From: Natrialba magadii ATCC 43099
GTDB lineage: Archaea > Halobacteriota > Halobacteria > Halobacteriales > Natrialbaceae
Direction of reading: 5' to 3'
Length of the DNA: 64,000 nucleotides
Assembly (NCBI RefSeq): GCF_000025625.1
Contig: NC_013922.1
Span: forward strand, 1,860,001-1,924,000
This document shows, piece after piece, positions 1-64,000 of the stretch. The position numbers and the translations under genes were made by a program. The stretch's first letter is position 1; each line of letters starts with the position of its first letter. Below the pieces are notes generated by a model, which did no database searches, had not been told where the DNA came from, and saw only the letters and a program-made list of their open reading frames with translations.

Positions 1-103
1 GCGTCTCTGCGAGCGCGTCGACGCGCTCGACGTGATGCCAGTCGTGGGCCGGTGGCGCGTCCTCGAAGTACGGTCTGGCGCGACTCCGGACTTCCTCGAG
101 CAT
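1..103 (-). CDS. HD-domain protein, N-terminal fragment
   Basis: The first 34 codons of a minus-strand gene run off the left edge of the window. After about 18 residues the protein shows AHDWHHVERV, the typical entry motif of HD-superfamily metal-dependent phosphohydrolases, with the His-Asp pair that binds metal. A second ATG lies 7 bases further upstream (108-110) in another frame, so 103 is the natural start. Substrate cannot be judged from the fragment. The gene is co-oriented with the cobalamin-binding gene at 177, with 73 bases between them. Confidence 0.7.
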   Translation of the reverse strand, partial: MLEEVRSRARPYFEDAPPAHDWHHVERVDALAET

Positions 104-176
104 AGCCCATCCGTTTTCAGAAGCGGGCGATAAGTGCTCCGTTCCGCAGTGGGTCAGGAATACAATTCAATCGGAC

Positions 177-1070
177 TCAGAGTCGAACAACATCCGCCGG
201 CGGCTCTCCGAATTCGTCGGGGTGACAGAGCGTCGCCAGGCGCTCCGCAGCGTCGACCAGTCGCGGCGTCCACCGCGTCAAATACGCGCCGCCGTCGAGG
301 ATGAACACCCGATCCTCACGAACCGCCGTCAGCTCCTCCCAGCCCGGTCGCTCCGACAGTTCGCCGAACTGCTCGCGCGTCCGCTCCGCGTCGAATCCGC
401 AGGGAGCCACCACCAGCACCTCCGGATCGTACGCGAGAAAGCTGTCCCACTCGACCGGTGCCGAGCGCTCGCCCGGCTCACTCAGTCCGTACTCGCCGCC
501 GGCGAGTTCGACTATGTCCGGCACCCAAGTGCCTGCCGGCCGGGCGGGATCCATCCACTCGAGTACCGCCATTCGCGGACGCGGCGCTGCTGGGACCCGT
601 TCTTCCAGGGTGGCGATCCGTTCTCGGAGGCCGGTGACGAGCTCGTCCGCGCGGGCTTCGGTTCCGGTGACTCGGCCGACGTCGTGGATGCACTCGAGTA
701 CGTCCTCGAGTCGGCTGGCGTCGAGTGCGAGGACCTCGGGGTCGGCATCGAGGTCGGCGAGCGTTTCGTCGACGAGCACGTCGTCGACCGCGCAGACGCC
801 GCAGACACCTTGCGTGACGATCAGGTCGGGGTCAGCGTCGTCGATGCGTTCGGCGTCCATCTGGTAGAGGTGGCCGTTCGCGGTTGCAGCGCGGACCTGT
901 TCGTGGCGGTCGGCACTGGCTTCGGCGTCGACCTTCGAGGCGTCGATCGTCGGCAGGTCGGCGGCCTCGGGCGGAAAGTCACAGGCGTGTGAGACAGCGA
1001 CGGGTTCGACCCCGAGTGCATACAGGATCTCCGTCGAGGACGGTGACGTGGAGATAACGTTGTGATTCAT
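177..1070 (-). CDS. Cytosolic BtuF-like cobalamin/metal-chelate binding protein
   Basis: A 297-residue periplasmic-binding-fold protein of the BtuF/FepB type (TroA superfamily). The N-terminus ISTSPSSTEILYALG is the usual first strand and ligand loop of cobalamin-binding proteins, but there is no signal peptide before it, so the protein should stay in the cytoplasm. It has a cysteine pair in GVCGVCAVD. The open frame extends 10 codons upstream, but the Met at 1070 directly precedes the conserved start and clears the neighbour's stop at 1084, so I chose it. It follows the anchored homologue at 1084-2259 after 13 bases and is probably cotranscribed. The role in binding corrinoid or an iron chelate is inferred from the family. 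Confidence 0.75.
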   Translation of the reverse strand: MNHNVISTSPSSTEILYALGVEPVAVSHACDFPPEAADLPTIDASKVDAEASADRHEQVRAATANGHLYQMDAERIDDADPDLIVTQGVCGVCAVDDVLVDETLADLDADPEVLALDASRLEDVLECIHDVGRVTGTEARADELVTGLRERIATLEERVPAAPRPRMAVLEWMDPARPAGTWVPDIVELAGGEYGLSEPGERSAPVEWDSFLAYDPEVLVVAPCGFDAERTREQFGELSERPGWEELTAVREDRVFILDGGAYLTRWTPRLVDAAERLATLCHPDEFGEPPADVVRL

Positions 1071-1083
1071 ACGGGACACCTTC

Positions 1084-2259
1084 TCATAGGTTCCTATCAC
1101 CGTGACGGATCACGGCGAGCAAGGTGAGGAGGGCAGCGAGTGCAGCGCCAGCGGGGAGGATGCCGAATCCGGGAATTCCGTCCGAGTCGTCAGTGGAGTC
1201 GGAGTCGGCTTCAGTTTCGGTCTCGTTGTCGGCGTCAGCCACCGTCTCGGATTCCGTTTCGGCGTCAGAAACCGCCTCAGCGTACGCCTCCGGGTGGAAC
1301 GTCTCGGCCATCGCCGTCACCGCGTGGACGACGCGCGGCCCGGGCCGGTTCAGGTGGTTGACTTCGATCGTCACCGTCTGGTTCTGCTCGACGGCAGTCG
1401 TAGAGTCGTAGGCCGGTGCGTCCGGCACGTCGGGCGAGTTCGTGTTCAGAATCAGCCACTCGGGATCCTGTTCGAGGATCATCTCGTCGGTTGGCTGCTG
1501 GTACTCCGTGATACCCGCCTCTGCGGCGACGTTCGTCCCGCCGCCGGCTTCGATCAGTTCGTGGATGAACGTCTCCTCGCCGGCCGTGAAGCCGAAGAAG
1601 GTGTAGAGCACGTCCGGGCGTTCCTCGCCCTCGAGTGCGTCCTCGACGATGGCGAGTTCCTCGTCCATCCAGTCGACGGTCTCGGCGGCACCGTCACACT
1701 CGCCGACGAGCGAGCCGATAGTGTGTGTTCGATCGCGAACGTCGTCGATCGACTCTGCGGAGTCGAAATAGTAGACAGGGACGTCAGCCTCGCGGAGCGT
1801 CTCGACTTCCTCGTCCTCGGAGACGTAGTCGGAGCTCGGCGCGAGTACGAGGTCGGGATCGAGGTCGACGATAATCTCGTGTTCGATCGTCTCGGACTCC
1901 GTCGAAACGCTCGTGCGATCCTCGGCACCCTCGAGATTCTCAGCGTGCTGTGTCGTCCCGACGACCTGGTCCTCGGCCCCAATTTCCCACATCGTCTGGG
2001 CCGCACTCGGGTTGAGCGTCACGACCGAGTCAGGAGGGGACTCGAGTTCGATCTCGGTGTCAGTGTCGTCCGTCACGGTCACCGGGAACGAGCAGGTCGG
2101 CTCGGTTGCATCGGCTGTCGATGCTGGTCCCGCTCCGGCCGCTCCGGTCGTTCCGGTCGTTCCGGTCGTTCCAACTGTTCCGGCCGCCGCCAGCGGACTC
2201 ACGAACCCGATCACGACGAGCACTGCGATACCCACAACGCCAATTCGCCGAACGTGCAT
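1084..2259 (-). CDS. Surface-anchored BtuF-like ABC substrate-binding protein (PGF-CTERM)
   Basis: A 391-residue exported binding protein. Residues 1-25 are a Sec-type signal peptide. A short GTTGTTGTTG linker follows, encoded by a 9-bp tandem repeat near 2147-2175. The TroA/BtuF fold spans about residues 60-320. An acidic Thr/Glu/Asp spacer then leads to IPGFGILP plus a hydrophobic segment and a basic end, which is the PGF-CTERM tripartite signal for archaeosortase processing and lipid anchoring. It should capture cobalamin or a chelated metal outside the cell. No permease or ATPase gene is in this window. The Met at 2259 gives the better signal peptide than the frame's first Met at 2283. 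Confidence 0.85.
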   Translation of the reverse strand: MHVRRIGVVGIAVLVVIGFVSPLAAAGTVGTTGTTGTTGAAGAGPASTADATEPTCSFPVTVTDDTDTEIELESPPDSVVTLNPSAAQTMWEIGAEDQVVGTTQHAENLEGAEDRTSVSTESETIEHEIIVDLDPDLVLAPSSDYVSEDEEVETLREADVPVYYFDSAESIDDVRDRTHTIGSLVGECDGAAETVDWMDEELAIVEDALEGEERPDVLYTFFGFTAGEETFIHELIEAGGGTNVAAEAGITEYQQPTDEMILEQDPEWLILNTNSPDVPDAPAYDSTTAVEQNQTVTIEVNHLNRPGPRVVHAVTAMAETFHPEAYAEAVSDAETESETVADADNETETEADSDSTDDSDGIPGFGILPAGAALAALLTLLAVIRHGDRNL

Positions 2260-2280
2260 ACCAGTACCGTCTCTACTAAT

Positions 2281-2315
2281 CAAAGATATATGTGACTATT
2301 GCAATCAGAGTTGCA
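2281..2315 (-). promoter_or_regulatory. TATA box plus inverted-repeat site before the anchored BtuF gene
   Basis: Read on the minus strand, ACATATATCTTTG (2281-2293) lies about 28 bases before the start codon at 2259, the spacing of a haloarchaeal promoter giving a leaderless or nearly leaderless mRNA. Directly upstream is an inverted repeat TGCAA-N6-TTGCA (2300-2304 and 2311-2315) where a regulator would sit next to the B-recognition element. The regulator is unknown; control by cobalamin or metal supply would fit the downstream genes. Confidence 0.5.
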
Positions 2316-2467
2316 TTCATGTGGGCACGCCTGCTGGTGACCGCGAGAGGGCAGACAGCGGTCGACAGCTACCCACTGGAATACGTTGTACTCGTACTCG
2401 AGTAGCAGTCCGGACAAAAGCGAAGAATCGGGATGCGAAGAGGCGACAGAAAACGAGGCGTGACGTG

Positions 2468-2558
2468 TTACGCGAACAGCTGTCGCGCGTCGTCGAGGGC
2501 GGCGACCAACTTGTCGATTTCCTCGCGCGTGTTATATACCAAGGTCGCTTGAGTCGAA
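2468..2558 (-). pseudogene. Remnant of the sufS 3' end
   Basis: On the minus strand this stretch reads YNTREEIDKLVAALDDARQ then LFA and stop, identical in protein to the last 23 residues of the intact cysteine desulfurase at 5685-6929. At DNA level there are about 9 mismatches in 73 bases, nearly all synonymous. Similarity fades after about 8 more codons with one codon deleted. It has no start and is not a gene. It may be an attachment-site copy left by an integrative element, or the tail of a lost second sufS. Together with sufS it brackets the AT-rich segment 2560-5684. Confidence 0.8.
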
Positions 2559-2899
2559 GTAAGTTTCGAGACTGCATGTGTTGATATTACACCACTTGTG
2601 AGGTGATTTGGAGTTTTGAGGATTTTTCAGGTCAGTTCACCGAACCATTGAGAGAAGTCATCTACTGTTATATTTTGGTATTCTTAAGCAGCATACGCTT
2701 ACCGGAGAATGGTGCTGCTCCGGGGGAAACGAATATGTATTTATTCATACACGACTGAAAACCCATTCCAGAACCTTATCCAGAAATGAGAGATGTTAAT
2801 TTGGATAGAGCTATAAATGATATCTTCCAAATGTATCCATGTCTTATGTATGGAAAGCCAGGCGAAAAGGCTACACTATAGAACTGCAAAGTATTAGAT
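2559..2899. other. AT-rich intergenic segment
   Basis: No convincing gene. Base composition drops sharply from the GC-rich left flank, marking the start of the island. A TATA-like CACTATAGAA near 2872-2881 sits about 24 bases before the ATG at 2900 and probably drives that gene as a leaderless transcript. The interval 2316-2467, left of the sufS remnant, also holds no gene I can support. Confidence 0.5.
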
Positions 2900-3319
2900 A
2901 TGGACGTTAGACGGTCAACATCACTAATCGGGTTAGGTACCATCGCTTTCGGTGCCTACCTTCCTTGGGTGACAACACACCCGAACGTGAACATAGAAAT
3001 TCTCGCACATCCGGCAGGACTTGGATCTGGTTTGGAAATTTGGGGAGCAATAACACTCCCCATCTCAATAATTGCAGTAATTGGGATCTTAGCTGACCTC
3101 CCATGGGTAGGTACACAGAAATACCTCCTACTTGTTGGGTTAGTGTCCATCATCCTCGGTATTATTCCAATATTGACTGATCCAGGTATTACTGGGGTGT
3201 TTATTTCGGGACCAGGACCATTTGTTACTGTTATTGGTTCAGTTATAACCATAATTTCACAACTTCCACCCATATCAGACTTAAATCACTATAGGACATC
3301 ATATTTTTCAATTCAGTAG
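2900..3319 (+). CDS. Small four-helix membrane protein, unknown
   Basis: A 139-residue protein I cannot assign to a family. It has about four hydrophobic segments (roughly residues 8-25, 48-66, 74-92 and 98-118) and few charged residues, so it is an integral membrane protein. Codon use is AT-rich and the protein lacks the acidic bias of the flanking chromosome, as expected for acquired DNA. A TATA-like box about 24 bases upstream supports the ATG start. It lies 155 bases from the convergent protease gene. Confidence 0.55.
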   Translation: MDVRRSTSLIGLGTIAFGAYLPWVTTHPNVNIEILAHPAGLGSGLEIWGAITLPISIIAVIGILADLPWVGTQKYLLLVGLVSIILGIIPILTDPGITGVFISGPGPFVTVIGSVITIISQLPPISDLNHYRTSYFSIQ

Positions 3320-3474
3320 AATATCTTATTCTTATGTCGATTTCCCAGGTAGATGGTGTGAGTGAATAGAGAACTCTAGAGGAGTGAGCAGACGGCGACA
3401 TTCTTTGAGATGTTACCTCCAGCTCTATCGAAACTATTCCTTGTTACCAATACAATGTATGTATTACAACACTT

Positions 3475-4821
3475 TTAGGAAAGAGATAGGCCAAATTCAT
3501 CAAGGACCCACTCAATAGACATTCCTCGGGTTCTACCATTTTCTGGATTTGCGAAGGCCAAACCTGCGAGTGAGTAAGGGTTGTGATCTTCAGGATCTAC
3601 GTACATAGGCCCTCCTGAATCCCCTTTATCAGAATCAGCTGAAATTGTAACATTATTCCAGTCTGGTTCCCATTCGGTTATGTGTCCGTCAGTCCTTCCA
3701 GTAGCTGTTCCTTGCTTTTCCATAGTATAAGATAAATTTCCAACCTCCGATTTAATTTTATCCTCTGTAACAATACTGTAGAAGGCACCTCGACATCCAC
3801 CACCTTCACTAGCTATGCACTGTTGAACTCTTATATCATCTTCTACTATCCACGTAGCAGCGTCTCTTCGAACGGTATCGTTAACTTGTTCAAAGATTAC
3901 TTCGTCACGCTCTCCTACAAAATTACCAGTTGCACCGTGCGATGGTTGATGAACCCTTCGGTAATTTCGATCGTCACTTGGCAAATCAAAATTATGACCT
4001 GCTGTAAGCATGTATCCCCATCCTGCGGTAGAGCAGGTTGTTCCATGCGTATGATAAGGGCTCCGTCGAACGTAAACACGTTGTTCAATTCCCCCCACTA
4101 CAGGACGATATTTGTCATCAAATTTCCCAATTAGTTTTTCTTTATCTGTTTCGACCGTCGTAGGAATTTCTACCTTTTCTGTATCACCACCTAAATCAAT
4201 AGAAACAGTTCCCAAGCTTTGGCTTGCTTCAGAAACTATTTCGCGGATGGTCTGGACTTCTTCTTCTGATGGTGATTTTGTCGAACTATATTCATATTTG
4301 ACCTGGCCACCCTCAGATTTGTCTACCTTCTCAGTCACACCATCTATTTCGATCTCAAACAGGTCTGTGGATATTAATTTCACGACGACTTCTTTTCCAC
4401 CATTATTTGCCGTTCGAACACCAGAGTAAATATCATCATATTCCGTTTGTGACACCACTTCTTTCTTAATATCTTTCGATAATTTCTCTGCTGCGATTAT
4501 TTCCGCCCATTCTTCACGTGGTACTGTTTCAACGACTGGTTCTTCTTGATCGGCATCACTATACTCCTTAGAAACGATATAAGATGTGATTGGGATTTCC
4601 TTTTTTGGATTGTCAGTTTTCGCAGCAGCATTTTCTTGTGATAGATAGGATAAACTGAGACCAGATACTCCAAGAGAGGACAAGAGTCCAATAAACCTGC
4701 GCTTACCCATCAGATATGGGTTTCGTTCCAAAGTTTGCTGGGTTTCATCTTTAGCTTTTTTACTAAGTTGTTCTTTTCGGTCGGAAGCATCACCTTCCGA
4801 AGAGCCATGGTCTTTGACCAT
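3475..4821 (-). CDS. Secreted trypsin-like serine protease (chymotrypsin fold)
   Basis: A 448-residue protein. The catalytic triad is readable: TAGH (His276), RRDAA (Asp320, the less certain member) and KGDSGGP (Ser402). A VVGG stretch before the domain resembles the start of mature trypsin-type chains. Residues about 70-240 form a probable propeptide. MGKRRFIGLLSSLGVSG at residues 38-54 looks like a Tat-type signal, so the Met at residue 38 may be the true start; the 37 residues ahead of it are unusually long and basic. Three cysteines lie in the protease domain. The gene is AT-rich and stands alone in the island, so it was probably acquired. The substrate is unknown; extracellular protein degradation or processing is inferred. 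Confidence 0.8.
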   Translation of the reverse strand: MVKDHGSSEGDASDRKEQLSKKAKDETQQTLERNPYLMGKRRFIGLLSSLGVSGLSLSYLSQENAAAKTDNPKKEIPITSYIVSKEYSDADQEEPVVETVPREEWAEIIAAEKLSKDIKKEVVSQTEYDDIYSGVRTANNGGKEVVVKLISTDLFEIEIDGVTEKVDKSEGGQVKYEYSSTKSPSEEEVQTIREIVSEASQSLGTVSIDLGGDTEKVEIPTTVETDKEKLIGKFDDKYRPVVGGIEQRVYVRRSPYHTHGTTCSTAGWGYMLTAGHNFDLPSDDRNYRRVHQPSHGATGNFVGERDEVIFEQVNDTVRRDAATWIVEDDIRVQQCIASEGGGCRGAFYSIVTEDKIKSEVGNLSYTMEKQGTATGRTDGHITEWEPDWNNVTISADSDKGDSGGPMYVDPEDHNPYSLAGLAFANPENGRTRGMSIEWVLDEFGLSLS

Positions 4822-4966
4822 ATTTTATAGTAATCACCGTACTAAATAAGTGTTGTTGTTAAATCATATTATTAGAATATTATATTGTTATCGCGGTTTA
4901 TTTAGTCTTTGAGGGTTTAGTATTATATGACTCGTCCATTACAGCCCTTTGAGTGACCCCATGAGA

Positions 4967-5618
4967 GGTCACTGTCTGGATGAGAGTTTGAGGAAGGAGC
5001 AGGTGGTGGCAAGAAGTGTCCAATACAACTCGCCAACCTGCTCAGAGAAACCTGAGACGTGGACTGTGATGAGGTTCGGGGTGCGCCTCCATCCAATGCG
5101 GTTGTCGGTTCGAGAGGTTGACTCACTCCTCGAATTACTCGCTATTGACCGTTCTCATGGGGCAATTTGAAACTGGACGTACAAACTCTCGGATGGTCAG
5201 AGGGAGGTCGACGGCGAGAAAAGTGGTTGTACGCCGCGATCGGCACAAAATCGAAACTCCTACTCGAGATCGATGTGTACAGCCGCCGCGGGACCGATCC
5301 TACGGCGGCGTTTCTGCATTAACTTACCGAGAAACACGATATTGGCAAAAAGATTCTCGTCGATGCTGGTGGCTACCTGACTGCCCTCAGTCGTCACGAC
5401 TTGAGCGGTAACCTCAACTACAGCGACGGAAACACCATCGAAAAGTTGTTTTAGACTGTCCCCATGCGAGTTATCCGTTTTCACTCCTTCTGGCGGGGAA
5501 GTCCAGCCAGCACACGCCGCTGGCTCAGACACTTCAGACACCACTATAACCACGATCAGCCGAATCAAGCACTCGATGGCCGAGTACTAGCCGAGGAGAT
5601 GCTCAACTAGACAGTGCC
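4967..5618 (+). mobile_element. Decayed IS6-family element, copy A
   Basis: About 650 bases closely related to the element at 62181-62926. The left end CACTGTCTGGATGAG and right end CTCAACTAGACAGTGCC form imperfect terminal inverted repeats. Between them are pieces of an IS6-type DDE transposase in several frames: KWLYAAI, IDVYSRRGTDP, a stop codon after [19 protein letters not shown], and RFHSFWRGS. A central deletion and stops make it inactive. It ends 66 bases from the sufS stop codon, at the right edge of the AT-rich island. The 145 bases to its left (4822-4966) are AT-rich with no gene. Confidence 0.8.
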
Positions 5619-5684
5619 ATCAAATACGTAACGTTCGAATCTGAATGTGAGATTAAAAAAAGACCCCCCCTTCGTTCGCAGCGA

Positions 5685-6929
5685 TTATGCAAACAGCTGC
5701 CGCGCATCGTCGAGGGCGGCGACCAGCTTGTCGATCTCCTCGCGTGTGTTGTAGACGTAGAACGAGGCGCGCGTCGAGGCCGGCACGCCGAGTTTGTCGT
5801 GCAGCGGCTGCGTGCAGTGATCACCGGCGCGGACGGCGATCGTGTGGTCGTTCATGATCGAGGTCAGGTCGTGGGCGTGGACGCCCTCGAGGTTGAAGCT
5901 GACGAGGCCGCCGCGGTCGGGGCCGCCTTCGGGGCCGTAGATTTCGACGTCCTCCTCGGCTTCGAGTCGGTCGTAGGCGTAGGCCGCGAGTTCCTCCTCG
6001 TGAGTCTCGATTCGATCCATACCGATCTCTTCGAGCCAGTCGACTGCTGCATGGAGGCCGACGGCTTCGGCGATCGGCGGCGTTCCCGGTTCGAACTTCC
6101 AGGGAAGTTCGCCCCAGGTAGAGTCCTCGAAGGTAACCTTGCGGATCATCCCACCGCCGTAGAGGTAGGGGTTCAGGTCCTCGAGGAGGTCCTGTTTCCC
6201 GTAGAGGACACCGATGCCGGTCGGGCCGGCCATCTTGTGGCCCGAGAAGGCGTAGAAGTCGGCGTCGATCTCCTTCACGTCGACGGGGCGATTTGGGACG
6301 GCCTGTGCGCCGTCGATAAAGGAGAGCGCGTCGTGCTCGTGGGCGAGGTTGGTCAGTTCGGAGACGGGGTTGACGGTGCCGAGCGTGTTCGAGACGTGGA
6401 CCGCCGAGACGATGGCGGTGTCGTCGTCGATGAGGTCGACAGCGTGGTCCATGTCGAGTCGACCGGTCTCGTCGACGCGGATGTACTCGACGCTGGCACC
6501 GGTCCGTTTGGCGATCTGTTGCCAGGTGACCAGCGAGGCGTGGTGTTCCATCTCCGTGAGGACGACCGTATCCTCGGGGCCGAGTTCGTTCAGGCCCCAG
6601 GAATAAGCGAGCAGGTTCTCGCTCTCAGTGGTGTTCTTGGTGAAGACGACCTCCTCGCGGCCGTCGGCGTTGATGAACTCGGCGACGCGGTCGTGGGCGA
6701 CCTCGTAGGCCTCCGAGGCTTCCTGGCTCAGGTGGTGGATCCCGCGGTGGACGTTGGCGTTCGACTCACGGTAGTAATCGCTCATGGCATCGACAACCGG
6801 GTCCGGCGTCTGGGTCGTCGCCGCGTTGTCGAGGTAGACGACCTGCTGGCCGTCGAACTCGCGCTGGAGAATCGGAAACTCCTCGCGGATGGCCGCGACG
6901 TCGATCGCGTCGGCCTGCTGGTGACTCAT
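5685..6929 (-). CDS. sufS: Cysteine desulfurase SufS
   Basis: A 414-residue PLP enzyme that takes sulfur from cysteine as a persulfide for iron-sulfur cluster assembly, making alanine. Visible elements are LDNAATTQ near residue 34, EMEHHASLV with the PLP-stacking His near 130, FSGHKMAGP with the PLP lysine K232, and RAGDHCTQP with the active-site cysteine C372. Most SufS proteins have an amino acid other than Asp just before that His. Length is normal for the class II group. No other suf genes lie beside it here. Its last 23 codons are duplicated at 2468-2540, and an IS6 remnant lies just past its stop. Confidence 0.93.
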   Translation of the reverse strand: MSHQQADAIDVAAIREEFPILQREFDGQQVVYLDNAATTQTPDPVVDAMSDYYRESNANVHRGIHHLSQEASEAYEVAHDRVAEFINADGREEVVFTKNTTESENLLAYSWGLNELGPEDTVVLTEMEHHASLVTWQQIAKRTGASVEYIRVDETGRLDMDHAVDLIDDDTAIVSAVHVSNTLGTVNPVSELTNLAHEHDALSFIDGAQAVPNRPVDVKEIDADFYAFSGHKMAGPTGIGVLYGKQDLLEDLNPYLYGGGMIRKVTFEDSTWGELPWKFEPGTPPIAEAVGLHAAVDWLEEIGMDRIETHEEELAAYAYDRLEAEEDVEIYGPEGGPDRGGLVSFNLEGVHAHDLTSIMNDHTIAVRAGDHCTQPLHDKLGVPASTRASFYVYNTREEIDKLVAALDDARQLFA

Positions 6930-7370
6930 TGGCGTCTAGGAAGTCCTCGATGCAAAACACTCCTTCGGTCCGGTTCGGTTCAGTCCGGCACGGTTCGGTT
7001 CCCATCTCGCAGGACAGTAGCAACTGGTCAGTCATCCACGACCAGCCGTGAGCCAGCGTACACACCTCGCCGCAACTGGGCGATACATGTGCGTCAAAGG
7101 GGGATGGGTGTCGAAAGGAAGTGGGATGCGGCAGGCGACGAACTGTGTATGGCGCAGTTCGGATGATGATGTGGTGTGGGGATGATGTGGCAGCCTGCCG
7201 TATCAGTTCATAGCGGTGGGACCTGCATAGCCGTGTTGCCAAATAGATTTGGTACCCTGTGACCGACTGCATTCTCGGCTCGTTCTCGGCTCGGTCTCAC
7301 TTCATTCTCGGCTCGCTCCTGTCTCCCCCCTCGGCTCGTTCTCGACTCGTTCTTGGCCCACTCACTCTTG
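6930..7370. other. Gene-poor region upstream of sufS
   Basis: No gene I can support. Near 6960-7010 there are short repeats of the form CGGTTCGGTT. From 7262 to 7370 there are degenerate CTCGGCTCGTTCTCG-type repeats, which look like the ancestral form of the perfect array that follows. The sufS promoter should be at the left end, but I see no clear TATA box. Confidence 0.5.
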
Positions 7371-7645
7371 ACTCACTCTTTCCCACCCACTCTCGACTCA
7401 CTCTTTCCCACCCACTCTCGACTCACTCTTTCCCACCCACTCTCGACTCACTCTTTCCCACCCACTCTCGACTCACTCTTTCCCACCCACTCTCGACTCA
7501 CTCTTTCCCACCCACTCTCGACTCACTCTTTCCCACCCACTCTCGACTCACTCTTTCCCACCCACTCTCGACTCACTCTTTCCCACCCACTCTCGACTCA
7601 CTCTTTCCCACCCACTCTCGACTCACTCTTTCCCACCCACTCTCG
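7371..7645. repeat. Eleven perfect 25-bp tandem repeats
   Basis: Unit ACTCACTCTTTCCCACC + CACTCTCG, repeated 11 times head to tail over 275 bp with no differences visible. There are no spacers, so this is a minisatellite and not a CRISPR array. One strand is almost purely pyrimidine. Because 25 is not a multiple of 3, open frames through it read a 25-residue repeat (THSFPPTLDS...), which is a by-product. The array ends 13 bases before the stop codon of the PspAB gene. Confidence 0.95.
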
Positions 7646-7658
7646 ACTCAGTCCCGCC

Positions 7659-8264
7659 TCACTCCCAGGGATGCGTCCCCCGCTGACTCGGCCACAGCGG
7701 ATACCAGTACTCCTTCTCACGCTCGATCTGTAACTCACCATCGAGGGCAGCCTCGAGTTTGAACTCCGCACTCGAGTCCCGCTCCCGACCGGACCGTGGC
7801 GCGAAGGGGTAGTAGGCACCGCGGCGGAACGAGTAGATCCAGTAGGCCGGCCCGTCCCGGTTCTCGTAGGCGAAGACTGCGGCGAGTAGCCGCGAGCCGT
7901 AGCCACGCTCGATGAACGTGTCGGCGGCGAAGTGCATGCTCGTGATGAGGTCCTCCGGGTCGCTGTCCTCGAGGACGACCCAGTGGTAGCCGTGGTCGTC
8001 GTCGGTGACGGTGAACTGGGTGCCGGTGTCTTCCTGGCCGGCCTCGAGGATTGCCTCGACCTCGTCGACGGCATCACGGAAGCTGTGCGAGTCGACGCCG
8101 GAGAAACAAAGCGCACCCATGTCGAGCGAGCGGTATCCTAACTCCGCCTCCATCGTCAGATAGGCGGTGCTCATCCCGAAGAGGTCCTCGGGGTCGGCGT
8201 CGCGTCTGGCGTCAGTCTCGGCGCGCAGTCCGAGCGCGGCACGGAGTCCGTCCAGCAGTCCCAT
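7659..8264 (-). CDS. PspA-associated protein PspAB
   Basis: A 201-residue protein with the start MGLLDGLRAALGLRAE and the ADPEDLFGMSTAYLTME stretch that I recognise from the haloarchaeal PspAB family, found with PspA-type membrane-stress proteins. It has no signal peptide or membrane segment, so it is cytosolic. No pspA gene is present in this window. Its C-terminal coding end lies next to the 25-bp tandem array, which could affect the 3' end of the mRNA. The biochemical role is not known to me. Confidence 0.75.
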   Translation of the reverse strand: MGLLDGLRAALGLRAETDARRDADPEDLFGMSTAYLTMEAELGYRSLDMGALCFSGVDSHSFRDAVDEVEAILEAGQEDTGTQFTVTDDDHGYHWVVLEDSDPEDLITSMHFAADTFIERGYGSRLLAAVFAYENRDGPAYWIYSFRRGAYYPFAPRSGRERDSSAEFKLEAALDGELQIEREKEYWYPLWPSQRGTHPWE

Positions 8265-8472
8265 ATCGGGGAGAACGGAGCCATCCTCTTAGAACTCACC
8301 TATTGTGGACCAGGAGTGATCGCCACGCCGTGCTCGAACTGTTTCGCCACCACGCCATTATCGAACCGTCTCGAGCACATCGAGACTGTCACACAGCCCG
8401 ACGGTCAGTCCACGTCGGCAGTCAGGAATTCCGACGAACAGGGCCGTTATACCCCTCCAGAACGTATCTCTG

Positions 8473-9183
8473 GTGAATAGCCACCCGACCAGTTTCGCGA
8501 CACTCTCACCCGACGCACCCATGAAAACAACAGCGTCACCGAAAGCACCGCTTCCAGTACAGACACCGAACCAACTCGAGGAGCGCTCGCGCCGAGCGCG
8601 GACCGAACCGATGTCCGTCCTCCCGCTCGGCGACGGTCTCTACGAGGTCGAATCCGCGAGCGACCACACCTACCTCGTCGATCTCGGGGCGGGCCGGTGT
8701 ACCTGTCCTGACCATATCTTCCGCAGCGCCCGCTGCAAGCACATTCGCCGTGTCGCCATCGAGATCACCGACGGCCGCACCCCACCGCCAGGACAGCTTG
8801 CCGTGGAGTGCCAGAACACCGACTGCCACGAGTCGGTCTTCGTCGACGAGGACGCTGGCGGTGGCGCTGGCACCGACGACGAAGCGTCCGGACAGCCAGT
8901 CTACTGCGAGTCGCACACACTCTGGCCGGGCGATACGGTGGTCGACCGAGAGACCGGCGACCGACTCACAGTCGTCGATGTTTCCGACCTGCGGGCGGAC
9001 GCGGTCCGAATCGATGCGGCAAACTGCACCGTCGCAGAGTACGGCACGAATTCGGAGTACGACCCCAACGTCCCCGTTGTCGGTGTCGTCTATCCACATG
9101 CTACCGTGCGACCGAACGGCGTCGTCCCCAACTCGCTGCGGGTGTACGTCTTCCCGCGGACGCGACTCGAGAAGTGCGCCTGA
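8473..9183 (+). CDS. SWIM zinc-finger protein
   Basis: A 236-residue protein with CTCPDHIFRSARCKHIRRV near residues 76-94, the CxC...CxH zinc ligands of a SWIM domain, which binds DNA or protein. A second Cys cluster (ECQNTDCHES...YCESH) near residues 115-145 may bind another zinc. TTATAC near 8447-8452 lies about 25 bases before the GTG at 8473, which supports a leaderless GTG start. The Met at 8521 is the alternative and would remove 16 residues. It is followed after about 100 bases by the acyl-CoA dehydrogenase. The cellular role is unknown. Confidence 0.75.
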   Translation: MNSHPTSFATLSPDAPMKTTASPKAPLPVQTPNQLEERSRRARTEPMSVLPLGDGLYEVESASDHTYLVDLGAGRCTCPDHIFRSARCKHIRRVAIEITDGRTPPPGQLAVECQNTDCHESVFVDEDAGGGAGTDDEASGQPVYCESHTLWPGDTVVDRETGDRLTVVDVSDLRADAVRIDAANCTVAEYGTNSEYDPNVPVVGVVYPHATVRPNGVVPNSLRVYVFPRTRLEKCA

Positions 9184-9285
9184 GACGCCGTCCGAACACG
9201 CGTTCCGGACCAAACGGAAACAGTACCCAACCGAGAAACTGTTTCGTTACTCCCGTTTTATTGAGATGCGGTAACAATTGCGTGC

Positions 9286-11163
9286 ATGGACACGGACGTC
9301 GGAATCGACTACGGCACATTCGAGGAAGGCCGGCACGTCAACTACTGGGAACTCGATCAGACGCTCCAGCGCGAGCTTCGGCGCGGCTACACCGACGACG
9401 AGTTCGACTGGGCCGAATCGCGACTCTCGGCGTTCGGCGAAACCGTCGGTCACACCATCGCAGACAACGCCGACGACATCGACAATCACAGCCCTGAACT
9501 CGAGCCCTACGACAAGTACGGCGAGGTGCAAAACTGGGTTCGATATCCGGAGGCACAGTACGAGAACGAACGCCTCACCTACGAACAGGGCATCGTCGCG
9601 GATTCCTTCGAAGCGCCGCCAGGTCGCGATGAACCGATGCCGCTCTCGCACAACCTCGCGATGCAGTACCTGCTCTCCTACGCGGATCCGGGCTTTGACT
9701 GTCCGGTCGCGATGACCGCCGGCGCGGCGCTCGTTCTCGAGAAGTTCGGCCGCGAGGACGACGTGCTATGTGAGTACTACGACGCCCTCACGAGCCGCGA
9801 CTACGAGGACCTGATCGAGGGCGCGATGTTCCTCACAGAAAAGCAAGGCGGCAGCGACGTCGGTGCGAACGAGACTCGCGCCGAGTGGGACGAGAGCGCG
9901 GGCTACTGGCGACTCAGCGGCGAGAAGTGGTTCTGTTCGAATATCGACGCCGAAGGAACGCTCGCACTCGCCCGGACCGAGAACGCGCCGGCGGGAACCG
10001 CAGGCCTCTCGATGTTCCTCGTTCCGCACGCAGATCCCGACGGTGTGAGCAGAGACGACTCCGACGATGCAGACGGGAACGGACCCTACACCAAGGGACA
10101 GCGACGGGAAGACGGACCGCTCGCACCTGCAGAGACCAACGACCAGTTCTATCGTCGGCTCAAGGACAAACTCGGGACGATTTCGGTCCCCACCGGTGAG
10201 GTCGAGTTCACCGGCGCGAAGGCGTACCTCGTTGGCGAGGAGGAAGCGGGCTTCCGGCAGATGGCCGAGATGCTCAACCTCGAACGCCTCTCGAACGCGG
10301 CCGCCTCCTGTGGCATCATCGGCCGCGTCCTCCTCGAGAGCAAGATCTACGCGGCGAACCGCGAAGCCTTCGGTGAAACCATCGACCAGTACCCACTCAT
10401 GCGCGCGGATCTCGTCGACATGGCCGTCACCCACGAGGCCGCGACGACGTATACATTCGAGGCGGCGCGGCTGCTTTCGAAGCGCGAACGTGCAGAACGG
10501 GCGGGTGAGACGGCAGACGACGCCTACCGACTCATGCGACTGCTGATCCCCATCGCCAAGGCCCGCACCGCCCGAATGGCCGTCGACACCGCCTCCTACG
10601 GAATGGAGATTCACGGCGGCAACGGCTACGTGAACGAGTTCGTCACCAACCGTCTCCTCCGGGACGCGCAGGTCCTCCCGATCTGGGAGGGCACCGAGAA
10701 CATCCTCTCACTGGATGTCCTCCGGGCGCTCGAACGCGAAGAGGCTCACGAACCGCTGCAGGCCGCGATCAGCGAGCGACTCGAGTACGTCTCGCATCCA
10801 GCGCTGGCAGATGCCGCCGCGACGGTCGAGAGTGAGTTCCACGACCTGCTGGGCGCGCTCGCGACGCTCGCTGGTGAGGACACCGAGTACGCGCAACTGT
10901 CCGCAAAGCGCCTTGCACACTACGTCTTCGACGTTTTCACTGCTGCGTTGTTGCTCGAGCGCGCACAGCGCGACCTGGACGAGGATGAGAACGGTCGACT
11001 GGCACTCGTCGCAACGCGGTTCGTCTCACGAGAACTTGCGGACCGAGATGCGCGCGGAATCACGAGCGGCGATCGGTTCCCGATAGAGCAGTTCGATAGC
11101 GTAGTTCGGTATACGCCGGTCGAGCCGGAATCGATTACGGATGCCGTTGCAGCCGACGATTGA
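9286..11163 (+). CDS. Acyl-CoA dehydrogenase family protein (AidB-like size)
   Basis: A 625-residue flavoprotein of the acyl-CoA dehydrogenase fold. FLTEKQGGSDVGANET is the FAD and substrate-binding loop, GEKWFCSN the middle beta domain, and MEIHGGNGYVNEF with LPIWEGTENI the conserved C-terminal signature. At 625 residues it is longer than ordinary ACADs (about 380) and matches the AidB-like branch with an extra C-terminal helical part. It may oxidise branched or unusual acyl-CoAs; substrate and physiological role are not readable. It stands alone, with unrelated neighbours. Confidence 0.85.
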   Translation: MDTDVGIDYGTFEEGRHVNYWELDQTLQRELRRGYTDDEFDWAESRLSAFGETVGHTIADNADDIDNHSPELEPYDKYGEVQNWVRYPEAQYENERLTYEQGIVADSFEAPPGRDEPMPLSHNLAMQYLLSYADPGFDCPVAMTAGAALVLEKFGREDDVLCEYYDALTSRDYEDLIEGAMFLTEKQGGSDVGANETRAEWDESAGYWRLSGEKWFCSNIDAEGTLALARTENAPAGTAGLSMFLVPHADPDGVSRDDSDDADGNGPYTKGQRREDGPLAPAETNDQFYRRLKDKLGTISVPTGEVEFTGAKAYLVGEEEAGFRQMAEMLNLERLSNAAASCGIIGRVLLESKIYAANREAFGETIDQYPLMRADLVDMAVTHEAATTYTFEAARLLSKRERAERAGETADDAYRLMRLLIPIAKARTARMAVDTASYGMEIHGGNGYVNEFVTNRLLRDAQVLPIWEGTENILSLDVLRALEREEAHEPLQAAISERLEYVSHPALADAAATVESEFHDLLGALATLAGEDTEYAQLSAKRLAHYVFDVFTAALLLERAQRDLDEDENGRLALVATRFVSRELADRDARGITSGDRFPIEQFDSVVRYTPVEPESITDAVAADD

Positions 11164-11243
11164 TGGCGTGAGCGGATTGGGACCGGGTCGTGCAAAACCG
11201 GTGCCGTAACGTATTACTAGAAGCAATTTGTTCGAAGATGTAG

Positions 11244-11927
11244 ATGAAGCGAACTATTTTGACGGCGACGCTCTTGCTCGTCGGAATTTCGTTGCTTCTG
11301 AATCCGCTCTATCTCTCTCCTGGCAATCTGGACGGAGAAGCGACCGAAATCACGTACGAAGTCGACGTGGTCGAAACCAGAACCGAAGCCTCCCAGGCGC
11401 TCTCCCTGTCCGAATCGATACTGTCGTGTGGTGCCCAGGGCGAACGACCCTGCGCACTCGAGCGGGCAGTCCTCGAGCAAGGGGAACTCGAGTTCGACGG
11501 GACGCTCACGGATGACCAGACCGGCGACCACGACGTTCACCAGCGACAGAACGCACGGTACGACGTCGTCCAACTCGATGGGGAGTATTACGCTCCCGAA
11601 CTGAACCAGACTGGAGAGACGACGGTGCTGACGCTCCGCGAGGTTTCGATGATGGAGGCACTCGAGCACGCCGCAATCTCGAGTGACGAAGCGTCCGACG
11701 ACGTTCAGACTGCAGTCGAGACGGGATCGGTCCAGCTCTACGACGAGCGGGTCCCGGAATTCGAACAAGCGCTGCCGATCGAACACGACGGAGAGCTGTA
11801 CGCTGTCGACGGGGTCAGATACGACGGGACGCCAGACGAAGACCTGATACTCACGCGCTTGGGGCTGTTTTTCGCCGGCGTGACGGCGATCTGCTTTGCG
11901 TGGGTCCGCCGCGGAAACACGGACTGA
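11244..11927 (+). CDS. Membrane-anchored extracellular protein, unknown
   Basis: A 227-residue protein I do not recognise. It has an N-terminal hydrophobic segment (residues 5-22), an acidic extracytoplasmic part of about 170 residues with two cysteines (SCGAQGERPC), and a C-terminal membrane segment (about 203-220) followed by WVRRGN. This two-anchor topology would leave the middle domain outside the cell. There is no lipobox. The flanking genes give no hint of function. Confidence 0.6.
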   Translation: MKRTILTATLLLVGISLLLNPLYLSPGNLDGEATEITYEVDVVETRTEASQALSLSESILSCGAQGERPCALERAVLEQGELEFDGTLTDDQTGDHDVHQRQNARYDVVQLDGEYYAPELNQTGETTVLTLREVSMMEALEHAAISSDEASDDVQTAVETGSVQLYDERVPEFEQALPIEHDGELYAVDGVRYDGTPDEDLILTRLGLFFAGVTAICFAWVRRGNTD

Positions 11928-12060
11928 TCAACCACCGATCACTCCGTCCGTTTGAATGGCACATCGCTTCTCATCGTTGTGAAGGCGTCTGGCCGGCATC
12001 TACATCGTCGCGACGAGGCGCTAAAGCGTAGTTTCGACTGCCAAACGATACCCGTCAAAC

Positions 12061-12165
12061 CACACCCGCTAAACGACGCCCACCAAACCACACCCGCTAA
12101 ACGACGCCCACCAGACCACACCCGCTAAACGACGCCCACCAGACCACACCCGCTAAACGACACCC
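12061..12165. repeat. Four 28-bp tandem repeats
   Basis: CACACCCGCTAAACGACGCC begins each 28-bp unit, at 12061, 12089, 12117 and 12145, with small changes; the last unit is incomplete and a weaker copy is visible just before 12061. The array fills most of the gap 11928-12176 between two convergent genes and abuts the stop of hjc. It is a minisatellite with no coding potential. Confidence 0.9.
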
Positions 12166-12176
12166 GTTCGTCGATC

Positions 12177-12701
12177 CTACTCGAGTGCTCGCGCTGCTTC
12201 CTCGACGTCCATCACGCCCTGTTCGACTGCGTTGAGGACCCGAAGAATGTCCTCGTCTGGACCGTCGTCGCCATCTTCGTCACCGAGTTCGTCGAGCGTG
12301 ACCTTCTCCGAGGCACCGACGAACTCCGCGAAGTCGGTGCCGTCGGCGAGTGCGGTCTCCTTCTTCACGCGGTAGTTCCCGCCGTCAGTGACGTGCAGGT
12401 CTGCAGGGTGGAAGAAGTACCAGTCTTCGCGGTCGAACCGGACGCCGATGCGGGGCTTCGCGCCGAAGTTCTGTGCAAAGTAGATGAGCGCTTCGACCTC
12501 CTCGCCAGTGAGATAGATCGGATCGCCCGAACTCGATTTGGCCTCGACTGCGTAGAACTGTTCGCCGTCGCCGGCGAGTACGTCGGGGAGTTCGCGTTCC
12601 GTCGCCGAACCGCTTGCGGGCGCGCGCATCACCGCGAAGCCGGCCTCGTCGAGTTCGTTGACGAGTTCGCGTTCGCGGCGGTCGCCCTTCGCCTGAGACA
12701 T
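12177..12701 (-). CDS. hjc: Holliday junction resolvase Hjc
   Basis: A 174-residue archaeal resolvase that cuts four-way DNA junctions during recombination repair. The nuclease core follows the family pattern: E12 in RRERELV, D40 in LPDVLAG, then E53 and K55 in AVEAKSS, the metal-binding E/D/ExK set. A Ser30-type residue lies in ASGSATE. The C-terminal 50 residues form an acidic haloarchaeal extension absent from the short crenarchaeal enzymes. The Met at 12701 directly precedes the conserved start SQAKGDRRE. Confidence 0.9.
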
Positions 12702-12787
12702 ACGAGTAGTTCGTCGAGGGGTGGTAATAAACCGGGCGAAGCGCCAGCCCGGAACGCTGCAAAAGTGATCAGCGGGCTGTCGTGACG

Positions 12788-13612
12788 TTACAGTGGGAGC
12801 GCAGCAACGATGCCGCCACCGAGAGCCATCGCCGCCTCGAGTTCCTCCGGTGCGAATCGGACCACGAGATAGAGGATCGCGAACTGAATTGCGTTGAACG
12901 CAGCGTGAGCAGCTGTCGGAACGAGCAGGTTGTCGGTCCGCGCGTAGAGGTAGCCAAAGATCAGCGAGCCACCGAAGACGACGGCGAGCGAGACGCCAAT
13001 CGCGCCGAGTGGGGCAAACGAGCCATCGGCTGCGAGCGCGTAGGCAGGAATGTGAACCAGCGCGAAGATGGCGCTCGTGACGATAACCGCACCGATGCGA
13101 GAGAAGCCGGCGTACAGCCGCTTTTGGATCACGTTTCGGAAGAGGAACTCCTCTGCGGGCGCGTTGAAGAGGAAGACGATCACGATCATGAGCAGAATCA
13201 TGTTCGGGTCGTCACCGACCAGTGTCATCACCTGATTCTCGGAGGAGGGCAACTGAAGCACCGTCGCGACGAGATTGACGACCATCACGAACGCGATGCT
13301 ACCGACAATCCCGATGCCGACGTAGCGCCAGCCCCGACGCGAGGGCCACTCGAGATCGAGCCAGTCCCAGCCTCGCCCTGTATAGCGGAGATAGAGCCCG
13401 CCGACGAGGAAGAAGCCGACGAAGTTCAGGGTGAGGAGGACGAATATCGCGGCGTTCGAGGCGTCACCCGGAGATTCGAGGAGTGTTGGATCGAGCAGGA
13501 ACGCCGGTAGCGTGACGAATTCAGCGGCGACTAAGCCGAGGAGTGCGAGGCCGAAACCGACGAGGGTCGATCGAAGCGGCCCGTCCGTCCGTTGCTGTGG
13601 GGACGTTTCCAT
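12788..13612 (-). CDS. CPBP-family intramembrane protease
   Basis: A 274-residue membrane protein with about eight hydrophobic helices. It carries the CPBP (Abi, CAAX-protease-like) motifs in order: [15 protein letters not shown] with the catalytic Glu pair and Arg, ALVHIP with the first His, and HAAFNAIQ with the second His and Asn. These are the metal and catalytic residues of the Rce1-like glutamic proteases. The substrate is unknown; roles in protein maturation or self-immunity are known in related bacterial members. It stands alone. Confidence 0.85.
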
Positions 13613-13818
13613 GTCCCGGAGTTTGGTGTCTGGCCTCTTGGGCGTTCCTCTCTCGTATCGCGGTTGACGTGTGACCCGGAGTCAGGAGTGGTACGGGTCA
13701 GGAAAGAGTATACGAGTCGATGACAATGTGAGGTGCGAGACGGTGGAGGGGAGTCAAAATGAACGAAGTCAAAACAAAACCGAATCGAATCCAAAGCGAA
13801 GCCACAATCAACTGAAAA

Positions 13819-14700
13819 TCAGAACCCTGGAATCAATTCAGAGACCACACTCACCACCCCGAGAACACCGATCGCAAACACACTCCACATCACCCACGGC
13901 CCCCACCGCTCGTGCCAGGAGTTCACCCGCACCGTCTGGACGTGTTTCACCTGCTTAATCCCGCCGTCGGTGCGATAAGTGAGCACCACCGGCACCGAAT
14001 ACCGCCCCGGTGGTGCATCCGCCCGCGTGTTGCACTCGAGTATGTACGCCGGCACCTCGCGCCGGTTGCCGTCGAGGGGCTTCTGGCGCAGCCCGTACTC
14101 GCTACCGCCAGCAGCGTCGACATCTGACTGGAAGACCGACGGATCGGGTAAGTCTGACGCGGACGAGCGAGAATCAGCGTCGGCCTGCGATCGATCACCG
14201 CCGCGACCGGCGGCGTTACGACGAATCGTTCCTGGCTCTTCCAGGTCGAGGACGCCGTCGTGGCCGTGAAAGACGCTGAGCGCGTCCGCAGAAATGGCGC
14301 CACAACCCGAGACGAACACGCCGAGTTCGATCTGCTCGCCGGGGTTGATCCGCTCGCGCCTGAGAAAGACATCGAGGTCGGGGTCGTCGAGCGAGCCAGC
14401 GCCCTCGATAGCGAGGCTGATCTCGAGTGGCCCGTCCGCGTCGATCTGCGAGCGGGTGAGGAGTGGTCCAATCGAGTACGAGCCAGGGTCCGGTTCCGGC
14501 AGGAACGTGTGTGCCGGCGATTCGCCGTCGCTCCCGTCAGTTGTGGTGGTGTCACTAGGGCCGATGTCTGCAGTCTCCTCGACAGCCTCGGCGGCCACGG
14601 ATTCCTCAACCACAGACTCCTCGACAGCCTCCGCGGTATCCGACTCGCTCACACCACCGGTTTCGGGCGACGGCTCGGACATTCGATACGTGACCGTCAC
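13819..14700 (-). CDS. Membrane-tethered acidic protein, unknown
   Basis: A 293-residue protein, not recognised. The first 70 residues are a low-complexity acidic stretch (EESVVEESVAAEAVEE). The middle (about 75-250) looks like an all-beta domain. One C-terminal membrane helix (about 268-288) follows SWHERWGPWVMW, making it a tail-anchored protein with the domain likely in the cytoplasm. There is no signal peptide. The start is uncertain: MTVTYRMSEPS has a second Met at residue 7 (14682). Confidence 0.6.
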   Translation of the reverse strand: MTVTYRMSEPSPETGGVSESDTAEAVEESVVEESVAAEAVEETADIGPSDTTTTDGSDGESPAHTFLPEPDPGSYSIGPLLTRSQIDADGPLEISLAIEGAGSLDDPDLDVFLRRERINPGEQIELGVFVSGCGAISADALSVFHGHDGVLDLEEPGTIRRNAAGRGGDRSQADADSRSSASDLPDPSVFQSDVDAAGGSEYGLRQKPLDGNRREVPAYILECNTRADAPPGRYSVPVVLTYRTDGGIKQVKHVQTVRVNSWHERWGPWVMWSVFAIGVLGVVSVVSELIPGF

Positions 14701-15014
14701 GCCCGACCACTTTCAGCGTGGTGGCCGCTCGAACGACCGAACAAACCACTGTCCGCACCAGTTCCAACTCACCGGCGATCATCCGATTGAACACTCCTGT
14801 TCTCTTCCAACAACTACCGCTGACTCGTTCAGATCGGTCCCATTCATCGGTACTCGTGGTCGTTCGGCTTCGTATTCGTCGGCGTTTTCGTGAAAGGCTG
14901 GCGCTGTTGTCCTCTGGGGCGCTCAGATCGAAGCTGTCTCGCCAACTGTCAAAATAGTACATGGGGCTTAAGTTCAAATTATTAATATAATAGGGGTTCT
15001 AATAACCTAATGCA
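14701..15014. promoter_or_regulatory. Divergent promoter region, strong AT-rich TATA box for the 15015 gene
   Basis: No gene in this 314-base gap. Near its right end ATTATTAATATAATA (14979-14993) is a strong TATA region centred about 27 bases before the ATG at 15015, so the downstream mRNA should be leaderless. An out-of-frame ATG at 15010 lies just ahead of the chosen start and is probably unused. Confidence 0.55.
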
Positions 15015-15602
15015 ATGCAAGACGAAAGCCGCAGATTGGTCCTCAAAAAAGCCGCTGCTGCCGTTGTTGCAAGCGGAGCAGTAGCGGGAAGCGTATCGGC
15101 AAGCAACGGTATCGGCGTTGCCATCGAAGAGAACGAAACGATCGAACCCTCCACCGCAGACGATCTCGAGGCTGTTTCGGTCGATCAACAGGAATCTGAA
15201 CCTTCCACCGCGGACGATCTCGAGACTGTTTCGGTTGACCACGAGGAAGTCGAACACTCCGAATACGGCGACCGGCTCACGACCAGCGTGGAAGAAGACG
15301 ATGTCGACTTACGCGACGTCGGCACAGCAGCGACCCACGATAGCAAAGTCAGACCAGGAGGACGAAACGAGCACGGACGGTACGACGTTGCCGTCGGTGA
15401 CGAGATCACCGTCCAATCGTTCTACACTCCAGCAAGCGAAGACCTTCGCATCGAACTCGGTGGGGCCGGGGCGTTCGTCGACGATGGTGGTTCGGTGACG
15501 TTCACCGTCGAAGAAGGAAGCGCCACGGTTCCGGTAGAAGTCGTCGCGCCAATTACGAACGACGACATCGTCGACTACGACATCGCCGTCGACGCACCGT
15601 AG
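15015..15602 (+). CDS. Tat-exported protein with internal duplication, unknown
   Basis: A 195-residue protein. Residues 5-30 (SRRLVLKKAAAAVVASGAV...) look like a Tat signal with twin arginine and a hydrophobic core ending in SVSAS. An 18-residue unit EPSTADDLEAVSVDQQES is repeated at 44-61 and 62-79. The C-terminal half (about 120-195) is rich in beta-type sequence and ends without a membrane anchor, so the protein is probably secreted. The family is unknown. It is driven by the leaderless TATA box just upstream and is convergent with the SAH hydrolase gene. Confidence 0.6.
   Translation: MQDESRRLVLKKAAAAVVASGAVAGSVSASNGIGVAIEENETIEPSTADDLEAVSVDQQESEPSTADDLETVSVDHEEVEHSEYGDRLTTSVEEDDVDLRDVGTAATHDSKVRPGGRNEHGRYDVAVGDEITVQSFYTPASEDLRIELGGAGAFVDDGGSVTFTVEEGSATVPVEVVAPITNDDIVDYDIAVDAP
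15144..15251 (+). repeat. 54-bp in-frame direct repeat, two copies
   Basis: Bases 15144-15197 and 15198-15251 are a tandem duplication inside the Tat-exported gene. They differ at about 10 positions, several of them silent, so the protein repeat is kept while the DNA drifts. It encodes the two 18-residue acidic units described in the gene entry. Confidence 0.85.
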
Positions 15603-15747
15603 AACGACTTCGGCGTCGATATTTCTCGACACCGTTCTGTCCACGATACGTTTGCGCGAGCCTCGTCAGTTGATCCGTCACAGGAATTCGTCGAGTCCGA
15701 ACGAATACCCCTCAAACCAGAACCTACCACGGCGGCTCGTTCTCGTG

Positions 15748-15850
15748 GGTTCACAGGCAGTTCAAGGCGAATGCCACGGGGATTGATCCCGTGGCGTGCG
15801 CAGGTTCACAGAATAATTGAGGCGGATGCCACGGGGCTGGACCCCGAGAC
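15748..15850. repeat. Two 55-bp repeats with hairpin, PATE-like
   Basis: Copy 1 (15748-15802) and copy 2 (15803 to about 15850) both start GGTTCACAG and contain ATGCCACGGGG. Copy 1 holds a stem GCCACGGG (15773-15780) pairing with CCCGTGGC (15788-15795) around a 7-base loop; in copy 2 the right arm has changed to CCCCGAGAC. A similar hairpin followed by GGTTCAC is at 29401-29430. Such solo palindromes in haloarchaea are often remains of IS200/IS605 ends. They lie between convergent genes and could also serve as a terminator. Confidence 0.55.
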
Positions 15851-15853
15851 AAT

Positions 15854-17137
15854 TTACGTCCCGTGGTCCCAGGAGCCCATGTACTCGTGCTGGGTGTCCG
15901 TCAGCGAGTCGAACTCGACGCCGTCGGCTGCGAGTTTGATCTCGGCAATCTCCTTGTCGAGTTCGTCCGGAACGTCGTGGACACCGGCGTCGTAGGCGTC
16001 GCCGTTATCGACGAGTTCGCGCACACAGGCCGCCTGCACACCGAACGACTGATCCATAACCTCGACCGGGTGGCCGAGCGAGACCGGCGCGGCGAGATTG
16101 ACGAGGCGACCCTCAGCGATGACGTTGAGGCGGCGGCCATCGTCCATCTCGTAGGCTTCGACGCCGTCACGGGCCTCGTAGCGGTCGGCTGCGAGGTCGT
16201 CGAGCGCGTCGAGATCAATTTCGATGTCGAAGTGGCCCGCGTTGGCGAGCACGACGCCGTCTTGCATCTTCTCGAAGTGCTCCTCGACGATGACATCGCG
16301 GTTGCCCGTCGTGGTCAGGAAGACGTCACCGACCTCGGCGGCCTCGGCCATCGGCATAACCTCGTAGCCCTCCATGTGGGCCTCGAGGGCGCGCCGTGGC
16401 TCGACCTCAGTGACGACGACGTTCGCGTTCTGACCGGCGGCCTTCTTCGCGACGCCCTTGCCACAGTAGCCGTAGCCAGCGACGACGACGGTCTTGCCGG
16501 CCCACGAGAGGTTCGTGGTCATCGCAATCGAGGCCAGCGATGACTCGCCGGTGCCGTGGACGTTGTCGAACAGGCGCTTCATTGGCGTGTCGTTCACGGC
16601 GAAGACCGGGTAGTCGAGCGCCCCGTCGTCGTCCATCGCGCGGAGGCGGTGGACGCCAGTGGTGGTCTCCTCGGCACCGCCGATGATGCCGTCGATGAGT
16701 TCGGGGTAGTCCTCGTGGATAGCGGCGACGAGGTCCATCCCGTCGTCGACCGTAATGGTGGGCTCGTGGGCGATGACGGCCTCGATGGCGTCGTAGTACT
16801 CGTCGTCGTCGACGCCGCGTTTGGCGTAGCTCGTGATGTTGTCGTGGGCGTCCAGCGCTGCCGAGACATCATCGTGGGTCGATAGTGGGTTGCAGCCGGT
16901 TACTGCGACCTCGGCACCGCCCTCGGCAAGGGTTTCGACGAGGATCGCCGTTTTCGCCTCGACGTGCATCGCCATCGCGATGCGTTCGCCGTCGAACGGT
17001 TTGTCGGCGACGAACTCCTCGCGGACGGACTCGAGAATGGGCATGTGTTGGGTTGCCCAGTCCATCTTCCGACGGCCGTCTTCGCGGGCCTCGTCGGCAT
17101 CGTCCAGCTGTTCGCTGATCGGCGGATAGTCGCTCAT
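15854..17137 (-). CDS. ahcY: S-adenosylhomocysteine hydrolase
   Basis: A 427-residue enzyme that splits S-adenosylhomocysteine to adenosine and homocysteine, keeping methylation reactions running. Visible parts are AMHVEAKTAILVETL (substrate domain), GCNPLSTHDDV, VFAVNDTPMKRLFDN, the NAD-binding loop VVVAGYGYCGKGVA, GHFDIEID and HPVEVMDQSF. Length matches archaeal and bacterial short forms. The Met at 17137 begins the conserved MSDYPPISEQL; the open frame extends 9 codons further without support. The SAH/MTA deaminase gene lies 1.3 kb away on the same strand. Confidence 0.95.
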   Translation of the reverse strand: MSDYPPISEQLDDADEAREDGRRKMDWATQHMPILESVREEFVADKPFDGERIAMAMHVEAKTAILVETLAEGGAEVAVTGCNPLSTHDDVSAALDAHDNITSYAKRGVDDDEYYDAIEAVIAHEPTITVDDGMDLVAAIHEDYPELIDGIIGGAEETTTGVHRLRAMDDDGALDYPVFAVNDTPMKRLFDNVHGTGESSLASIAMTTNLSWAGKTVVVAGYGYCGKGVAKKAAGQNANVVVTEVEPRRALEAHMEGYEVMPMAEAAEVGDVFLTTTGNRDVIVEEHFEKMQDGVVLANAGHFDIEIDLDALDDLAADRYEARDGVEAYEMDDGRRLNVIAEGRLVNLAAPVSLGHPVEVMDQSFGVQAACVRELVDNGDAYDAGVHDVPDELDKEIAEIKLAADGVEFDSLTDTQHEYMGSWDHGT

Positions 17138-17521
17138 ACCTTGACTGAGTGCGAGAGGGGCCAAAACCCTACCGAAGCGAGAACGAGAGGTGGGCTGGAG
17201 GGAGGCTACATCGGGCCCCCCAATTGCTCGTTCCTGTCAGTGGGTACGTCACAGAATAGCAGTGAAACCGGTGGAGTCGACCGCAGCGGTTCGTCAGTGG
17301 TGTGGATGTACTTCCACGGATCGTTCGACGGCAGCGACGATGACCACTGTGACCGATCCCGCGCCCGGCGACGGCGGGAGCGAGCGATGGGGTGGGTGGG
17401 GTGCCTCTGAAACACCGTATGGGTGCCGTCGGCCGATAGCAGGACCCGAATGGTGTGGATGTGGGGTGTCAGATGGTCAGATGGTCAGTCAACGAGTCAA
17501 CACGCAGGGATGGAACGGGTG
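17138..17521. other. Intergenic region, no gene seen
   Basis: 384 bases between two minus-strand genes. Short open frames exist on both strands but have unlikely compositions (WGGWG-type or Arg/Ser-rich) and no recognisable motif. The ahcY promoter should be at the left end. Near 17465 there is a short direct repeat, GATGGTCA, twice in a row. Confidence 0.5.
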
Positions 17522-18328
17522 TTAGTTGTTGCCGTTACCGCTCCCGTTCGCATGGGCAGGTGGCCCGCTACTCGAGTTGGTGCTGTCGTTGCTGTCTGCG
17601 TCGTCATCGTCGTCATCGCCATCTTCGTCACTGTCGGCGTCAGTGGCCGGGCCAGCGTGTGCTGGTGGGCCTTGAGAACTGCTGTTGGCGTCGTCGCCAT
17701 CGTCGTCGGCGTTGTCAGGGCCGGCGTGTGCTGGTGGTCCCTGACTGCTCTTCTCGTCGTCACCGCCTGGACCCGCGTGGGCTGGTGGGCCGGCGTCGTC
17801 AGCCGCGTTGCCCGGGTTGTTCTCGGTGACGAAACTCGAGACGGCCTGCCCTATCGAGCCGTCAGTCTCGTTCTGTTGATCTGCGACGAACGCCGAGACG
17901 AGCGAGCCGAAGCTGCTGTGTTCGGGTTCGTCGTCTTTGACTTTGTCGCCGATGAGCGTCTCGGTCGTCGAGACCGAGTCGTTGCCGACTGCGGCAGCGA
18001 ACTCGACCTCGATCGATTCGTTGCCCTCAGGGGCGTCGAACGTCTGCTCGCCGCTGACGTTCGTGTACGTGCCTGCAGCCGCGTACGACTGGCTCTCATT
18101 GACCGGTTTGACGGTCAGGTTCATCTTGTCGACTGTCGTTTCGTTATCGGTGACGGTGACGGTCACCGACTCGTCTTGCGAGACATCGATCTCGAGGCCC
18201 GCATCCGAGTCGTTGGCAGCCGGTTCCGCTGCGATAACCGCGCCTGGGAGGGCGACGACGGACAGGATCAACAGGGCAGCCATCGTCACTGCGGTGGATT
18301 GGTGACTACTCATTGCGAGTCGAGACAT
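17522..18328 (-). CDS. Secreted GPPAHAGP-repeat protein, unknown
   Basis: A 268-residue exported protein. A signal peptide covers about residues 10-34 (cleaved near VIAAE). A small beta-type domain spans 40-130 with several Asn-X-Ser/Thr sites. The C-terminal 90 residues are almost pure Asp/Asn/Ser/Gly with four copies of GPPAHA at about 180, 197, 220 and 255; three read GPPAHAGP and the last GPPAHANG. No membrane anchor follows. The repeat motif could be a ligand for a surface protein or metal (each has a His), but this is a guess. The start could also be the Met at 18313. Confidence 0.6.
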   Translation of the reverse strand: MSRLAMSSHQSTAVTMAALLILSVVALPGAVIAAEPAANDSDAGLEIDVSQDESVTVTVTDNETTVDKMNLTVKPVNESQSYAAAGTYTNVSGEQTFDAPEGNESIEVEFAAAVGNDSVSTTETLIGDKVKDDEPEHSSFGSLVSAFVADQQNETDGSIGQAVSSFVTENNPGNAADDAGPPAHAGPGGDDEKSSQGPPAHAGPDNADDDGDDANSSSQGPPAHAGPATDADSDEDGDDDDDDADSNDSTNSSSGPPAHANGSGNGNN

Positions 18329-18467
18329 TCAGGAAGACACGAATAAACCCCGTCGGCAGTTCTGGGTCGTTCGTATTATTGAGGAGTGCATAACACTGCC
18401 CGAGAATCGTTTATAACGTTTATCAGCAGATCTGAGTGTTCAGTTTGGATGGGAGTCTGTGCCAGAT

Positions 18468-19766
18468 TCAGGCCTCGGCGCGATCGATGAGCGCCGTTGC
18501 GTGCTCGTGTGCTCGCTCGCGAACTGCATCTTCGTCGAGCGTCGTGACCTCGCGGTCGCGCATGAGCACCTGTCCGTCACAGATCGTGTGGCGAACGTCG
18601 GCCGCCGCGACCGCGTAGGCGAGGTGACTAACGAGGTCGTGGGCCGGCGTCAGGTGTGGCTTCTCGAGATCGATCACTGCGAGATCGGCGGGCGCACCGG
18701 ACTCCAGTCGACCGGTGTCGATACCGATGGCGTCCGCGGTCGCGTGGGTGAGCAGTTCCGAGACCGACTCAGACGAGACCGCGCTCGCGTCCTCGGCTGC
18801 CAGTTTGCCGATCATGGCCGCGTCGCGGGCCTCGTCGAGCAGCGACAGGTCGTTGTTCGAGGCCGCGCCGTCGGTGCCGAGACCGACCGAAACGCCGGCG
18901 TCGAGCATCCGCTGGACCGGAGCCATGCCGCTTGCCAGTTTCATATTCGAAGCCGGGCAGTGGATGACGCTCGTTCCTGCCTCGGCGAGCAGGCTGATCT
19001 CGCTCTCGTCGACGTGGACGCCGTGGGCGACGAAGTCCTCGGACTCGAGCATCCCCTTCTCCGCGGCGTAGGCGAGTGGGCGCATCCCGTGTTCCTCGAC
19101 GATCGGTGCGACCTCGTCCGCCGTCTCGTTCGCGTGGTAGTGGATCGGCACGCCCGCTTCCCGCGCCTTCGGGACGAACTCGTCCAGATACTCCTCGCCG
19201 ACCGTAGTCAGTGAGTGAGGCATGAACGCCGTCGAGATGCGGCCGTCCGCCATCCCATCGAGGTCGCGTGCAACGTCGATGCTCGTCTGGGCGTCCTCAC
19301 GGGCCGCCTCGTCGTCCGCCGCGACGGTGACGACACCGTGGCCGAGGCGCGCGCGGAGTCCCGCCGTTTCGACTGCATCCGCAATTTCGGGAACCTCGAA
19401 GTACATGTCCGCGAAGGCGGTGGTTCCCGATTTGATCATCTCGAGTAGCCCCAGTTCCGCGCCGGCGTGAACGTCCTCGGGAGTCAGTTCGGCCTCGGCG
19501 GGCCAGATATCCTCCTGCAGCCAGGCGTCGAGCGTCTTGTCGTCGGCGTAGCCACGCAACAGCGTCATCGCGACGTGGCAGTGGCCGTTGACGAAGCCGG
19601 GCGTCACGAGCGCGTTCGCGGCGTTGAGCGTCTCGTCGCCGGCACCCGCGAGATCGTCGCCGACCTCGAGAATCTCGCCCGCATCCTGGTCGATCAGTAC
19701 GTCCGCACGCGTCACCGTCGCATCCGGGAGGAGCACCCGCCCGTCTGTAATCGCAAGCGTCGCCAT
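18468..19766 (-). CDS. mtaD: 5'-methylthioadenosine / S-adenosylhomocysteine deaminase
   Basis: A 432-residue amidohydrolase. Metal ligands are seen as GHCHVAMTLLRGYADD (HxH; many relatives have HTH), HYHANETADE and VIHCPASNMKLASGMAP, with the Asp in GLGTDGAASNN. This set is typical of the MtaD group, which deaminates methylthioadenosine and S-adenosylhomocysteine to the inosine forms. SAH hydrolase 1.3 kb away acts on the same substrate. The Met at 19766 begins ATLAITDGRVLL, the family start; the frame's earlier Met adds 46 unrelated residues. Guanine or cytosine deaminase-like activity cannot be excluded. Confidence 0.82.
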   Translation of the reverse strand: MATLAITDGRVLLPDATVTRADVLIDQDAGEILEVGDDLAGAGDETLNAANALVTPGFVNGHCHVAMTLLRGYADDKTLDAWLQEDIWPAEAELTPEDVHAGAELGLLEMIKSGTTAFADMYFEVPEIADAVETAGLRARLGHGVVTVAADDEAAREDAQTSIDVARDLDGMADGRISTAFMPHSLTTVGEEYLDEFVPKAREAGVPIHYHANETADEVAPIVEEHGMRPLAYAAEKGMLESEDFVAHGVHVDESEISLLAEAGTSVIHCPASNMKLASGMAPVQRMLDAGVSVGLGTDGAASNNDLSLLDEARDAAMIGKLAAEDASAVSSESVSELLTHATADAIGIDTGRLESGAPADLAVIDLEKPHLTPAHDLVSHLAYAVAAADVRHTICDGQVLMRDREVTTLDEDAVRERAHEHATALIDRAEA

Positions 19767-19907
19767 GCCCGACTGTTTCGGAGTCGAGCGTGTTAGCGTG
19801 TCGGTTGTCGGTCGCGAGCGGGCGGCCAGGTCGCCAGTCCGAGTCACCATCCAATCACGTCTTCCACGGCAAAGCGCGTCATGTCTCCCACGGTAAAGTT
19901 CCACCCG

Positions 19908-20693
19908 TCATCGGGGTTCACAGCGCCAATAGCCCTCGCGCTGCCGAATTTCGTACGAGAGATCCTGCAGAACCCCCTTCGTTTCCTCTGGAACGTTTCC
20001 TGACAGGCCATCCTCGTGGTACTCGAGTACAACCGTCGGCTCGTATCTGGCAAGCGTCTCGCGTGCACCACGGATCACGGCAGGAGCCATCCCTTCGACG
20101 TCGATTTTGATCGCGTCGGGGGCTGGCAGCGAGTCCGTGAGTACGAGGTCGTCGAGGCTCACTACCGGAACCGAGTTTACCTCACGGACCCGTGCCCCCC
20201 AGCGCGTGGCGCTCTCGCGGTCGAACGACGACAGTTCCGGGTTACTCGAACGGTAGAACGGGCTGGTGGTTGGCGCTGGTTCGTCTCCGAGGCCGTACTC
20301 GAGTACCGTCACCTGCTCGCTGATATCGTTCAGTGCAACGTTGGCGCGAAGTCGCACAGCAGTCGTCGGAGAGGGTTCGACAGCGATCAGGTGGCGCTGC
20401 GGGGCGGCAGTCGCGAGCGCGAGGGTGTAGATGCCGACGTTCGCACCGAGGTCGTAGATGACGGCAGACGGCCCGCAGACGGCGTCGAGTTCGGCGAGCA
20501 TCGAGTCCGAGCCGTGGCGGTTGCAGAGTTCGTAGCACTGGAACTCGCCGGCTGGCGTTCGGTTCGTCCGTGCGAGCCACTGCTGTTCGTAGTTCAGCCG
20601 CGCCAGCCGGTGGTAGGCACGACCGGCGACCTCGCGAGCGATGGTTGCGGCTCGCGTCGTGACAGAGGGTGAGGCGTGCGAGCCCAGTGCCAT
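19908..20693 (-). CDS. FkbM-family methyltransferase
   Basis: A 261-residue SAM-dependent methyltransferase. VIYDLGANVGIYTLALA is the SAM-binding loop, LIAVEPSPTTAVRLRAN the second strand with acidic end, and DAIKIDVEGMAPAVIRGA the FkbM signature. Members often methylate sugars or lipids of surface glycans. The Met at 20693 is chosen because further upstream the frame runs into the divergent gene at 20851; the two starts leave a 157-base shared promoter region. The substrate is unknown. Confidence 0.8.
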   Translation of the reverse strand: MALGSHASPSVTTRAATIAREVAGRAYHRLARLNYEQQWLARTNRTPAGEFQCYELCNRHGSDSMLAELDAVCGPSAVIYDLGANVGIYTLALATAAPQRHLIAVEPSPTTAVRLRANVALNDISEQVTVLEYGLGDEPAPTTSPFYRSSNPELSSFDRESATRWGARVREVNSVPVVSLDDLVLTDSLPAPDAIKIDVEGMAPAVIRGARETLARYEPTVVLEYHEDGLSGNVPEETKGVLQDLSYEIRQREGYWRCEPR

Positions 20694-20850
20694 TGACGGG
20701 ACAATGGGGAGCCAGCGAGTTGTACCCGCGGGACGCGTCTCGATGTGTGCGAGGTCGAGTGCTGGTACGAACGCAATCGAGAAAGCAAGCGTGTCAGCCA
20801 CAGAAACACGGGGGAACCGATACCCCACACCCCGTTGTACACACCTGCGA

Positions 20851-21876
20851 ATGGAGTCGAGCACTGTCGCCGAACAGATTACAGCGACCGCACTCGAGTC
20901 CGCTCTCGACCTCGAGTCGCCGCCGACAGTCCGCTCCTGTTGGCGACCAGCCGCGGGGTCGGTGGCAGAGACGTTCGTGGTTGCACTCGAGACGATCGGT
21001 GACGAAAACCAGCGCTCGCCGGCCGTCCCGGAGCGCGTGGTCTGCAAACTCGGCGGCGCGAGCGTCTGGACCGGAGACGTGATCGAGCCGCTGGTACTCG
21101 GGCAGGTCAGCGAGTCGTCGTCGCTGCCAGTGCCGGCTGTGCTCGCGAGCGGGTCGATCGAGATCGACAGTGGCGACGGACCCGCACACGGCGATCGGTG
21201 GGCACTCTACGAGTTTCGTGACGGGCAAAACGCAGGTGAGTGCTATCACACCCTCGGAGCCGATGACCGACGACGACTGGTCGCACAGGCCGGCGCAGCC
21301 CTCGGCTCCCTCCACAGTCTCAGCGAACGCGACCCACGACTCGCATTCGACCGTGTCGGTGGGCTCGCACGGGAGTCGGACGGCGAGGTACTCGAGTGGA
21401 CCGAACTCAAGTGCTGGCACGCGCTCGATCCCCCAGCCAGACTCCGTTTGGCGCTGCCGGTTCCGCTGGCTGGGGACGACGGCTGTCGTCCGGTGCTCAC
21501 GCACGGCGATTTCCAGCCGAACAATCTGCTCGTGACGCCGACAGGCGATATCACGGCGATTCTCGACTGGGGGAACGCCCACGTCACGCACGACGAGTAC
21601 GCGCTCGCCAGAGCCGAAGTGCGGTTCGTCGACCTGCACGCTCGCCGATTTTCGCGGGCCGAACGCGAGCGGCTTCGGGCTGAATTTCGTCGCAATTACG
21701 CCGCTCACGCGACCCTCTCGGACGAATTCGACGAGCGAGCACTGCACTACAAACTGCTGTGGGCGCTTCAGTCCGGCGCGAACTACGCCCGAATCGTACG
21801 AAGTGCTCGTGGTCGACAGCAACTGTGGCGACAGTGTCAACGGCTCCTCGGACGGGAGACGACGGCCACGCCGTAG
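20851..21876 (+). CDS. APH-fold phosphotransferase
   Basis: A 341-residue protein of the aminoglycoside phosphotransferase/choline kinase fold. VLTHGDFQPNNLLV contains the catalytic HGDxxxxN motif and AILDWGNA the metal-binding Asp of the D-x-D/G loop. The N-terminal lobe has VVCKLGG with the ATP lysine. The true substrate in archaea is unlikely to be an aminoglycoside; a small-molecule kinase role is inferred. The Met at 20851 precedes the first structured part. It is divergent from the FkbM gene and 74 bases before the SpoIIM-like gene on the same strand. Confidence 0.8.
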   Translation: MESSTVAEQITATALESALDLESPPTVRSCWRPAAGSVAETFVVALETIGDENQRSPAVPERVVCKLGGASVWTGDVIEPLVLGQVSESSSLPVPAVLASGSIEIDSGDGPAHGDRWALYEFRDGQNAGECYHTLGADDRRRLVAQAGAALGSLHSLSERDPRLAFDRVGGLARESDGEVLEWTELKCWHALDPPARLRLALPVPLAGDDGCRPVLTHGDFQPNNLLVTPTGDITAILDWGNAHVTHDEYALARAEVRFVDLHARRFSRAERERLRAEFRRNYAAHATLSDEFDERALHYKLLWALQSGANYARIVRSARGRQQLWRQCQRLLGRETTATP

Positions 21877-21950
21877 CCAGCCCCCTGTCGAACTCGCAGC
21901 GAGAGTTGAAGAGGCGGCGGATTTATCCGGACTTTCGTGGAACCACGCCT

Positions 21951-23090
21951 ATGAACGGTGCCGACGAGGGCGGCACGGGTGACGAGTCTCTGACGGACGA
22001 ACAGTCGTACGCTCGAGATGAAGAGCCGCCACACAGGCGCGAGCTCGAGCAAGAGCGCGAACGTGAGCACGATAGTGAGGGTGAGGGCGAGGGCGAGGGC
22101 GAGGGCGAGGGCAAGGGTGAAAACGAACGGATCACCGTCAGTCCGTCACTGACAGGCGCTGATTCTGCGGGCAACTCGAGTCGGCGCGCAGACGAGACAC
22201 GTGCGACCACTCCAACCGCACCCGGTGGTCCACCCGGACGGGACCCAGGGAGAGACGGCCCCACGCCAGGTGCGAACGCACACCGAAACTGGTTCGGACT
22301 GCTGGTCGGCCTCGCGGTCGCTGCCTTTCTGACGGCTGCGATCACGGTCCTCACACAGGACGCCATCGAACCGGTGCTCGGCGTCACGGCCCTCGGCGTC
22401 GGCTTCGCCGCGGCGGCAGGCATCGCCCGAACCAGCGCCCCGTGGCTCTTCGAGGCGCTGAGTGCCGCGTGGGTCGAACACCGTCGCTCGGTCTGGGTCG
22501 CCACCGGCATGTTCGCAGTCGGAACCGCCATCGGCATCGCCCTCCTGTTCGCCGGCGTCAATCTGCTCGAAATCGTCGCCGAACTCCTCGAAGAGGAACT
22601 GCTACCCGAACTCGAGGACGAGCAGGCGAACGGGGAACTCGAGTTCACCGCAACGTTCTTTATCCAGAACAACTCGATGCCGTTCCTCATGGCGATCGGC
22701 GGCGCGCTCACGCTCGGCCTGCTCACGGCCTTCATCATGGTGTTCAACGGGATTATCGTGGGTAACGTGAGCGCTGCTGCCGCGGACATCGCCGGACTGG
22801 ACTTCATCATCGCCGCGCTCGTCCCACACGGGATCTTCGAACTGCCGGCGCTGTTTCTGGCCGCCGGCGTCGGCTTTCGGCTGCTCTCGCGGTTCGGCCA
22901 GCGCGTGCTTGGCTCGCGGGATGCGTTTTTCACCCGGCCGTATCTGGTCCGGACTGCGGTGTTCGTCCTCTTTGCCTGGCTGTTGCTCGTCCTCGCCGCG
23001 TTCGTCGAGGCCTACGTGACGCCGGAGCTACTCGAGGTGCTCTTTGCGGAGTTACTCGAGGGGCCGGAAGATGCGCCGGTGACGCCCTGA
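21951..23090 (+). CDS. SpoIIM-family membrane protein
   Basis: A 379-residue protein. The first about 105 residues are charged and low complexity, including a Glu-Gly run from a GAGGGC hexanucleotide repeat at about 22078-22113. The rest has about six membrane helices with FIQNNSMPFLMAI, FIMVFNGIIVGN and VPHGIFELPALFLA, the conserved motifs of the stage II sporulation protein M family. In non-sporulating archaea these are integral membrane proteins of unknown function, possibly linked to membrane remodelling. The Met at 21951 is preferred over the frame's first Met, which lies inside the preceding gene. Confidence 0.82.
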   Translation: MNGADEGGTGDESLTDEQSYARDEEPPHRRELEQEREREHDSEGEGEGEGEGEGKGENERITVSPSLTGADSAGNSSRRADETRATTPTAPGGPPGRDPGRDGPTPGANAHRNWFGLLVGLAVAAFLTAAITVLTQDAIEPVLGVTALGVGFAAAAGIARTSAPWLFEALSAAWVEHRRSVWVATGMFAVGTAIGIALLFAGVNLLEIVAELLEEELLPELEDEQANGELEFTATFFIQNNSMPFLMAIGGALTLGLLTAFIMVFNGIIVGNVSAAAADIAGLDFIIAALVPHGIFELPALFLAAGVGFRLLSRFGQRVLGSRDAFFTRPYLVRTAVFVLFAWLLLVLAAFVEAYVTPELLEVLFAELLEGPEDAPVTP

Positions 23091-23303
23091 CCTGAAGCGG
23101 CCAGGCAACTTCAGCAGTGTAACTTTGTTGGAATGAGAGAGATATGACCGAACGTGCGTGGTGAATAACGAGATTCTGTTTGATCTACGAAAGTGGTACC
23201 CACTCAGTACAGGTAACGGAGATTTCGCTACGGGAACTGAGTCGTCTGTGGGTAGAAATGAAAACCGTCGTTCATTGTCGCCGTGGCGACTATGAAGTCG
23301 GAA

Positions 23304-23498
23304 TTAGTTGCGGACGACGTTCGTCGCGCGCGGACCCTTGGGGGCCTGTTCGATGTCGAATTCAATATCCTGTCCTTCTTCGAGGTCCGGGCCGCCGACG
23401 TCTTCCATGTGGAAGAATACGTCATCGTCCGCGTCGTCCGTCGAAATGAAACCGTAGCCGCCTGTGTCGTTGAAGAAATCAACGTTACCGTTTGCCAT
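23304..23498 (-). CDS. cspA: Cold-shock domain protein CspA-like
   Basis: A 64-residue single-domain cold-shock protein. It has GYGFISTDDADDDVFFHME with the RNP1- and RNP2-type aromatic residues that bind single-stranded RNA or DNA, and the C-terminal GPRATNV end. The usual KGFGFI is GYGFIS here, and the protein is acidic as in other haloarchaeal homologues. A TATA-like AATATTTAAC (23525-23536) lies about 32 bases upstream, giving a leader of only a few bases. The 213 bases downstream to the SpoIIM-like stop contain a short GTCGCC/GGCGAC palindrome at 23278-23291. Confidence 0.92.
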   Translation of the reverse strand: MANGNVDFFNDTGGYGFISTDDADDDVFFHMEDVGGPDLEEGQDIEFDIEQAPKGPRATNVVRN

Positions 23499-23814
23499 TA
23501 CAACAAAATAGAGTGTGAGTAGACGGTTAAATATTCCGCATTCGTCCTCAAAATTCAGTTTTTGCTTGCCCGATATCCAAAATAACTTCATTTGACTCCA
23601 TATTCAACCACCATCTGGCAATAGTGATAGGATTGTGTCCGATCCAGCACAATACTAGAGGAGTTTCGATGTATCTACAGTTCCAACAAGATGTCATGGG
23701 CCGTAGTATCACACCACGGGGTTCGAAACAAGCGAAACCGTCGTGCTGAACGCATCCTCTGGATTCGGCACGGTTCCTGATTTGCATCACCTATCAAGGG
23801 GTACAAGCGAGGCG
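23499..23814. promoter_or_regulatory. cspA promoter and gene-free region
   Basis: The 316-base gap holds the cspA TATA box at 23525-23536 (minus strand). The remainder, up to the copA stop, has a lower GC content than its flanks and short open frames without recognisable motifs, so I call no gene in it. Confidence 0.5.
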
Positions 23815-26487
23815 TCAGTTTCGACCGAGAAGTGCGTCGAACGGCTTCAATACCGCGAGCCGGTAATCCTCGTGCGGATCGTAGGTCGCAAACGAGAGGC
23901 TGTTGGCCATCACGCTCACGCTCGAGGTCGCCATCGCGAGCCCGGCCAACGCGGGGTTCAACATGCCGAGTGCGGCGATTGGGATGAGCGTCGTGTTGTA
24001 GATGAACGCCCAGAAGAGGTTCTGGCGAACCTTCGAAATCGTCGCCTCGGAGATGCGAACGGCCTTGAGCACGTCTGCAGGATCATCTCGCATCAGTGTC
24101 ACGTCGGCCGATTCGATGGCCACGTCGGTCCCCGACCCGATGGCAACGCCGACCTGTGCGGTCGTCAGTGCGGGTGCGTCGTTGACGCCGTCACCGACCA
24201 TCATCACGCGGTTGCCCTCGTCCTGCAGCGCCTCGACGTGATCCGCCTTGTCCTCCGGGAGGACCTCCGCACGGACGTTCTCGGACGGGATCCCGACCTG
24301 TTCGGCGACGGCCTGCGCCGTGCGCTCGTTGTCGCCGGTGAGCATCACCGTCTCCGTTCCGCGGTCGTGCAGCGCCGCAACGGTCTCTTTTGCGCTCTCA
24401 CGAACCTCATCCGCGACCGCGAGCACACCGCGAAGTTGCCCGTCGACTGCGACCGCCATCGCTGTCTTCCCTTCGCGCTCAAGTTCGGTCAGCGTTGCCT
24501 CGGCTGGCTGGGTGTCGATCCCCTCGTCTTCGAGGAGCTTCCGGCGACCGATCAGGACACGCCCGCGGTCCGTCTCCGCGCTGACGCCGTGGCCGGGAAC
24601 GTTCTCGAACTCGCTGACCTCACCGAGCGCGATGTCACGCTCGTCAGCGCCGTCGACGACGGCGCGAGCAATCGGGTGTTCGGAGCCGGATTCGGCGGTC
24701 GCCGCCGCGCCGAGGAGGAACGCTTCAGGTGAGTCGTCGGCGTCGGTCTCCGCCTGCTCCGCGAGCGTGCCCCCGTCGGGTGCGGGTTCGCCGCCATCGG
24801 TCACCGTCGACTCGTCAGCGTCGATGATCTCGATGTCCGTCAGCGTCATCTCGCCGTGGGTCAGCGTCCCCGTCTTGTCGAAAACGATCGTGTCGATGCC
24901 CCGAACCTGCTCCAGCACGTCACCGCCCTTGAACAGGACGCCGTTCGTCGCAGACAGCGTCGAGCCAACCATCGTCGCCGCCGGCGTCGCCAGCCCAAGC
25001 GCACAGGGACAGGCGATCAACAGCGACGAGGCGAGCACGATCACGGAGAACTCGAGTACCGGCACGCCAGCGCCCCCGGCCGCGGCCGCGGCGACCTCGG
25101 GGCCGCCCTGAACGAGCCCCAGCAGTGGGATTGCGTCGACGAACGCCGCGAGGGGTCCCGGGAACGCGGCCCAGAGCAGCGCCCAGACGACGGCGTTGAC
25201 GATCACCGCGGGGACGAAGTAGGCACTCACTTTGTCGACCAGCCGCTGGATCTCGGGCTGGCGCGACTGGGCTTCCTTCACCCGGTCGACGAGTTGCTGA
25301 ATCGCCGTCTCGGAGCCGACCTTCGTCGCCTCCACGAGGAGCACACCGTTCTCGTTGATCGTTGAGCCGACGACCTCGTCGCCGACTTCCTTCTCGACTG
25401 GGACCGACTCACCCGTCAGCATGGACTCATCGACTGCACTCTGGCCGTCGACGACCTCGCCGTCGGTTGGAATCCGCTCGCCCGGTCGGACCTTCATCAC
25501 GTCGCCAACGGCGACGGTCTCGAGTGGGACCTGTTTCTCCTCACCGTCTTCGACGATGGTGGCCTCGTCCGCCTCCATCTCCAGCAACTCTCGCAGCGCG
25601 TTGCCCGCGCGGGCCTTCGAGCGTACCTCGAGCCAGTTGCCGAGCGTGATGAACCAGAGAATAAACGCGACGGCCTCGAAGTACAGCCCTGCGCCGGCGA
25701 TGAGCCCAAAGAGAAACGCCGTACTGTAGATGTAGCCCGCGGACGTGCCGAGTGCAACCAGCGTGTCCATGTTCGCCCGTCGGTTGTGGGAAAACGCCCG
25801 CCACGCGCCGGCGATGAACTCCTTCCCCAGCGTCGCCATCAGCGCCGTCGCGAGCACGAACTCGAGTAGCCCCATGATCGGAACCGTCGCAATCGCGAGG
25901 TCGACGGTCCCGAGGTGGGGTAACGTCACGAGGTCGAACATCGCGAGCATGATCGGCACGAACGGCAGTGTCAGGATGCCGCCGCCGATCACCAGTCGGC
26001 GCTGGCGGCGGAGTTCTTTCTCGACGGCGCGCTCGCGCTGGCTCGCGCCCTGGGTCTCCTCGACCTCGTCGCGAACGGGTTCGTAGCCGGCGTCCTCGAT
26101 CGTATCGTGGATGTCAGCCAGCGAGATGTCGTTCGGGTTGTATTCGACGCGCGCCTCGTCCGAGGCGAAGTTCACGTCGGCTCGAATCACGCCGGGGAGG
26201 CCCTCGACGGCGTCACTCACCGCGCCTGAGCAGGTCGAACAGGACATTCCCATCACGGTGAGCGTCTCGGTAATCGAGGCGGCCTCGTAGCCGGCGTCCT
26301 CGATGGCGTCGTAGATTTCGGCCAGCGAGGTCTCGGCCGGGTCGTACTCGACGGTTCCCTCGTCCGTCGCGTAGTTGGCGTTGCCCGCCTCGACACCGTC
26401 GAGGGCGGCGACCGCGTCCTCGACGGCTCCCGAGCACGTCGAACAGGACATGCCCGTGATCTCGAGATGGGTCCGTCTGGTAGTCAT
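23815..26487 (-). CDS. copA: Copper-exporting P1B-type ATPase CopA
   Basis: An 890-residue heavy-metal pump that exports Cu(I) using ATP. Two N-terminal HMA domains each carry GMSCSTCSG (Cys 15/18 and 83/86). About eight membrane helices follow. [16 protein letters not shown] holds the CPC metal site in the membrane, [13 protein letters not shown] the phosphorylated Asp, [10 protein letters not shown] the His-Pro of the nucleotide domain, and [11 protein letters not shown] the hinge. CPC plus two CxxC domains favours copper or silver over zinc. It is divergent from hisG across 305 bases. No copper regulator gene is visible nearby. Confidence 0.93.
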
Positions 26488-26792
26488 GGCTAGTCGTACG
26501 GGCTACACCTTCAAGCGGATTGTGCCTTTGGAAGGTCGACTCGTTCAACCGTGAGCTTTCGAAAGTAAATCGAGGTGCGTCTCAGGGGTAGGATACATAA
26601 GTGACGTGGCCCCCAGCGGATGTGCGAGACCGACATGGACTCGAGTTCTCGACTGCGTCGTCCGTCGAAACCCACACCCGGGACACTGGCAGTGGGCACT
26701 CGCGACTCGATGTATCTCTCCCGGGAAGCGAGCACGACAGTAGCTGACGGAGATGAAAAGACAATTGCCCGCTGGGGCCGAACACGCTGTAA
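26488..26792. other. Divergent intergenic region copA/hisG
   Basis: 305 bases separate the two start codons. GATACATAAG near 26591 could be a TATA element, but it is about 200 bases from the hisG start. I see no clear box at leaderless distance for hisG, and no metal-responsive palindrome that I recognise for copA. Open frames crossing this gap have no family motifs. Confidence 0.4.
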
Positions 26793-27647
26793 ATGCGAAT
26801 CGCCGTTCCCAACAAGGGCCGCCTGCACGAGCCGACGATCGACCTTCTCGAGCGGGCCGGCCTCCATCTCGAGAACGGTGCCGATCGGCAACTCTACGCC
26901 GACACCGTCGACCCCGACGTCTCGGTGCTGTTCGCCCGCGCCGCCGACATCCCGGAATACATCGCCGACGGTGCGGCCGACATGGGCATCACCGGCTACG
27001 ATCAGGTCCAGGAAGCACAGGTCGAAGACGTCGCAGAACTGCTCGATCTCGAGTTCGGGACCTGCCGACTCGTCCTCGCCGCACCGGAAGACGGCGAAAT
27101 CGAGACCGTCGACGACCTCGCCGGCAAGACCGTCGCGACCGAGTTCCCGAACGTCACCCGCGAATTCTTCGCCGAGCGCGGCCTCGAACCGACCGTCGTC
27201 GAAGTTTCCGGCGCGACAGAACTAACCCCCCACGTCGAAATTTCGGACGCCATCGTCGACATCACGAGCACCGGCACGACGCTGAAGATGAATCGACTGG
27301 CCGTCGTCGAGGAGGTGCTCTCGAGTTCCGTTCGACTGTTCGCCCGAGAAGACGTGCGCGAGGAATCGAAAGTCGAGGAGGTTCGAACTGCACTGGCATC
27401 GGTGAAGCAGGCTGAGGGCAAGCGCTACCTGATGATGAACGTGCCCGAGGAGCGCCTCGACGACGTTCGCGACGTGATTCCGGGGATGGGCGGCCCGACA
27501 GTGATGGACATCGCGAACGGCGGCGGCGAGAAGGTCGCGGTTCACGCGGTGGTCAACGAAGGAGATGTGTTCGAGACGATTACGGACGTCAAGCAGGCTG
27601 GCGCGAGCGATATTCTGGTAACCGAGATCGAACGGTTAGTGGAGTGA
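26793..27647 (+). CDS. hisG: ATP phosphoribosyltransferase HisG (long form)
   Basis: A 284-residue enzyme for the first step of histidine synthesis, joining ATP and PRPP. It begins [22 protein letters not shown] and contains [13 protein letters not shown] and [16 protein letters not shown], the PRPP-binding signature. The extra C-terminal about 75 residues ([16 protein letters not shown]...) are the regulatory domain of the long form, which mediates histidine feedback and does not need HisZ. hisI is 35 kb away, so the pathway genes are dispersed. Confidence 0.95.
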
Positions 27648-27665
27648 GCCGCCGGCGAATGGCTC

Positions 27666-27926
27666 TCAATCGGCGTCTGACTCTGACAGCGACACAACCA
27701 GCTGGTCGTCGACCCCGACAATTGCGCCCGCAGCGATTCGAAGCTCGCCGTCCGGCGTCCGCGGGATCTGTCTGAGTTCGACGTCTGACCGGTCCGTGTC
27801 GACGAGAACCGACTCTAGCCGGCCAGTCTGTGGATTCATCGTCAGATTGCGGACAGTGCCGAGCTGTCGGCCGTCCACACTACACACCGGCTTTTCCGTC
27901 AGGGCACTCGCGAGAATCGGGGACAT
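27666..27926 (-). CDS. PRC-barrel domain protein
   Basis: An 86-residue PRC-barrel protein starting MSPILASALTEKPVCSVDG, typical of the haloarchaeal single-domain type. PRC barrels bind RNA or proteins (RimM, photosynthetic reaction centre H, CdvA). The start at 27926 rests on the TTTTTATTTATG box (27947-27958) centred 27 bases upstream, which implies a leaderless mRNA; the frame's earlier Mets lie within or before that box. Its stop is 18 bases from the convergent hisG stop. The partner is unknown. Confidence 0.8.
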   Translation of the reverse strand: MSPILASALTEKPVCSVDGRQLGTVRNLTMNPQTGRLESVLVDTDRSDVELRQIPRTPDGELRIAAGAIVGVDDQLVVSLSESDAD

Positions 27927-27946
27927 ACCACCAGTTTCGTTGTTCA

Positions 27947-27958
27947 CATAAATAAAAA
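27947..27958 (-). promoter_or_regulatory. TATA box of the PRC-barrel gene
   Basis: TTTTTATTTATG on the minus strand, centred about 27 bases before the start codon at 27926, the classic distance for a leaderless haloarchaeal transcript. It decides the start of the gene. Confidence 0.6.
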
Positions 27959-28086
27959 CACGTGTCTGTGGTGTCACGTCATCGGTCGTCATCGACATCG
28001 AACAGCGGAGTACGGCTCGGGACACCACCGAACACCACCGTTCACGGATCTCAACACTTTTGGACCGCGCATCGGAAGAGAGCCAT

Positions 28087-29097
28087 GTGTCCTCCGCTCA
28101 CGCCACCCTGAAGGTTCGGATGGTCGCAGCGGTCGTCGGCCTGGTACTCGTCACGGCAGCGTTCCTCGCCGGCGTCTGGGCCGTCTTCTACGGCATCTTC
28201 ACCTTCCTCGACATCGTGTTCGCCGCGCAGTACGCCGCCGGCATCACCAGCATCACACTGCTGGCGATCGGCTATCTCGAGTACACCCAACTCGAGACGA
28301 TCGAGCAGCTCGCGGACGCCCACCCGGTCGACGAGGAGGCGGCTCCGGAGTTGTATCAGACGACGACACGGGTTGCGGCCCAGTTGGACGTACCAGTACC
28401 GACGATCGCCGTCTCGGACCGCGACGCACCGGAGGCGCTGGTCGTTGGCTTCCGACCGGAGAACATGCACCTCGTGCTCTCACTTGGGACGATCGAGTCG
28501 GTCGGCGGTGCGAACAGCGACGAACTCGAGGCCGTGATCGCCCACGAACTCGCTCACGTTGCAAACCGGGACGCGATGGTCATGACGGTCGTCTCCCTCC
28601 CCGTCGTGCTCGCCGACGGCCTGAGCTCACGGATCGCCGAGATCGAGGATCCCGGCTGGCTCGCGGTTTTTACGGTGCCGCTCGGGTTTCTCTCGGCGGG
28701 CGTGTTAGTCGTCGGACGGACGATCACGAGTCATCTCTCCCGTGCCCGAGAGCGAGCAGCGGATCGGGCGGCTGCAGAGGTGACCGGATCGCCCGCCGCG
28801 CTCGCGAACGCCCTCCGGCGACTCGATCAAGAGGTTGCGGAGACGCCGACGACGGATCTCCGTGACGTGTCGGGCGTCTCGTCGCTGTCGATCGTCCCGC
28901 TGGAGCCGGCGGAACTCGAGAAGGTCATGCTCGGTCCAGAGGGCGACCGGGAGCCGGCCTACTGGGAACTCACGAAGCGACTCCACCGACTCGAGCGCCG
29001 GTTGTTTGGAACGCATCCGCCGACCGAGTCACGACTCGAAGCGCTCGCGGATCAGGAGCGGGAGCACGAACGCGAACGAGCACAAAGACTGCTGTAA
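28087..29097 (+). CDS. HtpX-like M48 membrane metalloprotease
   Basis: About 336 residues. Two N-terminal membrane helices (about 13-35 and 45-62) precede the zinc site AVIAHELAHVANRDAM (HExxH), with further helices after it and RARERAADRAAAEVTG carrying the third zinc ligand Glu, as in HtpX/Ste24-type M48 proteases. These remove damaged membrane proteins. The start is uncertain: GTG at 28087 and ATG at 28120 are both possible; a TTG at 28060 is less likely. The gene for a small two-helix protein follows on the other strand. Confidence 0.82.
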   Translation: MSSAHATLKVRMVAAVVGLVLVTAAFLAGVWAVFYGIFTFLDIVFAAQYAAGITSITLLAIGYLEYTQLETIEQLADAHPVDEEAAPELYQTTTRVAAQLDVPVPTIAVSDRDAPEALVVGFRPENMHLVLSLGTIESVGGANSDELEAVIAHELAHVANRDAMVMTVVSLPVVLADGLSSRIAEIEDPGWLAVFTVPLGFLSAGVLVVGRTITSHLSRARERAADRAAAEVTGSPAALANALRRLDQEVAETPTTDLRDVSGVSSLSIVPLEPAELEKVMLGPEGDREPAYWELTKRLHRLERRLFGTHPPTESRLEALADQEREHERERAQRLL

Positions 29098-29142
29098 GAG
29101 GGCGAGTAAGTGGCGAACGAACCGATCCGAAGTCAGCAAGAG

Positions 29143-29337
29143 CTACGACTCGTTTCGGATGGACTCGAGTACCCCGCCGTAGGTGAGGGCAACCGAGAGA
29201 ACGACGGCGACAACCAACAGCGGTGCGGCGTAGCGGACGAGTGTGAACGGATCGGCTGGAGATGCAACGCTCGCGATGACGAGTGCGAGCGTACACAGGA
29301 GGGCGAGTGTTCGTGCGAACTGGTCGTGGGAGGCCAT
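29143..29337 (-). CDS. Small two-helix membrane protein, unknown
   Basis: A 64-residue protein with two hydrophobic segments (about residues 9-26 and 35-54) joined by ASPADPFTLVRY and ending in LESIRNES. It resembles haloarchaeal small membrane proteins of unknown function. The Met at 29337 is chosen; the frame's earlier Mets extend into the hairpin region. It is convergent with the HtpX-like gene (46 bases apart) and divergent from the universal stress protein gene. Confidence 0.55.
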   Translation of the reverse strand: MASHDQFARTLALLCTLALVIASVASPADPFTLVRYAAPLLVVAVVLSVALTYGGVLESIRNES

Positions 29338-29400
29338 CGTCGGTCTGTAGATGGATTTCCTGAGCGGACAGATAGCAGTTTCTACTGTGGGAAGACAGGG

Positions 29401-29430
29401 GCCTCGGGGCTTGACCCCGAGGCGGTTCAC
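29401..29430. repeat. Hairpin plus GGTTCAC, PATE-like
   Basis: GCCTCGGGG (29401-29409), loop CTTGA, and CCCCGAGGC (29415-29423) form a perfect 9-bp stem, followed by GGTTCAC. The layout matches the hairpins at 15748-15850. It lies in the 204-base divergent gap before the universal stress protein gene, so it is unlikely to be a terminator for either neighbour. Confidence 0.6.
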
Positions 29431-29541
29431 GTGGGCGAACGAGACGGTGGACACTACCAGCCTGAACAGGACAGCGACATCCACTCAGGCTGAACAGAAC
29501 ACGCACCGCAGCGACACCACTATCACTGCTGGAGGCTAACA

Positions 29542-29979
29542 ATGAACATGCCAGAACACGTACTCGTGCCGATCGATCGGTCGGAACAATCACGGACGGC
29601 GCTGGCGTTCGCCCTCGACGAATACCCGGACGCGACGATTACGTTGCTACACATCATCGACGTGGGAAACCTCGCGAAGTATGGTGACGAAGGCTACTTT
29701 TTCAGCGACGATTTCGTCGATCAGTTGCGCCAGCGCGGTCACGAACTGTTAGAAGAGAACCAGACGCGAGCGATGGAACGGGTCGACGGTGTCGAAATTG
29801 AGACCGAACTCAGAACGGGTTCGCCAGCGCGGACGATCACAGGGTACGTCGACTCGCACGACGTGGACCACGTCATCATGGGAAGCCACGGTCGCCACGG
29901 CGTGAGCCGGGTGTTGATCGGCAGCGTCGCCGAAACGGTGACGCGCCGGTCGCCGGTTCCGGTAACGATCGTCAGGTAA
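29542..29979 (+). CDS. Universal stress protein UspA family
   Basis: A 145-residue single Usp domain. It has VLVPIDRSEQSRTAL at the start, the usual DVDHVIMGSHGR, and GSHGRHGVSRVLIGSVAE, the G-2x-G-9x-G(S/T) ATP-binding motif, so the protein probably binds ATP. A Shine-Dalgarno GGAGG lies 6 bases before the ATG, unlike the leaderless neighbours, and fixes the start at 29542. Partners and trigger are unknown. Confidence 0.88.
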   Translation: MNMPEHVLVPIDRSEQSRTALAFALDEYPDATITLLHIIDVGNLAKYGDEGYFFSDDFVDQLRQRGHELLEENQTRAMERVDGVEIETELRTGSPARTITGYVDSHDVDHVIMGSHGRHGVSRVLIGSVAETVTRRSPVPVTIVR

Positions 29980-30059
29980 ATCCTCGCTGTCGGTAACGTC
30001 GTCAGTGAACTCTCAATCCAGGTAACGGGCTGCAAATGAATCGTCGAGCGACAGTCACG

Positions 30060-31169
30060 TCAGTCATCCACCGGCGGCCACTCCCACGCGTCAGCCCGGA
30101 CGACACCGAGAAGCTTCCGTCGGCGCTCGGCATGCTCCTCGAGTGCCGCCTCGAACTCCTCGTCTGCAACAGTCGGGATGTCGTCCTCGCGCAGGCGGTC
30201 GAGTTCCGGCGCGGGCGGGGCCTGCGCTGCCGGCTCGATGAAGGCTGCCTCTAACGTCTCGAGATAGCCGTCGACGCTCGAGCGCGCGTCCGCAACCAGC
30301 GTCGGGTTCGGCTGTTGATCGTCCGGAATCCCGTGCCGAGCGATGGTGAGCGACTCGTCCAGAATCGGAACGGCGACCGCGGAGGCCTGGGCCGACTGCT
30401 CACTGTGGTAGTAGTGCAAGATCGGATAGGATTTGTGTTGCTCCGCGAGGAGACTGAGCTGTGTGGCGAGGGACTCGAGTGGAAGGTCCAGTCCGGCGAA
30501 CGGGTCCGCAGCGTTGGGGTGAGGATGGGCGTCCGTATTGGTGCCGCCGTCAGTGACCGCCCCGGGCGGACCACTGGGGCCAGTCGAGCCGCCACGGCCG
30601 CTGCCGTCGGGCGAGTTGCCGGTCCACCCCGTCCGGACGAACGACTCACTTCGGTCGCCGAGACCCGTCACATCGCTCGCGAACGAGCGCTTTTCGGAGA
30701 CTGCGCCGAGCACCGAGAGCACGTAGGAGACCGCGAGCGTGACGAACGCCATCCCCGTCGCCGTCGTCGCAGCGCTGACGAGCTCCCAGGTCGCGCTGGT
30801 TGGCGCGTAGTCGCCGTTGCCGCTAGTGAACATGGTGTAGGCGACGTAGTAGAGCCGCCCCGGCCAGGTCGCCGGGTCGCCGGTGTGGGTGTTGACCAGC
30901 GCAGTCGACCCGCCGGCGAAGAGGAACGCCCAGCCGAGCCAGAGCAACCCGATCCACATGACGAGCGTGCACGCGAGAATCAGCGGGCCGGCAACGCTGA
31001 GCGCCCGGGAGCGTTCCCGTGCGACGAATCGAAGTCCGCGCCAGACACCCGTCGTCAGGCGTCCCGACAGCGGACCGGAGCCGCCATCGACCCAGAGCGT
31101 CGTCCAGAAGAGGTCGACGATGACGGCGATCAACAACACGATTCCGACGACGAGAAACAGCGGTTGCAT
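30060..31169 (-). CDS. Two-helix pore-loop ion channel family protein
   Basis: A 369-residue membrane protein. Helices lie near residues 3-22, 62-85 and 133-155. Between the last two is a pore loop, YTMFTSGNGDYAPTSATW (residues 111-128), aligned with the potassium-channel TVGYGDxxP filter but reading TSGNGD. The C-terminal 200 residues are cytosolic and acidic. The fold suggests a potassium-channel-like pore, but the altered filter makes selectivity uncertain. The Met at 31169 is chosen; the upstream extension is Phe/Cys-rich and unlike a signal. Confidence 0.78.
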   Translation of the reverse strand: MQPLFLVVGIVLLIAVIVDLFWTTLWVDGGSGPLSGRLTTGVWRGLRFVARERSRALSVAGPLILACTLVMWIGLLWLGWAFLFAGGSTALVNTHTGDPATWPGRLYYVAYTMFTSGNGDYAPTSATWELVSAATTATGMAFVTLAVSYVLSVLGAVSEKRSFASDVTGLGDRSESFVRTGWTGNSPDGSGRGGSTGPSGPPGAVTDGGTNTDAHPHPNAADPFAGLDLPLESLATQLSLLAEQHKSYPILHYYHSEQSAQASAVAVPILDESLTIARHGIPDDQQPNPTLVADARSSVDGYLETLEAAFIEPAAQAPPAPELDRLREDDIPTVADEEFEAALEEHAERRRKLLGVVRADAWEWPPVDD

Positions 31170-31472
31170 GGTTTGACCAGTCCCTACGACGCCCCGCGGT
31201 GTCAACGATGGCCCGGCGACAGACGACCCGGTTTTGTATGCCCGTCGCTCAAAACAGAGACACGACGTGCCGTTTACGAAAGACGAGACGCACCCGAGAA
31301 GCAGAGAGATGTGTCTCTGGGAAACCGGACGGTCGGAGAACCGAAAGCAGAGAACGCAAACCGCAAAACCCAAACCGAAAACCGAAAACCGCAGGCGCAA
31401 ACGGCAGACACCGAGAGCAGAGAGTGTGAGAGTGAAAGTCAGCGAACGCGAACCGAAATCGATTCCAGCCCG
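31170..31472. other. Low-complexity purine-rich intergenic region
   Basis: 303 bases, no gene. Bases about 31325-31410 contain irregular repeats of the type AACCGAAAACCGAAAACC and CAGAGA, leaving one strand rich in A and G. The promoter of the channel gene should lie at its left end. On the other side it meets the tbp stop codon. Confidence 0.5.
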
Positions 31473-32033
31473 TTACTCGAGGAGACCGAGATCTTCGAGT
31501 CGGGAAACGATCTTGTCGACGGCATGTTCGGCGTCTTCGGGCTTCTTGCCGCCGGTAATAACGAGCTTCCCCGAACCGAACAGCAGTGCGACGACTTCTG
31601 GGTCGTCGAGGCGGTAGACGAGGCCAGGGAACTGCTCTGGCTCGTACTCGATGTTCTCCAGTCCCAGCCCGATCGCGATAGCGTTCAGGTTGAGGTTGCG
31701 GCCGAGGTCGGCCGAGGTGACGATGTTCTGGACGACGATTTCCGGGTCTTCGTTGACCTGGATCTGGAGTTCACGGAGCTTATCGAAGACGATACGGAGG
31801 CTCTCGTGGACGTCGTCAGTGCTCTTTGCGCCAGTGCAGACGATCTTCCCCGAACGGAAGATGAGTGCTGCGGACTTGGGATTCTGGGTGCGGTAGACGA
31901 GACCGGGGAACTGCTCGGGGTCGTAGTCGGCCCCCTCGAGGTCCATTGCGACGCTCTGGAGGTCGAGTTCCTGTCCAATGCCGGTCGACGCCACCACGTT
32001 TTCGATGTTGATGGTGTCCTTCGGATCCGTCAT
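31473..32033 (-). CDS. tbp: TATA-box-binding protein
   Basis: A 186-residue archaeal TBP made of two direct repeats, about residues 6-95 (NIENVVASTGIGQELDL ... FPGLVYRTQNPKSAALIF) and 97-186 (VQNIVTSADLGRNLNLNAI ... FPGLVYRLDDPEVVALLF). It bends promoter DNA and recruits TFB and RNA polymerase. Haloarchaea often have several TBPs; this one looks like a standard full-length form. TATA-like TTTATAAACC (32061-32069) and CTTAAATAC lie 22-32 bases upstream. Confidence 0.95.
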   Translation of the reverse strand: MTDPKDTINIENVVASTGIGQELDLQSVAMDLEGADYDPEQFPGLVYRTQNPKSAALIFRSGKIVCTGAKSTDDVHESLRIVFDKLRELQIQVNEDPEIVVQNIVTSADLGRNLNLNAIAIGLGLENIEYEPEQFPGLVYRLDDPEVVALLFGSGKLVITGGKKPEDAEHAVDKIVSRLEDLGLLE

Positions 32034-32051
32034 AAGTCGCTTAAAAAGACG

Positions 32052-32069
32052 TATTTAAGGTTTATAAAG
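32052..32069 (-). promoter_or_regulatory. tbp promoter elements
   Basis: On the minus strand CCTTTATAAACC followed by TTAAATAC gives two overlapping TATA candidates 22-32 bases ahead of the tbp start. The RNA leader would be zero to a few bases. TBP could regulate its own promoter here, but that is inference. Confidence 0.5.
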
Positions 32070-32200
32070 GTTGGTACCGACACCTGATATGTCCGGTTTA
32101 TTCAGTCGGGAAGCCCTGAGGCGGCCGATTTGCGGGCGGAGCGGCCGACGGCGTCGGCGAAAACGGTAGGCTCATACCGTCCCCGCGGTGACGAACGACC

Positions 32201-33298
32201 ATGTATTTCCTCGAGCTCGGCGGCGAGGACGACGCGTTTGCGGCCCGCGAAGCGGCGAGTGCCGCGAGCGACGTCCGCCGAATCGCACCCGGGCTCGCTA
32301 CCGCGCGCGGTATCGAACCATCGCGCGTCCGTGGACTGGCCTACACCCACCGCGCGAGCGAGCTGCTCGGACGAACTGACGCGGATCTCGCGAGCGCGCA
32401 GGCACTTCTGGAGGCAGCGGAACCTGGACTCGAGTACGACTCGGCCGAGGCAGAAACGACAGTCGCGGTTCGCGCGACGGACGTTCACGGCGCGACCGGA
32501 GTCGACACCGCACAGGCCGAGCGCGAACTCGGGCAGGTGTTGGTCGACCGCGGCTTCGGTGTGGACCTCGACGACCCGGATCGGGTGTTGCGGGCGGTGT
32601 TTTCGGCTGGCGGCAGTGGAAACGATGACAACGGCGACAGCGACAATGACGGTGACAGCGACAGTGACGCCGACAGCGACGGCGACACTGTCTGCGCCCT
32701 CGGCTGGCTCGTCGCCGAAAGCGTTCGGGACTTCGGCACCCGCGCACCGACTGACAAACCCTTCTTCCAGCCCGGCAGCATGGACCCGCTGCTCGCCCGC
32801 GCGGTCGCGAACATCGCCGGCGCACGACCCGGGCGCACCCTTCTCGACCCAATGTGTGGCACCGGCGGCGTCCTCGTCGAGGCCGGCCTCGTCGGCGCGG
32901 ACGTAATCGGCACCGACGCGCAGGCGAAGATGGCCGGAGGAGCTCAGAAGAACCTGAGCCATTTCCTGGATCGAGACGAGCCGTCCCCAACTGGCGTCGA
33001 ACGCGGTTCCTGGCACGTCGGCCGCGGCGACGGCACCCGCCTCCCGCTCGCCGACAACGCCGTCGACGGCGTCGTCTTCGACGCACCCTACGGTCGCCAG
33101 TCGAAGGTCGACACCCACCGGCTCGAGGACCTCGTCGCCGGCGCGCTCTCGGAAGCCCGCCGCGTCGCCACCCGCGCCGTCGTCGTCGCCGACCGCTCGT
33201 GGGAACACGAGGCGCGCCAGGCTGGGTGGGAACTCGAGTCCGTCTTCGAGCGACGGGTGCATCGCTCGCTGACGCGGTACGTGCTTGTACTCGAATAA
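32201..33298 (+). CDS. tRNA (guanine10-N2)-methyltransferase (Trm-G10 type)
   Basis: A 365-residue RNA methyltransferase. The N-terminal half is THUMP-like. The C-terminal Rossmann domain has LLDPMCGTGGVLVEAG (SAM loop) and VVFDAPYGRQSK, the DPPY-type catalytic motif with Ala in place of the first Pro, plus the C-terminal RYVLVLE. It should methylate G10 of tRNA to m2G or m2,2G. A low-complexity Asp/Ser/Gly insert of about 30 residues (near 140-170) separates the two halves. Confidence 0.85.
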   Translation: MYFLELGGEDDAFAAREAASAASDVRRIAPGLATARGIEPSRVRGLAYTHRASELLGRTDADLASAQALLEAAEPGLEYDSAEAETTVAVRATDVHGATGVDTAQAERELGQVLVDRGFGVDLDDPDRVLRAVFSAGGSGNDDNGDSDNDGDSDSDADSDGDTVCALGWLVAESVRDFGTRAPTDKPFFQPGSMDPLLARAVANIAGARPGRTLLDPMCGTGGVLVEAGLVGADVIGTDAQAKMAGGAQKNLSHFLDRDEPSPTGVERGSWHVGRGDGTRLPLADNAVDGVVFDAPYGRQSKVDTHRLEDLVAGALSEARRVATRAVVVADRSWEHEARQAGWELESVFERRVHRSLTRYVLVLE

Positions 33299-33371
33299 GA
33301 GCGGCAGCAACGGTGACGTGTCGGTGCGATCACGAAGTCAGTAGAGGCCGGAGTCACGGACTAGGCCGACG

Positions 33372-33731
33372 TTACGAGCGCCACCGATCCGCCGTAGCAG
33401 CGACGAGACCGGCGGCAACCGCGCCGAGCCAGGCGCTGAGCGCAACCACGATATCGGTGCCGTCCTGAGAGATGTCGAACACACCCCAGAGGACGAACGC
33501 CGCGAGCCAGGTCGTCAGTCCGAACCGCCAGACGTGGGCGTACTCGAGACGGTCCGATCGGAGCACCACCAGTCCGACGAGGGTTCCGGGGACGAGTGCG
33601 AGGAGACTCAGTCGGACGGGCAAGAGCACGGCGTCGACGAAGATGCCGAGCAACGCGGCGGTCGGAATCGCGAGCAAGATTGCACAGCCGACGACGACGC
33701 CGAGTTCCTCGAGACGGTCCGCGAGTGCCAT
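33372..33731 (-). CDS. Four-helix membrane protein, unknown
   Basis: A 119-residue protein with hydrophobic stretches near residues 11-30, 36-57, 66-84 and 92-112. It starts MALADRLEELGVV and ends in ADRWRS. I do not recognise the family. It is convergent with the Trm-G10 gene and followed by the thioesterase gene on the same strand after 104 bases. Confidence 0.6.
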   Translation of the reverse strand: MALADRLEELGVVVGCAILLAIPTAALLGIFVDAVLLPVRLSLLALVPGTLVGLVVLRSDRLEYAHVWRFGLTTWLAAFVLWGVFDISQDGTDIVVALSAWLGAVAAGLVAATADRWRS

Positions 33732-33835
33732 ATCGGCCGCTCGAACGGGGCGGAAAAGAGAATACCGGTTCGAGTGCGTGTGCGTGTCGATGCCGGAACC
33801 GGCCTTGATCCACTCAGACGGGTCGGTGTAGCGTC

Positions 33836-34273
33836 TCAGTAGTCCGCCGCAAGCGCACGCTCTCGAAGCTGTTCCCCCTCCTCCGTTTCGGCGGACAATT
33901 CGGGCACTGGAACCGGCGTATTGTCCTCGTCGATCGCGACGAACGTGAACGAGGACGCGGTCGTCCGCTCGGTCTCGCCGCTGCGGGGTTCCTCGCGCCA
34001 GGCTCGGAGCGCGACGTGGACGCTCGTCCGGCCCGAATCGTAGACGTAGGCCTCGACGAGTGCGGTGTCACCGATCCGGATCGGGCGCTCGAAGTCGAGT
34101 TCGTTCACTCGTGCGGTGACGCAGGTCTCGCCGGCAAAGCGCATCGCCGACATCGCGCCGACCTCGTCGAGCCACTTCATCAGGGTGCCGCCGTGGAGTG
34201 TGGCGTTGTTGTTCGCGTGATTCGGCTGGACGCGAAAGCGGTTCTGAATCCGAGTGTCGAGGACGGTTGGCAT
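33836..34273 (-). CDS. Acyl-CoA thioesterase (hotdog fold)
   Basis: A 145-residue hotdog protein of the BFIT/YciA-like thioesterase group. It has NHANNNATLHGGTLMKWLDEVGAM with the helix that packs in the hotdog and the active-site acidic residue, then FAGETCVTARVNELDF and PIRIGDTALVEAYV. It hydrolyses acyl-CoA to free acid and CoA. The Met at 34273 precedes PTVLDTRIQNRF; the frame's longer start is Arg-rich and unlikely. Chain-length preference is unknown. Confidence 0.85.
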   Translation of the reverse strand: MPTVLDTRIQNRFRVQPNHANNNATLHGGTLMKWLDEVGAMSAMRFAGETCVTARVNELDFERPIRIGDTALVEAYVYDSGRTSVHVALRAWREEPRSGETERTTASSFTFVAIDEDNTPVPVPELSAETEEGEQLRERALAADY

Positions 34274-34363
34274 GTGACAGTGGTTATGTGGATGGGACGA
34301 TAAATCCGCCCGCTGGTGCAGACGTTTCGACGATTTTTCGGCGGTGGTACGAAAGGGGCGCGT

Positions 34364-34933
34364 ATGGGTCGCGAACCGACAGTACCCGAGTGGCCGCGCT
34401 GGTTTCGGGTCCTGTGTTATGGCCTCCTCGCTGTGATTATCCTCGGACTGAGCTATCGCGCGCTCGCGGATGCAGCGACGACGCACGAAGCACTGCAGGG
34501 ACTCGGCGGGGTCGCCATCCTCTGTCTCCTGCTTTCCTACCAGTATCTCTCCAAGACGCGCTGGCGCGACCGAACCGCGCTGTCAGGGCTTGCGCTACTC
34601 GCTTGCCTGGCAGTTGTTGTGGGAATACTGGCCCTGCTCGTCCCCGAACGTGAGTGGCTGGACCGCGAGTTCGCCATCCTCCTCGGCCTCGGCACGCTGT
34701 TCGCGCTCACGCTGATTCTCTCGCGGTACGTCAGCCTCTCGGGGCGTCCCTTCGGCATCCTGGTGTCAGCCGCGGGACTCGGAATCGTCGGACTGGGGGT
34801 ACTCGAGTTCGACTCCAGCACGCTGGGCGGATACGAGACGATCGGGACCGGCGCGGTCTGTCTGCTCATCGGTCTCTGTTACGTCGTCAAACCGGAGGCG
34901 ATGGCGGAACTCGAGCGGCAGGCCCGAGAGTAA
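34364..34933 (+). CDS. Multi-helix membrane protein, unknown
   Basis: A 189-residue membrane protein with about six hydrophobic segments starting at residue 15 (WFRVLCYGLLAVIILGL). It ends with the cytosolic EAMAELERQARE. I do not recognise the family. The Met at 34364 is chosen over the upstream frame start because the latter overlaps the divergent thioesterase promoter region. A long hairpin lies 20 bases after its stop. Confidence 0.6.
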   Translation: MGREPTVPEWPRWFRVLCYGLLAVIILGLSYRALADAATTHEALQGLGGVAILCLLLSYQYLSKTRWRDRTALSGLALLACLAVVVGILALLVPEREWLDREFAILLGLGTLFALTLILSRYVSLSGRPFGILVSAAGLGIVGLGVLEFDSSTLGGYETIGTGAVCLLIGLCYVVKPEAMAELERQARE

Positions 34934-34953
34934 AACAGTGGTCATACGGACTA

Positions 34954-35014
34954 TTGTAAGTCATTGCCGGTGCAACCGCGACCGTCCTGCGGTTGCACCG
35001 GGAAATCGTTACAA
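34954..35014. terminator. 61-bp interrupted palindrome between convergent genes
   Basis: CCGGTGCAACCGC (34967-34979) and GCGGTTGCACCGG (34989-35001) form a perfect 13-bp stem with a 9-base loop. An outer TTGTAA (34954-34959) pairs in exact register with TTACAA (35009-35014) across a mispaired 7-base bulge on each side. It lies between the convergent stops at 34933 and 35024, so a two-way terminator is possible. Archaeal termination usually relies on T-tracts, not hairpins, so a mobile-element end or binding site is the alternative. Confidence 0.5.
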
Positions 35015-35023
35015 GAGACCGTA

Positions 35024-36028
35024 TCAGGCGTCCCGACCGAGCTCCGCCAGCAGATGCGAGACGTGAATCCGATCGCTCGAGCCCTCGTGCATCTCGAACT
35101 CGATATCCGCGGCGAGTCGGTGCATTCGCGCCAGTTTTTCGCCCTGATATCGTTTTCGCGAGAGCCGTAGAATCGAATCGAGGACTTCCTCACCGTCCAG
35201 TCCCTCGTCGACGAGCAGGTCGTCTAACGTCTTTCGAGCGTCGGTGAACTCGCCGGCTTCCGCGTCGTCGAGCATCGACTCGATCTCGTCGTCCAGTCCG
35301 ACCTCACCGATCGTCTCGTAGGCTGCACTCATCGTGAGTTCACCCGCGTCCTCGACCGTCGTCTGGGCTGCGAGTATCGCCTGCCGGAGGTTGCCGTTCG
35401 CGTAGCCCGCGACGAACTCGAGTCCGTCCGGTTCGTAGTCGACGTCCTCGGCCTCGACGATGCGCTCGAGGACGGCGACGGTCTCCGCGCTGCTCGGTGA
35501 GCGAAAGGAGACGGGGAAACAGCGCGAGCGGATCGGCGGGATGAGTTTCGTCGGCTGGCGGGTCGCGATAATAAACTGCGTCGTCCGGTGGTGTTGCTCC
35601 ATGATCCGGCGCAGCGCCTGCTGGAAGTCCTCGCGGACGTCTTCGGCGTTGTCGAGCAGAATTGTCTTGTACTCGCCCGAAACGGAAGCGTAGCTCGCGG
35701 ATTCTTTGAGGACGTGGTTGATCATGTCCCGCTTGGACATCGAGGAACGACCGACGAGGAACTGTGCGAAACGTGGGTCGTTCTTGATCTCGGTTTTCGT
35801 CCGCCCGAAGAAGTCGGCGACGTTGATCTCGATCAGGTCGTTGTCGGGGTCGGCGTGTGCCTCGCGGGCGAGTGCGCGGGCTGCTGCCGTCTTGCCGCTG
35901 CCGGGTGGCCCCTGTAAGAGGAGATTAATCGGCTCGTCGACGGCCCGCTCTAGGTACTCACGGGCGTCGTCCTGTGGCAACTCGGCCAACTCGGGGGCGT
36001 GCGTGTCGGTCCACAGCGGCGCGTCCAT
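35024..36028 (-). CDS. rfcC: Replication factor C small-type subunit (RfcC-like)
   Basis: A 334-residue AAA+ clamp-loader subunit that helps load PCNA on primed DNA. Walker A is GPPGSGKT (40-47). The Walker B region reads ILLDNAED (123-130), where typical RFC small subunits have LDEAD, so ATP hydrolysis may be weakened. The arginine-finger motif IPPIRSRC (163-170) is kept. A C-terminal helical domain follows. Haloarchaea carry three RFC genes and this divergent form fits RfcC. The Met at 36028 begins MDAPLWTDTHAP. Confidence 0.85.
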   Translation of the reverse strand: MDAPLWTDTHAPELAELPQDDAREYLERAVDEPINLLLQGPPGSGKTAAARALAREAHADPDNDLIEINVADFFGRTKTEIKNDPRFAQFLVGRSSMSKRDMINHVLKESASYASVSGEYKTILLDNAEDVREDFQQALRRIMEQHHRTTQFIIATRQPTKLIPPIRSRCFPVSFRSPSSAETVAVLERIVEAEDVDYEPDGLEFVAGYANGNLRQAILAAQTTVEDAGELTMSAAYETIGEVGLDDEIESMLDDAEAGEFTDARKTLDDLLVDEGLDGEEVLDSILRLSRKRYQGEKLARMHRLAADIEFEMHEGSSDRIHVSHLLAELGRDA

Positions 36029-36134
36029 CGGCAGGCGATAGGGACGGGACGGGTAAGAATCGGTCGGTTGCGGTCGGTTGCACGCCGTACCGTGTGAGGA
36101 CCGCACCGCGGGCGACGCGCGAAACGAGCGACGG

Positions 36135-37313
36135 TCACTCCGCGTTGGTCCGCACCTCGCCGACGGTGAACGTCGTCACAACCAGTTCAGGTAACGCCTC
36201 CTCGTCGACGACGATTTCGTCGGCATCCGGTTCGTACAGGGAGGCCGCCTCGCGGTCCTCCGGATCACCCTCGTAGATGACCGCCGTCAGCTCGTCGTCG
36301 TCGTCGACCGAGACGTTCTCGTCGAACGAGACGCGCACCTCCTCGTGCTCACCCGGCTCGAGTTGGTCGCTCGCGCCGAGTATCTCCCAGTCATCGGGAT
36401 CGATGTCAGTCTCGTCTGTCGCGTTCTCCTCGTCCCCATTCTCGACGACCGCAACGAATCCCTCGACCGGAATCGCCACGTCCGTAATCACGCGACTCTC
36501 GCTCGCGTCAGTAACCGTAACGGCTGGCTCCGTGTGGAACTCGAGTTCGATCGTCTCGTGGATGCCATCACGGTCGGTGTAGACGCCCAGGACTCGCTCG
36601 CCGGGTGGCGTCCCACGAGTGTCGACCTCGAAGGTGACCGTCGTCGACTCGCCGCCCTCGAGGTCGAGCGTCTGCCACTCGAGTAGCTGGCCGTCGAGAC
36701 GGAGTTCAACGGGCTGTTGGTCGTCCAGGTCGGTCGGGTTGCGGACCTCGGCGGTGACCTCCATGGTTTCGTTCGTCGTGGCACTGGTCGGCACGTCGAG
36801 GTCCTCGACGGTGAAGGAGTCCTCGAGTGTGTCGTCGATTTCCTCGGCGGTGACGGTGGCGGTGTCGCTGACGGGGTAGCCGGCCGAGAGGTACGGCTGG
36901 TCTTCGGTGCCGTCGGTCTCGGCGTAGGCGAAGTCGTCCTCGTCTGCGGTGTCCTGGTGGACCGTCGCGGTGAGGCGACCGAGCAATTCCTGCTCTGAGT
37001 CGTCGTCTCGGTCGATGGTGAGTTCCTCGTGGGTACCGTCAGAGAGCGGCTCCGAGACGGCGAGCGGTTCGGTCGCGTCGGCACCGTCGGTGATGACGAC
37101 GTAGCCGCCGTCGGAGAGGGTGACCTCGTCGATGACGACAACAGAGCCGTTCTGCTGTTGATCCTCGAATTCGATCGTGGCCTCGGGGTCGTCGTCGATG
37201 CCGAACAGGGCAGGAGCCTGTCCGACAACGATGCCCGCCGCGAGGACGATCGCAATCGCGATCAGGATAGCGACGACACGTTTGATCGTGCCGAAAGTCG
37301 GTCTCGAACTCAT
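36135..37313 (-). CDS. Membrane-anchored extracellular protein with DUF7282/CARDB-like domains
   Basis: A 392-residue protein. The single N-terminal membrane segment (about 10-33, TIKRVVAILIAIAIVLAAG) acts as a signal anchor. Beta-rich extracellular parts follow. The first (45-150) has QNGSVVVIDEVTLSDGGYVV, which I associate with the DUF7282 family. The second (165-265) has CARDB-like features, with EVTAEVRNPTDLDDQQPVEL and TTVTFEVDTRGTPPGE. A second DUF7282-like unit follows. Very acidic. The role is unknown, probably adhesive or cell-surface. The Met at 37313 gives a good anchor. Confidence 0.7.
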   Translation of the reverse strand: MSSRPTFGTIKRVVAILIAIAIVLAAGIVVGQAPALFGIDDDPEATIEFEDQQQNGSVVVIDEVTLSDGGYVVITDGADATEPLAVSEPLSDGTHEELTIDRDDDSEQELLGRLTATVHQDTADEDDFAYAETDGTEDQPYLSAGYPVSDTATVTAEEIDDTLEDSFTVEDLDVPTSATTNETMEVTAEVRNPTDLDDQQPVELRLDGQLLEWQTLDLEGGESTTVTFEVDTRGTPPGERVLGVYTDRDGIHETIELEFHTEPAVTVTDASESRVITDVAIPVEGFVAVVENGDEENATDETDIDPDDWEILGASDQLEPGEHEEVRVSFDENVSVDDDDELTAVIYEGDPEDREAASLYEPDADEIVVDEEALPELVVTTFTVGEVRTNAE

Positions 37314-37493
37314 TGGGGGGTGGGCTGGATGCGCAAGGTTACGGACTGGAGTGACGTAAAACGCGCCGTCCGTTTGCACGACACTCGTCAGACAAGTCAT
37401 GACTGACAGCGACACAGCGAGTGGCTACTGCACCGATGGGTCGGCATTCGAAGCCGGTTTAGCCGCGGGCCGTCGAACACACTATCACTACCG

Positions 37494-38423
37494 ATGCCAC
37501 TACGCGTGACGTTCCTTGGGACGGCGGGCGCGGTTCCGACGACGAACCGGAACCCGAGCGGAATCCACGTCGCCCGCGAAGGAGAGGAACTGCTGTTCGA
37601 CGCCGGCGAGGGAATCCAGCGCCAGATGATGCGCTTCGGGACCGGTTTCTCGATTTCGCACCTGTTCGTCACGCATCTCCACGGCGACCACGTTCTCGGA
37701 ATTCCGGGACTGCTCCAGACGATGGACTTCAACGACCGCGAGGAGCCACTCGCCGTTCACACCCCACACGGGACGCGACGCCAGCTCAAGGGACTCGTCA
37801 ATGCGCTCGGCAACCGCCCTTCGTTTCCAGTGCGAATTAACGAAGTGGGCGACGGCGACGTGGCCTACCGCGCCGACGAATACGAAATTCGAGCGTTCGG
37901 CACGGACCACGATACGAGATCTGTTGGGTACGCACTCGTCGAAGACGACCGCAAGGGCCGCTTCGACCGCGAACACGCCGAAGAACTGGGCGTCCCCGTC
38001 GGCCCGAAATTCTCGAAACTACACAACGGCGAGCCAGTCGAACTCGAGGACGGCACCGTCGTCGACCCCGAACAGGTCGTCGGCGAACCCCGGCCCGGCC
38101 GCAGCCTCGTCTATACCGGCGACACGCGGCCAACGGTGGCGACGATCGAGGCCGCGGACGAACCCGACCTCCTGATCCACGACGCGACCTTCGCCGAAGA
38201 CCGCGCAGATCGAGCAGCCAAGACCGCTCACTCGACGGCCCAGCAGGCTGCTGAGATCGCGACCCGCGCCGGCGCGAAACGGCTGGCACTGATGCACATC
38301 TCCTCGCGCTACGCCGGCCACACCGGCGACCACCTCGCCGAGGCGCGCGACGTATTCGACGGCGAGGTGTTCGTCCCCGAGGACGGCGATCTGGTCGAAC
38401 TCGAGTACACGGACGCGAAGTAG
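37494..38423 (+). CDS. rnz: Ribonuclease Z
   Basis: A 309-residue metallo-beta-lactamase-fold nuclease that trims the 3' ends of precursor tRNAs. It has VTFLGTAGAVPTTNRNPSG, the zinc motif HLHGDH (61-66), SLVYTGDTRP with a metal Asp, and the C-terminal HISSRYAG. Between them is the exosite insertion of the long-arm type. Length is normal for archaeal RNase Z. The DUF460 gene follows after 88 bases on the same strand. Confidence 0.95.
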   Translation: MPLRVTFLGTAGAVPTTNRNPSGIHVAREGEELLFDAGEGIQRQMMRFGTGFSISHLFVTHLHGDHVLGIPGLLQTMDFNDREEPLAVHTPHGTRRQLKGLVNALGNRPSFPVRINEVGDGDVAYRADEYEIRAFGTDHDTRSVGYALVEDDRKGRFDREHAEELGVPVGPKFSKLHNGEPVELEDGTVVDPEQVVGEPRPGRSLVYTGDTRPTVATIEAADEPDLLIHDATFAEDRADRAAKTAHSTAQQAAEIATRAGAKRLALMHISSRYAGHTGDHLAEARDVFDGEVFVPEDGDLVELEYTDAK

Positions 38424-38511
38424 CGCAACGGCATTCACTGGCCAACTGACACCACCGCCACGGACTCACACCCGCGCCGGATTTATACTCGCTACGCCCC
38501 TACCCTCGTTC

Positions 38512-40485
38512 GTGAGTACGCGAACGAGTGCGCTCGATGCAGTCGTCTTCGGGGTCGACGTCCAGAGCGGTGACGTGCGCGGTGACGCACCGTCGTACGC
38601 GCTGGTCGAGTTCGACGGCGAGACGGTCTCGCGGGACGTCGTCTCACACCGAAAACTCAGACGGCTGATCGACGACGAGGAGCCGGCGATCGTCGCGACG
38701 GACAACATGTACGAGCTGGCCGCCGACAAAGACCAGCTCATCCACCTGCTTGGCTCGCTCCCGACAGGAACGAAACTGGTGCAGGTAACGGGTGCCGAAC
38801 AGCCCGAGCCACTCTCTCGAGTCGCGAAACGCCACGGAATTCCATACGGCAAGGAACCGATGCAGGAAGCCGAGGCTGCCGCCCGCCTCGCCGCCCACAA
38901 CGTCGGCCACGAGGTCTCCGCCTTTACCGACACCACGACCGTCAAGGTCTCTCGGGGCCGCTCTACCGGCAGCGGCGGCTGGAGCGAGGACCGCTACACC
39001 CGGCGCATCCACGGCTCGGTGAAGAAACGCGCTCGCGAGGTCGAGTCCGAACTCGAGGAGGAAAACCTCGAGTACGACACCGAGATCCGGGAAGCCTACG
39101 GCGGCTACGCCAACGCGGTGTTCACCGTCGAGGCGCGCCCGCAGGATATCCCCGTCTCCCGCAATCGCTCGGGTGACGTGCGCGTCGAAATCGAGCGCGA
39201 GCGACGCGACGGGATCGAGTTCCGCCCGCTCGCAAAGCGCCGAGATCACGTCGTCGTCGGGATCGACCCGGGGACGACCACTGCCGTCGCCATCGTCTCT
39301 CTCGAGGGCGACGTGCTCGACGTCTGGAGTTCACGAACCAGCGACACTGCCGACGTGATCGAGTGGATCGTCGAACGCGGCAGGCCGATCATCGTCGCCG
39401 CGGACGTGACGCCGATGCCCGAAACGGTCGAAAAGTTCCGCCGGAGCTTCGATGCGGCGGGCTGGGTTCCGGAAACGGACCTGCCGATCGACGAAAAACA
39501 ACACCGGACACGCGACCACCCCTACGACGACGACCACCAGCGCGACGCAATGGCGGCCGCGCTGTACGCCGTCGACGCCCACGAGGACCAGTTCGAACGC
39601 ATCGCCGCGAAACTCCCGCCGGGAATCGACCGCGGCGAGGTCACCGCCCGCGTCGTCGCCGGCGAGGAGAGCGTCGAAGCTGTCCTCAGAGATCTTACCG
39701 ACGACGACGGCGACGAGGAGGAGCCGACCGAGCACGAACCGCGCGAACTCAGCGAGGAGGAACAGCGGATCAAGGATCTGGAACGACAGGTCGAACGACT
39801 CCAGTCACACGTCACAACGCTCGAGGGACGGGTCGAAGAGCGCGACGACCGCATCGACGACCTGGAACGGGAACTCGAGTCGGCCCGTCGTCAGGAGCGC
39901 AAGGAGGTGCGACAGGACCGTGAGGTGACCCGCCACCGTCGCACGGCGGAGCGACTCGAGTACGAGCGCGACGAGGCCCGCGAGCGCGTCGAGGAGTTAG
40001 AGGATAAAGTTGCGCGGATGAAGGCGCTCTGGAAGCTGGATCACTCGAACTTCAGCGACGTTTCCGCGAAGAAAGAGGGGCTGGTGCCGGTCAAGGTCGT
40101 CGAGAAGTTCACGAAGGGGGCGATCCGCGAGGCCGACGACCAGTACGGAATCGCGGAGGGGGACGTGGTCTACGTACGCGACGCGAGCGGTGCGGGGCGC
40201 TCGACGGCGGAGTTACTCGCGGGGTTCGAGCCACGAGTGATTCTGAAGGACGGCGGACTCTCGGAAGTTGCCGACGAACTGCTCTTCGAGCACGAGATTC
40301 CCGTCGGACCCGCCGGAGACGTGGCGATGCAGGAGGTGGACGAACTCGCCGTCGCACGGGAAGAGGACGTGGAGGCGGTGATCGACGACTGGCACGACCG
40401 CGCCCGGGAGCGGCGACGCGATCAGAAGGCAGCGATGGTCGATCAGCTGATCAGCGAGCATCGGGCTGGAGACAACGAGGTCTGA
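38512..40485 (+). CDS. COG2433/DUF460 predicted RNase H-fold nuclease with coiled coil
   Basis: A 657-residue archaeal protein. An N-terminal domain (about 1-200) is followed by an RNase H-like domain near 240-350 (VVGIDPGTTTAVAIVSLEGDVL with the first acidic residue, later AADVTPMPETVEK and DDDHQRDAMAAALYA). A long coiled coil spans about 410-510, and a C-terminal domain completes it. The family is predicted to be a nuclease but no function is known to me. The GTG start at 38512 opens STRTSALDAVVFGVDVQSG. Confidence 0.82.
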   Translation: MSTRTSALDAVVFGVDVQSGDVRGDAPSYALVEFDGETVSRDVVSHRKLRRLIDDEEPAIVATDNMYELAADKDQLIHLLGSLPTGTKLVQVTGAEQPEPLSRVAKRHGIPYGKEPMQEAEAAARLAAHNVGHEVSAFTDTTTVKVSRGRSTGSGGWSEDRYTRRIHGSVKKRAREVESELEEENLEYDTEIREAYGGYANAVFTVEARPQDIPVSRNRSGDVRVEIERERRDGIEFRPLAKRRDHVVVGIDPGTTTAVAIVSLEGDVLDVWSSRTSDTADVIEWIVERGRPIIVAADVTPMPETVEKFRRSFDAAGWVPETDLPIDEKQHRTRDHPYDDDHQRDAMAAALYAVDAHEDQFERIAAKLPPGIDRGEVTARVVAGEESVEAVLRDLTDDDGDEEEPTEHEPRELSEEEQRIKDLERQVERLQSHVTTLEGRVEERDDRIDDLERELESARRQERKEVRQDREVTRHRRTAERLEYERDEARERVEELEDKVARMKALWKLDHSNFSDVSAKKEGLVPVKVVEKFTKGAIREADDQYGIAEGDVVYVRDASGAGRSTAELLAGFEPRVILKDGGLSEVADELLFEHEIPVGPAGDVAMQEVDELAVAREEDVEAVIDDWHDRARERRRDQKAAMVDQLISEHRAGDNEV

Positions 40486-40515
40486 ACAGCACTGAGACGG
40501 CACGCAGAACGAGAT

Positions 40516-40695
40516 CTAGAACATACCGAACTGCTGGAGGACACTCGAGACGAGCGCTTTGACGACGAGGCCGAGACCGGCGAGAACGAGGGCGATACCG
40601 ACGGCGACGATAGGGCTCACGTACGCGACGATACCGATACCGGCAACGAGAATCAAGATGCCGACGATTCCGAGAGGTCCGAGGTGCTTCAGCAT
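40516..40695 (-). CDS. Small two-helix membrane protein
   Basis: A 59-residue protein from an ATG at 40695, starting MLKHLGPLGIVGILILVAG and ending LQQFGMF. Two hydrophobic stretches (about 8-25 and 28-48) separated by YVSP make it a membrane hairpin. The regular composition and clean start support a real gene. It is convergent with the DUF460 gene (30 bases between stops) and divergent from eif1A. The function is unknown. Confidence 0.6.
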   Translation of the reverse strand: MLKHLGPLGIVGILILVAGIGIVAYVSPIVAVGIALVLAGLGLVVKALVSSVLQQFGMF

Positions 40696-40820
40696 AGTCG
40701 TGCATGCTCAGTCAACCGAAATAAACGCCGTGGTTCGCGGGCCACTCGCCGCCAGCACGGGGTGTGATCGCCCCAGGGAATCGATAAAGGGTTAAACCGT
40801 TCGAACTCGAACCGGGGTCC

Positions 40821-41111
40821 ATGAGCGACGACGGCGAGGGTGGTCGGAAGAACCTCCGAATGCCTGAGGAGGATGAGGTCTTCGCGACCGTCACGAACAT
40901 GCTCGGAGCGAATCGGGTGACAGTACGCTGTGCAGACGGGAAAGAGCGCACTGCGCGCATTCCCGGCAAGATGCAAAAGCGCATCTGGATCCGCGAAGAC
41001 GACGTGGTCCTCGTCGAGCCGTGGGACTGGCAGGACGAGAAGGCAGATATCACCTGGCGCTACGAGAAGAGCGATGCAGACCAACTGCGTCGCGAAGGGC
41101 ACATTCAGTAA
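40821..41111 (+). CDS. eif1A: Translation initiation factor aIF1A
   Basis: A 96-residue OB-fold protein. The core [31 protein letters not shown] and [15 protein letters not shown] is characteristic of a/eIF1A, which binds the A site of the small ribosomal subunit and helps recruit initiator tRNA. ATAAAGGGTTAAACC lies about 30 bases upstream as a TATA box. Confidence 0.95.
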
Positions 41112-41256
41112 CGACGCAAAGCGACAGTTTTCTTCGGCTCGTTGGGGGTGGTGGTAGAGTTAGCGTTGGAGAGAGCGATTGCGCCGACGTGACAGGGACC
41201 TAATACGCGGGGGACACCACAGAAAGCTTATCTGGCGGGTTTACCTTTCAGTCCGC

Positions 41257-42681
41257 ATGACTCTCACTCGTCGCCAGCTCCTGCAGGGTGCCGGCGCGGC
41301 CGTCTCCGTCAGTCTCGTCACGTCTTCGGGGACGGCAGCGGCGTCGCAGTCGTCTGCAGGGTCACCCTCTTCGGACAGCCGACGGGTGTTCGTCCACCCG
41401 CAAAACGGACTGCTCGGCGAACTACTCGACGTCGTTGACTCCGTCGGCGGCACGACGCTTCGCGAGTACGACAACTTCGAGTTCGTGCTCGCAGAGGTCC
41501 CCGCAAACCGGCTGGACGAGTTGCTCGCCGCTACCGGCGTCGCAACCGTCGAGGAGGACGACGAAACCGGGATTCCCGACGACTGGTCACCGTCGCTACT
41601 CGAGTCGTTGTTGCCGCCGGACCGATCGGACTGTGAGACCCATCCCGATCAACAGGCCTCGTGGGGACTCGAGCGCATCGGCGCGAGCGAGGTCGAACCG
41701 AACGGGTCGGGCGTCGATATCGGGATTCTCGATACCGGCATCCAGACCGACCACTGTAGCCTCTCGGTCGCGGGCGGGCAGAACGTCACCGGCTCGGGGC
41801 TCCCAGACGACTACGAGGACCGCCACGGCCACGGCACGCACGTCGCCGGCGTCGCCGGTGCGGTTGATAACGGCCGCGGCGTGGTGGGGACGGCACCAAA
41901 CGCGAACCTCTACGCCGTGAAGGTGCTCGATGACGATGGCGACGGCCGCTACAGCGATCTGATCGCGGGCATCGACTGGTGTATGGAGAACGACGTAGAG
42001 ATCATCTCGATGAGCCTCGGCGGCGAGAGCGAGAGCGAGGCGGTCGCAGAGGCGATCGAAACCGCCCACTCGGCGGGCCACCTGCTCCTGTCGGCAGCCG
42101 GCAACGAAGGCAACAACGGACGCAGCTCCTGTACCGAGGAGACGATGACCTACCCGGCAACACACGACGACGTCGTCGCCGTCACCGCGATGGACGAGGA
42201 TGACACACTCGCCGCCTACAGCAGCGTCGGTGAGGGTGTCGACCTGCTCGCACCGGGCACCGACATCCGCTCGAGTACCGTCGACAATCGCTACGCCGAG
42301 GCCAGCGGAACGAGCGTCGCAGCGCCGTTCGTCGCTGGCGTTGCGGCGCTGTGCTGGGAGACGCGCGAGGAGTCGGGGACGGGGTCGGGGTCGGGGTCGG
42401 GGTCAGGGCCAGAACCGGGCACCAACGATGCAGTCCGGTCGATTCTCACCGAGACGGCGGAAACGGTGCTCGACACCTGCGCAGAAGGAGCGGGCCTCGT
42501 CGACGCCCGCGAAGCGGTGGGCGACGAGCGAGCGACGGGTGGATCCGAGCGCAGCGAGGATCAGAGTCAAATCGAGAGCGGGGCTGTCGGGACGCTCCGC
42601 GACGGCGTCTCGTCGGCGTTCGAGTGGGTCACTGACCTGGTCGGGGCAATCGTCGAACGGCTCGGACGGCTGTTCGGGTAG
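41257..42681 (+). CDS. Tat-exported subtilisin-like protease (S8, halolysin-like)
   Basis: A 474-residue secreted protease. Residues 1-30 (MTLTRRQLLQGAGAAVSVSL...) are a Tat signal. A propeptide covers about 40-125. The triad is Asp159 in GILDTG, His192 in RHGHGTHVAGVAG and Ser353 in EASGTSVAAPFVAG. A GSGSGSGSGPEPG insert near 374-388 is encoded by repeated GGGGTC. The C-terminal tail after 450 is amphipathic (AFEWVTDLVGAIVERLGRLFG). It should degrade or process extracellular proteins. The Met at 41257 is set by the Tat motif. Confidence 0.92.
   Translation: MTLTRRQLLQGAGAAVSVSLVTSSGTAAASQSSAGSPSSDSRRVFVHPQNGLLGELLDVVDSVGGTTLREYDNFEFVLAEVPANRLDELLAATGVATVEEDDETGIPDDWSPSLLESLLPPDRSDCETHPDQQASWGLERIGASEVEPNGSGVDIGILDTGIQTDHCSLSVAGGQNVTGSGLPDDYEDRHGHGTHVAGVAGAVDNGRGVVGTAPNANLYAVKVLDDDGDGRYSDLIAGIDWCMENDVEIISMSLGGESESEAVAEAIETAHSAGHLLLSAAGNEGNNGRSSCTEETMTYPATHDDVVAVTAMDEDDTLAAYSSVGEGVDLLAPGTDIRSSTVDNRYAEASGTSVAAPFVAGVAALCWETREESGTGSGSGSGSGPEPGTNDAVRSILTETAETVLDTCAEGAGLVDAREAVGDERATGGSERSEDQSQIESGAVGTLRDGVSSAFEWVTDLVGAIVERLGRLFG
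42375..42402 (+). repeat. Five GGGG runs with 2-base loops (G-quadruplex motif)
   Basis: GGGG runs lie at 42375-42378, 42381-42384, 42387-42390, 42393-42396 and 42399-42402, on the coding strand of the subtilase gene, so the mRNA carries them. The spacing is as tight as a G4 motif can be. They encode the Gly-Ser insert. Confidence 0.85.
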
Positions 42682-42825
42682 TTGTGCGCGAACGAGACGA
42701 CACTCGCTTTTTCCTGTCGGCAGCGTTAGAACTCGCCACTCGAGTACCGAGTGTGCTGTGGGTATGGGCCTGTTGTGACTACAGGTCTACTGTCCCTGTG
42801 CGGACACCGAGACGCGAAAAATCGA

Positions 42826-43107
42826 TTACTGGGAGTTGACGCGGATTTCGACAGTGCCGAAGCCGGGGACGTCGAGTTCGGTCATGTAGCCGCGAAGACG
42901 GCGACCGAGTGCGGGCAGGGCGCGTCGGAGCACGACGACTGCGAGCGTGACCGTGATGGCGGCGGTTGCCGCGTAGACTGGGTAGCTGGCTGCGACGAGC
43001 AGCGCGAACATACCGAACAGGAGTGTAACGCTGCCGACGAGGGAGCTTGCGACGTTCGGTGGTTGTGGTTCGGTACCGCGTGGGTGGGTGTGTGTTTGCT
43101 GTGGCAT
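42826..43107 (-). CDS. Small membrane protein, unknown
   Basis: A 93-residue protein with a Pro/His-rich N-terminus, two hydrophobic segments (about 25-42 and 45-63), and a charged end finishing PGFGTVEIRVNSQ. It was not recognised. It stands alone, convergent with the subtilase gene. A TATA-like AATATTATATAC near 43171-43182 is about 65 bases upstream, so any leader is longer than usual. Confidence 0.55.
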   Translation of the reverse strand: MPQQTHTHPRGTEPQPPNVASSLVGSVTLLFGMFALLVAASYPVYAATAAITVTLAVVVLRRALPALGRRLRGYMTELDVPGFGTVEIRVNSQ

Positions 43108-43451
43108 GGTGAATCAGTCGTCACCCCGAACGGGGGACGGGTGTTCTCAAATCAACCTACGTCCTCCCCGTATATAATATTTCACTTTCCTGGTAGGAAT
43201 AGAGATGTGTTACCATGCAACAGTGTAGTAAACGACCGTTATAGACCCCATAGACCATTGTAACCAATACCATGGCAATTGTTGTCTGCATTACCGAACG
43301 ATTATACATTCGAACGAAGATGATGCCGCTGTGAGTCCCAGCGGTGACGACAGTCACGACTGGGCAACACGAAGCGAGCGAGAAACGAACAGAACACAGA
43401 AAGCGCAAGACGAGTCAGAAACAGCTGTCGTGCTGGGTTCCAGCCCGGTAG
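43108..43451. other. Intergenic region with TATA box
   Basis: 344 bases, no gene seen. ATATTATATACG near 43170-43182 (minus strand) is the likely promoter of the small membrane protein gene. Bases 43200-43330 are less GC-rich; short open frames there have no motif. The right end holds the 3' flank of the class V aminotransferase gene. Confidence 0.5.
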
Positions 43452-44573
43452 CTACAGATCTGCAACGTCTTCGATCGCATCGGTCAGCGCCCGAATACTC
43501 TCGACATCGTGTTCACCCATGTGGCCGATGCGGAACGTCTTCTCACCGAGTGCGGAGCCGTACCCGTCCGAGAAGACGAAGTCGTACTCCTCGCTGACGG
43601 CGTCGATGGTTTCCGCGACATCGATTCCCTGCGTGTTCTCGATACAGCTCACCGTCTGGGACTCGTAGCCCTCCTCGGGGAACATATCGAAGTGTTCGCG
43701 CGCCCACTCGCGCGTGTACTCGGCCATCTCCCGATGGCGCTGGTCGCGCGAATCGTGACCCTCCTGGAGCATGTGCTTCATCTGCTGCCGGTAGGCGAGC
43801 ATGATCGGAATCGCCGGCGTGGAGTGGGTCTGGCCCTTCCGGTCGTAGTAGTCGAGCGAGCGCTGGAAGCCACCGTACCACGACGCGGAGTCGGACTCGA
43901 GTTCGCGCTCGTAGGCGTCGTCGCTGACGACGCAGACACCGAGTCCCGGCGGCATGGCGAACGCCTTCTGAACCGACGTGAAGATGACGTCGATGTTGTG
44001 CTCGTCGATGTCGACGAAATCGCCACCTAGCGAGGAGACCGCGTCCACAATGAAGGACGTGTCCGGATACTCCGCGACCACGTCGCCGATCTCCTCGACC
44101 GGGTTTCGGACACCGGTCGAGGACTCGTTCATCACGCACGTGACCGCGTCGTACTCGCGGTCGCTCTCCTCGAGTGCCTCGCGGACGTCCTCGGGCTTGA
44201 CCGCCTGGCCCCAGTCGTACTCGAGTGTGTCCACGGTCTTGCCCACCCGCTCGGCGACGTTGGCTTGGCGTTCACTGAAGCTGCCACAGGTCGTGACGAG
44301 GACGTTGTCGTCGACGAGGTTGAGGATCGAGCTCTCCATGAACTCGGTGCCGGAGCCGGTGAGGATGATGACGTCGTTGTCGGTGCCGAGGAACTCCTTC
44401 GTGTCCTCGACGATGGTCGTGTAGAGGTCGGTCATCCGGTCCATGCGGTGGCCGAACATCGGCTCGCACATGGCCTCGATAACGTCGTCGCGCACCTCAG
44501 TCGGGCCGGGGATGTACAGCGTCTGCTCGGGATAGTCGTCTCTGTATTCGCGTTTTTCGGTCACGGAAGCCAC
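43452..44573 (-). CDS. Class V aminotransferase (alanine-glyoxylate / serine-pyruvate type)
   Basis: A 373-residue PLP enzyme. It has LYIPGPTEVRDDVIEAM and FGHRMDRMTDLY at the start, ILTGSGTEFMESS (phosphate loop), FIVDAVSSLGGDFVD with the PLP Asp, and SVQKAFAMPPGL with the PLP lysine K203. The family includes alanine-glyoxylate, serine-glyoxylate and phosphoserine aminotransferase-like enzymes. As serA and serB lie 10 kb away, it could supply the missing phosphoserine aminotransferase step, but sequence alone does not decide. Confidence 0.82.
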   Translation of the reverse strand: MASVTEKREYRDDYPEQTLYIPGPTEVRDDVIEAMCEPMFGHRMDRMTDLYTTIVEDTKEFLGTDNDVIILTGSGTEFMESSILNLVDDNVLVTTCGSFSERQANVAERVGKTVDTLEYDWGQAVKPEDVREALEESDREYDAVTCVMNESSTGVRNPVEEIGDVVAEYPDTSFIVDAVSSLGGDFVDIDEHNIDVIFTSVQKAFAMPPGLGVCVVSDDAYERELESDSASWYGGFQRSLDYYDRKGQTHSTPAIPIMLAYRQQMKHMLQEGHDSRDQRHREMAEYTREWAREHFDMFPEEGYESQTVSCIENTQGIDVAETIDAVSEEYDFVFSDGYGSALGEKTFRIGHMGEHDVESIRALTDAIEDVADL

Positions 44574-44701
44574 CTGAGTACCGCCTACTGGGTGGCGAGA
44601 GGGTATGGTAGTTTTGGATGGCGCAGTCGAAACGAAGGGGTAGTCGCTGAGTGAGCCACAGTACCTGATCGATCGAACCTCGAGTCAACGGAGGGGAATA
44701 C

Positions 44702-45805
44702 CTAGTCGCCGTGTGGAGACGCCGACGCAGAGCCACCAGTCGTGTTCGTGCCGTGTGCGTTCGGCGTCGTCTGGGCGGTCGCCGAAGAGTCAGCTACAGC
44801 GTCGTCAGCGGCGATATCGATACCGATATCGCGGTCACTCAGATAGGAGTTTCCGGAGACGACGACGCTACCGTCCGTGAACGTCGGCCGCCGCGGGCCG
44901 TAGCCCACGATCGGGCCACCAATCTGCCAGAGCGCGTCGAGTTTGCAGAGTGCGAAGCCGACGATGATCAGCGCAAAGCCGAGGATCGTCAGTGCGGTAA
45001 TCGACTCGCCGAGCAGCGCCCAGCCAAAGACGGCAGCGACGACCGGCGTCGCGTAGTTGACCAGGCTGAGTTCGGCCGCCCCCACGCGCTCGAGAAGGAC
45101 GAAGTAGATGAGAAAGCCACCAGCCGTCGACGCCACGCCGAGGTAGAGGAGCGCGCTCGCCGAAGGGAGCGTCAGCGACGCCGAGGAAAGCCCCTCAGCA
45201 GGGTGGGCAACACTCAGAGCGTGCAAGACGGCAGCACCGACGACCATTGCCCACGCCTGCAGGGAGATGATCGGCAGCGACTCGTCGATTCCCTCGATGA
45301 GCACCGAACCGAGCGCGAACAGCGTCGCCGCGACGAACAGCAGTGCGACGCCGAGGATCTGCCCGTCGAGCGAACCGCCGGGAACCGCGATGACGACGAT
45401 ACCCGCCAATCCGACGAGCAGTCCGAGCACTGCGGGGGCGCGGATACGCTGGTTCGGCAGGAGTGCAAGTGCGAGCGGCGGCGTCACGATCGGTGTCAGA
45501 CTCAAGACGATCGCAGCAACCGCACTCGAGACGTACGACTGTCCCAGAAAGAGGAACGCGAAGTGGCCACCAACGAGCAGGCCGCCGGCGACGGCGATCG
45601 CGTACCAGTCAGTCCGGGTCCGTGGTCGCCACTCGAGTTCCCGGATCGCGACGAGGCCGACGAAGACCAGCGCGGCGATGTCGAAGCGAAGCGCCGCAAA
45701 GAGGATCGGCGGAATCGTCGCGAGTCCGACCTCGATCGCGCTGAAGGCGGTCCCCCAGACGAGCGCGAGGGCGACAAAGAGCAGGATGTCTCTGTGTGAA
45801 ATCAT
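44702..45805 (-). CDS. EamA-family (DMT) permease
   Basis: A 367-residue inner-membrane transporter with ten helices in two EamA repeats (about residues 8-135 and 150-285). ALVWGTAFSAIEVGL starts the first and INYATPV-like LVNYATPVVAAVFGWALLGE ends the second, a common signature. A hydrophilic tail of about 75 residues rich in Thr/Ala/Asp follows. DMT proteins export amino acids or metabolites; the substrate is unknown. Confidence 0.85.
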   Translation of the reverse strand: MISHRDILLFVALALVWGTAFSAIEVGLATIPPILFAALRFDIAALVFVGLVAIRELEWRPRTRTDWYAIAVAGGLLVGGHFAFLFLGQSYVSSAVAAIVLSLTPIVTPPLALALLPNQRIRAPAVLGLLVGLAGIVVIAVPGGSLDGQILGVALLFVAATLFALGSVLIEGIDESLPIISLQAWAMVVGAAVLHALSVAHPAEGLSSASLTLPSASALLYLGVASTAGGFLIYFVLLERVGAAELSLVNYATPVVAAVFGWALLGESITALTILGFALIIVGFALCKLDALWQIGGPIVGYGPRRPTFTDGSVVVSGNSYLSDRDIGIDIAADDAVADSSATAQTTPNAHGTNTTGGSASASPHGD

Positions 45806-46177
45806 TTCTAGAGAAAATGGCCTGGGGGTACTTCTGTATTCTGATTATACATCGTCAGCGCCTGAGGATGCCGAATTCGGAGTTACATGGTAACAGTGAA
45901 CAGTGATGAAGAACCGTGGTAGTCTCCGAAATCCGACAAACAGATACGCAGTGTGATACGTCGGCGATGATGGGTGGTTGGGAGCCAATCACTGATGGGT
46001 TGCGGGCAGTCACTGGCGGTGTGAGTAGAGAAAGAGGGTTTGGACGGGGATGGGGAGTGGATGATCAGTGGGCAGTTGGCGGACGATGAGCAATGGACGG
46101 TGGATGTGGATACCCAATGATGCCACTCACGAGCGAGCGCACACGAAAGAAGTCAAATGAAAGAACCGCGAGTGGCG
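45806..46177. other. Intergenic region, no gene seen
   Basis: 372 bases between two minus-strand genes. The left part (45806-45960) holds the EamA gene upstream region. Bases about 45970-46120 are rich in TGG and GATG triplets with weak internal repetition (GGACGGTGGATG) but have no coding signal. Confidence 0.5.
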
Positions 46178-46675
46178 TTATTCGTCGTCGAGCGGCGGTT
46201 CGACCTGAATCTCGCCCTGCATCTGGTTGTGTGGGTCACAGCGGTAGTAGGCCATCTCTTCGGTGGCGACGACGCCGGAGAGCGTCTGCTCGTCGTCGTT
46301 GACCTCGTCGGTCTGGTAGTCCTCGACGACCTCTTCGTTCTCGTCCCAGATGACGATGTTGTGGGTTCCGCTGTCCTGGTTGTACCAGGTGAAGTCGTAC
46401 TCCTGGCCCTCGAAGAGGACGATCGTTGGGTTCTGCTCGTCGGCGATCATGTCAGGGGCGACGCCTTCCCAGCCGGCGGTCAGGCCGTCGAGTTCGATCG
46501 TGTCGACGTCTTCCCACGCTTCGACATCGATGTCGTCGCCGTTCTCGTCGCCGTTTGCGGCGCCGTTCTCGTCGTCAGTGTCGTCGTCGCTACATCCTGC
46601 GACGAGTGCGGTTGCGGCCGCCGCACCCGTGAGCTTCAGTGCTGTACGTCGGGAGAGAGGGTTGTCTCGACTCAT
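46178..46675 (-). CDS. Halocyanin-like type I copper lipoprotein
   Basis: A 165-residue cupredoxin. A Tat signal with lipobox (SRRTALKLTGAAAATALVAGC, Cys28) predicts a lipid-anchored periplasmic-side protein. An acidic linker follows. The copper ligands are probably His105 (GTHNIVI), Cys146, His149 and Met152 in YYRCDPHNQM, a close C-x2-H-x2-M pattern. It should carry electrons at the membrane. The Met at 46675 gives the Tat signal; the frame's first Met at 46744 does not. Confidence 0.82.
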   Translation of the reverse strand: MSRDNPLSRRTALKLTGAAAATALVAGCSDDDTDDENGAANGDENGDDIDVEAWEDVDTIELDGLTAGWEGVAPDMIADEQNPTIVLFEGQEYDFTWYNQDSGTHNIVIWDENEEVVEDYQTDEVNDDEQTLSGVVATEEMAYYRCDPHNQMQGEIQVEPPLDDE

Positions 46676-46891
46676 CAACATTGTATTAGAGATCAGTGCA
46701 TAAAAATGGCCCTCCTCTACCGCCGTCCAGTCATGCGATTTCATACCATAGAGGAACTGATCGGTAGAAGCGCTATACTGTGTAGAAAAACCATGTTACT
46801 CGAGAGTAAGAAGCAAAAAACGATATCAGACATCCTCAAGCGGACGTGTTGACGGCAGCAAGTGACAGGACGAGCAACGAGGTGAGTTGCG

Positions 46892-48199
46892 CTACTGGTC
46901 GGCCTGCGGTGATTTCGTTCCGGTCTCGAGTGACAGTCGCAAGAAGATCGGGATCGTGATGAGTGCAATGATGATCTCGAGTCCGCCAACGACGAGGAAC
47001 GCGAGGTCGTAGCCGTAGGAACCGGCGACAGAGCCGCCGATGAGGAAGCCACCGAGGAAGCCAAGGCTCCCAGCGACGTTGAAGCCGGCCATCGCAGTCC
47101 CGCGTTCGCGTTCGTCGGCGAGGTCCGTGACGAGCGCCATCGTCGCAGGTGAGACGAGCGCGCCGAGAATGCCCACGACGACCATCGCCATCGCAGCGGT
47201 GCCGACAGACGGGGCAATCCCAACGCCGAGGATACCGAAACCGTAACAGGCGGAGCCGACCACGACCGGGATCGTCCGGCCAATTCGGTCGGAAAGCGAT
47301 CCGAGTGGGTACTGCAGGAGGGCAAACGGCGCAAAGAAACACGCGAGCAACAGTCCCGTCGCGCCGGGACCGAGGTTGAACGTCTCTTGGAAGTACAGGG
47401 TTCCAACGAGTGCGAAGAAGCCCGCCGTCATTCGATCGACGAACCCGAAGGCATAAGGAAGTGACAGCGTGGGCCGCTGGCGCACTCCCTCGATCAGCGC
47501 GCGGGCGGTGCGACGAGACGCCGGCGTTCGGTCCTCGAGCCGAGAGACCAGGAGCCCAACACAGACGAGCAAAGTAGCCGCAGCCAGCAGTGGCGCAACC
47601 GGATCGAGTTCGGTCAGTTGGCCGCCGATCGGCGCGCCCGTTGCGGCCCCGAGTCCGATAGCGATGCCGGCCGCGCCCATATTGCGCCCGTGGCCGCCCT
47701 CGAGATCCATCAGCATCGTCATCGTCAGCGAGAGCGCGCCGATCGTCATCGCACCCTGCAGGACGCGCAACAGGAGGACACCCTCGAACGGAATGCTGCC
47801 GAGCGAAGGGACAACCGCCAGCGCGGCGTAACTGGCCGCGCCGGCCACCGCACTCAGGACGATGAACGGCGTTCGACGGCCAGTAATATCACTGATTGCA
47901 CCCCAGATACCGACGAAGACGACGTAGGCGGCGAACTCGCTCACGAGGAACCACATGCTCGCATCGAGCGTCGTCGACGCAACGGGCGAACTCGCCGCAT
48001 CAGCACCCAGCACGTCGACCAGGGTCGCGATACCCGGGTAGAGCAGCAGTTGCGAGAAGAGCACGGAAAAGACGACCGCCGCGAGCACGAGCCGGTCACG
48101 ATCACTCGAGTGCACGACCGGTGGTTCGAACCAGGAGAATATGAAGGCGTCCGTCTCGTCGCCGTCCGTGCGCTCGCCATTAGATGCGTCGTTTGCCAC
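46892..48199 (-). CDS. MFS transporter
   Basis: A 435-residue membrane protein with twelve predicted helices. The loop GAISDITGRRTPF between helices 2 and 3 and GSLSDRIGRTIPV after helix 8 are the MFS G-x-x-x-D-R/T-x-G-R-R motifs in both halves. Drug or metabolite efflux is the common role in this subgroup; the substrate is unknown. It is the last GC-rich gene before the AT-rich island at 48.2 kb. Confidence 0.85.
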   Translation of the reverse strand: MANDASNGERTDGDETDAFIFSWFEPPVVHSSDRDRLVLAAVVFSVLFSQLLLYPGIATLVDVLGADAASSPVASTTLDASMWFLVSEFAAYVVFVGIWGAISDITGRRTPFIVLSAVAGAASYAALAVVPSLGSIPFEGVLLLRVLQGAMTIGALSLTMTMLMDLEGGHGRNMGAAGIAIGLGAATGAPIGGQLTELDPVAPLLAAATLLVCVGLLVSRLEDRTPASRRTARALIEGVRQRPTLSLPYAFGFVDRMTAGFFALVGTLYFQETFNLGPGATGLLLACFFAPFALLQYPLGSLSDRIGRTIPVVVGSACYGFGILGVGIAPSVGTAAMAMVVVGILGALVSPATMALVTDLADERERGTAMAGFNVAGSLGFLGGFLIGGSVAGSYGYDLAFLVVGGLEIIIALITIPIFLRLSLETGTKSPQADQ

Positions 48200-48560
48200 C
48201 GCCAGGGAAGCCCGCCAGACACGTCAACAGGACTAATACCGTTAGCCAGTGATTTCTTAAATATCACTTACAGGGGAGTATTGAAGTCTATTTGGTGACC
48301 CGGACATCAACATCATACGTAAAAATAAATGTAGATGAACGAGGGGCTATTCAAAGACCGTTCCATTTGACCAATGAAGAGCGTTTTTTACAGAGATTTG
48401 GTTAAATATAGTGCATTGAATGGGCGGGATGAAAGCACATCATAAGTAGAAGAGATTTCAATAGGAAGAACCCCATTATATTAGATGGGAATTCTAATGG
48501 TAAATAATTAGTTTAAGCGTATACTGTAACTTTTAATATATGTAGTGAGTAATATAATGT
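48200..48560. promoter_or_regulatory. AT-rich left edge of island with TATA box for the halocin-like gene
   Basis: 361 bases with a sharp fall in GC just past the MFS gene. No gene is seen. CTTTTAATATATG (48529-48541) is centred about 25 bases before the ATG at 48561, giving a leaderless transcript. Shorter AT-rich tracts further left offer no second box that I can separate from background. Confidence 0.55.
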
Positions 48561-49457
48561 ATGGAAAGAAGAAAGTTACTCCAAGCAATTGGAAGCGGAT
48601 CGGTTGGTATCGGTACTGTAGGTGCAATTTCAGGTAGTAGTACGGCCAAAGAAAACAACATTGCAGCACGAGATCACAGTGAGGACGCTACAGCGTCTCT
48701 AATCAAACAGGCTCAATCGGATTCGGACTTACGCGCCCTCATTGATCATGCAAATGAAAACGGATGGCGTATACCGTGGGACAGTGCAACAACTAAACGT
48801 ATAACCAGCCAAACGGAAACAGGGTATTACGACTACATCGTTGTCGAGGCGGAGTCGTCTAGCCAACAAGTGGAGAAAGAGGAGGAGTTAGTATTCATTT
48901 GGATTGGTAACGATACAATGGGTTTAGACCTTTCGCACCATACAGTTATCCACCACGTTCAAAAAACGGACAAACCGACAGCTAGTGGCCTCTTTGGGTG
49001 GGACAAAGTAAAAGTGATAAAATCCGAGGCCGGTGATATTATCCAAACAGAGAGGGATTTCCATAGGGAGAACGAATTAGGAGCGGACGATTACACGTTC
49101 CCTCCCGGTGGTGGCAGTAGTGAATGTGTCGAAGTAGACGTCCAAATAGCTCCAGACGCAAAATGGGATTGTGTCGCCCTAGCTGTCGCGGGTGCGATTC
49201 CAACTTCCGTGCCATGTTCGACTTGTATTCTAGATGTTACACGTACGTCGTGTGCTGTCTGCGCAATTGCGACTGTTATATACAAGGTTTCCTCGATGCA
49301 TTGCTTTTCTGATTTGGGGCCTGTCGTTCAAGCAGATGTCGAAGAATGGTTTTTCGAGGAACACGATGATTTCAGTTACTCGGATTTTGCGACCTGGACA
49401 GATGAGGCACTAGTTGTTGACGAAACCTTTTATAACGAAGACCTACCTGTCTGCTAG
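48561..49457 (+). CDS. Tat-type precursor with Cys-rich C-terminus, halocin C8-like candidate
   Basis: A 298-residue precursor. RRKLLQAIGSGSVGIGTVGA at 3-22 resembles a Tat signal. Residues 30-185 have no cysteine and would be the immunity/leader-like part. From residue 189 there are eight cysteines (189, 204, 219, 222, 231, 234, 248, 298) in a hydrophobic stretch (CVALAVAGAIPTSVPCSTC). Halocin C8 is made the same way: one gene encodes a Tat signal, an N-terminal immunity protein and a C-terminal Cys-rich hydrophobic peptide. The resemblance is architectural, not a checked alignment; the Cys spacing differs and the last about 50 residues are acidic. Confidence 0.45.
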   Translation: MERRKLLQAIGSGSVGIGTVGAISGSSTAKENNIAARDHSEDATASLIKQAQSDSDLRALIDHANENGWRIPWDSATTKRITSQTETGYYDYIVVEAESSSQQVEKEEELVFIWIGNDTMGLDLSHHTVIHHVQKTDKPTASGLFGWDKVKVIKSEAGDIIQTERDFHRENELGADDYTFPPGGGSSECVEVDVQIAPDAKWDCVALAVAGAIPTSVPCSTCILDVTRTSCAVCAIATVIYKVSSMHCFSDLGPVVQADVEEWFFEEHDDFSYSDFATWTDEALVVDETFYNEDLPVC

Positions 49458-49536
49458 GTGAGCTATAGAGCCACATTTATACCCATATAGTTATGGGAAA
49501 CTCAAATATCTAATACGGAGAAATATATAGAACACC

Positions 49537-49806
49537 ATGATGAGTCCACTGATCTTGTTGTACACCATTTTATTTATATTTCTATTTTTGATTATAAGGA
49601 GAGAGTATGCAAGAGGCTCAGATAAGTATGAAATTTGTGGTTGGGTTATGGTGGCGGGAAGCTTTTTCTTCCTCTTTGTTACTACTACTGACATGCATGT
49701 TCCTATATTATCAAGGGTGCAAGAAGTGACTGTGTACGGTCTAATAGCCATTCAGGGGGTGGCAGCGTGGATGTTTCTCTGGTTATCGAATACATCAAAG
49801 TTTTAA
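49537..49806 (+). CDS. Small membrane protein next to the halocin-like gene
   Basis: An 89-residue protein with three hydrophobic segments (about 3-20, 34-52 and 64-84) and a short basic loop RREYARGSDK. It follows the halocin-like gene by 79 bases on the same strand in the same AT-rich island. Its size and position would suit a membrane immunity or export helper, but no motif supports that. The start could be residue 1 or 2 (MM). Confidence 0.5.
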   Translation: MMSPLILLYTILFIFLFLIIRREYARGSDKYEICGWVMVAGSFFFLFVTTTDMHVPILSRVQEVTVYGLIAIQGVAAWMFLWLSNTSKF

Positions 49807-50000
49807 TATCTTATCTGTGTTAGACTGAATTGGTTATTAGCGTTGGTTTTACAGATAGTTATTAATACGACTACAGACGGCCACACCAGATAATCCGATT
49901 CAGCCCACGTTTTAACTCCGGAGTGTTATCACTAGCCACAGACAGCGGTTTTTGCCGTTACTGAGGCGCATATGAGGCTGGAGTTATATGCATACTGAAC

Positions 50001-51341
50001 ATGAGCGACGACGCGAGCGACGGGACCGACGCCGAGTTCGGGACGGCGGAATTCGGCACGCGGAGCGTTCACGCCGGCCAGCGAGCCGATCCGGCCACTG
50101 GTGCGCGCGCCCCGCCGATCTACCAGACGACATCCTACACCTTCCCCGACGCCGAGACCGCCGCCGAGCGCTACGCGCTGGCGGACGACGGTTACATCTA
50201 CTCTCGAATCAGCAACCCCACCGTCGAGATGCTCGAGGACCGACTCGCCTCCCTCGAGAACGGCGCAGGAGCGGTCGCGACGGGCAGCGGTATGGCCGCA
50301 CTCGACTCGGCTACCCTGATTCTCGCCGAAGCGGGCGACAACGTCGTCTGCTCGACCGACACCTACGGCGGGACGACGGCCTACTTTTCGAAGACCGCGA
50401 CCCGCCGCGACATCGAACCGAAATTCGTGCCGACACTCGAGTACGATGCCTACGAGGAAGCCATCGACGAGGACACTGCTTTCGTCCACATCGAGACGAT
50501 CGGCAACCCCTCGCTCGTCACGCCGGATTTCGAGCGCGTGGCCGAGATCGCCCACGAGAACGGCGTGCCGCTGGTGGTCGACAACACGTTCGCGACGCCG
50601 GCGCTCTGTCGGCCACTCGAGCACGGGGCCGACGTGGTCTGGGAGTCGACGACGAAGTGGCTCCACGGCTCAGGGACGACCGTCGGCGGCGTGCTCGTCG
50701 ACGGCGGCACGTTCCCGTGGGGAGAGCACGGCTACGACGAAATCGCGGGCCAGAACCACGCCTACCACGACGTCGACTTCTCGCGGGACTTCCCCGAGAC
50801 ACCGTTCGCCGCCGCGGCCAGGTTCCGCTCGCTGCGCACCCTCGGCAACCAGCAGTCACCGTTCGACGCCTGGCAGACACTACAGGGACTCGAGTCCCTC
50901 CCGCTACGGATGGACAAGCACTGCGAGAACGCGGCCATCGTCGCGGAGTATCTGGCCGACCACGAGGACGTGGCCTGGGTCACACAGCCGGGACTCGAGT
51001 CGCATCCGACGCACGACAACGCCGCGCGCTACCTGAACGACTACAGCGGGATGGTCGCGTTCGGCCTCGAAACCGGCTATGCGGGCGGAAAAACGTTCTG
51101 TGAGAGCGTGGAAGTCGCCCAGTTCCTGGCGAACATCGGCGACGCGAAGACGCTGGTAATCCACCCCGCGAGCACGACCCACGGCCAACTCACCCCCGAG
51201 GAGCAAGAGGAGGCCGGCGTCACGCCGGATCTGGTCCGCATGTCGGTCGGCATCGAGGATCCCGCGGACATTCTGGCCGATCTGGAGCAGGCGATTGAAA
51301 CCGCGACACGGACGACAATGGAGGGCGACGGACGAACATGA
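50001..51341 (+). CDS. metY: O-acetylhomoserine sulfhydrylase MetY
   Basis: A 446-residue Cys/Met-metabolism PLP enzyme that makes homocysteine from O-acetylhomoserine and sulfide. It has [20 protein letters not shown] at the start, [37 protein letters not shown] with the PLP lysine, and FAHxST-like [15 protein letters not shown] at the end. The longer loop with PxQSPFDAW (NQQSPFDAW) is typical of the MetY branch. Its last bases overlap the start of metX in ATGA (51338-51341), so the two are translationally coupled. Confidence 0.93.
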
Positions 51342-52552
51342 CGACGACTGACGTCCAATCGCTCGGCGAGTTCACCTTCGAGTGCGGCGAGTCGATTCCC
51401 GAACTCGAAGTGGCCTACGAAACGTACGGCGAGTTCACCGGTGATAACGCTGTCCTCGTCTGTCACGCGCTGACCGGCAGCGCACACGTCGCGCGCCGCC
51501 CGGGCGCTGGCGACGACACTGCGGGGCAGGCCCGCGCCTGGTGGGGCGACGTCGTCGGTCCCGGGAAGGCAGTCGACACCACCGAGTACTACGTCGTCTG
51601 TGCGAACGTTCCTGGTTCCTGTTACGGGACGACGGGTCCCTCGAGTACGAATCCCGAGACGGGCGAGCCCTACGGCACCGACTTCCCGCCGGTCACGATC
51701 GGCGACTGGACGCGCACACAGCGTCGGCTGCTCGACGAACTCGGCGTCGGGCGGCTCCATACACTCATCGGCGGCAGCGTCGGCGGGATGAACGTCCTCG
51801 ACTGGCTCTCGCGCTACCCTGACGACGTCGAACGCGCGGCGGCCGTCGCCACGGCCGCGAGACTCGACGCGCAGTGTCTCGCGCTGGATACGGTCGCACG
51901 CAGGGCGATCACGAGCGACCCGAACTGGAACGGCGGCCACTACTACGGTGGACCGGTACCCGAGGACGGCCTCGCGCGCGCTCGCCAGATCGGTCACATC
52001 ATGTACCTCTCGAAGGCCTCGATGGCCCAGAAGTTCGGCCGGCGTTCGGCGGGCCGCGAAACGGTCCGCGAGGAATCACCGGACCCCGCAGCGTCGTTTT
52101 TCCCCTATCGCGAGGTCGAATCATACCTCGACTACCAGGCCGAGAAGTTCACCGACCGCTTCGACGCGAATAGCTACCTGTATCTCACGCGCGCGATGGA
52201 CGACTACGACCTCTCGACCGGATACGAATCCGACGCGGCCGCACTCGCGGCCTTCGAGGGCGAACTCCTCCTTCTCTCGTTCACCGGCGACTGGCACTTC
52301 ACCGTCGAACAATCCGAAGCGGTCGCCGAGGCCTGCCGCGAGGCCGGCGTCGACGTTTCTCACCACGTCGTCGAATCCGACCACGGCCACGACGCGTTCC
52401 TCGTCGAACCGGAGAAGGTCGGCCCGCCGCTGGCGACCGTACTCGAGGAGGGACTGTCCGGCCGGACGATTACGGACACGACGGATGGAGAGAAACCGAC
52501 GGGGGAATCAGAGTCGTTCGCACCCGTTCATACGAGTCTGTTTTCCAAGTAA
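51338..52552 (+). CDS. metX: Homoserine O-acetyltransferase MetX
   Basis: A 404-residue alpha/beta hydrolase-fold enzyme that acetylates homoserine, giving the substrate of MetY. Ser is in [13 protein letters not shown], Asp in SFTGDWHFT and His in DHGHDAF, forming the catalytic triad. [13 protein letters not shown] and [12 protein letters not shown]-like [17 protein letters not shown] are the family's substrate-side motifs. The 4-base overlap with metY points to one operon. Confidence 0.93.
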
Positions 52553-52609
52553 CGTTTTCCAGGTAAGACGGGGTGCAACAACGAAGTCCAAACAGCGGAG
52601 TGCAACGCG

Positions 52610-53014
52610 TCAGTCGGCCGTGTTCACATGCCCCTGCCGCGAGGACGGGTCGTCCTGTCCGCCATCGAATCGAACGTACTGATCAACAACGTTGTGACCC
52701 GGTCGCCGGCGCGCCAGCCATCGTCGAAGGTCGCTACCCAGCAGGTCGAGCCCCGTCGCGCGCATGAATCGTCGCGCCGGCGGGGAGCGGAACATGGCAA
52801 TCAGCGCCCACATCGTCCCGGCCGTAAACGTCCCGAGTGCCGAAAGTGTCATTCCAAGCGTCAGGAAAGTGATCGTATAGACGTAGCCGATCGTCATCGA
52901 AGGGATACTCGTTCCGAGCGGTATACGAGCGCTGGCGTTCGCCAGCGTTGGCCCGAGAAAGACCACGGAGAGGCCGCTACCGATCATGAACACGAAGTCT
53001 TGCCACATCATCAA
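52610..53014 (-). CDS. Membrane protein with two helices, unknown
   Basis: A 134-residue protein. Hydrophobic segments near residues 5-25 and 38-72 are followed by an Arg-rich soluble tail (MFRSPPARRFMRATGLDLLGSDLRRWLARRRPG). I recognise the layout from haloarchaeal hypothetical proteins only. It is convergent with metX (58 bases between stops). Three Mets in a row leave the exact start open. Confidence 0.55.
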   Translation of the reverse strand: MMMWQDFVFMIGSGLSVVFLGPTLANASARIPLGTSIPSMTIGYVYTITFLTLGMTLSALGTFTAGTMWALIAMFRSPPARRFMRATGLDLLGSDLRRWLARRRPGHNVVDQYVRFDGGQDDPSSRQGHVNTAD

Positions 53015-53111
53015 ATTCGATTACTCGATTGTGAGTTAAAACTCTCTCGGTCAGGAAATAGGCAATTACAGCGGATAGTCGGGGAACCAAGACCGTCGTC
53101 ACCCACAATCA

Positions 53112-53200
53112 TTGACCTCCTCCCGCGCCTAAAGTCGCGGGAATCCCACCATGGGATTTCAGGCCGAGCGAAGTAGCCTGTTGGTTTCAAGACGCATTCG
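53112..53200 (-). ncRNA. Probable omega RNA / right end of the TnpB element
   Basis: Directly after the tnpB stop the minus strand carries two hairpins: AATCCCA (53142-53148) with TGGGATT (53152-53158), then TCCCGCG with CGCGGGA (53121-53127 and 53136-53142), followed by GGAGGTCA near 53114-53121. TnpB elements make their guide RNA from this right end, with the guide taken from flanking DNA after the element, here starting near 53112 and running down. The exact 5' end and border are inferred. Confidence 0.6.
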
Positions 53201-54509
53201 TTCCATGCGTCACCTGCTGGGGTTCAGCATCGGCATGGCTGTCTTGTGGCCCGGTCAATGAGGCCCCATCCGTAGCCGAGTCATCGTCACCAGCCTTCTG
53301 CCGGGAAGTCCGGTCGCTTTGGCGGTGGCTCTCTCCACTACGGTAGCGGTCTGCGATATTCATCGCCCCGTTCACGTCAGCCTGGTATTCTGTGACCCAA
53401 CAGTCGTCGTTCGAACAGCGGAACGTCGCCTGTCGTGGGCGAGAGCCGACCTTACCACAGGCGTGGCATTCTTTCGACGTGTTCCGGGGATTCACCGTCT
53501 CGACGGGAATCCCCTTCTCGGCGGCTTTGTACCGAATCTGTGCGTGGAGCTTCGCAAAGCCCCATCCATGTAACCGCCGGTTCATGTACGCGCCGTAGTC
53601 CATGTTCTCACGGATGTACGTCAGGTCTTCCAGTACCAGCACCGGGTTCTCGACGGACTCGGCGTATTCAACGACCTCGCGAGTTACCCGGTGGACCACG
53701 TGGTCAATCCGGTTCCACAGCGATTCGCCGTAGGACTCCGTGGTTCGCTCACTGCCACGTCTCTGAAGCCGTCGCTTGGCGGTGAAGTAGGTTTTGCGGA
53801 GCCTCCGGACGGTTTTGCCGTCGTTGGCCCACAGTTTGGGGCGAACCGGAGAGCCACTCTCATCGCGGTGACACACCGTGACGAGACTCGCTTCTCCGAT
53901 GTCGACGCCGATCGGCGTCCTGTCGAGCCCAGCGAGACAGGGCTCGCCAGACGAGTCTGGCGGGGTCCGCTCGTTGGCAGACGTCGCAGATTGTTCCTCT
54001 ACGTCGCGGGTGGCGGTGATGTGGAGATACCACGTCCCATCCCGCTCGAGGAGCCGACTTTCACCCATCTCGACATCACCAGCATACACTGCTTCCAGCC
54101 AATCCCGCTGGTCTGGATTGGCGTGTGCCGGGATCCAGAGGTGGTAATCGTCGTGATGAGGGATTTTGACGTACCACTCGAGGGCGTTCTGTGGCTTGTG
54201 GTCGAGTTGAACACCTTCGTTGGTAAACTTCACCGGATGGTCGTCGTGAAGTTCGTCGGTATCGTAGCTGCCGCCACAGAGTTGCGGGACGTACTGCTTG
54301 AGGGCGTTTTTAGCGTAGCCGGAAAGGTCGTACTCGACAACAATGTCGTTTGTGGCTGACTGGGTGGTGCAGTCGGCGTCGAAGGCTGCCTGAAGTGCCT
54401 GCTGATATGCCTCACGAGTCTCACAGAGCTTGCGCTCCTTGTGAGCATTGGGGTCGACGAGGCGCAACTCGAGCGTCTTCGTGACTTCAGGCATCCGTTC
54501 TGTACCCAT
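53187..54509 (-). CDS. tnpB: TnpB RNA-guided nuclease (IS1341-type, IS200/IS605)
   Basis: A 440-residue TnpB. The RuvC acidic residues are in GVDIGEASLV (Asp), VLVLEDLTYI (Glu) and QADVNGAMNIA (Asp). A zinc ribbon with CHACGKV and CSNDDC lies between the last two. The frame is intact with no stops, so it is probably functional. No tnpA lies next to it, so it is a stand-alone element. The start is MGTERMPEVTKTLELRL at 54509 or MPEVTK at 54494. TnpB cuts DNA matching its guide next to a short TAM, helping the element persist. Confidence 0.88.
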   Translation of the reverse strand: MGTERMPEVTKTLELRLVDPNAHKERKLCETREAYQQALQAAFDADCTTQSATNDIVVEYDLSGYAKNALKQYVPQLCGGSYDTDELHDDHPVKFTNEGVQLDHKPQNALEWYVKIPHHDDYHLWIPAHANPDQRDWLEAVYAGDVEMGESRLLERDGTWYLHITATRDVEEQSATSANERTPPDSSGEPCLAGLDRTPIGVDIGEASLVTVCHRDESGSPVRPKLWANDGKTVRRLRKTYFTAKRRLQRRGSERTTESYGESLWNRIDHVVHRVTREVVEYAESVENPVLVLEDLTYIRENMDYGAYMNRRLHGWGFAKLHAQIRYKAAEKGIPVETVNPRNTSKECHACGKVGSRPRQATFRCSNDDCWVTEYQADVNGAMNIADRYRSGESHRQSDRTSRQKAGDDDSATDGASLTGPQDSHADAEPQQVTHGTNAS

Positions 54510-54623
54510 CAATACGGCACAGGACACGATATACGTCAGCCATGCGGAGTGAAAGTAAAGGATGGAAATCCACCGCAGCGTCACTCCGAAAACGGACAAT
54601 CAGAGGTGACCACGCTGCGTCGA

Positions 54624-55262
54624 TTACTCGAGTACGGCGTTGGACTCGAGTACCTCGCGCGCTTCGGCCATCGAGGAGACGACGACGTCACAGTGTGGTT
54701 CAACAGCCGGTTTCGGCTCGAAACCGACCGCGAGGCCGGCGACCTTGAGCATCGGCAGGTCGTTTGCGCCATCACCGATTGCGACGGTGTCCTCGAGCTC
54801 GGCACCGACGTCGTTGGCGAGCGACTCGAGTGCGTCGTCTTTGGTGCCCTCGATTAGTGGGCCGTTGACATCGCCGGTGAGTTCGCCGTTTGCCAGCGGG
54901 AGGCGATTCGACACGATGTGGTCGACGGTGACGCCCTCGCGCTCGAGTGCCGCTGCGACGCCGCGTTCGAAGCCGCCGGTCAGGATGGCGGTCGTGATTC
55001 CGGCCTCGTTGAGCGTCTCGATCAGGTCCGCCGCGCCCGGTCGTAGTTCGACCTGCTCGTAGGCGGCGGTCGCGTCGGCTTCTGGTAAGCCGTCGAGGAG
55101 GGCTGCTCGCTCGCGGAGGCTCTCGGCGTAGCCGATCTCGTCGTTCATCGCGCGTTCCGTGATTGCTGCCATCTCGTCGGCGGCGTTACAGCGCTCGCCG
55201 AGCAGTACCGTCATCTCGGAGTCCGAAAGGGTCCCGTCGAAGTCGAAAGCGACGACTGTCAT
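54624..55262 (-). CDS. serB: Phosphoserine phosphatase SerB
   Basis: A 212-residue HAD-superfamily phosphatase. VVAFDFDGTLSD holds the nucleophile Asp pair, ILTGGFERGV the second motif, and GTKDDALESL and VAIGDGANDLPMLKVAG the metal-binding motif IV. It releases serine from phosphoserine, the last step of serine synthesis. The Met at 55262 begins TVVAFDFDG. serA starts 199 bases away in the opposite direction, so both may share a promoter region. Confidence 0.9.
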   Translation of the reverse strand: MTVVAFDFDGTLSDSEMTVLLGERCNAADEMAAITERAMNDEIGYAESLRERAALLDGLPEADATAAYEQVELRPGAADLIETLNEAGITTAILTGGFERGVAAALEREGVTVDHIVSNRLPLANGELTGDVNGPLIEGTKDDALESLANDVGAELEDTVAIGDGANDLPMLKVAGLAVGFEPKPAVEPHCDVVVSSMAEAREVLESNAVLE

Positions 55263-55461
55263 CGGTCGGCGATTGTGGGCGACCGGATAAACCAGTTCAG
55301 GTTCACGGCAGGTTTGACACTGGGACGTGTCACAGCGCCGACCAGGCATCGATTTACCCGGTCAACAGACAGCATAATCGACAGCCGGCAGCGACACGGT
55401 AGTTTTTGCCACCCGTGGCGACAACGGAAGGGTTTACCTGCTGCGCGCGATTGTCTCGCGC

Positions 55462-57048
55462 ATGAACGTGCTCGTCACGGACCCCATCGCAGACGCGGGT
55501 CTTGACGTACTCAGAGACGCCGGCCACGACGTCGAAACGGGCTACGAACTCGAGGGCGAGGATCTCCTCGAAGCGGTGTCTACCGCCAACGGGCTCATCG
55601 TCCGCTCCGGAACGGAAGTCACCGAAGATGTGCTCGAAGCCGCCGAGGACCTGGTCATCGTCGGCCGCGCCGGGATCGGCGTCGATAACATCGACATCGA
55701 GGCCGCGACCGACAACGGCGTCATCGTCGCCAACGCGCCAGAAGGAAACGTCCGCGCCGCAGCAGAGCACACCGTCGCGATGACGTTCGCCGCCGCGCGC
55801 TCGATTCCGCAGGCCCACATCCGCCTGAAGGACGGCGAGTGGGCTAAAAGCGAGTATCTCGGTGCCGAACTCGACAGCAAGACGCTCGGCGTCGTCGGCC
55901 TCGGCCGTGTCGGCCAGGAGGTCGCGAAAAAGCTCGACTCGCTCGGCATGGACATCGTCGCGTTCGACCCCTACATCTCCGAGGAGCGCGCCGACCGTCT
56001 CGGTGCCGAACTCGTCGACTTCGAGGACTGCCTTGCCCGCGCCGACTTCCTCACTATCCACACGCCGCTAACCCCCGAAACCGAGGGGATGATCGGCCCC
56101 GACGAACTCGACCTGCTGGAAGGTGGCTACGTCGTCAACGTCGGCCGTGGCGGCATCATTCAGGAGGATGCCCTCGCCACCAAAGTCGAGGACGGCACCG
56201 TCGCCGGCGCAGCGCTCGACGTCTTCGCGGAGGAACCCCTCTCACCGGAGTCGCCGCTGCTCGAACACGACGACGTCATCGTCACGCCCCATCTCGGTGC
56301 CTCGACCGAGGCAGCCCAGGAGAACGTCGCAACCTCGACGGCCGAGCAGGTCAACGCCGCACTCGCTGCGGAGCCGGTCGCGAACGCGCTCAACGCGCCC
56401 TCGATCGACGAGAGCGCCTTCCCGCGTCTCGAGCCGTACATCGATATCGCCGAAACTGGCGGCAAGGTCGCCGCACAACTCCTCGATGACCGCATCGAGG
56501 ACATCGAAGTTACTTACGAGGGCGACATCGCGGACGAGGACATCGAGTTCGTCACGGCCTCTGCACTGAAGGGCGTCTTCGAACCGCTGGAGTGGCAGGT
56601 CAACGCGGTCAACGCGCCACAGATCGCCGAAGACCGCGGCGTCGACGTGACGGAGTCGAAGACCCGCCAGGCCGAGGACTTCCAGAGCCTGATTTCGGTG
56701 ACAGTCAGCAACGACGACGAGTCGATCACCGTCGACGGAACGCTCTTCGCGGGCGACGACCCACGCATCGTTCGCGTCGACGGCTACCGCGTGGACGCGA
56801 TCCCGCACGGAAAGATGGTCGTCACGCGCAACACGGACGAACCGGGCGTCATCGGCCTCATCGGAACCGTGATGGGCAAACACGGCGTCAACATCGCCGG
56901 CATGTTCAACGCCCGCGAGGCCCACGGTGGAGAGGCACTGACGGTGTACAACGTCGACAGCCAGGTGCCCGACGCGGCCAAGGACGAGCTCAACGAGGAC
57001 GACCGGATCATCGGTGTCGATTACATCACGCTGAACGGGCAGAACTGA
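55462..57048 (+). CDS. serA: D-3-phosphoglycerate dehydrogenase SerA
   Basis: A 528-residue long-form PGDH, the first enzyme of serine synthesis. NAD fold: TLGVVGLGRVGQEVAKKL. Catalytic residues: Arg in VNVGRGGII, Glu in FAEEPL and His in TPHLGASTEA. A middle ASB domain and a C-terminal ACT domain (about 455-528, MVVTRNTDEPGVIGLIGTVM) for serine feedback follow. Divergent from serB. Confidence 0.95.
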   Translation: MNVLVTDPIADAGLDVLRDAGHDVETGYELEGEDLLEAVSTANGLIVRSGTEVTEDVLEAAEDLVIVGRAGIGVDNIDIEAATDNGVIVANAPEGNVRAAAEHTVAMTFAAARSIPQAHIRLKDGEWAKSEYLGAELDSKTLGVVGLGRVGQEVAKKLDSLGMDIVAFDPYISEERADRLGAELVDFEDCLARADFLTIHTPLTPETEGMIGPDELDLLEGGYVVNVGRGGIIQEDALATKVEDGTVAGAALDVFAEEPLSPESPLLEHDDVIVTPHLGASTEAAQENVATSTAEQVNAALAAEPVANALNAPSIDESAFPRLEPYIDIAETGGKVAAQLLDDRIEDIEVTYEGDIADEDIEFVTASALKGVFEPLEWQVNAVNAPQIAEDRGVDVTESKTRQAEDFQSLISVTVSNDDESITVDGTLFAGDDPRIVRVDGYRVDAIPHGKMVVTRNTDEPGVIGLIGTVMGKHGVNIAGMFNAREAHGGEALTVYNVDSQVPDAAKDELNEDDRIIGVDYITLNGQN

Positions 57049-57160
57049 CGGCTGACGGCTGAAGTCCGAAGTCCGAAATCTGTGAATCGAGTATACCAGA
57101 ACACCGCCTTTTCGCCGCACTCATACGGGCCCTCTGAACACGTCTCGCCAATTCGAGTAC

Positions 57161-58108
57161 CTACTCGTCAGGCCCGGGCGACACGTTCGGCGCACCGCCG
57201 GTAATCGTCACCGTGCGCCCCTCGACCTCGGTATCGTGGACATCGTCCGAAATTCCCTCGAGTTCGGCCACGATGTCGTCGGTCGGCTCGACCCCCTCCT
57301 CGAGGATGAACACCCAGGTCATCGTGTCCGCCATCGGCGACGCACTCGAGACGCCCCAGATGTAAATCTCGTCGAGCGAGACGTCGCTCTCTTCGGGTGC
57401 GTTGTACTCGCCGGTGACAGTCGTCTCGTGGGGGAACTGTCGGAAGAGGTGGGTAAACTCCTGGTCGATATCTTCCAGACGGTCGTGGCTGCCGTGGTGG
57501 GCGTCAATCCGCTCCTCGTAGTCCGGGCCGATGACGATGGCCGACTCGCTGACGGCGATGTCCCGCCGGCCCGACGTGTTCGGAATCGGCGCGTCGATGA
57601 CCGCGAACCCTTCGTACTCGTCGACGAACTCGTACTCGTCGTCGTCCTCGACGCCCGCGACGATGGCGTCTCGGTCGAACGAGCCGAAAAAGACCTGCGT
57701 GAGCGACTGAAGCAGGTGTGCGTCGACGACGTCTGCTGAGACCTCGAAGTACTCGGGGAAGACGCTCTCGAAGTCGGTTCCCTCGGGGAACTCCTCGGTG
57801 TAGTCGAAGCGGCGATTGCCGCCGTTGAACGGGTCCGCGTCGGTGAGCCAGGTCCGGAAGGCAGCGGCCTCGTCCCAGTCCGCCTCGATGTCACGGTCGG
57901 GAATCTCGCGTTCGAAGCCCTCCTCGCTGTCGGCCTCGCCGTTACCGTCGTGACCGTTCGAGTCGCCGTCGTCGGACCCGTTGCCCGACGGCTCGTCCGT
58001 GTCGCCGCTGCTCATACAGCCGGCCAGTCCCGCCAGGCCGACCGCAAGCGTGCCGATAGCGCCACGGCGCGTGATCGTCATCGTAGTCGTCGAACTCGAG
58101 TTGCTCAT
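57161..58108 (-). CDS. Tat lipoprotein, unknown
   Basis: A 315-residue lipoprotein. TRRGAIGTLAVGLAGLAGC is a Tat signal ending in a lipobox. A Gly/Asp/Asn-rich spacer (about 33-62) precedes a soluble domain of about 250 residues. I do not recognise the domain; motifs such as DADPFNGGNRRFDYTEEF and IVIGPDYEERIDAHHG are seen. It is acidic and probably faces the outside of the membrane. The Met at 58108 is preferred over 58138. Confidence 0.65.
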   Translation of the reverse strand: MSNSSSTTTMTITRRGAIGTLAVGLAGLAGCMSSGDTDEPSGNGSDDGDSNGHDGNGEADSEEGFEREIPDRDIEADWDEAAAFRTWLTDADPFNGGNRRFDYTEEFPEGTDFESVFPEYFEVSADVVDAHLLQSLTQVFFGSFDRDAIVAGVEDDDEYEFVDEYEGFAVIDAPIPNTSGRRDIAVSESAIVIGPDYEERIDAHHGSHDRLEDIDQEFTHLFRQFPHETTVTGEYNAPEESDVSLDEIYIWGVSSASPMADTMTWVFILEEGVEPTDDIVAELEGISDDVHDTEVEGRTVTITGGAPNVSPGPDE

Positions 58109-58496
58109 GTGGTAGGCGTCGACCACGGATGGGCCCATAACTACTCGTGACTGTCTATCGCTGTGAGAACGTCCGTAAGTTGGTTGGGCAGCGTGGTGTG
58201 TGATTTAGTGTGTTGCTATTGTAACACGATATAGATGGTATTGTTGGACAGGGTATTTCTGTTATATTGCCCCCGACAAACAGTATCGTTGGAATCGCCA
58301 CCTCGGGCTTGATACCAGACCAAGGACTATCCTAGATCCCCCCATCGAGAATGGTCAAAGAATCGATATATAGGTGACACCATTGCTCACCAACCACAAT
58401 ACGACTGGAAGGTATGTTCTACTTGGAGGTGGATGATATAACGACTAGCGGAACAGTATCAACAATCTCCTACAGGAGAGCGAACGAAAAAGATTC
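58109..58496. other. AT-rich left edge of the third island
   Basis: 388 bases; GC falls from about 58180 on. No gene is seen. A small inverted repeat GTGTT-N8-AACAC lies at 58208-58225. Short frames on the plus strand overlap the membrane-protein gene that follows and look like shadows. Confidence 0.5.
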
Positions 58497-58952
58497 TTAC
58501 TTCATTGCAGCACTAATGAGGACTCCTGCGATTGCTCCGACAGTACCAATGAAGAGCGGCACGATTAGCGTGACCGCAATACTTCCCAGCGGTGGGATCC
58601 CCTCCCACGGTCGAAAAAAATAGAGTGGAAATGCAACCAATCCAAAGGGGACAATTAGCAGAAGCGGAGTCGTAGTTCCGTATCGCTTTGCAGTGATCCA
58701 TCCAGCGGCAGCCGATCCACAGAGACCACCTATCAATAGGGCTACCCACAACATAAGAAATCCAGCAGCGACACCTTCTGCAAATAGGTCGAAAATCTGG
58801 ATACCAAGCATACCCAGTATGTATGAAAAGCCCACAACACCAACAATTAACCCATTAGGAATAGTAATTGAATATAAAATTGTCTTTAAAACGGGGATCA
58901 AGTGAAATCGGGCGACCGATTGACCGAGGGGTTGAGACTTCTCATTATCCAT
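58497..58952 (-). CDS. Four-helix membrane protein, unknown
   Basis: A 151-residue AT-rich membrane protein. Hydrophobic segments near 21-48, 56-80, 93-110 and 124-148. The second contains GGLCGSAAAGWITAKRYG, a Gly-rich helix and a charged turn. I do not recognise the family. It stands alone at the edge of the AT-rich island; base use suggests transfer. Confidence 0.55.
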   Translation of the reverse strand: MDNEKSQPLGQSVARFHLIPVLKTILYSITIPNGLIVGVVGFSYILGMLGIQIFDLFAEGVAAGFLMLWVALLIGGLCGSAAAGWITAKRYGTTTPLLLIVPFGLVAFPLYFFRPWEGIPPLGSIAVTLIVPLFIGTVGAIAGVLISAAMK

Positions 58953-59251
58953 TTTATAGAAATTATTAATTTCCTTGATTATAAATACTTTCTCATTATA
59001 AACACCACCAATATTTCTATCAGAATGGTTTGTGATTAATGTCTATGATTTTTAAATTACTCAAACAATTATGTTTTCCATCTCAGAAGCCATATTAGCA
59101 TCTTTTTATTCCTTGCTTGTGAAACAACACTCTTGTGAAGGGTACTGATACTGAGTGGGAGAACAACCCAAACATAACCTTTCAGATATTCTTAGCCAGG
59201 CTTGCGTAGGATTCTACGGTGAAAGTGGAAAGTCAAAGACTAGCTGTAAGT

Positions 59252-59545
59252 TTATTTCTCAAACCCCTCGATACGACTCTCGTATGTATTCACGTGTACG
59301 GTTCCGTCGACGCATTTGCCTTCCACGTAACTAACTGCTTCTTTCAGATGGTCTGTGTTTTCTCTTAGTAGATCGTAAGTACGAAATCTTCGGGGTAGAC
59401 CGTCAGCGACTTCACCCCGTAGCTGTCGACGAAGAGCCGCACGGTTGATTTGCCAGCAGGTTTTGAGGGAACAATGTGTCACCGATCGCTGCCTCGCTCG
59501 ACGTGGATGAACAGCGGTGGTTTGTCTTCGTCATAATCCTTCGTC
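59252..59545 (-). pseudogene. IS1595-family transposase remnant
   Basis: Minus-strand pieces match the C-terminal half of IS1595/ISXO2-type transposases: DEDKPPLFIHVERG, then in another frame STVRLFVDSYGVKSLTVYPEDF, then ENTDHLKEAVSYVEG and DGTVHVNTYESRI. Frameshifts and stops separate them, so it is inactive. It shows that the island has gathered more than one kind of mobile element. The family is inferred from the HVNT motif and layout. Confidence 0.6.
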
Positions 59546-60135
59546 GACGTTTCGAAAGAACATATGAACCCAACGATTAGTTATACTCGCAATCTGCCTT
59601 ACCAACGCAGAGGAACTCATTGACCACAACCAGGTTAACATGATTAGTTCGAGATGCGTCAAGTGTTCTGGCAAACCGCTCAACGCTCCGCTGCAGCGTT
59701 TGTACGAAGCATCGATTCCAGCTTCTAACTGGCAGATACTCGTGCCAAATCAGAGTAACAAGTAGAACACGAATAACAGCTTACTGGGCTCATTTCCGCG
59801 TGCGCGAGCATTAATATTATGCTTGTCGTTGAACCATCACCCACAATCCTTGTGGTGATACCGCAAACACTCTCGACAGCCACCATACTTGATTACGATT
59901 CAGTCCGGAGTTCAGACATTAAAGGTCCTCGTACTAGCGACCCGGCTATTTGATTCGAATCTCTGTCTCCAGGATTAAAATCGTTTGGGAGAATATAGCC
60001 GAGAGGTGTTGATGAATCACTCCTGTCGCTACGTCTTCACAGCGGCAGTTCTGAACAACAAATAATCTACTTCTGAGGATACCATAACAATACCGAAAGT
60101 ATTATTACCTAACTAATAGTAGGTTTCATTTGTAT
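59546..60135. other. AT-rich region without gene
   Basis: 590 bases. Short frames lack motifs. ATCACCCACAATC near 59836-59848 shares 12 bases with the flank of the TnpB element at 53099-53110. A TATA-like stretch near 60100-60107 may drive the Tat-type gene at 60136. Confidence 0.4.
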
Positions 60136-60782
60136 ATGAGAGTCAAAATAAATAGGCGAGACATACTGCAAGCAACTGCATTAGTCGGCGTATCTAATAT
60201 CGCTGGTGTAGGACTGAGTGCAGCCGAAAAAGACATTGAAACAGAAGAGTTGGGTACAATACATTATAGCGAGATGGGGATTACATTTGATTGCGACCTA
60301 ATTCCAAACACAGTTGCATGTTACGGCCCCAGTTATGAATTTACAGAGGATTATGAAGAAATGATTGTACCGATGGCCTCTAAAGAGGATGTGAGAGTCG
60401 TCAAAAAATCAGATGAAGTGGTGAATTTTAGGAATTTGTTAGAATTACCAACAAGTGACACAAGACGGAAAACACGGTCTGTACCGCTGGCATTAAATAA
60501 ACAAAAAATCCGATATCGTTCGGTCAGGCCAGACACCCAATATTAATACCAGCGATTCGAGCGGATGCCACGAGTAGCGATTCAATTAGGGTCTCAGTTG
60601 GATCCAAGAACATGGAGGTTGCTGAAGGGGAGACTAATAAACTCAATCTCAGCACTCAATCAATTACTGCTGCGGCGACTGGCGAATTAAACCGACCAGT
60701 AGAGATGAAAGCGACTCCGGTAGTTGAGTTGGTGAACCACGGTGTCGTTACCGTTAAAGCGGCAAAAATACTTGATGAATAA
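60136..60782 (+). pseudogene. Frameshifted Tat-type gene, unknown
   Basis: From the ATG at 60136 the frame opens with NRRDILQATALVGVSNIAG, a Tat-like signal, and runs to a stop at 60546. In the +2 frame, open reading continues from about the AACAAAAAATCC run (60499-60510) with RHPILIPAIRADATSSDS... to the TAA at 60780-60782. One missing or extra A in the run would join both parts into about 215 residues. This could be a true pseudogene, a sequencing error or a programmed frameshift. The longer product would abut the next gene by one base. Confidence 0.6.
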
Positions 60783-60783
60783 C

Positions 60784-61581
60784 ATGACACAGTCATTGAA
60801 TATTTTCCTTTGGCACCACGGTGGTCACACCAGTGAATCGGAACTTGGTACCGCAAGTGAGGCGATTGAGCAGTTAGACAACCAATTAGATTTCTATGAT
60901 ATCCACATTATAAATTCAGATTGGTTTCGCACGCCTTATTCAGGTGTAAGCGATGCCGATAATCCGAGCGAGCTCCTAGATGACTTTGCGGAGCATGTGA
61001 AAGATAATTATCCAGAAGACATTCATTCACATCACATTCACCTGCTTGTATTCAAGCACACCGGTATCTCTTCAGGTTTTAACATCGGTGCTGGAGTAGG
61101 CCGTCAAGCAGTTGGGGATAATTTGGGAACGGATGAGTTTGAGAATCAAGGGACAGTTGCAGCCGCAAACGCCTACACTGAAATATATGGTAGTATAGTA
61201 TATGGAGAAGGTGAACAAACGTTCAAGAACACAGTTATTCATGAAATAGTCCATACTTTAACCAAGCATGACCTCGAATACTATTCGGCCCCTGGCGAGG
61301 ATTGCATGAGTGGTGCTAATACCGATCATTCCTTTGGCCAAATCGATGCTAATGGTTCGGTTTCGCCCATGGTCACCTGGTACACAGGTGAATCAGATCC
61401 GGGAGTTAGTGATAAACCATGTGAGCTCTGTTTTGATTTATCAGCTCCTGAAACACTCAGCTCAGAACTGACTTTTTGTGCAGAGTCTACTATAATGGAT
61501 CATGAAGAAGAGATAGATTTCACTAACGGTGATAATGGTGGGGGAGATCCCTGGGAACCAACATCAGATAGTCACGATTGA
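60784..61581 (+). CDS. Zincin-type metalloprotease candidate
   Basis: A 265-residue protein. HEIVH (153-157) followed by TLTKHD gives HExxH with a possible third ligand His162 or Asp163; the aspzincin/snapalysin group uses a similar Asp-type ligand. Several cysteines lie at 174, 213, 216 and 232. No signal peptide is seen, so export would need the partner gene or it acts inside. The ATG at 60784 is one base after the upstream frame's stop, implying translational coupling. The open frame also extends upstream to 60742. Confidence 0.6.
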   Translation: MTQSLNIFLWHHGGHTSESELGTASEAIEQLDNQLDFYDIHIINSDWFRTPYSGVSDADNPSELLDDFAEHVKDNYPEDIHSHHIHLLVFKHTGISSGFNIGAGVGRQAVGDNLGTDEFENQGTVAAANAYTEIYGSIVYGEGEQTFKNTVIHEIVHTLTKHDLEYYSAPGEDCMSGANTDHSFGQIDANGSVSPMVTWYTGESDPGVSDKPCELCFDLSAPETLSSELTFCAESTIMDHEEEIDFTNGDNGGGDPWEPTSDSHD

Positions 61582-62180
61582 CTAGTACCTATCCCTTCGC
61601 TTTTTTGTATAGTTCGTATTCGTTAGTTCCTTCTTCAGGTGCCATAGCGAGATATTCACTGCCATCTGTTGGTCTACAGTTGCTGGAAGAACTATCTCGT
61701 TGTCCAGACAATCACAGGAAAAATTCTGAGTTAGTCAGTCGTCTCACACTCAGCACAGCCAGCAGTCCCAACTGAGGCAACCGTAATGAACTGAGTAATT
61801 TCTACAATTCAGATCTATTGTAGCCAATAGATTGTTGAATCCTTTGTCGTTGTTGGGAACCCGGTGAGGCGCTACCGCAAGTGAGTTGCATGTCAGGATA
61901 CGACTCAACTGACGAAGCCCAGCACTGAACATGCGCTCTCCTATAATTCCGTCATTGTTGTCCCGGTTCACGGGCCCTGAGGCAGTCACTACTCCAGTAG
62001 TGTCAGGCCACCAATTCTAAGTTCAAAAAATCGTCTTGAGCACCGAGTTGAGCACAGCAGGGCGAATTAGTTCAACTGCCCATCAGTAGCACACAGTGGC
62101 AGGGGCACTGTTCAGATCAGAGTTTGAAAGAGTGAGACGGTGGAATTCGTGGTTCCTATGCCAAATTCGACCATCTCAGT
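61582..62180. other. Decayed region between the metalloprotease and IS6 copy B
   Basis: 599 bases. On the minus strand at 61589-61660 a short tail reads PTDGSEYLAMAPEEGTNEYE then LYKKAKG and stop, which looks like the end of a real but lost gene. From 61750 to 61989 the minus frame is open, with no motif I recognise. No intact gene is supported. Confidence 0.4.
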
Positions 62181-62926
62181 GGCACGGGACTGTCTAGATG
62201 AGAGTTTGAGGAATGAGCAGATAGTGGCGAGAAGTGTCTATGCAACTCGCCAGCCTGCTCAAAGAGAGCTTAGATGTGAATTGTAATGAGTTTGGGAGAA
62301 TAAGCGCACCGCGCACACCCTAACGGATGTTGGGGGGTGCCTGCGCTCAATGGAATTGTCAGTTCGGGAGGTGAGCTCAGTGTTCGAATCACTCGGTATT
62401 GACCTCTCTCACGACGCAATCTTGAACTTGACGAAAAAACTATCAGTTTCCCAGAACGACCCGTCGACGGCAAAGCCGTCGCGGGTCGCGGTCGGCGAGA
62501 CACAGATTGAAGTTGACGGCGAAGAAAAGTGGCTGTACGCTGCGATCAACATAGAACCGAAGCTGCTGCTCGAAATCGACGTGTACAGCCGCCGCGAAAC
62601 CGATCCCGCGGCGGCGTTCTTACACCGTCTCACCGAGAAACACGATATCGACGAGATAGAGTTTCTTGTCGACGCTGGTGGCTATCTGACTGCCCCCGTT
62701 CGTTACGACTTGATCGGTCACCTCAACTACAGCGACCGAAACTACATCGAAAAGTTGTTTCAGACGATCTCAATGCGAATTGGCCGCTTTCACTCCTTCT
62801 GGCGGGCAGTACAGCCAACGCACACCGCTGGCACAGGCGCTTCAGACACCACTATAACCACGATCGGCCGAATCAATCGCCTGATGGGCGTACACCAGCC
62901 GAGGAGGTGCTCAACTAGACAGTGCC
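62181..62926 (+). mobile_element. IS6-family element, copy B, disrupted
   Basis: About 746 bases between imperfect ends (GGACTGTCTAGATGAG near 62187 and CTCAACTAGACAGTGCC to 62926). The transposase starts [20 protein letters not shown] and shows [33 protein letters not shown] and FHSFWR, the DDE regions of IS6. After FHSFWR the frame shifts (a relative reads [15 protein letters not shown]), so the C-terminus is wrong and it is probably inactive. It is fused in frame with the hisI reading frame. Copy A at 4967 is the closest relative here. Confidence 0.82.
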
Positions 62927-62967
62927 GCGGCAAAAGACCTATCGCCCCAACGACCAACCCATCAGAC

Positions 62968-63408
62968 ATGGACGACAACGGCGACGTTGCGGTCGAGTTC
63001 GGCGAGGACGGCCTCGTCCCCGCGGTCGCACAGGACGCCGAGACAGGCGAGGTCCTCATGCTCGCCTACGTCTCCCCGGAGGCCCTAAAGCGCACGCGCG
63101 AAACCGGTCGCGCACACTACTACTCGCGCAGTCGGGACGAACTCTGGGAGAAGGGCGCGACGAGCGGCCACGTTCAGGACGTCCGCGAGGTGCGCGTTGA
63201 CTGCGACGCCGACACGCTGCTCTATCTGGTCGACCAGGAGGGCGGCGCGTGTCACACCGGCCACCGCTCGTGTTTCTACCGCACCATCGACGGCGAGACG
63301 GTCGGCGAGGCCGTGTTCGATCCGGACGCAGTCTACGCGGACGGCGGAACGGTCGACGAGACGGCCCACGTCGACGAGCGTGACGAACCAACCACCGAAT
63401 CCGAGTAA
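62968..63408 (+). CDS. hisI: Phosphoribosyl-AMP cyclohydrolase HisI
   Basis: A 146-residue enzyme that opens the purine ring of phosphoribosyl-AMP in histidine synthesis. It has [32 protein letters not shown] with the Asp triplet that binds Mg, and the zinc-related cysteines in [12 protein letters not shown]. The Met at 62968 starts [18 protein letters not shown]. The IS6 copy B ends 41 bases before it, so the native promoter may be displaced. Confidence 0.95.
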
Positions 63409-63416
63409 CCCAGCCG

Positions 63417-64000
63417 ATGAGTGAACGCGTCCACAACACCCACGACCACAACGCCGCTGACGACACCGAGACCGACCGTCGGGACGGCCACGACCAGCTC
63501 GACTCCGCACAACTCGACGACCTCGAGGCCGCCCGCGACCGATTCGAACGCGCAACCCAGCGCATCGAGGACCACGGCGGAGACGCCGTCCACGAGGCCG
63601 CAGCCGCCTACCGCGACGCCGACGAACTGCTCACCCAGTACGTCGACCGCGCGACCGGCACCGGCCGCGAGAACTTCAAGGCCTACGTCGAACTCGAGGG
63701 CAAGTTCTCCACGCTCGTCGAGAACCTCCCCGACGATCTGAAGGGGCGGTCGGCGTTCGACGACGCGCTGGATGCCATCGACAAACGCCGGCTCAGCGAG
63801 TCCGACTTCGAGCGCGCCCACGACGCACTCGAGCCCGCCGCACAGTACGCCGAACTGCTCGACGAACGCGAGGCCGCCCGCGAGGCGATCGACGACGCCC
63901 GCACCGCAGCCGCCAAGCGCCGGCGCGAGCTCGAACGCGAAATCAGCGACCACGAACGGCTGCTCGAACTCGGCACCGCCGACATCGACGCGCCGGTCGA
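63417..64000 (+). CDS. Coiled-coil protein, N-terminal part (runs off the window)
   Basis: The frame opens from the ATG at 63417, 8 bases after hisI, and is still open at 64000 (194 residues). It is rich in Ala, Glu, Arg and Asp with long helical stretches (LEAARDRFERATQRIEDHGG and later AAREAIDDARTAAAKRRREL), so a coiled coil. I do not recognise the family. The short gap suggests an operon with hisI. Confidence 0.65.
   Translation, partial: MSERVHNTHDHNAADDTETDRRDGHDQLDSAQLDDLEAARDRFERATQRIEDHGGDAVHEAAAAYRDADELLTQYVDRATGTGRENFKAYVELEGKFSTLVENLPDDLKGRSAFDDALDAIDKRRLSESDFERAHDALEPAAQYAELLDEREAAREAIDDARTAAAKRRRELEREISDHERLLELGTADIDAPV

Follow-up and report, generated by a model that had tools for sequence, protein, structure and literature searches.

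In Escherichia coli, the HybO/HybC and PaoA/PaoBC systems each carry a Tat signal on one protein and none on its neighbor, and the Tat machinery exports the proteins as folded complexes (PMC4273604). The Streptomyces tyrosinase pair MelC1/MelC2 likewise joins a small helper protein to a secreted metalloenzyme, with export through Tat (PMC3817396). Tat is a dominant export route in the haloarchaeal lineage (PMC3403918). Here, we describe a locus within a 64,000-nucleotide stretch of the Natrialba magadii genome (the window), in which a partner gene encoding a Tat signal stands next to a gene for a zincin-like protein. Like HybO/HybC and PaoA/PaoBC, this pair has a Tat signal on one member only. 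In contrast to those systems, redox enzymes with metal cofactors whose co-export has been demonstrated, the haloarchaeal pair has a zincin-like protein as its signal-less member, belongs to an archaeal host and is a putative co-export pair. We consider it probable that the locus is a two-gene unit in which the Tat partner would carry the signal-less zincin, and that the escort has been crippled in N. magadii by the loss of a single base.

A partner gene split at an A run

The initial annotation described a 138-codon frame, continued across an A6 run by a second open frame that ends one base before the ATG of an HExxH protein. We confirmed the frame, its continuation and these junctions but not the length, since the frame that opens at ATG 60136 encodes 136 amino acids plus the stop and reaches 138 only if a TTG at 60130 is taken as the start. 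An RR (Tat) signal lies near the start of this frame 0 (KINRRDILQATALVGVSNIAGVGLSA). The −1 frame continues without a stop from the A run to a TAA at 60780-60782, and the zincin-like open reading frame (ORF) begins one base later. The features are as follows.

60136..60546, + strand: partner gene, N-terminal part to the premature stop (ORF; 17-homologue profile, model positions 7-142, E 2.6e-16)
60503..60508, + strand: A6 run, a one-base loss relative to the A7 of the sister species (sequence comparison)
60505..60782, + strand: partner gene, C-terminal part in the −1 frame, with the family C-terminal motif ATPVVELVNHGVVTVKAAK (profile positions 125-233, E 5.9e-10; translation)
60784..61581, + strand: zincin-like protein, 265 amino acids, without signal peptide, intact (ORF; relatives)
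61240..61254, + strand: HEIVH motif, residues 153-157 of the zincin-like protein (alignment with relatives)
61324..61338, + strand: DHSFG, the conserved (D/E)HxxG with its invariant His, residues 181-185 (alignment with relatives)

A profile built from 17 partner proteins of other genomes, with the window left out, matched frame 0 and then the −1 frame in the correct order, and family likeness in the N-terminal part stopped at the A run, at about codon 124. With both frames matched by a profile from outside genomes and the HExxH position kept in relatives, the layout of an exported-type protein beside an HExxH protein stands above chance. The search for a fused frame in homologues, proposed at the outset, found exactly that: partner homologues have an uninterrupted frame that overlaps or abuts the zincin gene, as in genome G166, where a single 233-amino-acid frame overlaps its zincin by 4 bases. 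In the near relative and sister species N. chahannaoensis, the site reads A7, a length that joins the two window frames into one. The sister A7 and the fit of the 17-homologue profile to one gene split at the run thus point to a one-base loss or a reference error. On this comparison of sequences, the two frames belong to one gene that a one-base difference has split: either the window partner gene is broken by the loss of one A or the reference sequence is wrong at the A6.

The partner gene of N. chahannaoensis is also broken, by an insertion element with a 10-base target duplication and ends that form imperfect inverted repeats. Right of the element stands TAAACAAAAAAATCCG, which contains seven A, and left of it the flank closes with TAAACAAAAA. 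The same gene has suffered different breakages at the same AT-rich site, a one-base loss in the window and an insertion element in the sister species (compared: L002 1-120, L011 1-110). Damaged partner genes occur in other genomes as well: the G371 copy has internal stops, and the sequence of the G341 C18 copy shows an apparent frame break within its signal region.

A programmed −1 shift at the A6 run, raised initially as a possibility, would yield two forms of the partner, one short and one long. The two frames do abut at the six-A run, the shift has the right sign, and low-level slippage at such a run may occur. However, homologues have a single frame, the same DNA of the sister species has A7, and the codons at the run (AAT AAA CAA AAA ATC) include no X XXY YYZ heptamer in frame. 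Of the marks of programmed −1 frameshifting, neither an in-frame slippery heptamer nor a two-frame layout kept in homologues was found. We therefore rejected this explanation as highly improbable. Sequencing errors are common at homopolymer runs, and the zincin amino acids are identical to those of the sister species within DNA that is 98-99% identical, all of which would suit an A6 that is a reference error in an organism with an intact partner gene. Yet the sister copy is broken at the same site and damage to partner genes is seen in other genomes, so a loss here is not unusual, and we regard a reference error as possible but improbable. Simple decay, named at the outset as the main alternative to frameshifting, is the best account of the window frameshift.

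In agreement with the initial description of a transposon-rich AT island, G+C falls to 0.46 and 0.44 over 58-62 kb, compared with about 0.62 around it; a DDE (IS240/IS6-like) transposase remnant lies just downstream, within ORF 62350-63408, and a TnpB-like gene with a Cas12f1-like TNB domain lies at 53187-54599. In ORF 62350-63408 the DDE remnant is joined in one frame to a phosphoribosyl-AMP cyclohydrolase (PRA-CH) domain, and this ORF is probably no true fusion but a transposase remnant that lies upstream of hisI. Two more low-G+C stretches occur in the window, at 2001-6000 and 48001-50000 (45-49% versus about 62%). Island DNA of N. magadii and N. chahannaoensis is 98.2% identical over 58637-60507 and 99.5% identical over 60498-62338. 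Near-identity across the island (58637-63000) includes intergenic DNA, and past about 63.0 kb identity of the Natrialba pair drops to roughly 92-93%, a possible sign of recent exchange or of unusual conservation.

Two unnamed haloarchaeal families

The zincin-like protein, whose amino acid sequence is unchanged in N. chahannaoensis, is by homology a member of an unnamed haloarchaeal family. A 15-row profile of that family found matches in 94 of the 391 haloarchaeal genomes. All 15 profile rows keep, without variation, the second His of HExxH, both the His and the Gly of (D/E)HxxG, one Pro and one Cys, and the His of DHSFG is a candidate third metal ligand. From these motifs, the protein may bind zinc and act as a protease. 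Among paired zincins, 10 have HExxH, 7 have QExxH and 3 have HNxxH, with one unplaced, and because of these active-site variants catalysis should not be assumed for every paired member. At loci L005, L008 and L015, HNxxH replaces HExxH and the catalytic Glu is missing in proteins that are otherwise conserved.

The family resembles metzincins, such as the reprolysin-like proteins, in that a conserved (D/E)HxxG comes after HExxH and in a (V/I)(T/S)PM segment that recalls the Met-turn. It differs from them in lacking HExxHxxGxxH/D and its Gly, with the next conserved His about 9-25 residues on, and in the frequency of HNxxH and QExxH among paired members. The window protein itself reads HEIVHTLTKHD, without the Gly. 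It reached no family cut-off in Pfam, NCBIfam or PADLOC, and one family member gave a weak Reprolysin_3 match (E 0.0018). No relative was found among the solved structures searched, where the sole weak match was an antibody chain, or in the viral contigs and phage records searched, and a single-sequence AlphaFold model (mean pLDDT 33) was too poor for a reading of the fold.

The partner is conserved past its signal, down to the C-terminal motif. When partners were compared with Pfam, NCBIfam and PADLOC, only a generic Tat-signal model passed its cut-off, in one homologue. MelC1/MelC2 is, like the haloarchaeal pair, a two-gene unit, but the likeness of the partner to MelC1 does not extend beyond the signal: NCBIfam MelC1 matches to two partners were far below cut-off and covered the signal region only, with no homology over the mature partner protein. 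The partner was thus rejected as a homologue of the MelC1 tyrosinase chaperone.

Own Tat signal or Tat partner

Long members of the zincin-like family mostly have an RR signal of their own, whereas short members are signal-less and usually stand beside an RR-signal gene that lies either upstream or downstream and in many cases overlaps them by 1 to 4 bases. In a count restricted to the mature portion of the partner family, 21 of the 34 signal-less loci had the family, compared with 0 of the 61 own-Tat loci (Fisher p 1.5e-12, only a guide, as the loci are related by descent and the counts non-independent). Seventeen of the 21 partner-positive loci fed rows to the counting profile, so that the 21 is partly built in and the 0/61 is not; partner-positive loci L002, L005, L077 and L095 lie outside this profile. 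We preferred the profile count because motif-based counting of Tat neighbors had overlooked L021 and L075, both of which have partners. On the tree, the labels required 11 changes, whereas shuffled labels required 28 on average, with long branches blurring the details. Own signal and partner thus alternate across the family.

Ten signal-less loci had first been scored as without a Tat neighbor. A gene of the partner family was later found at two of these, L077 and L095, and a third, L022, is located at the end of a contig. On rechecking, no partner was found beside the signal-less zincins of L054, L056, L064, L125 and L090, and the signal-less scoring of L084 and L089 rests on uncertain starts. 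A search begun from the partner yielded five new loci with an adjacent or overlapping zincin frame (L138, L139, L144, L145 and L147), weak zincin signs only at L141, L148 and L154, and an ambiguous case at L152; at L143, L146 and L151 the partner is present with no recognized zincin nearby. The coupling of an exported protein with a zincin-like protein, first noted at the window locus, recurs in many haloarchaea.

At three related loci, a signal-less zincin has an unrelated 325-amino-acid Tat protein upstream and a 135-amino-acid Tat protein downstream. One of the three (L103; contig 2, about 293866-294546) is a second signal-less zincin in the window's own genome; it is situated between the 325- and the 135-amino-acid Tat protein, the latter with a lipobox-like Cys, and all of these genes are intact. 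A third member in this genome (L099; contig 1, 1848745-1849515) has its own Tat signal, and its relatives are widespread in the zincin-like family.

A proposed Tat escort

We propose Tat hitchhiking because the partner occurs at many signal-less loci and is absent from own-Tat loci, and by analogy with HybOC and PaoABC. As expected of a hitchhiker pair, a twin-arginine signal on one member accompanies a neighbor without a signal, and the counts indicate that the partner is dispensable where the zincin has its own signal. The position of the partner relative to the zincin varies, upstream or downstream. In intact copies, the partner would bind the zincin, already folded, in the cytoplasm and then take it across the membrane via the Tat translocase. 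In the window strain, the loss of one A from the A7 run would have cut off the C-terminal part of the partner and left the zincin gene untouched. Binding and co-export are what we infer from the gene arrangements and from the known systems.

The main rival to hitchhiking holds that the partner is an exported inhibitor, an immunity protein or a separate chaperone, and that the zincin stays inside or leaves by other means. Enzyme genes often adjoin genes for their inhibitors or chaperones, and the conservation of the partner as far as its C-terminal motif speaks for such a role. Alone, however, it accounts neither for the absence of the partner family from own-Tat loci nor for the unrelated Tat proteins found in the same place, and we judge it rather unlikely. 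Hitchhiking remains our preferred reading at this locus. Its extension to the whole family is evenly poised: a dedicated haloarchaeal escort family would export zincin-like proteins that lack a signal, some of them altered in the active site, and lineages would have exchanged an own signal for an escort or the reverse.

The frameshift, which first marked this locus out, is ordinary damage. If the proposal is true, the pair would represent a recurrent example of Tat co-export among archaea. Members with their own signal and members with an escort would serve as a natural comparison set, in which the idea is easily tested, and two unnamed protein families would gain a first functional hypothesis.
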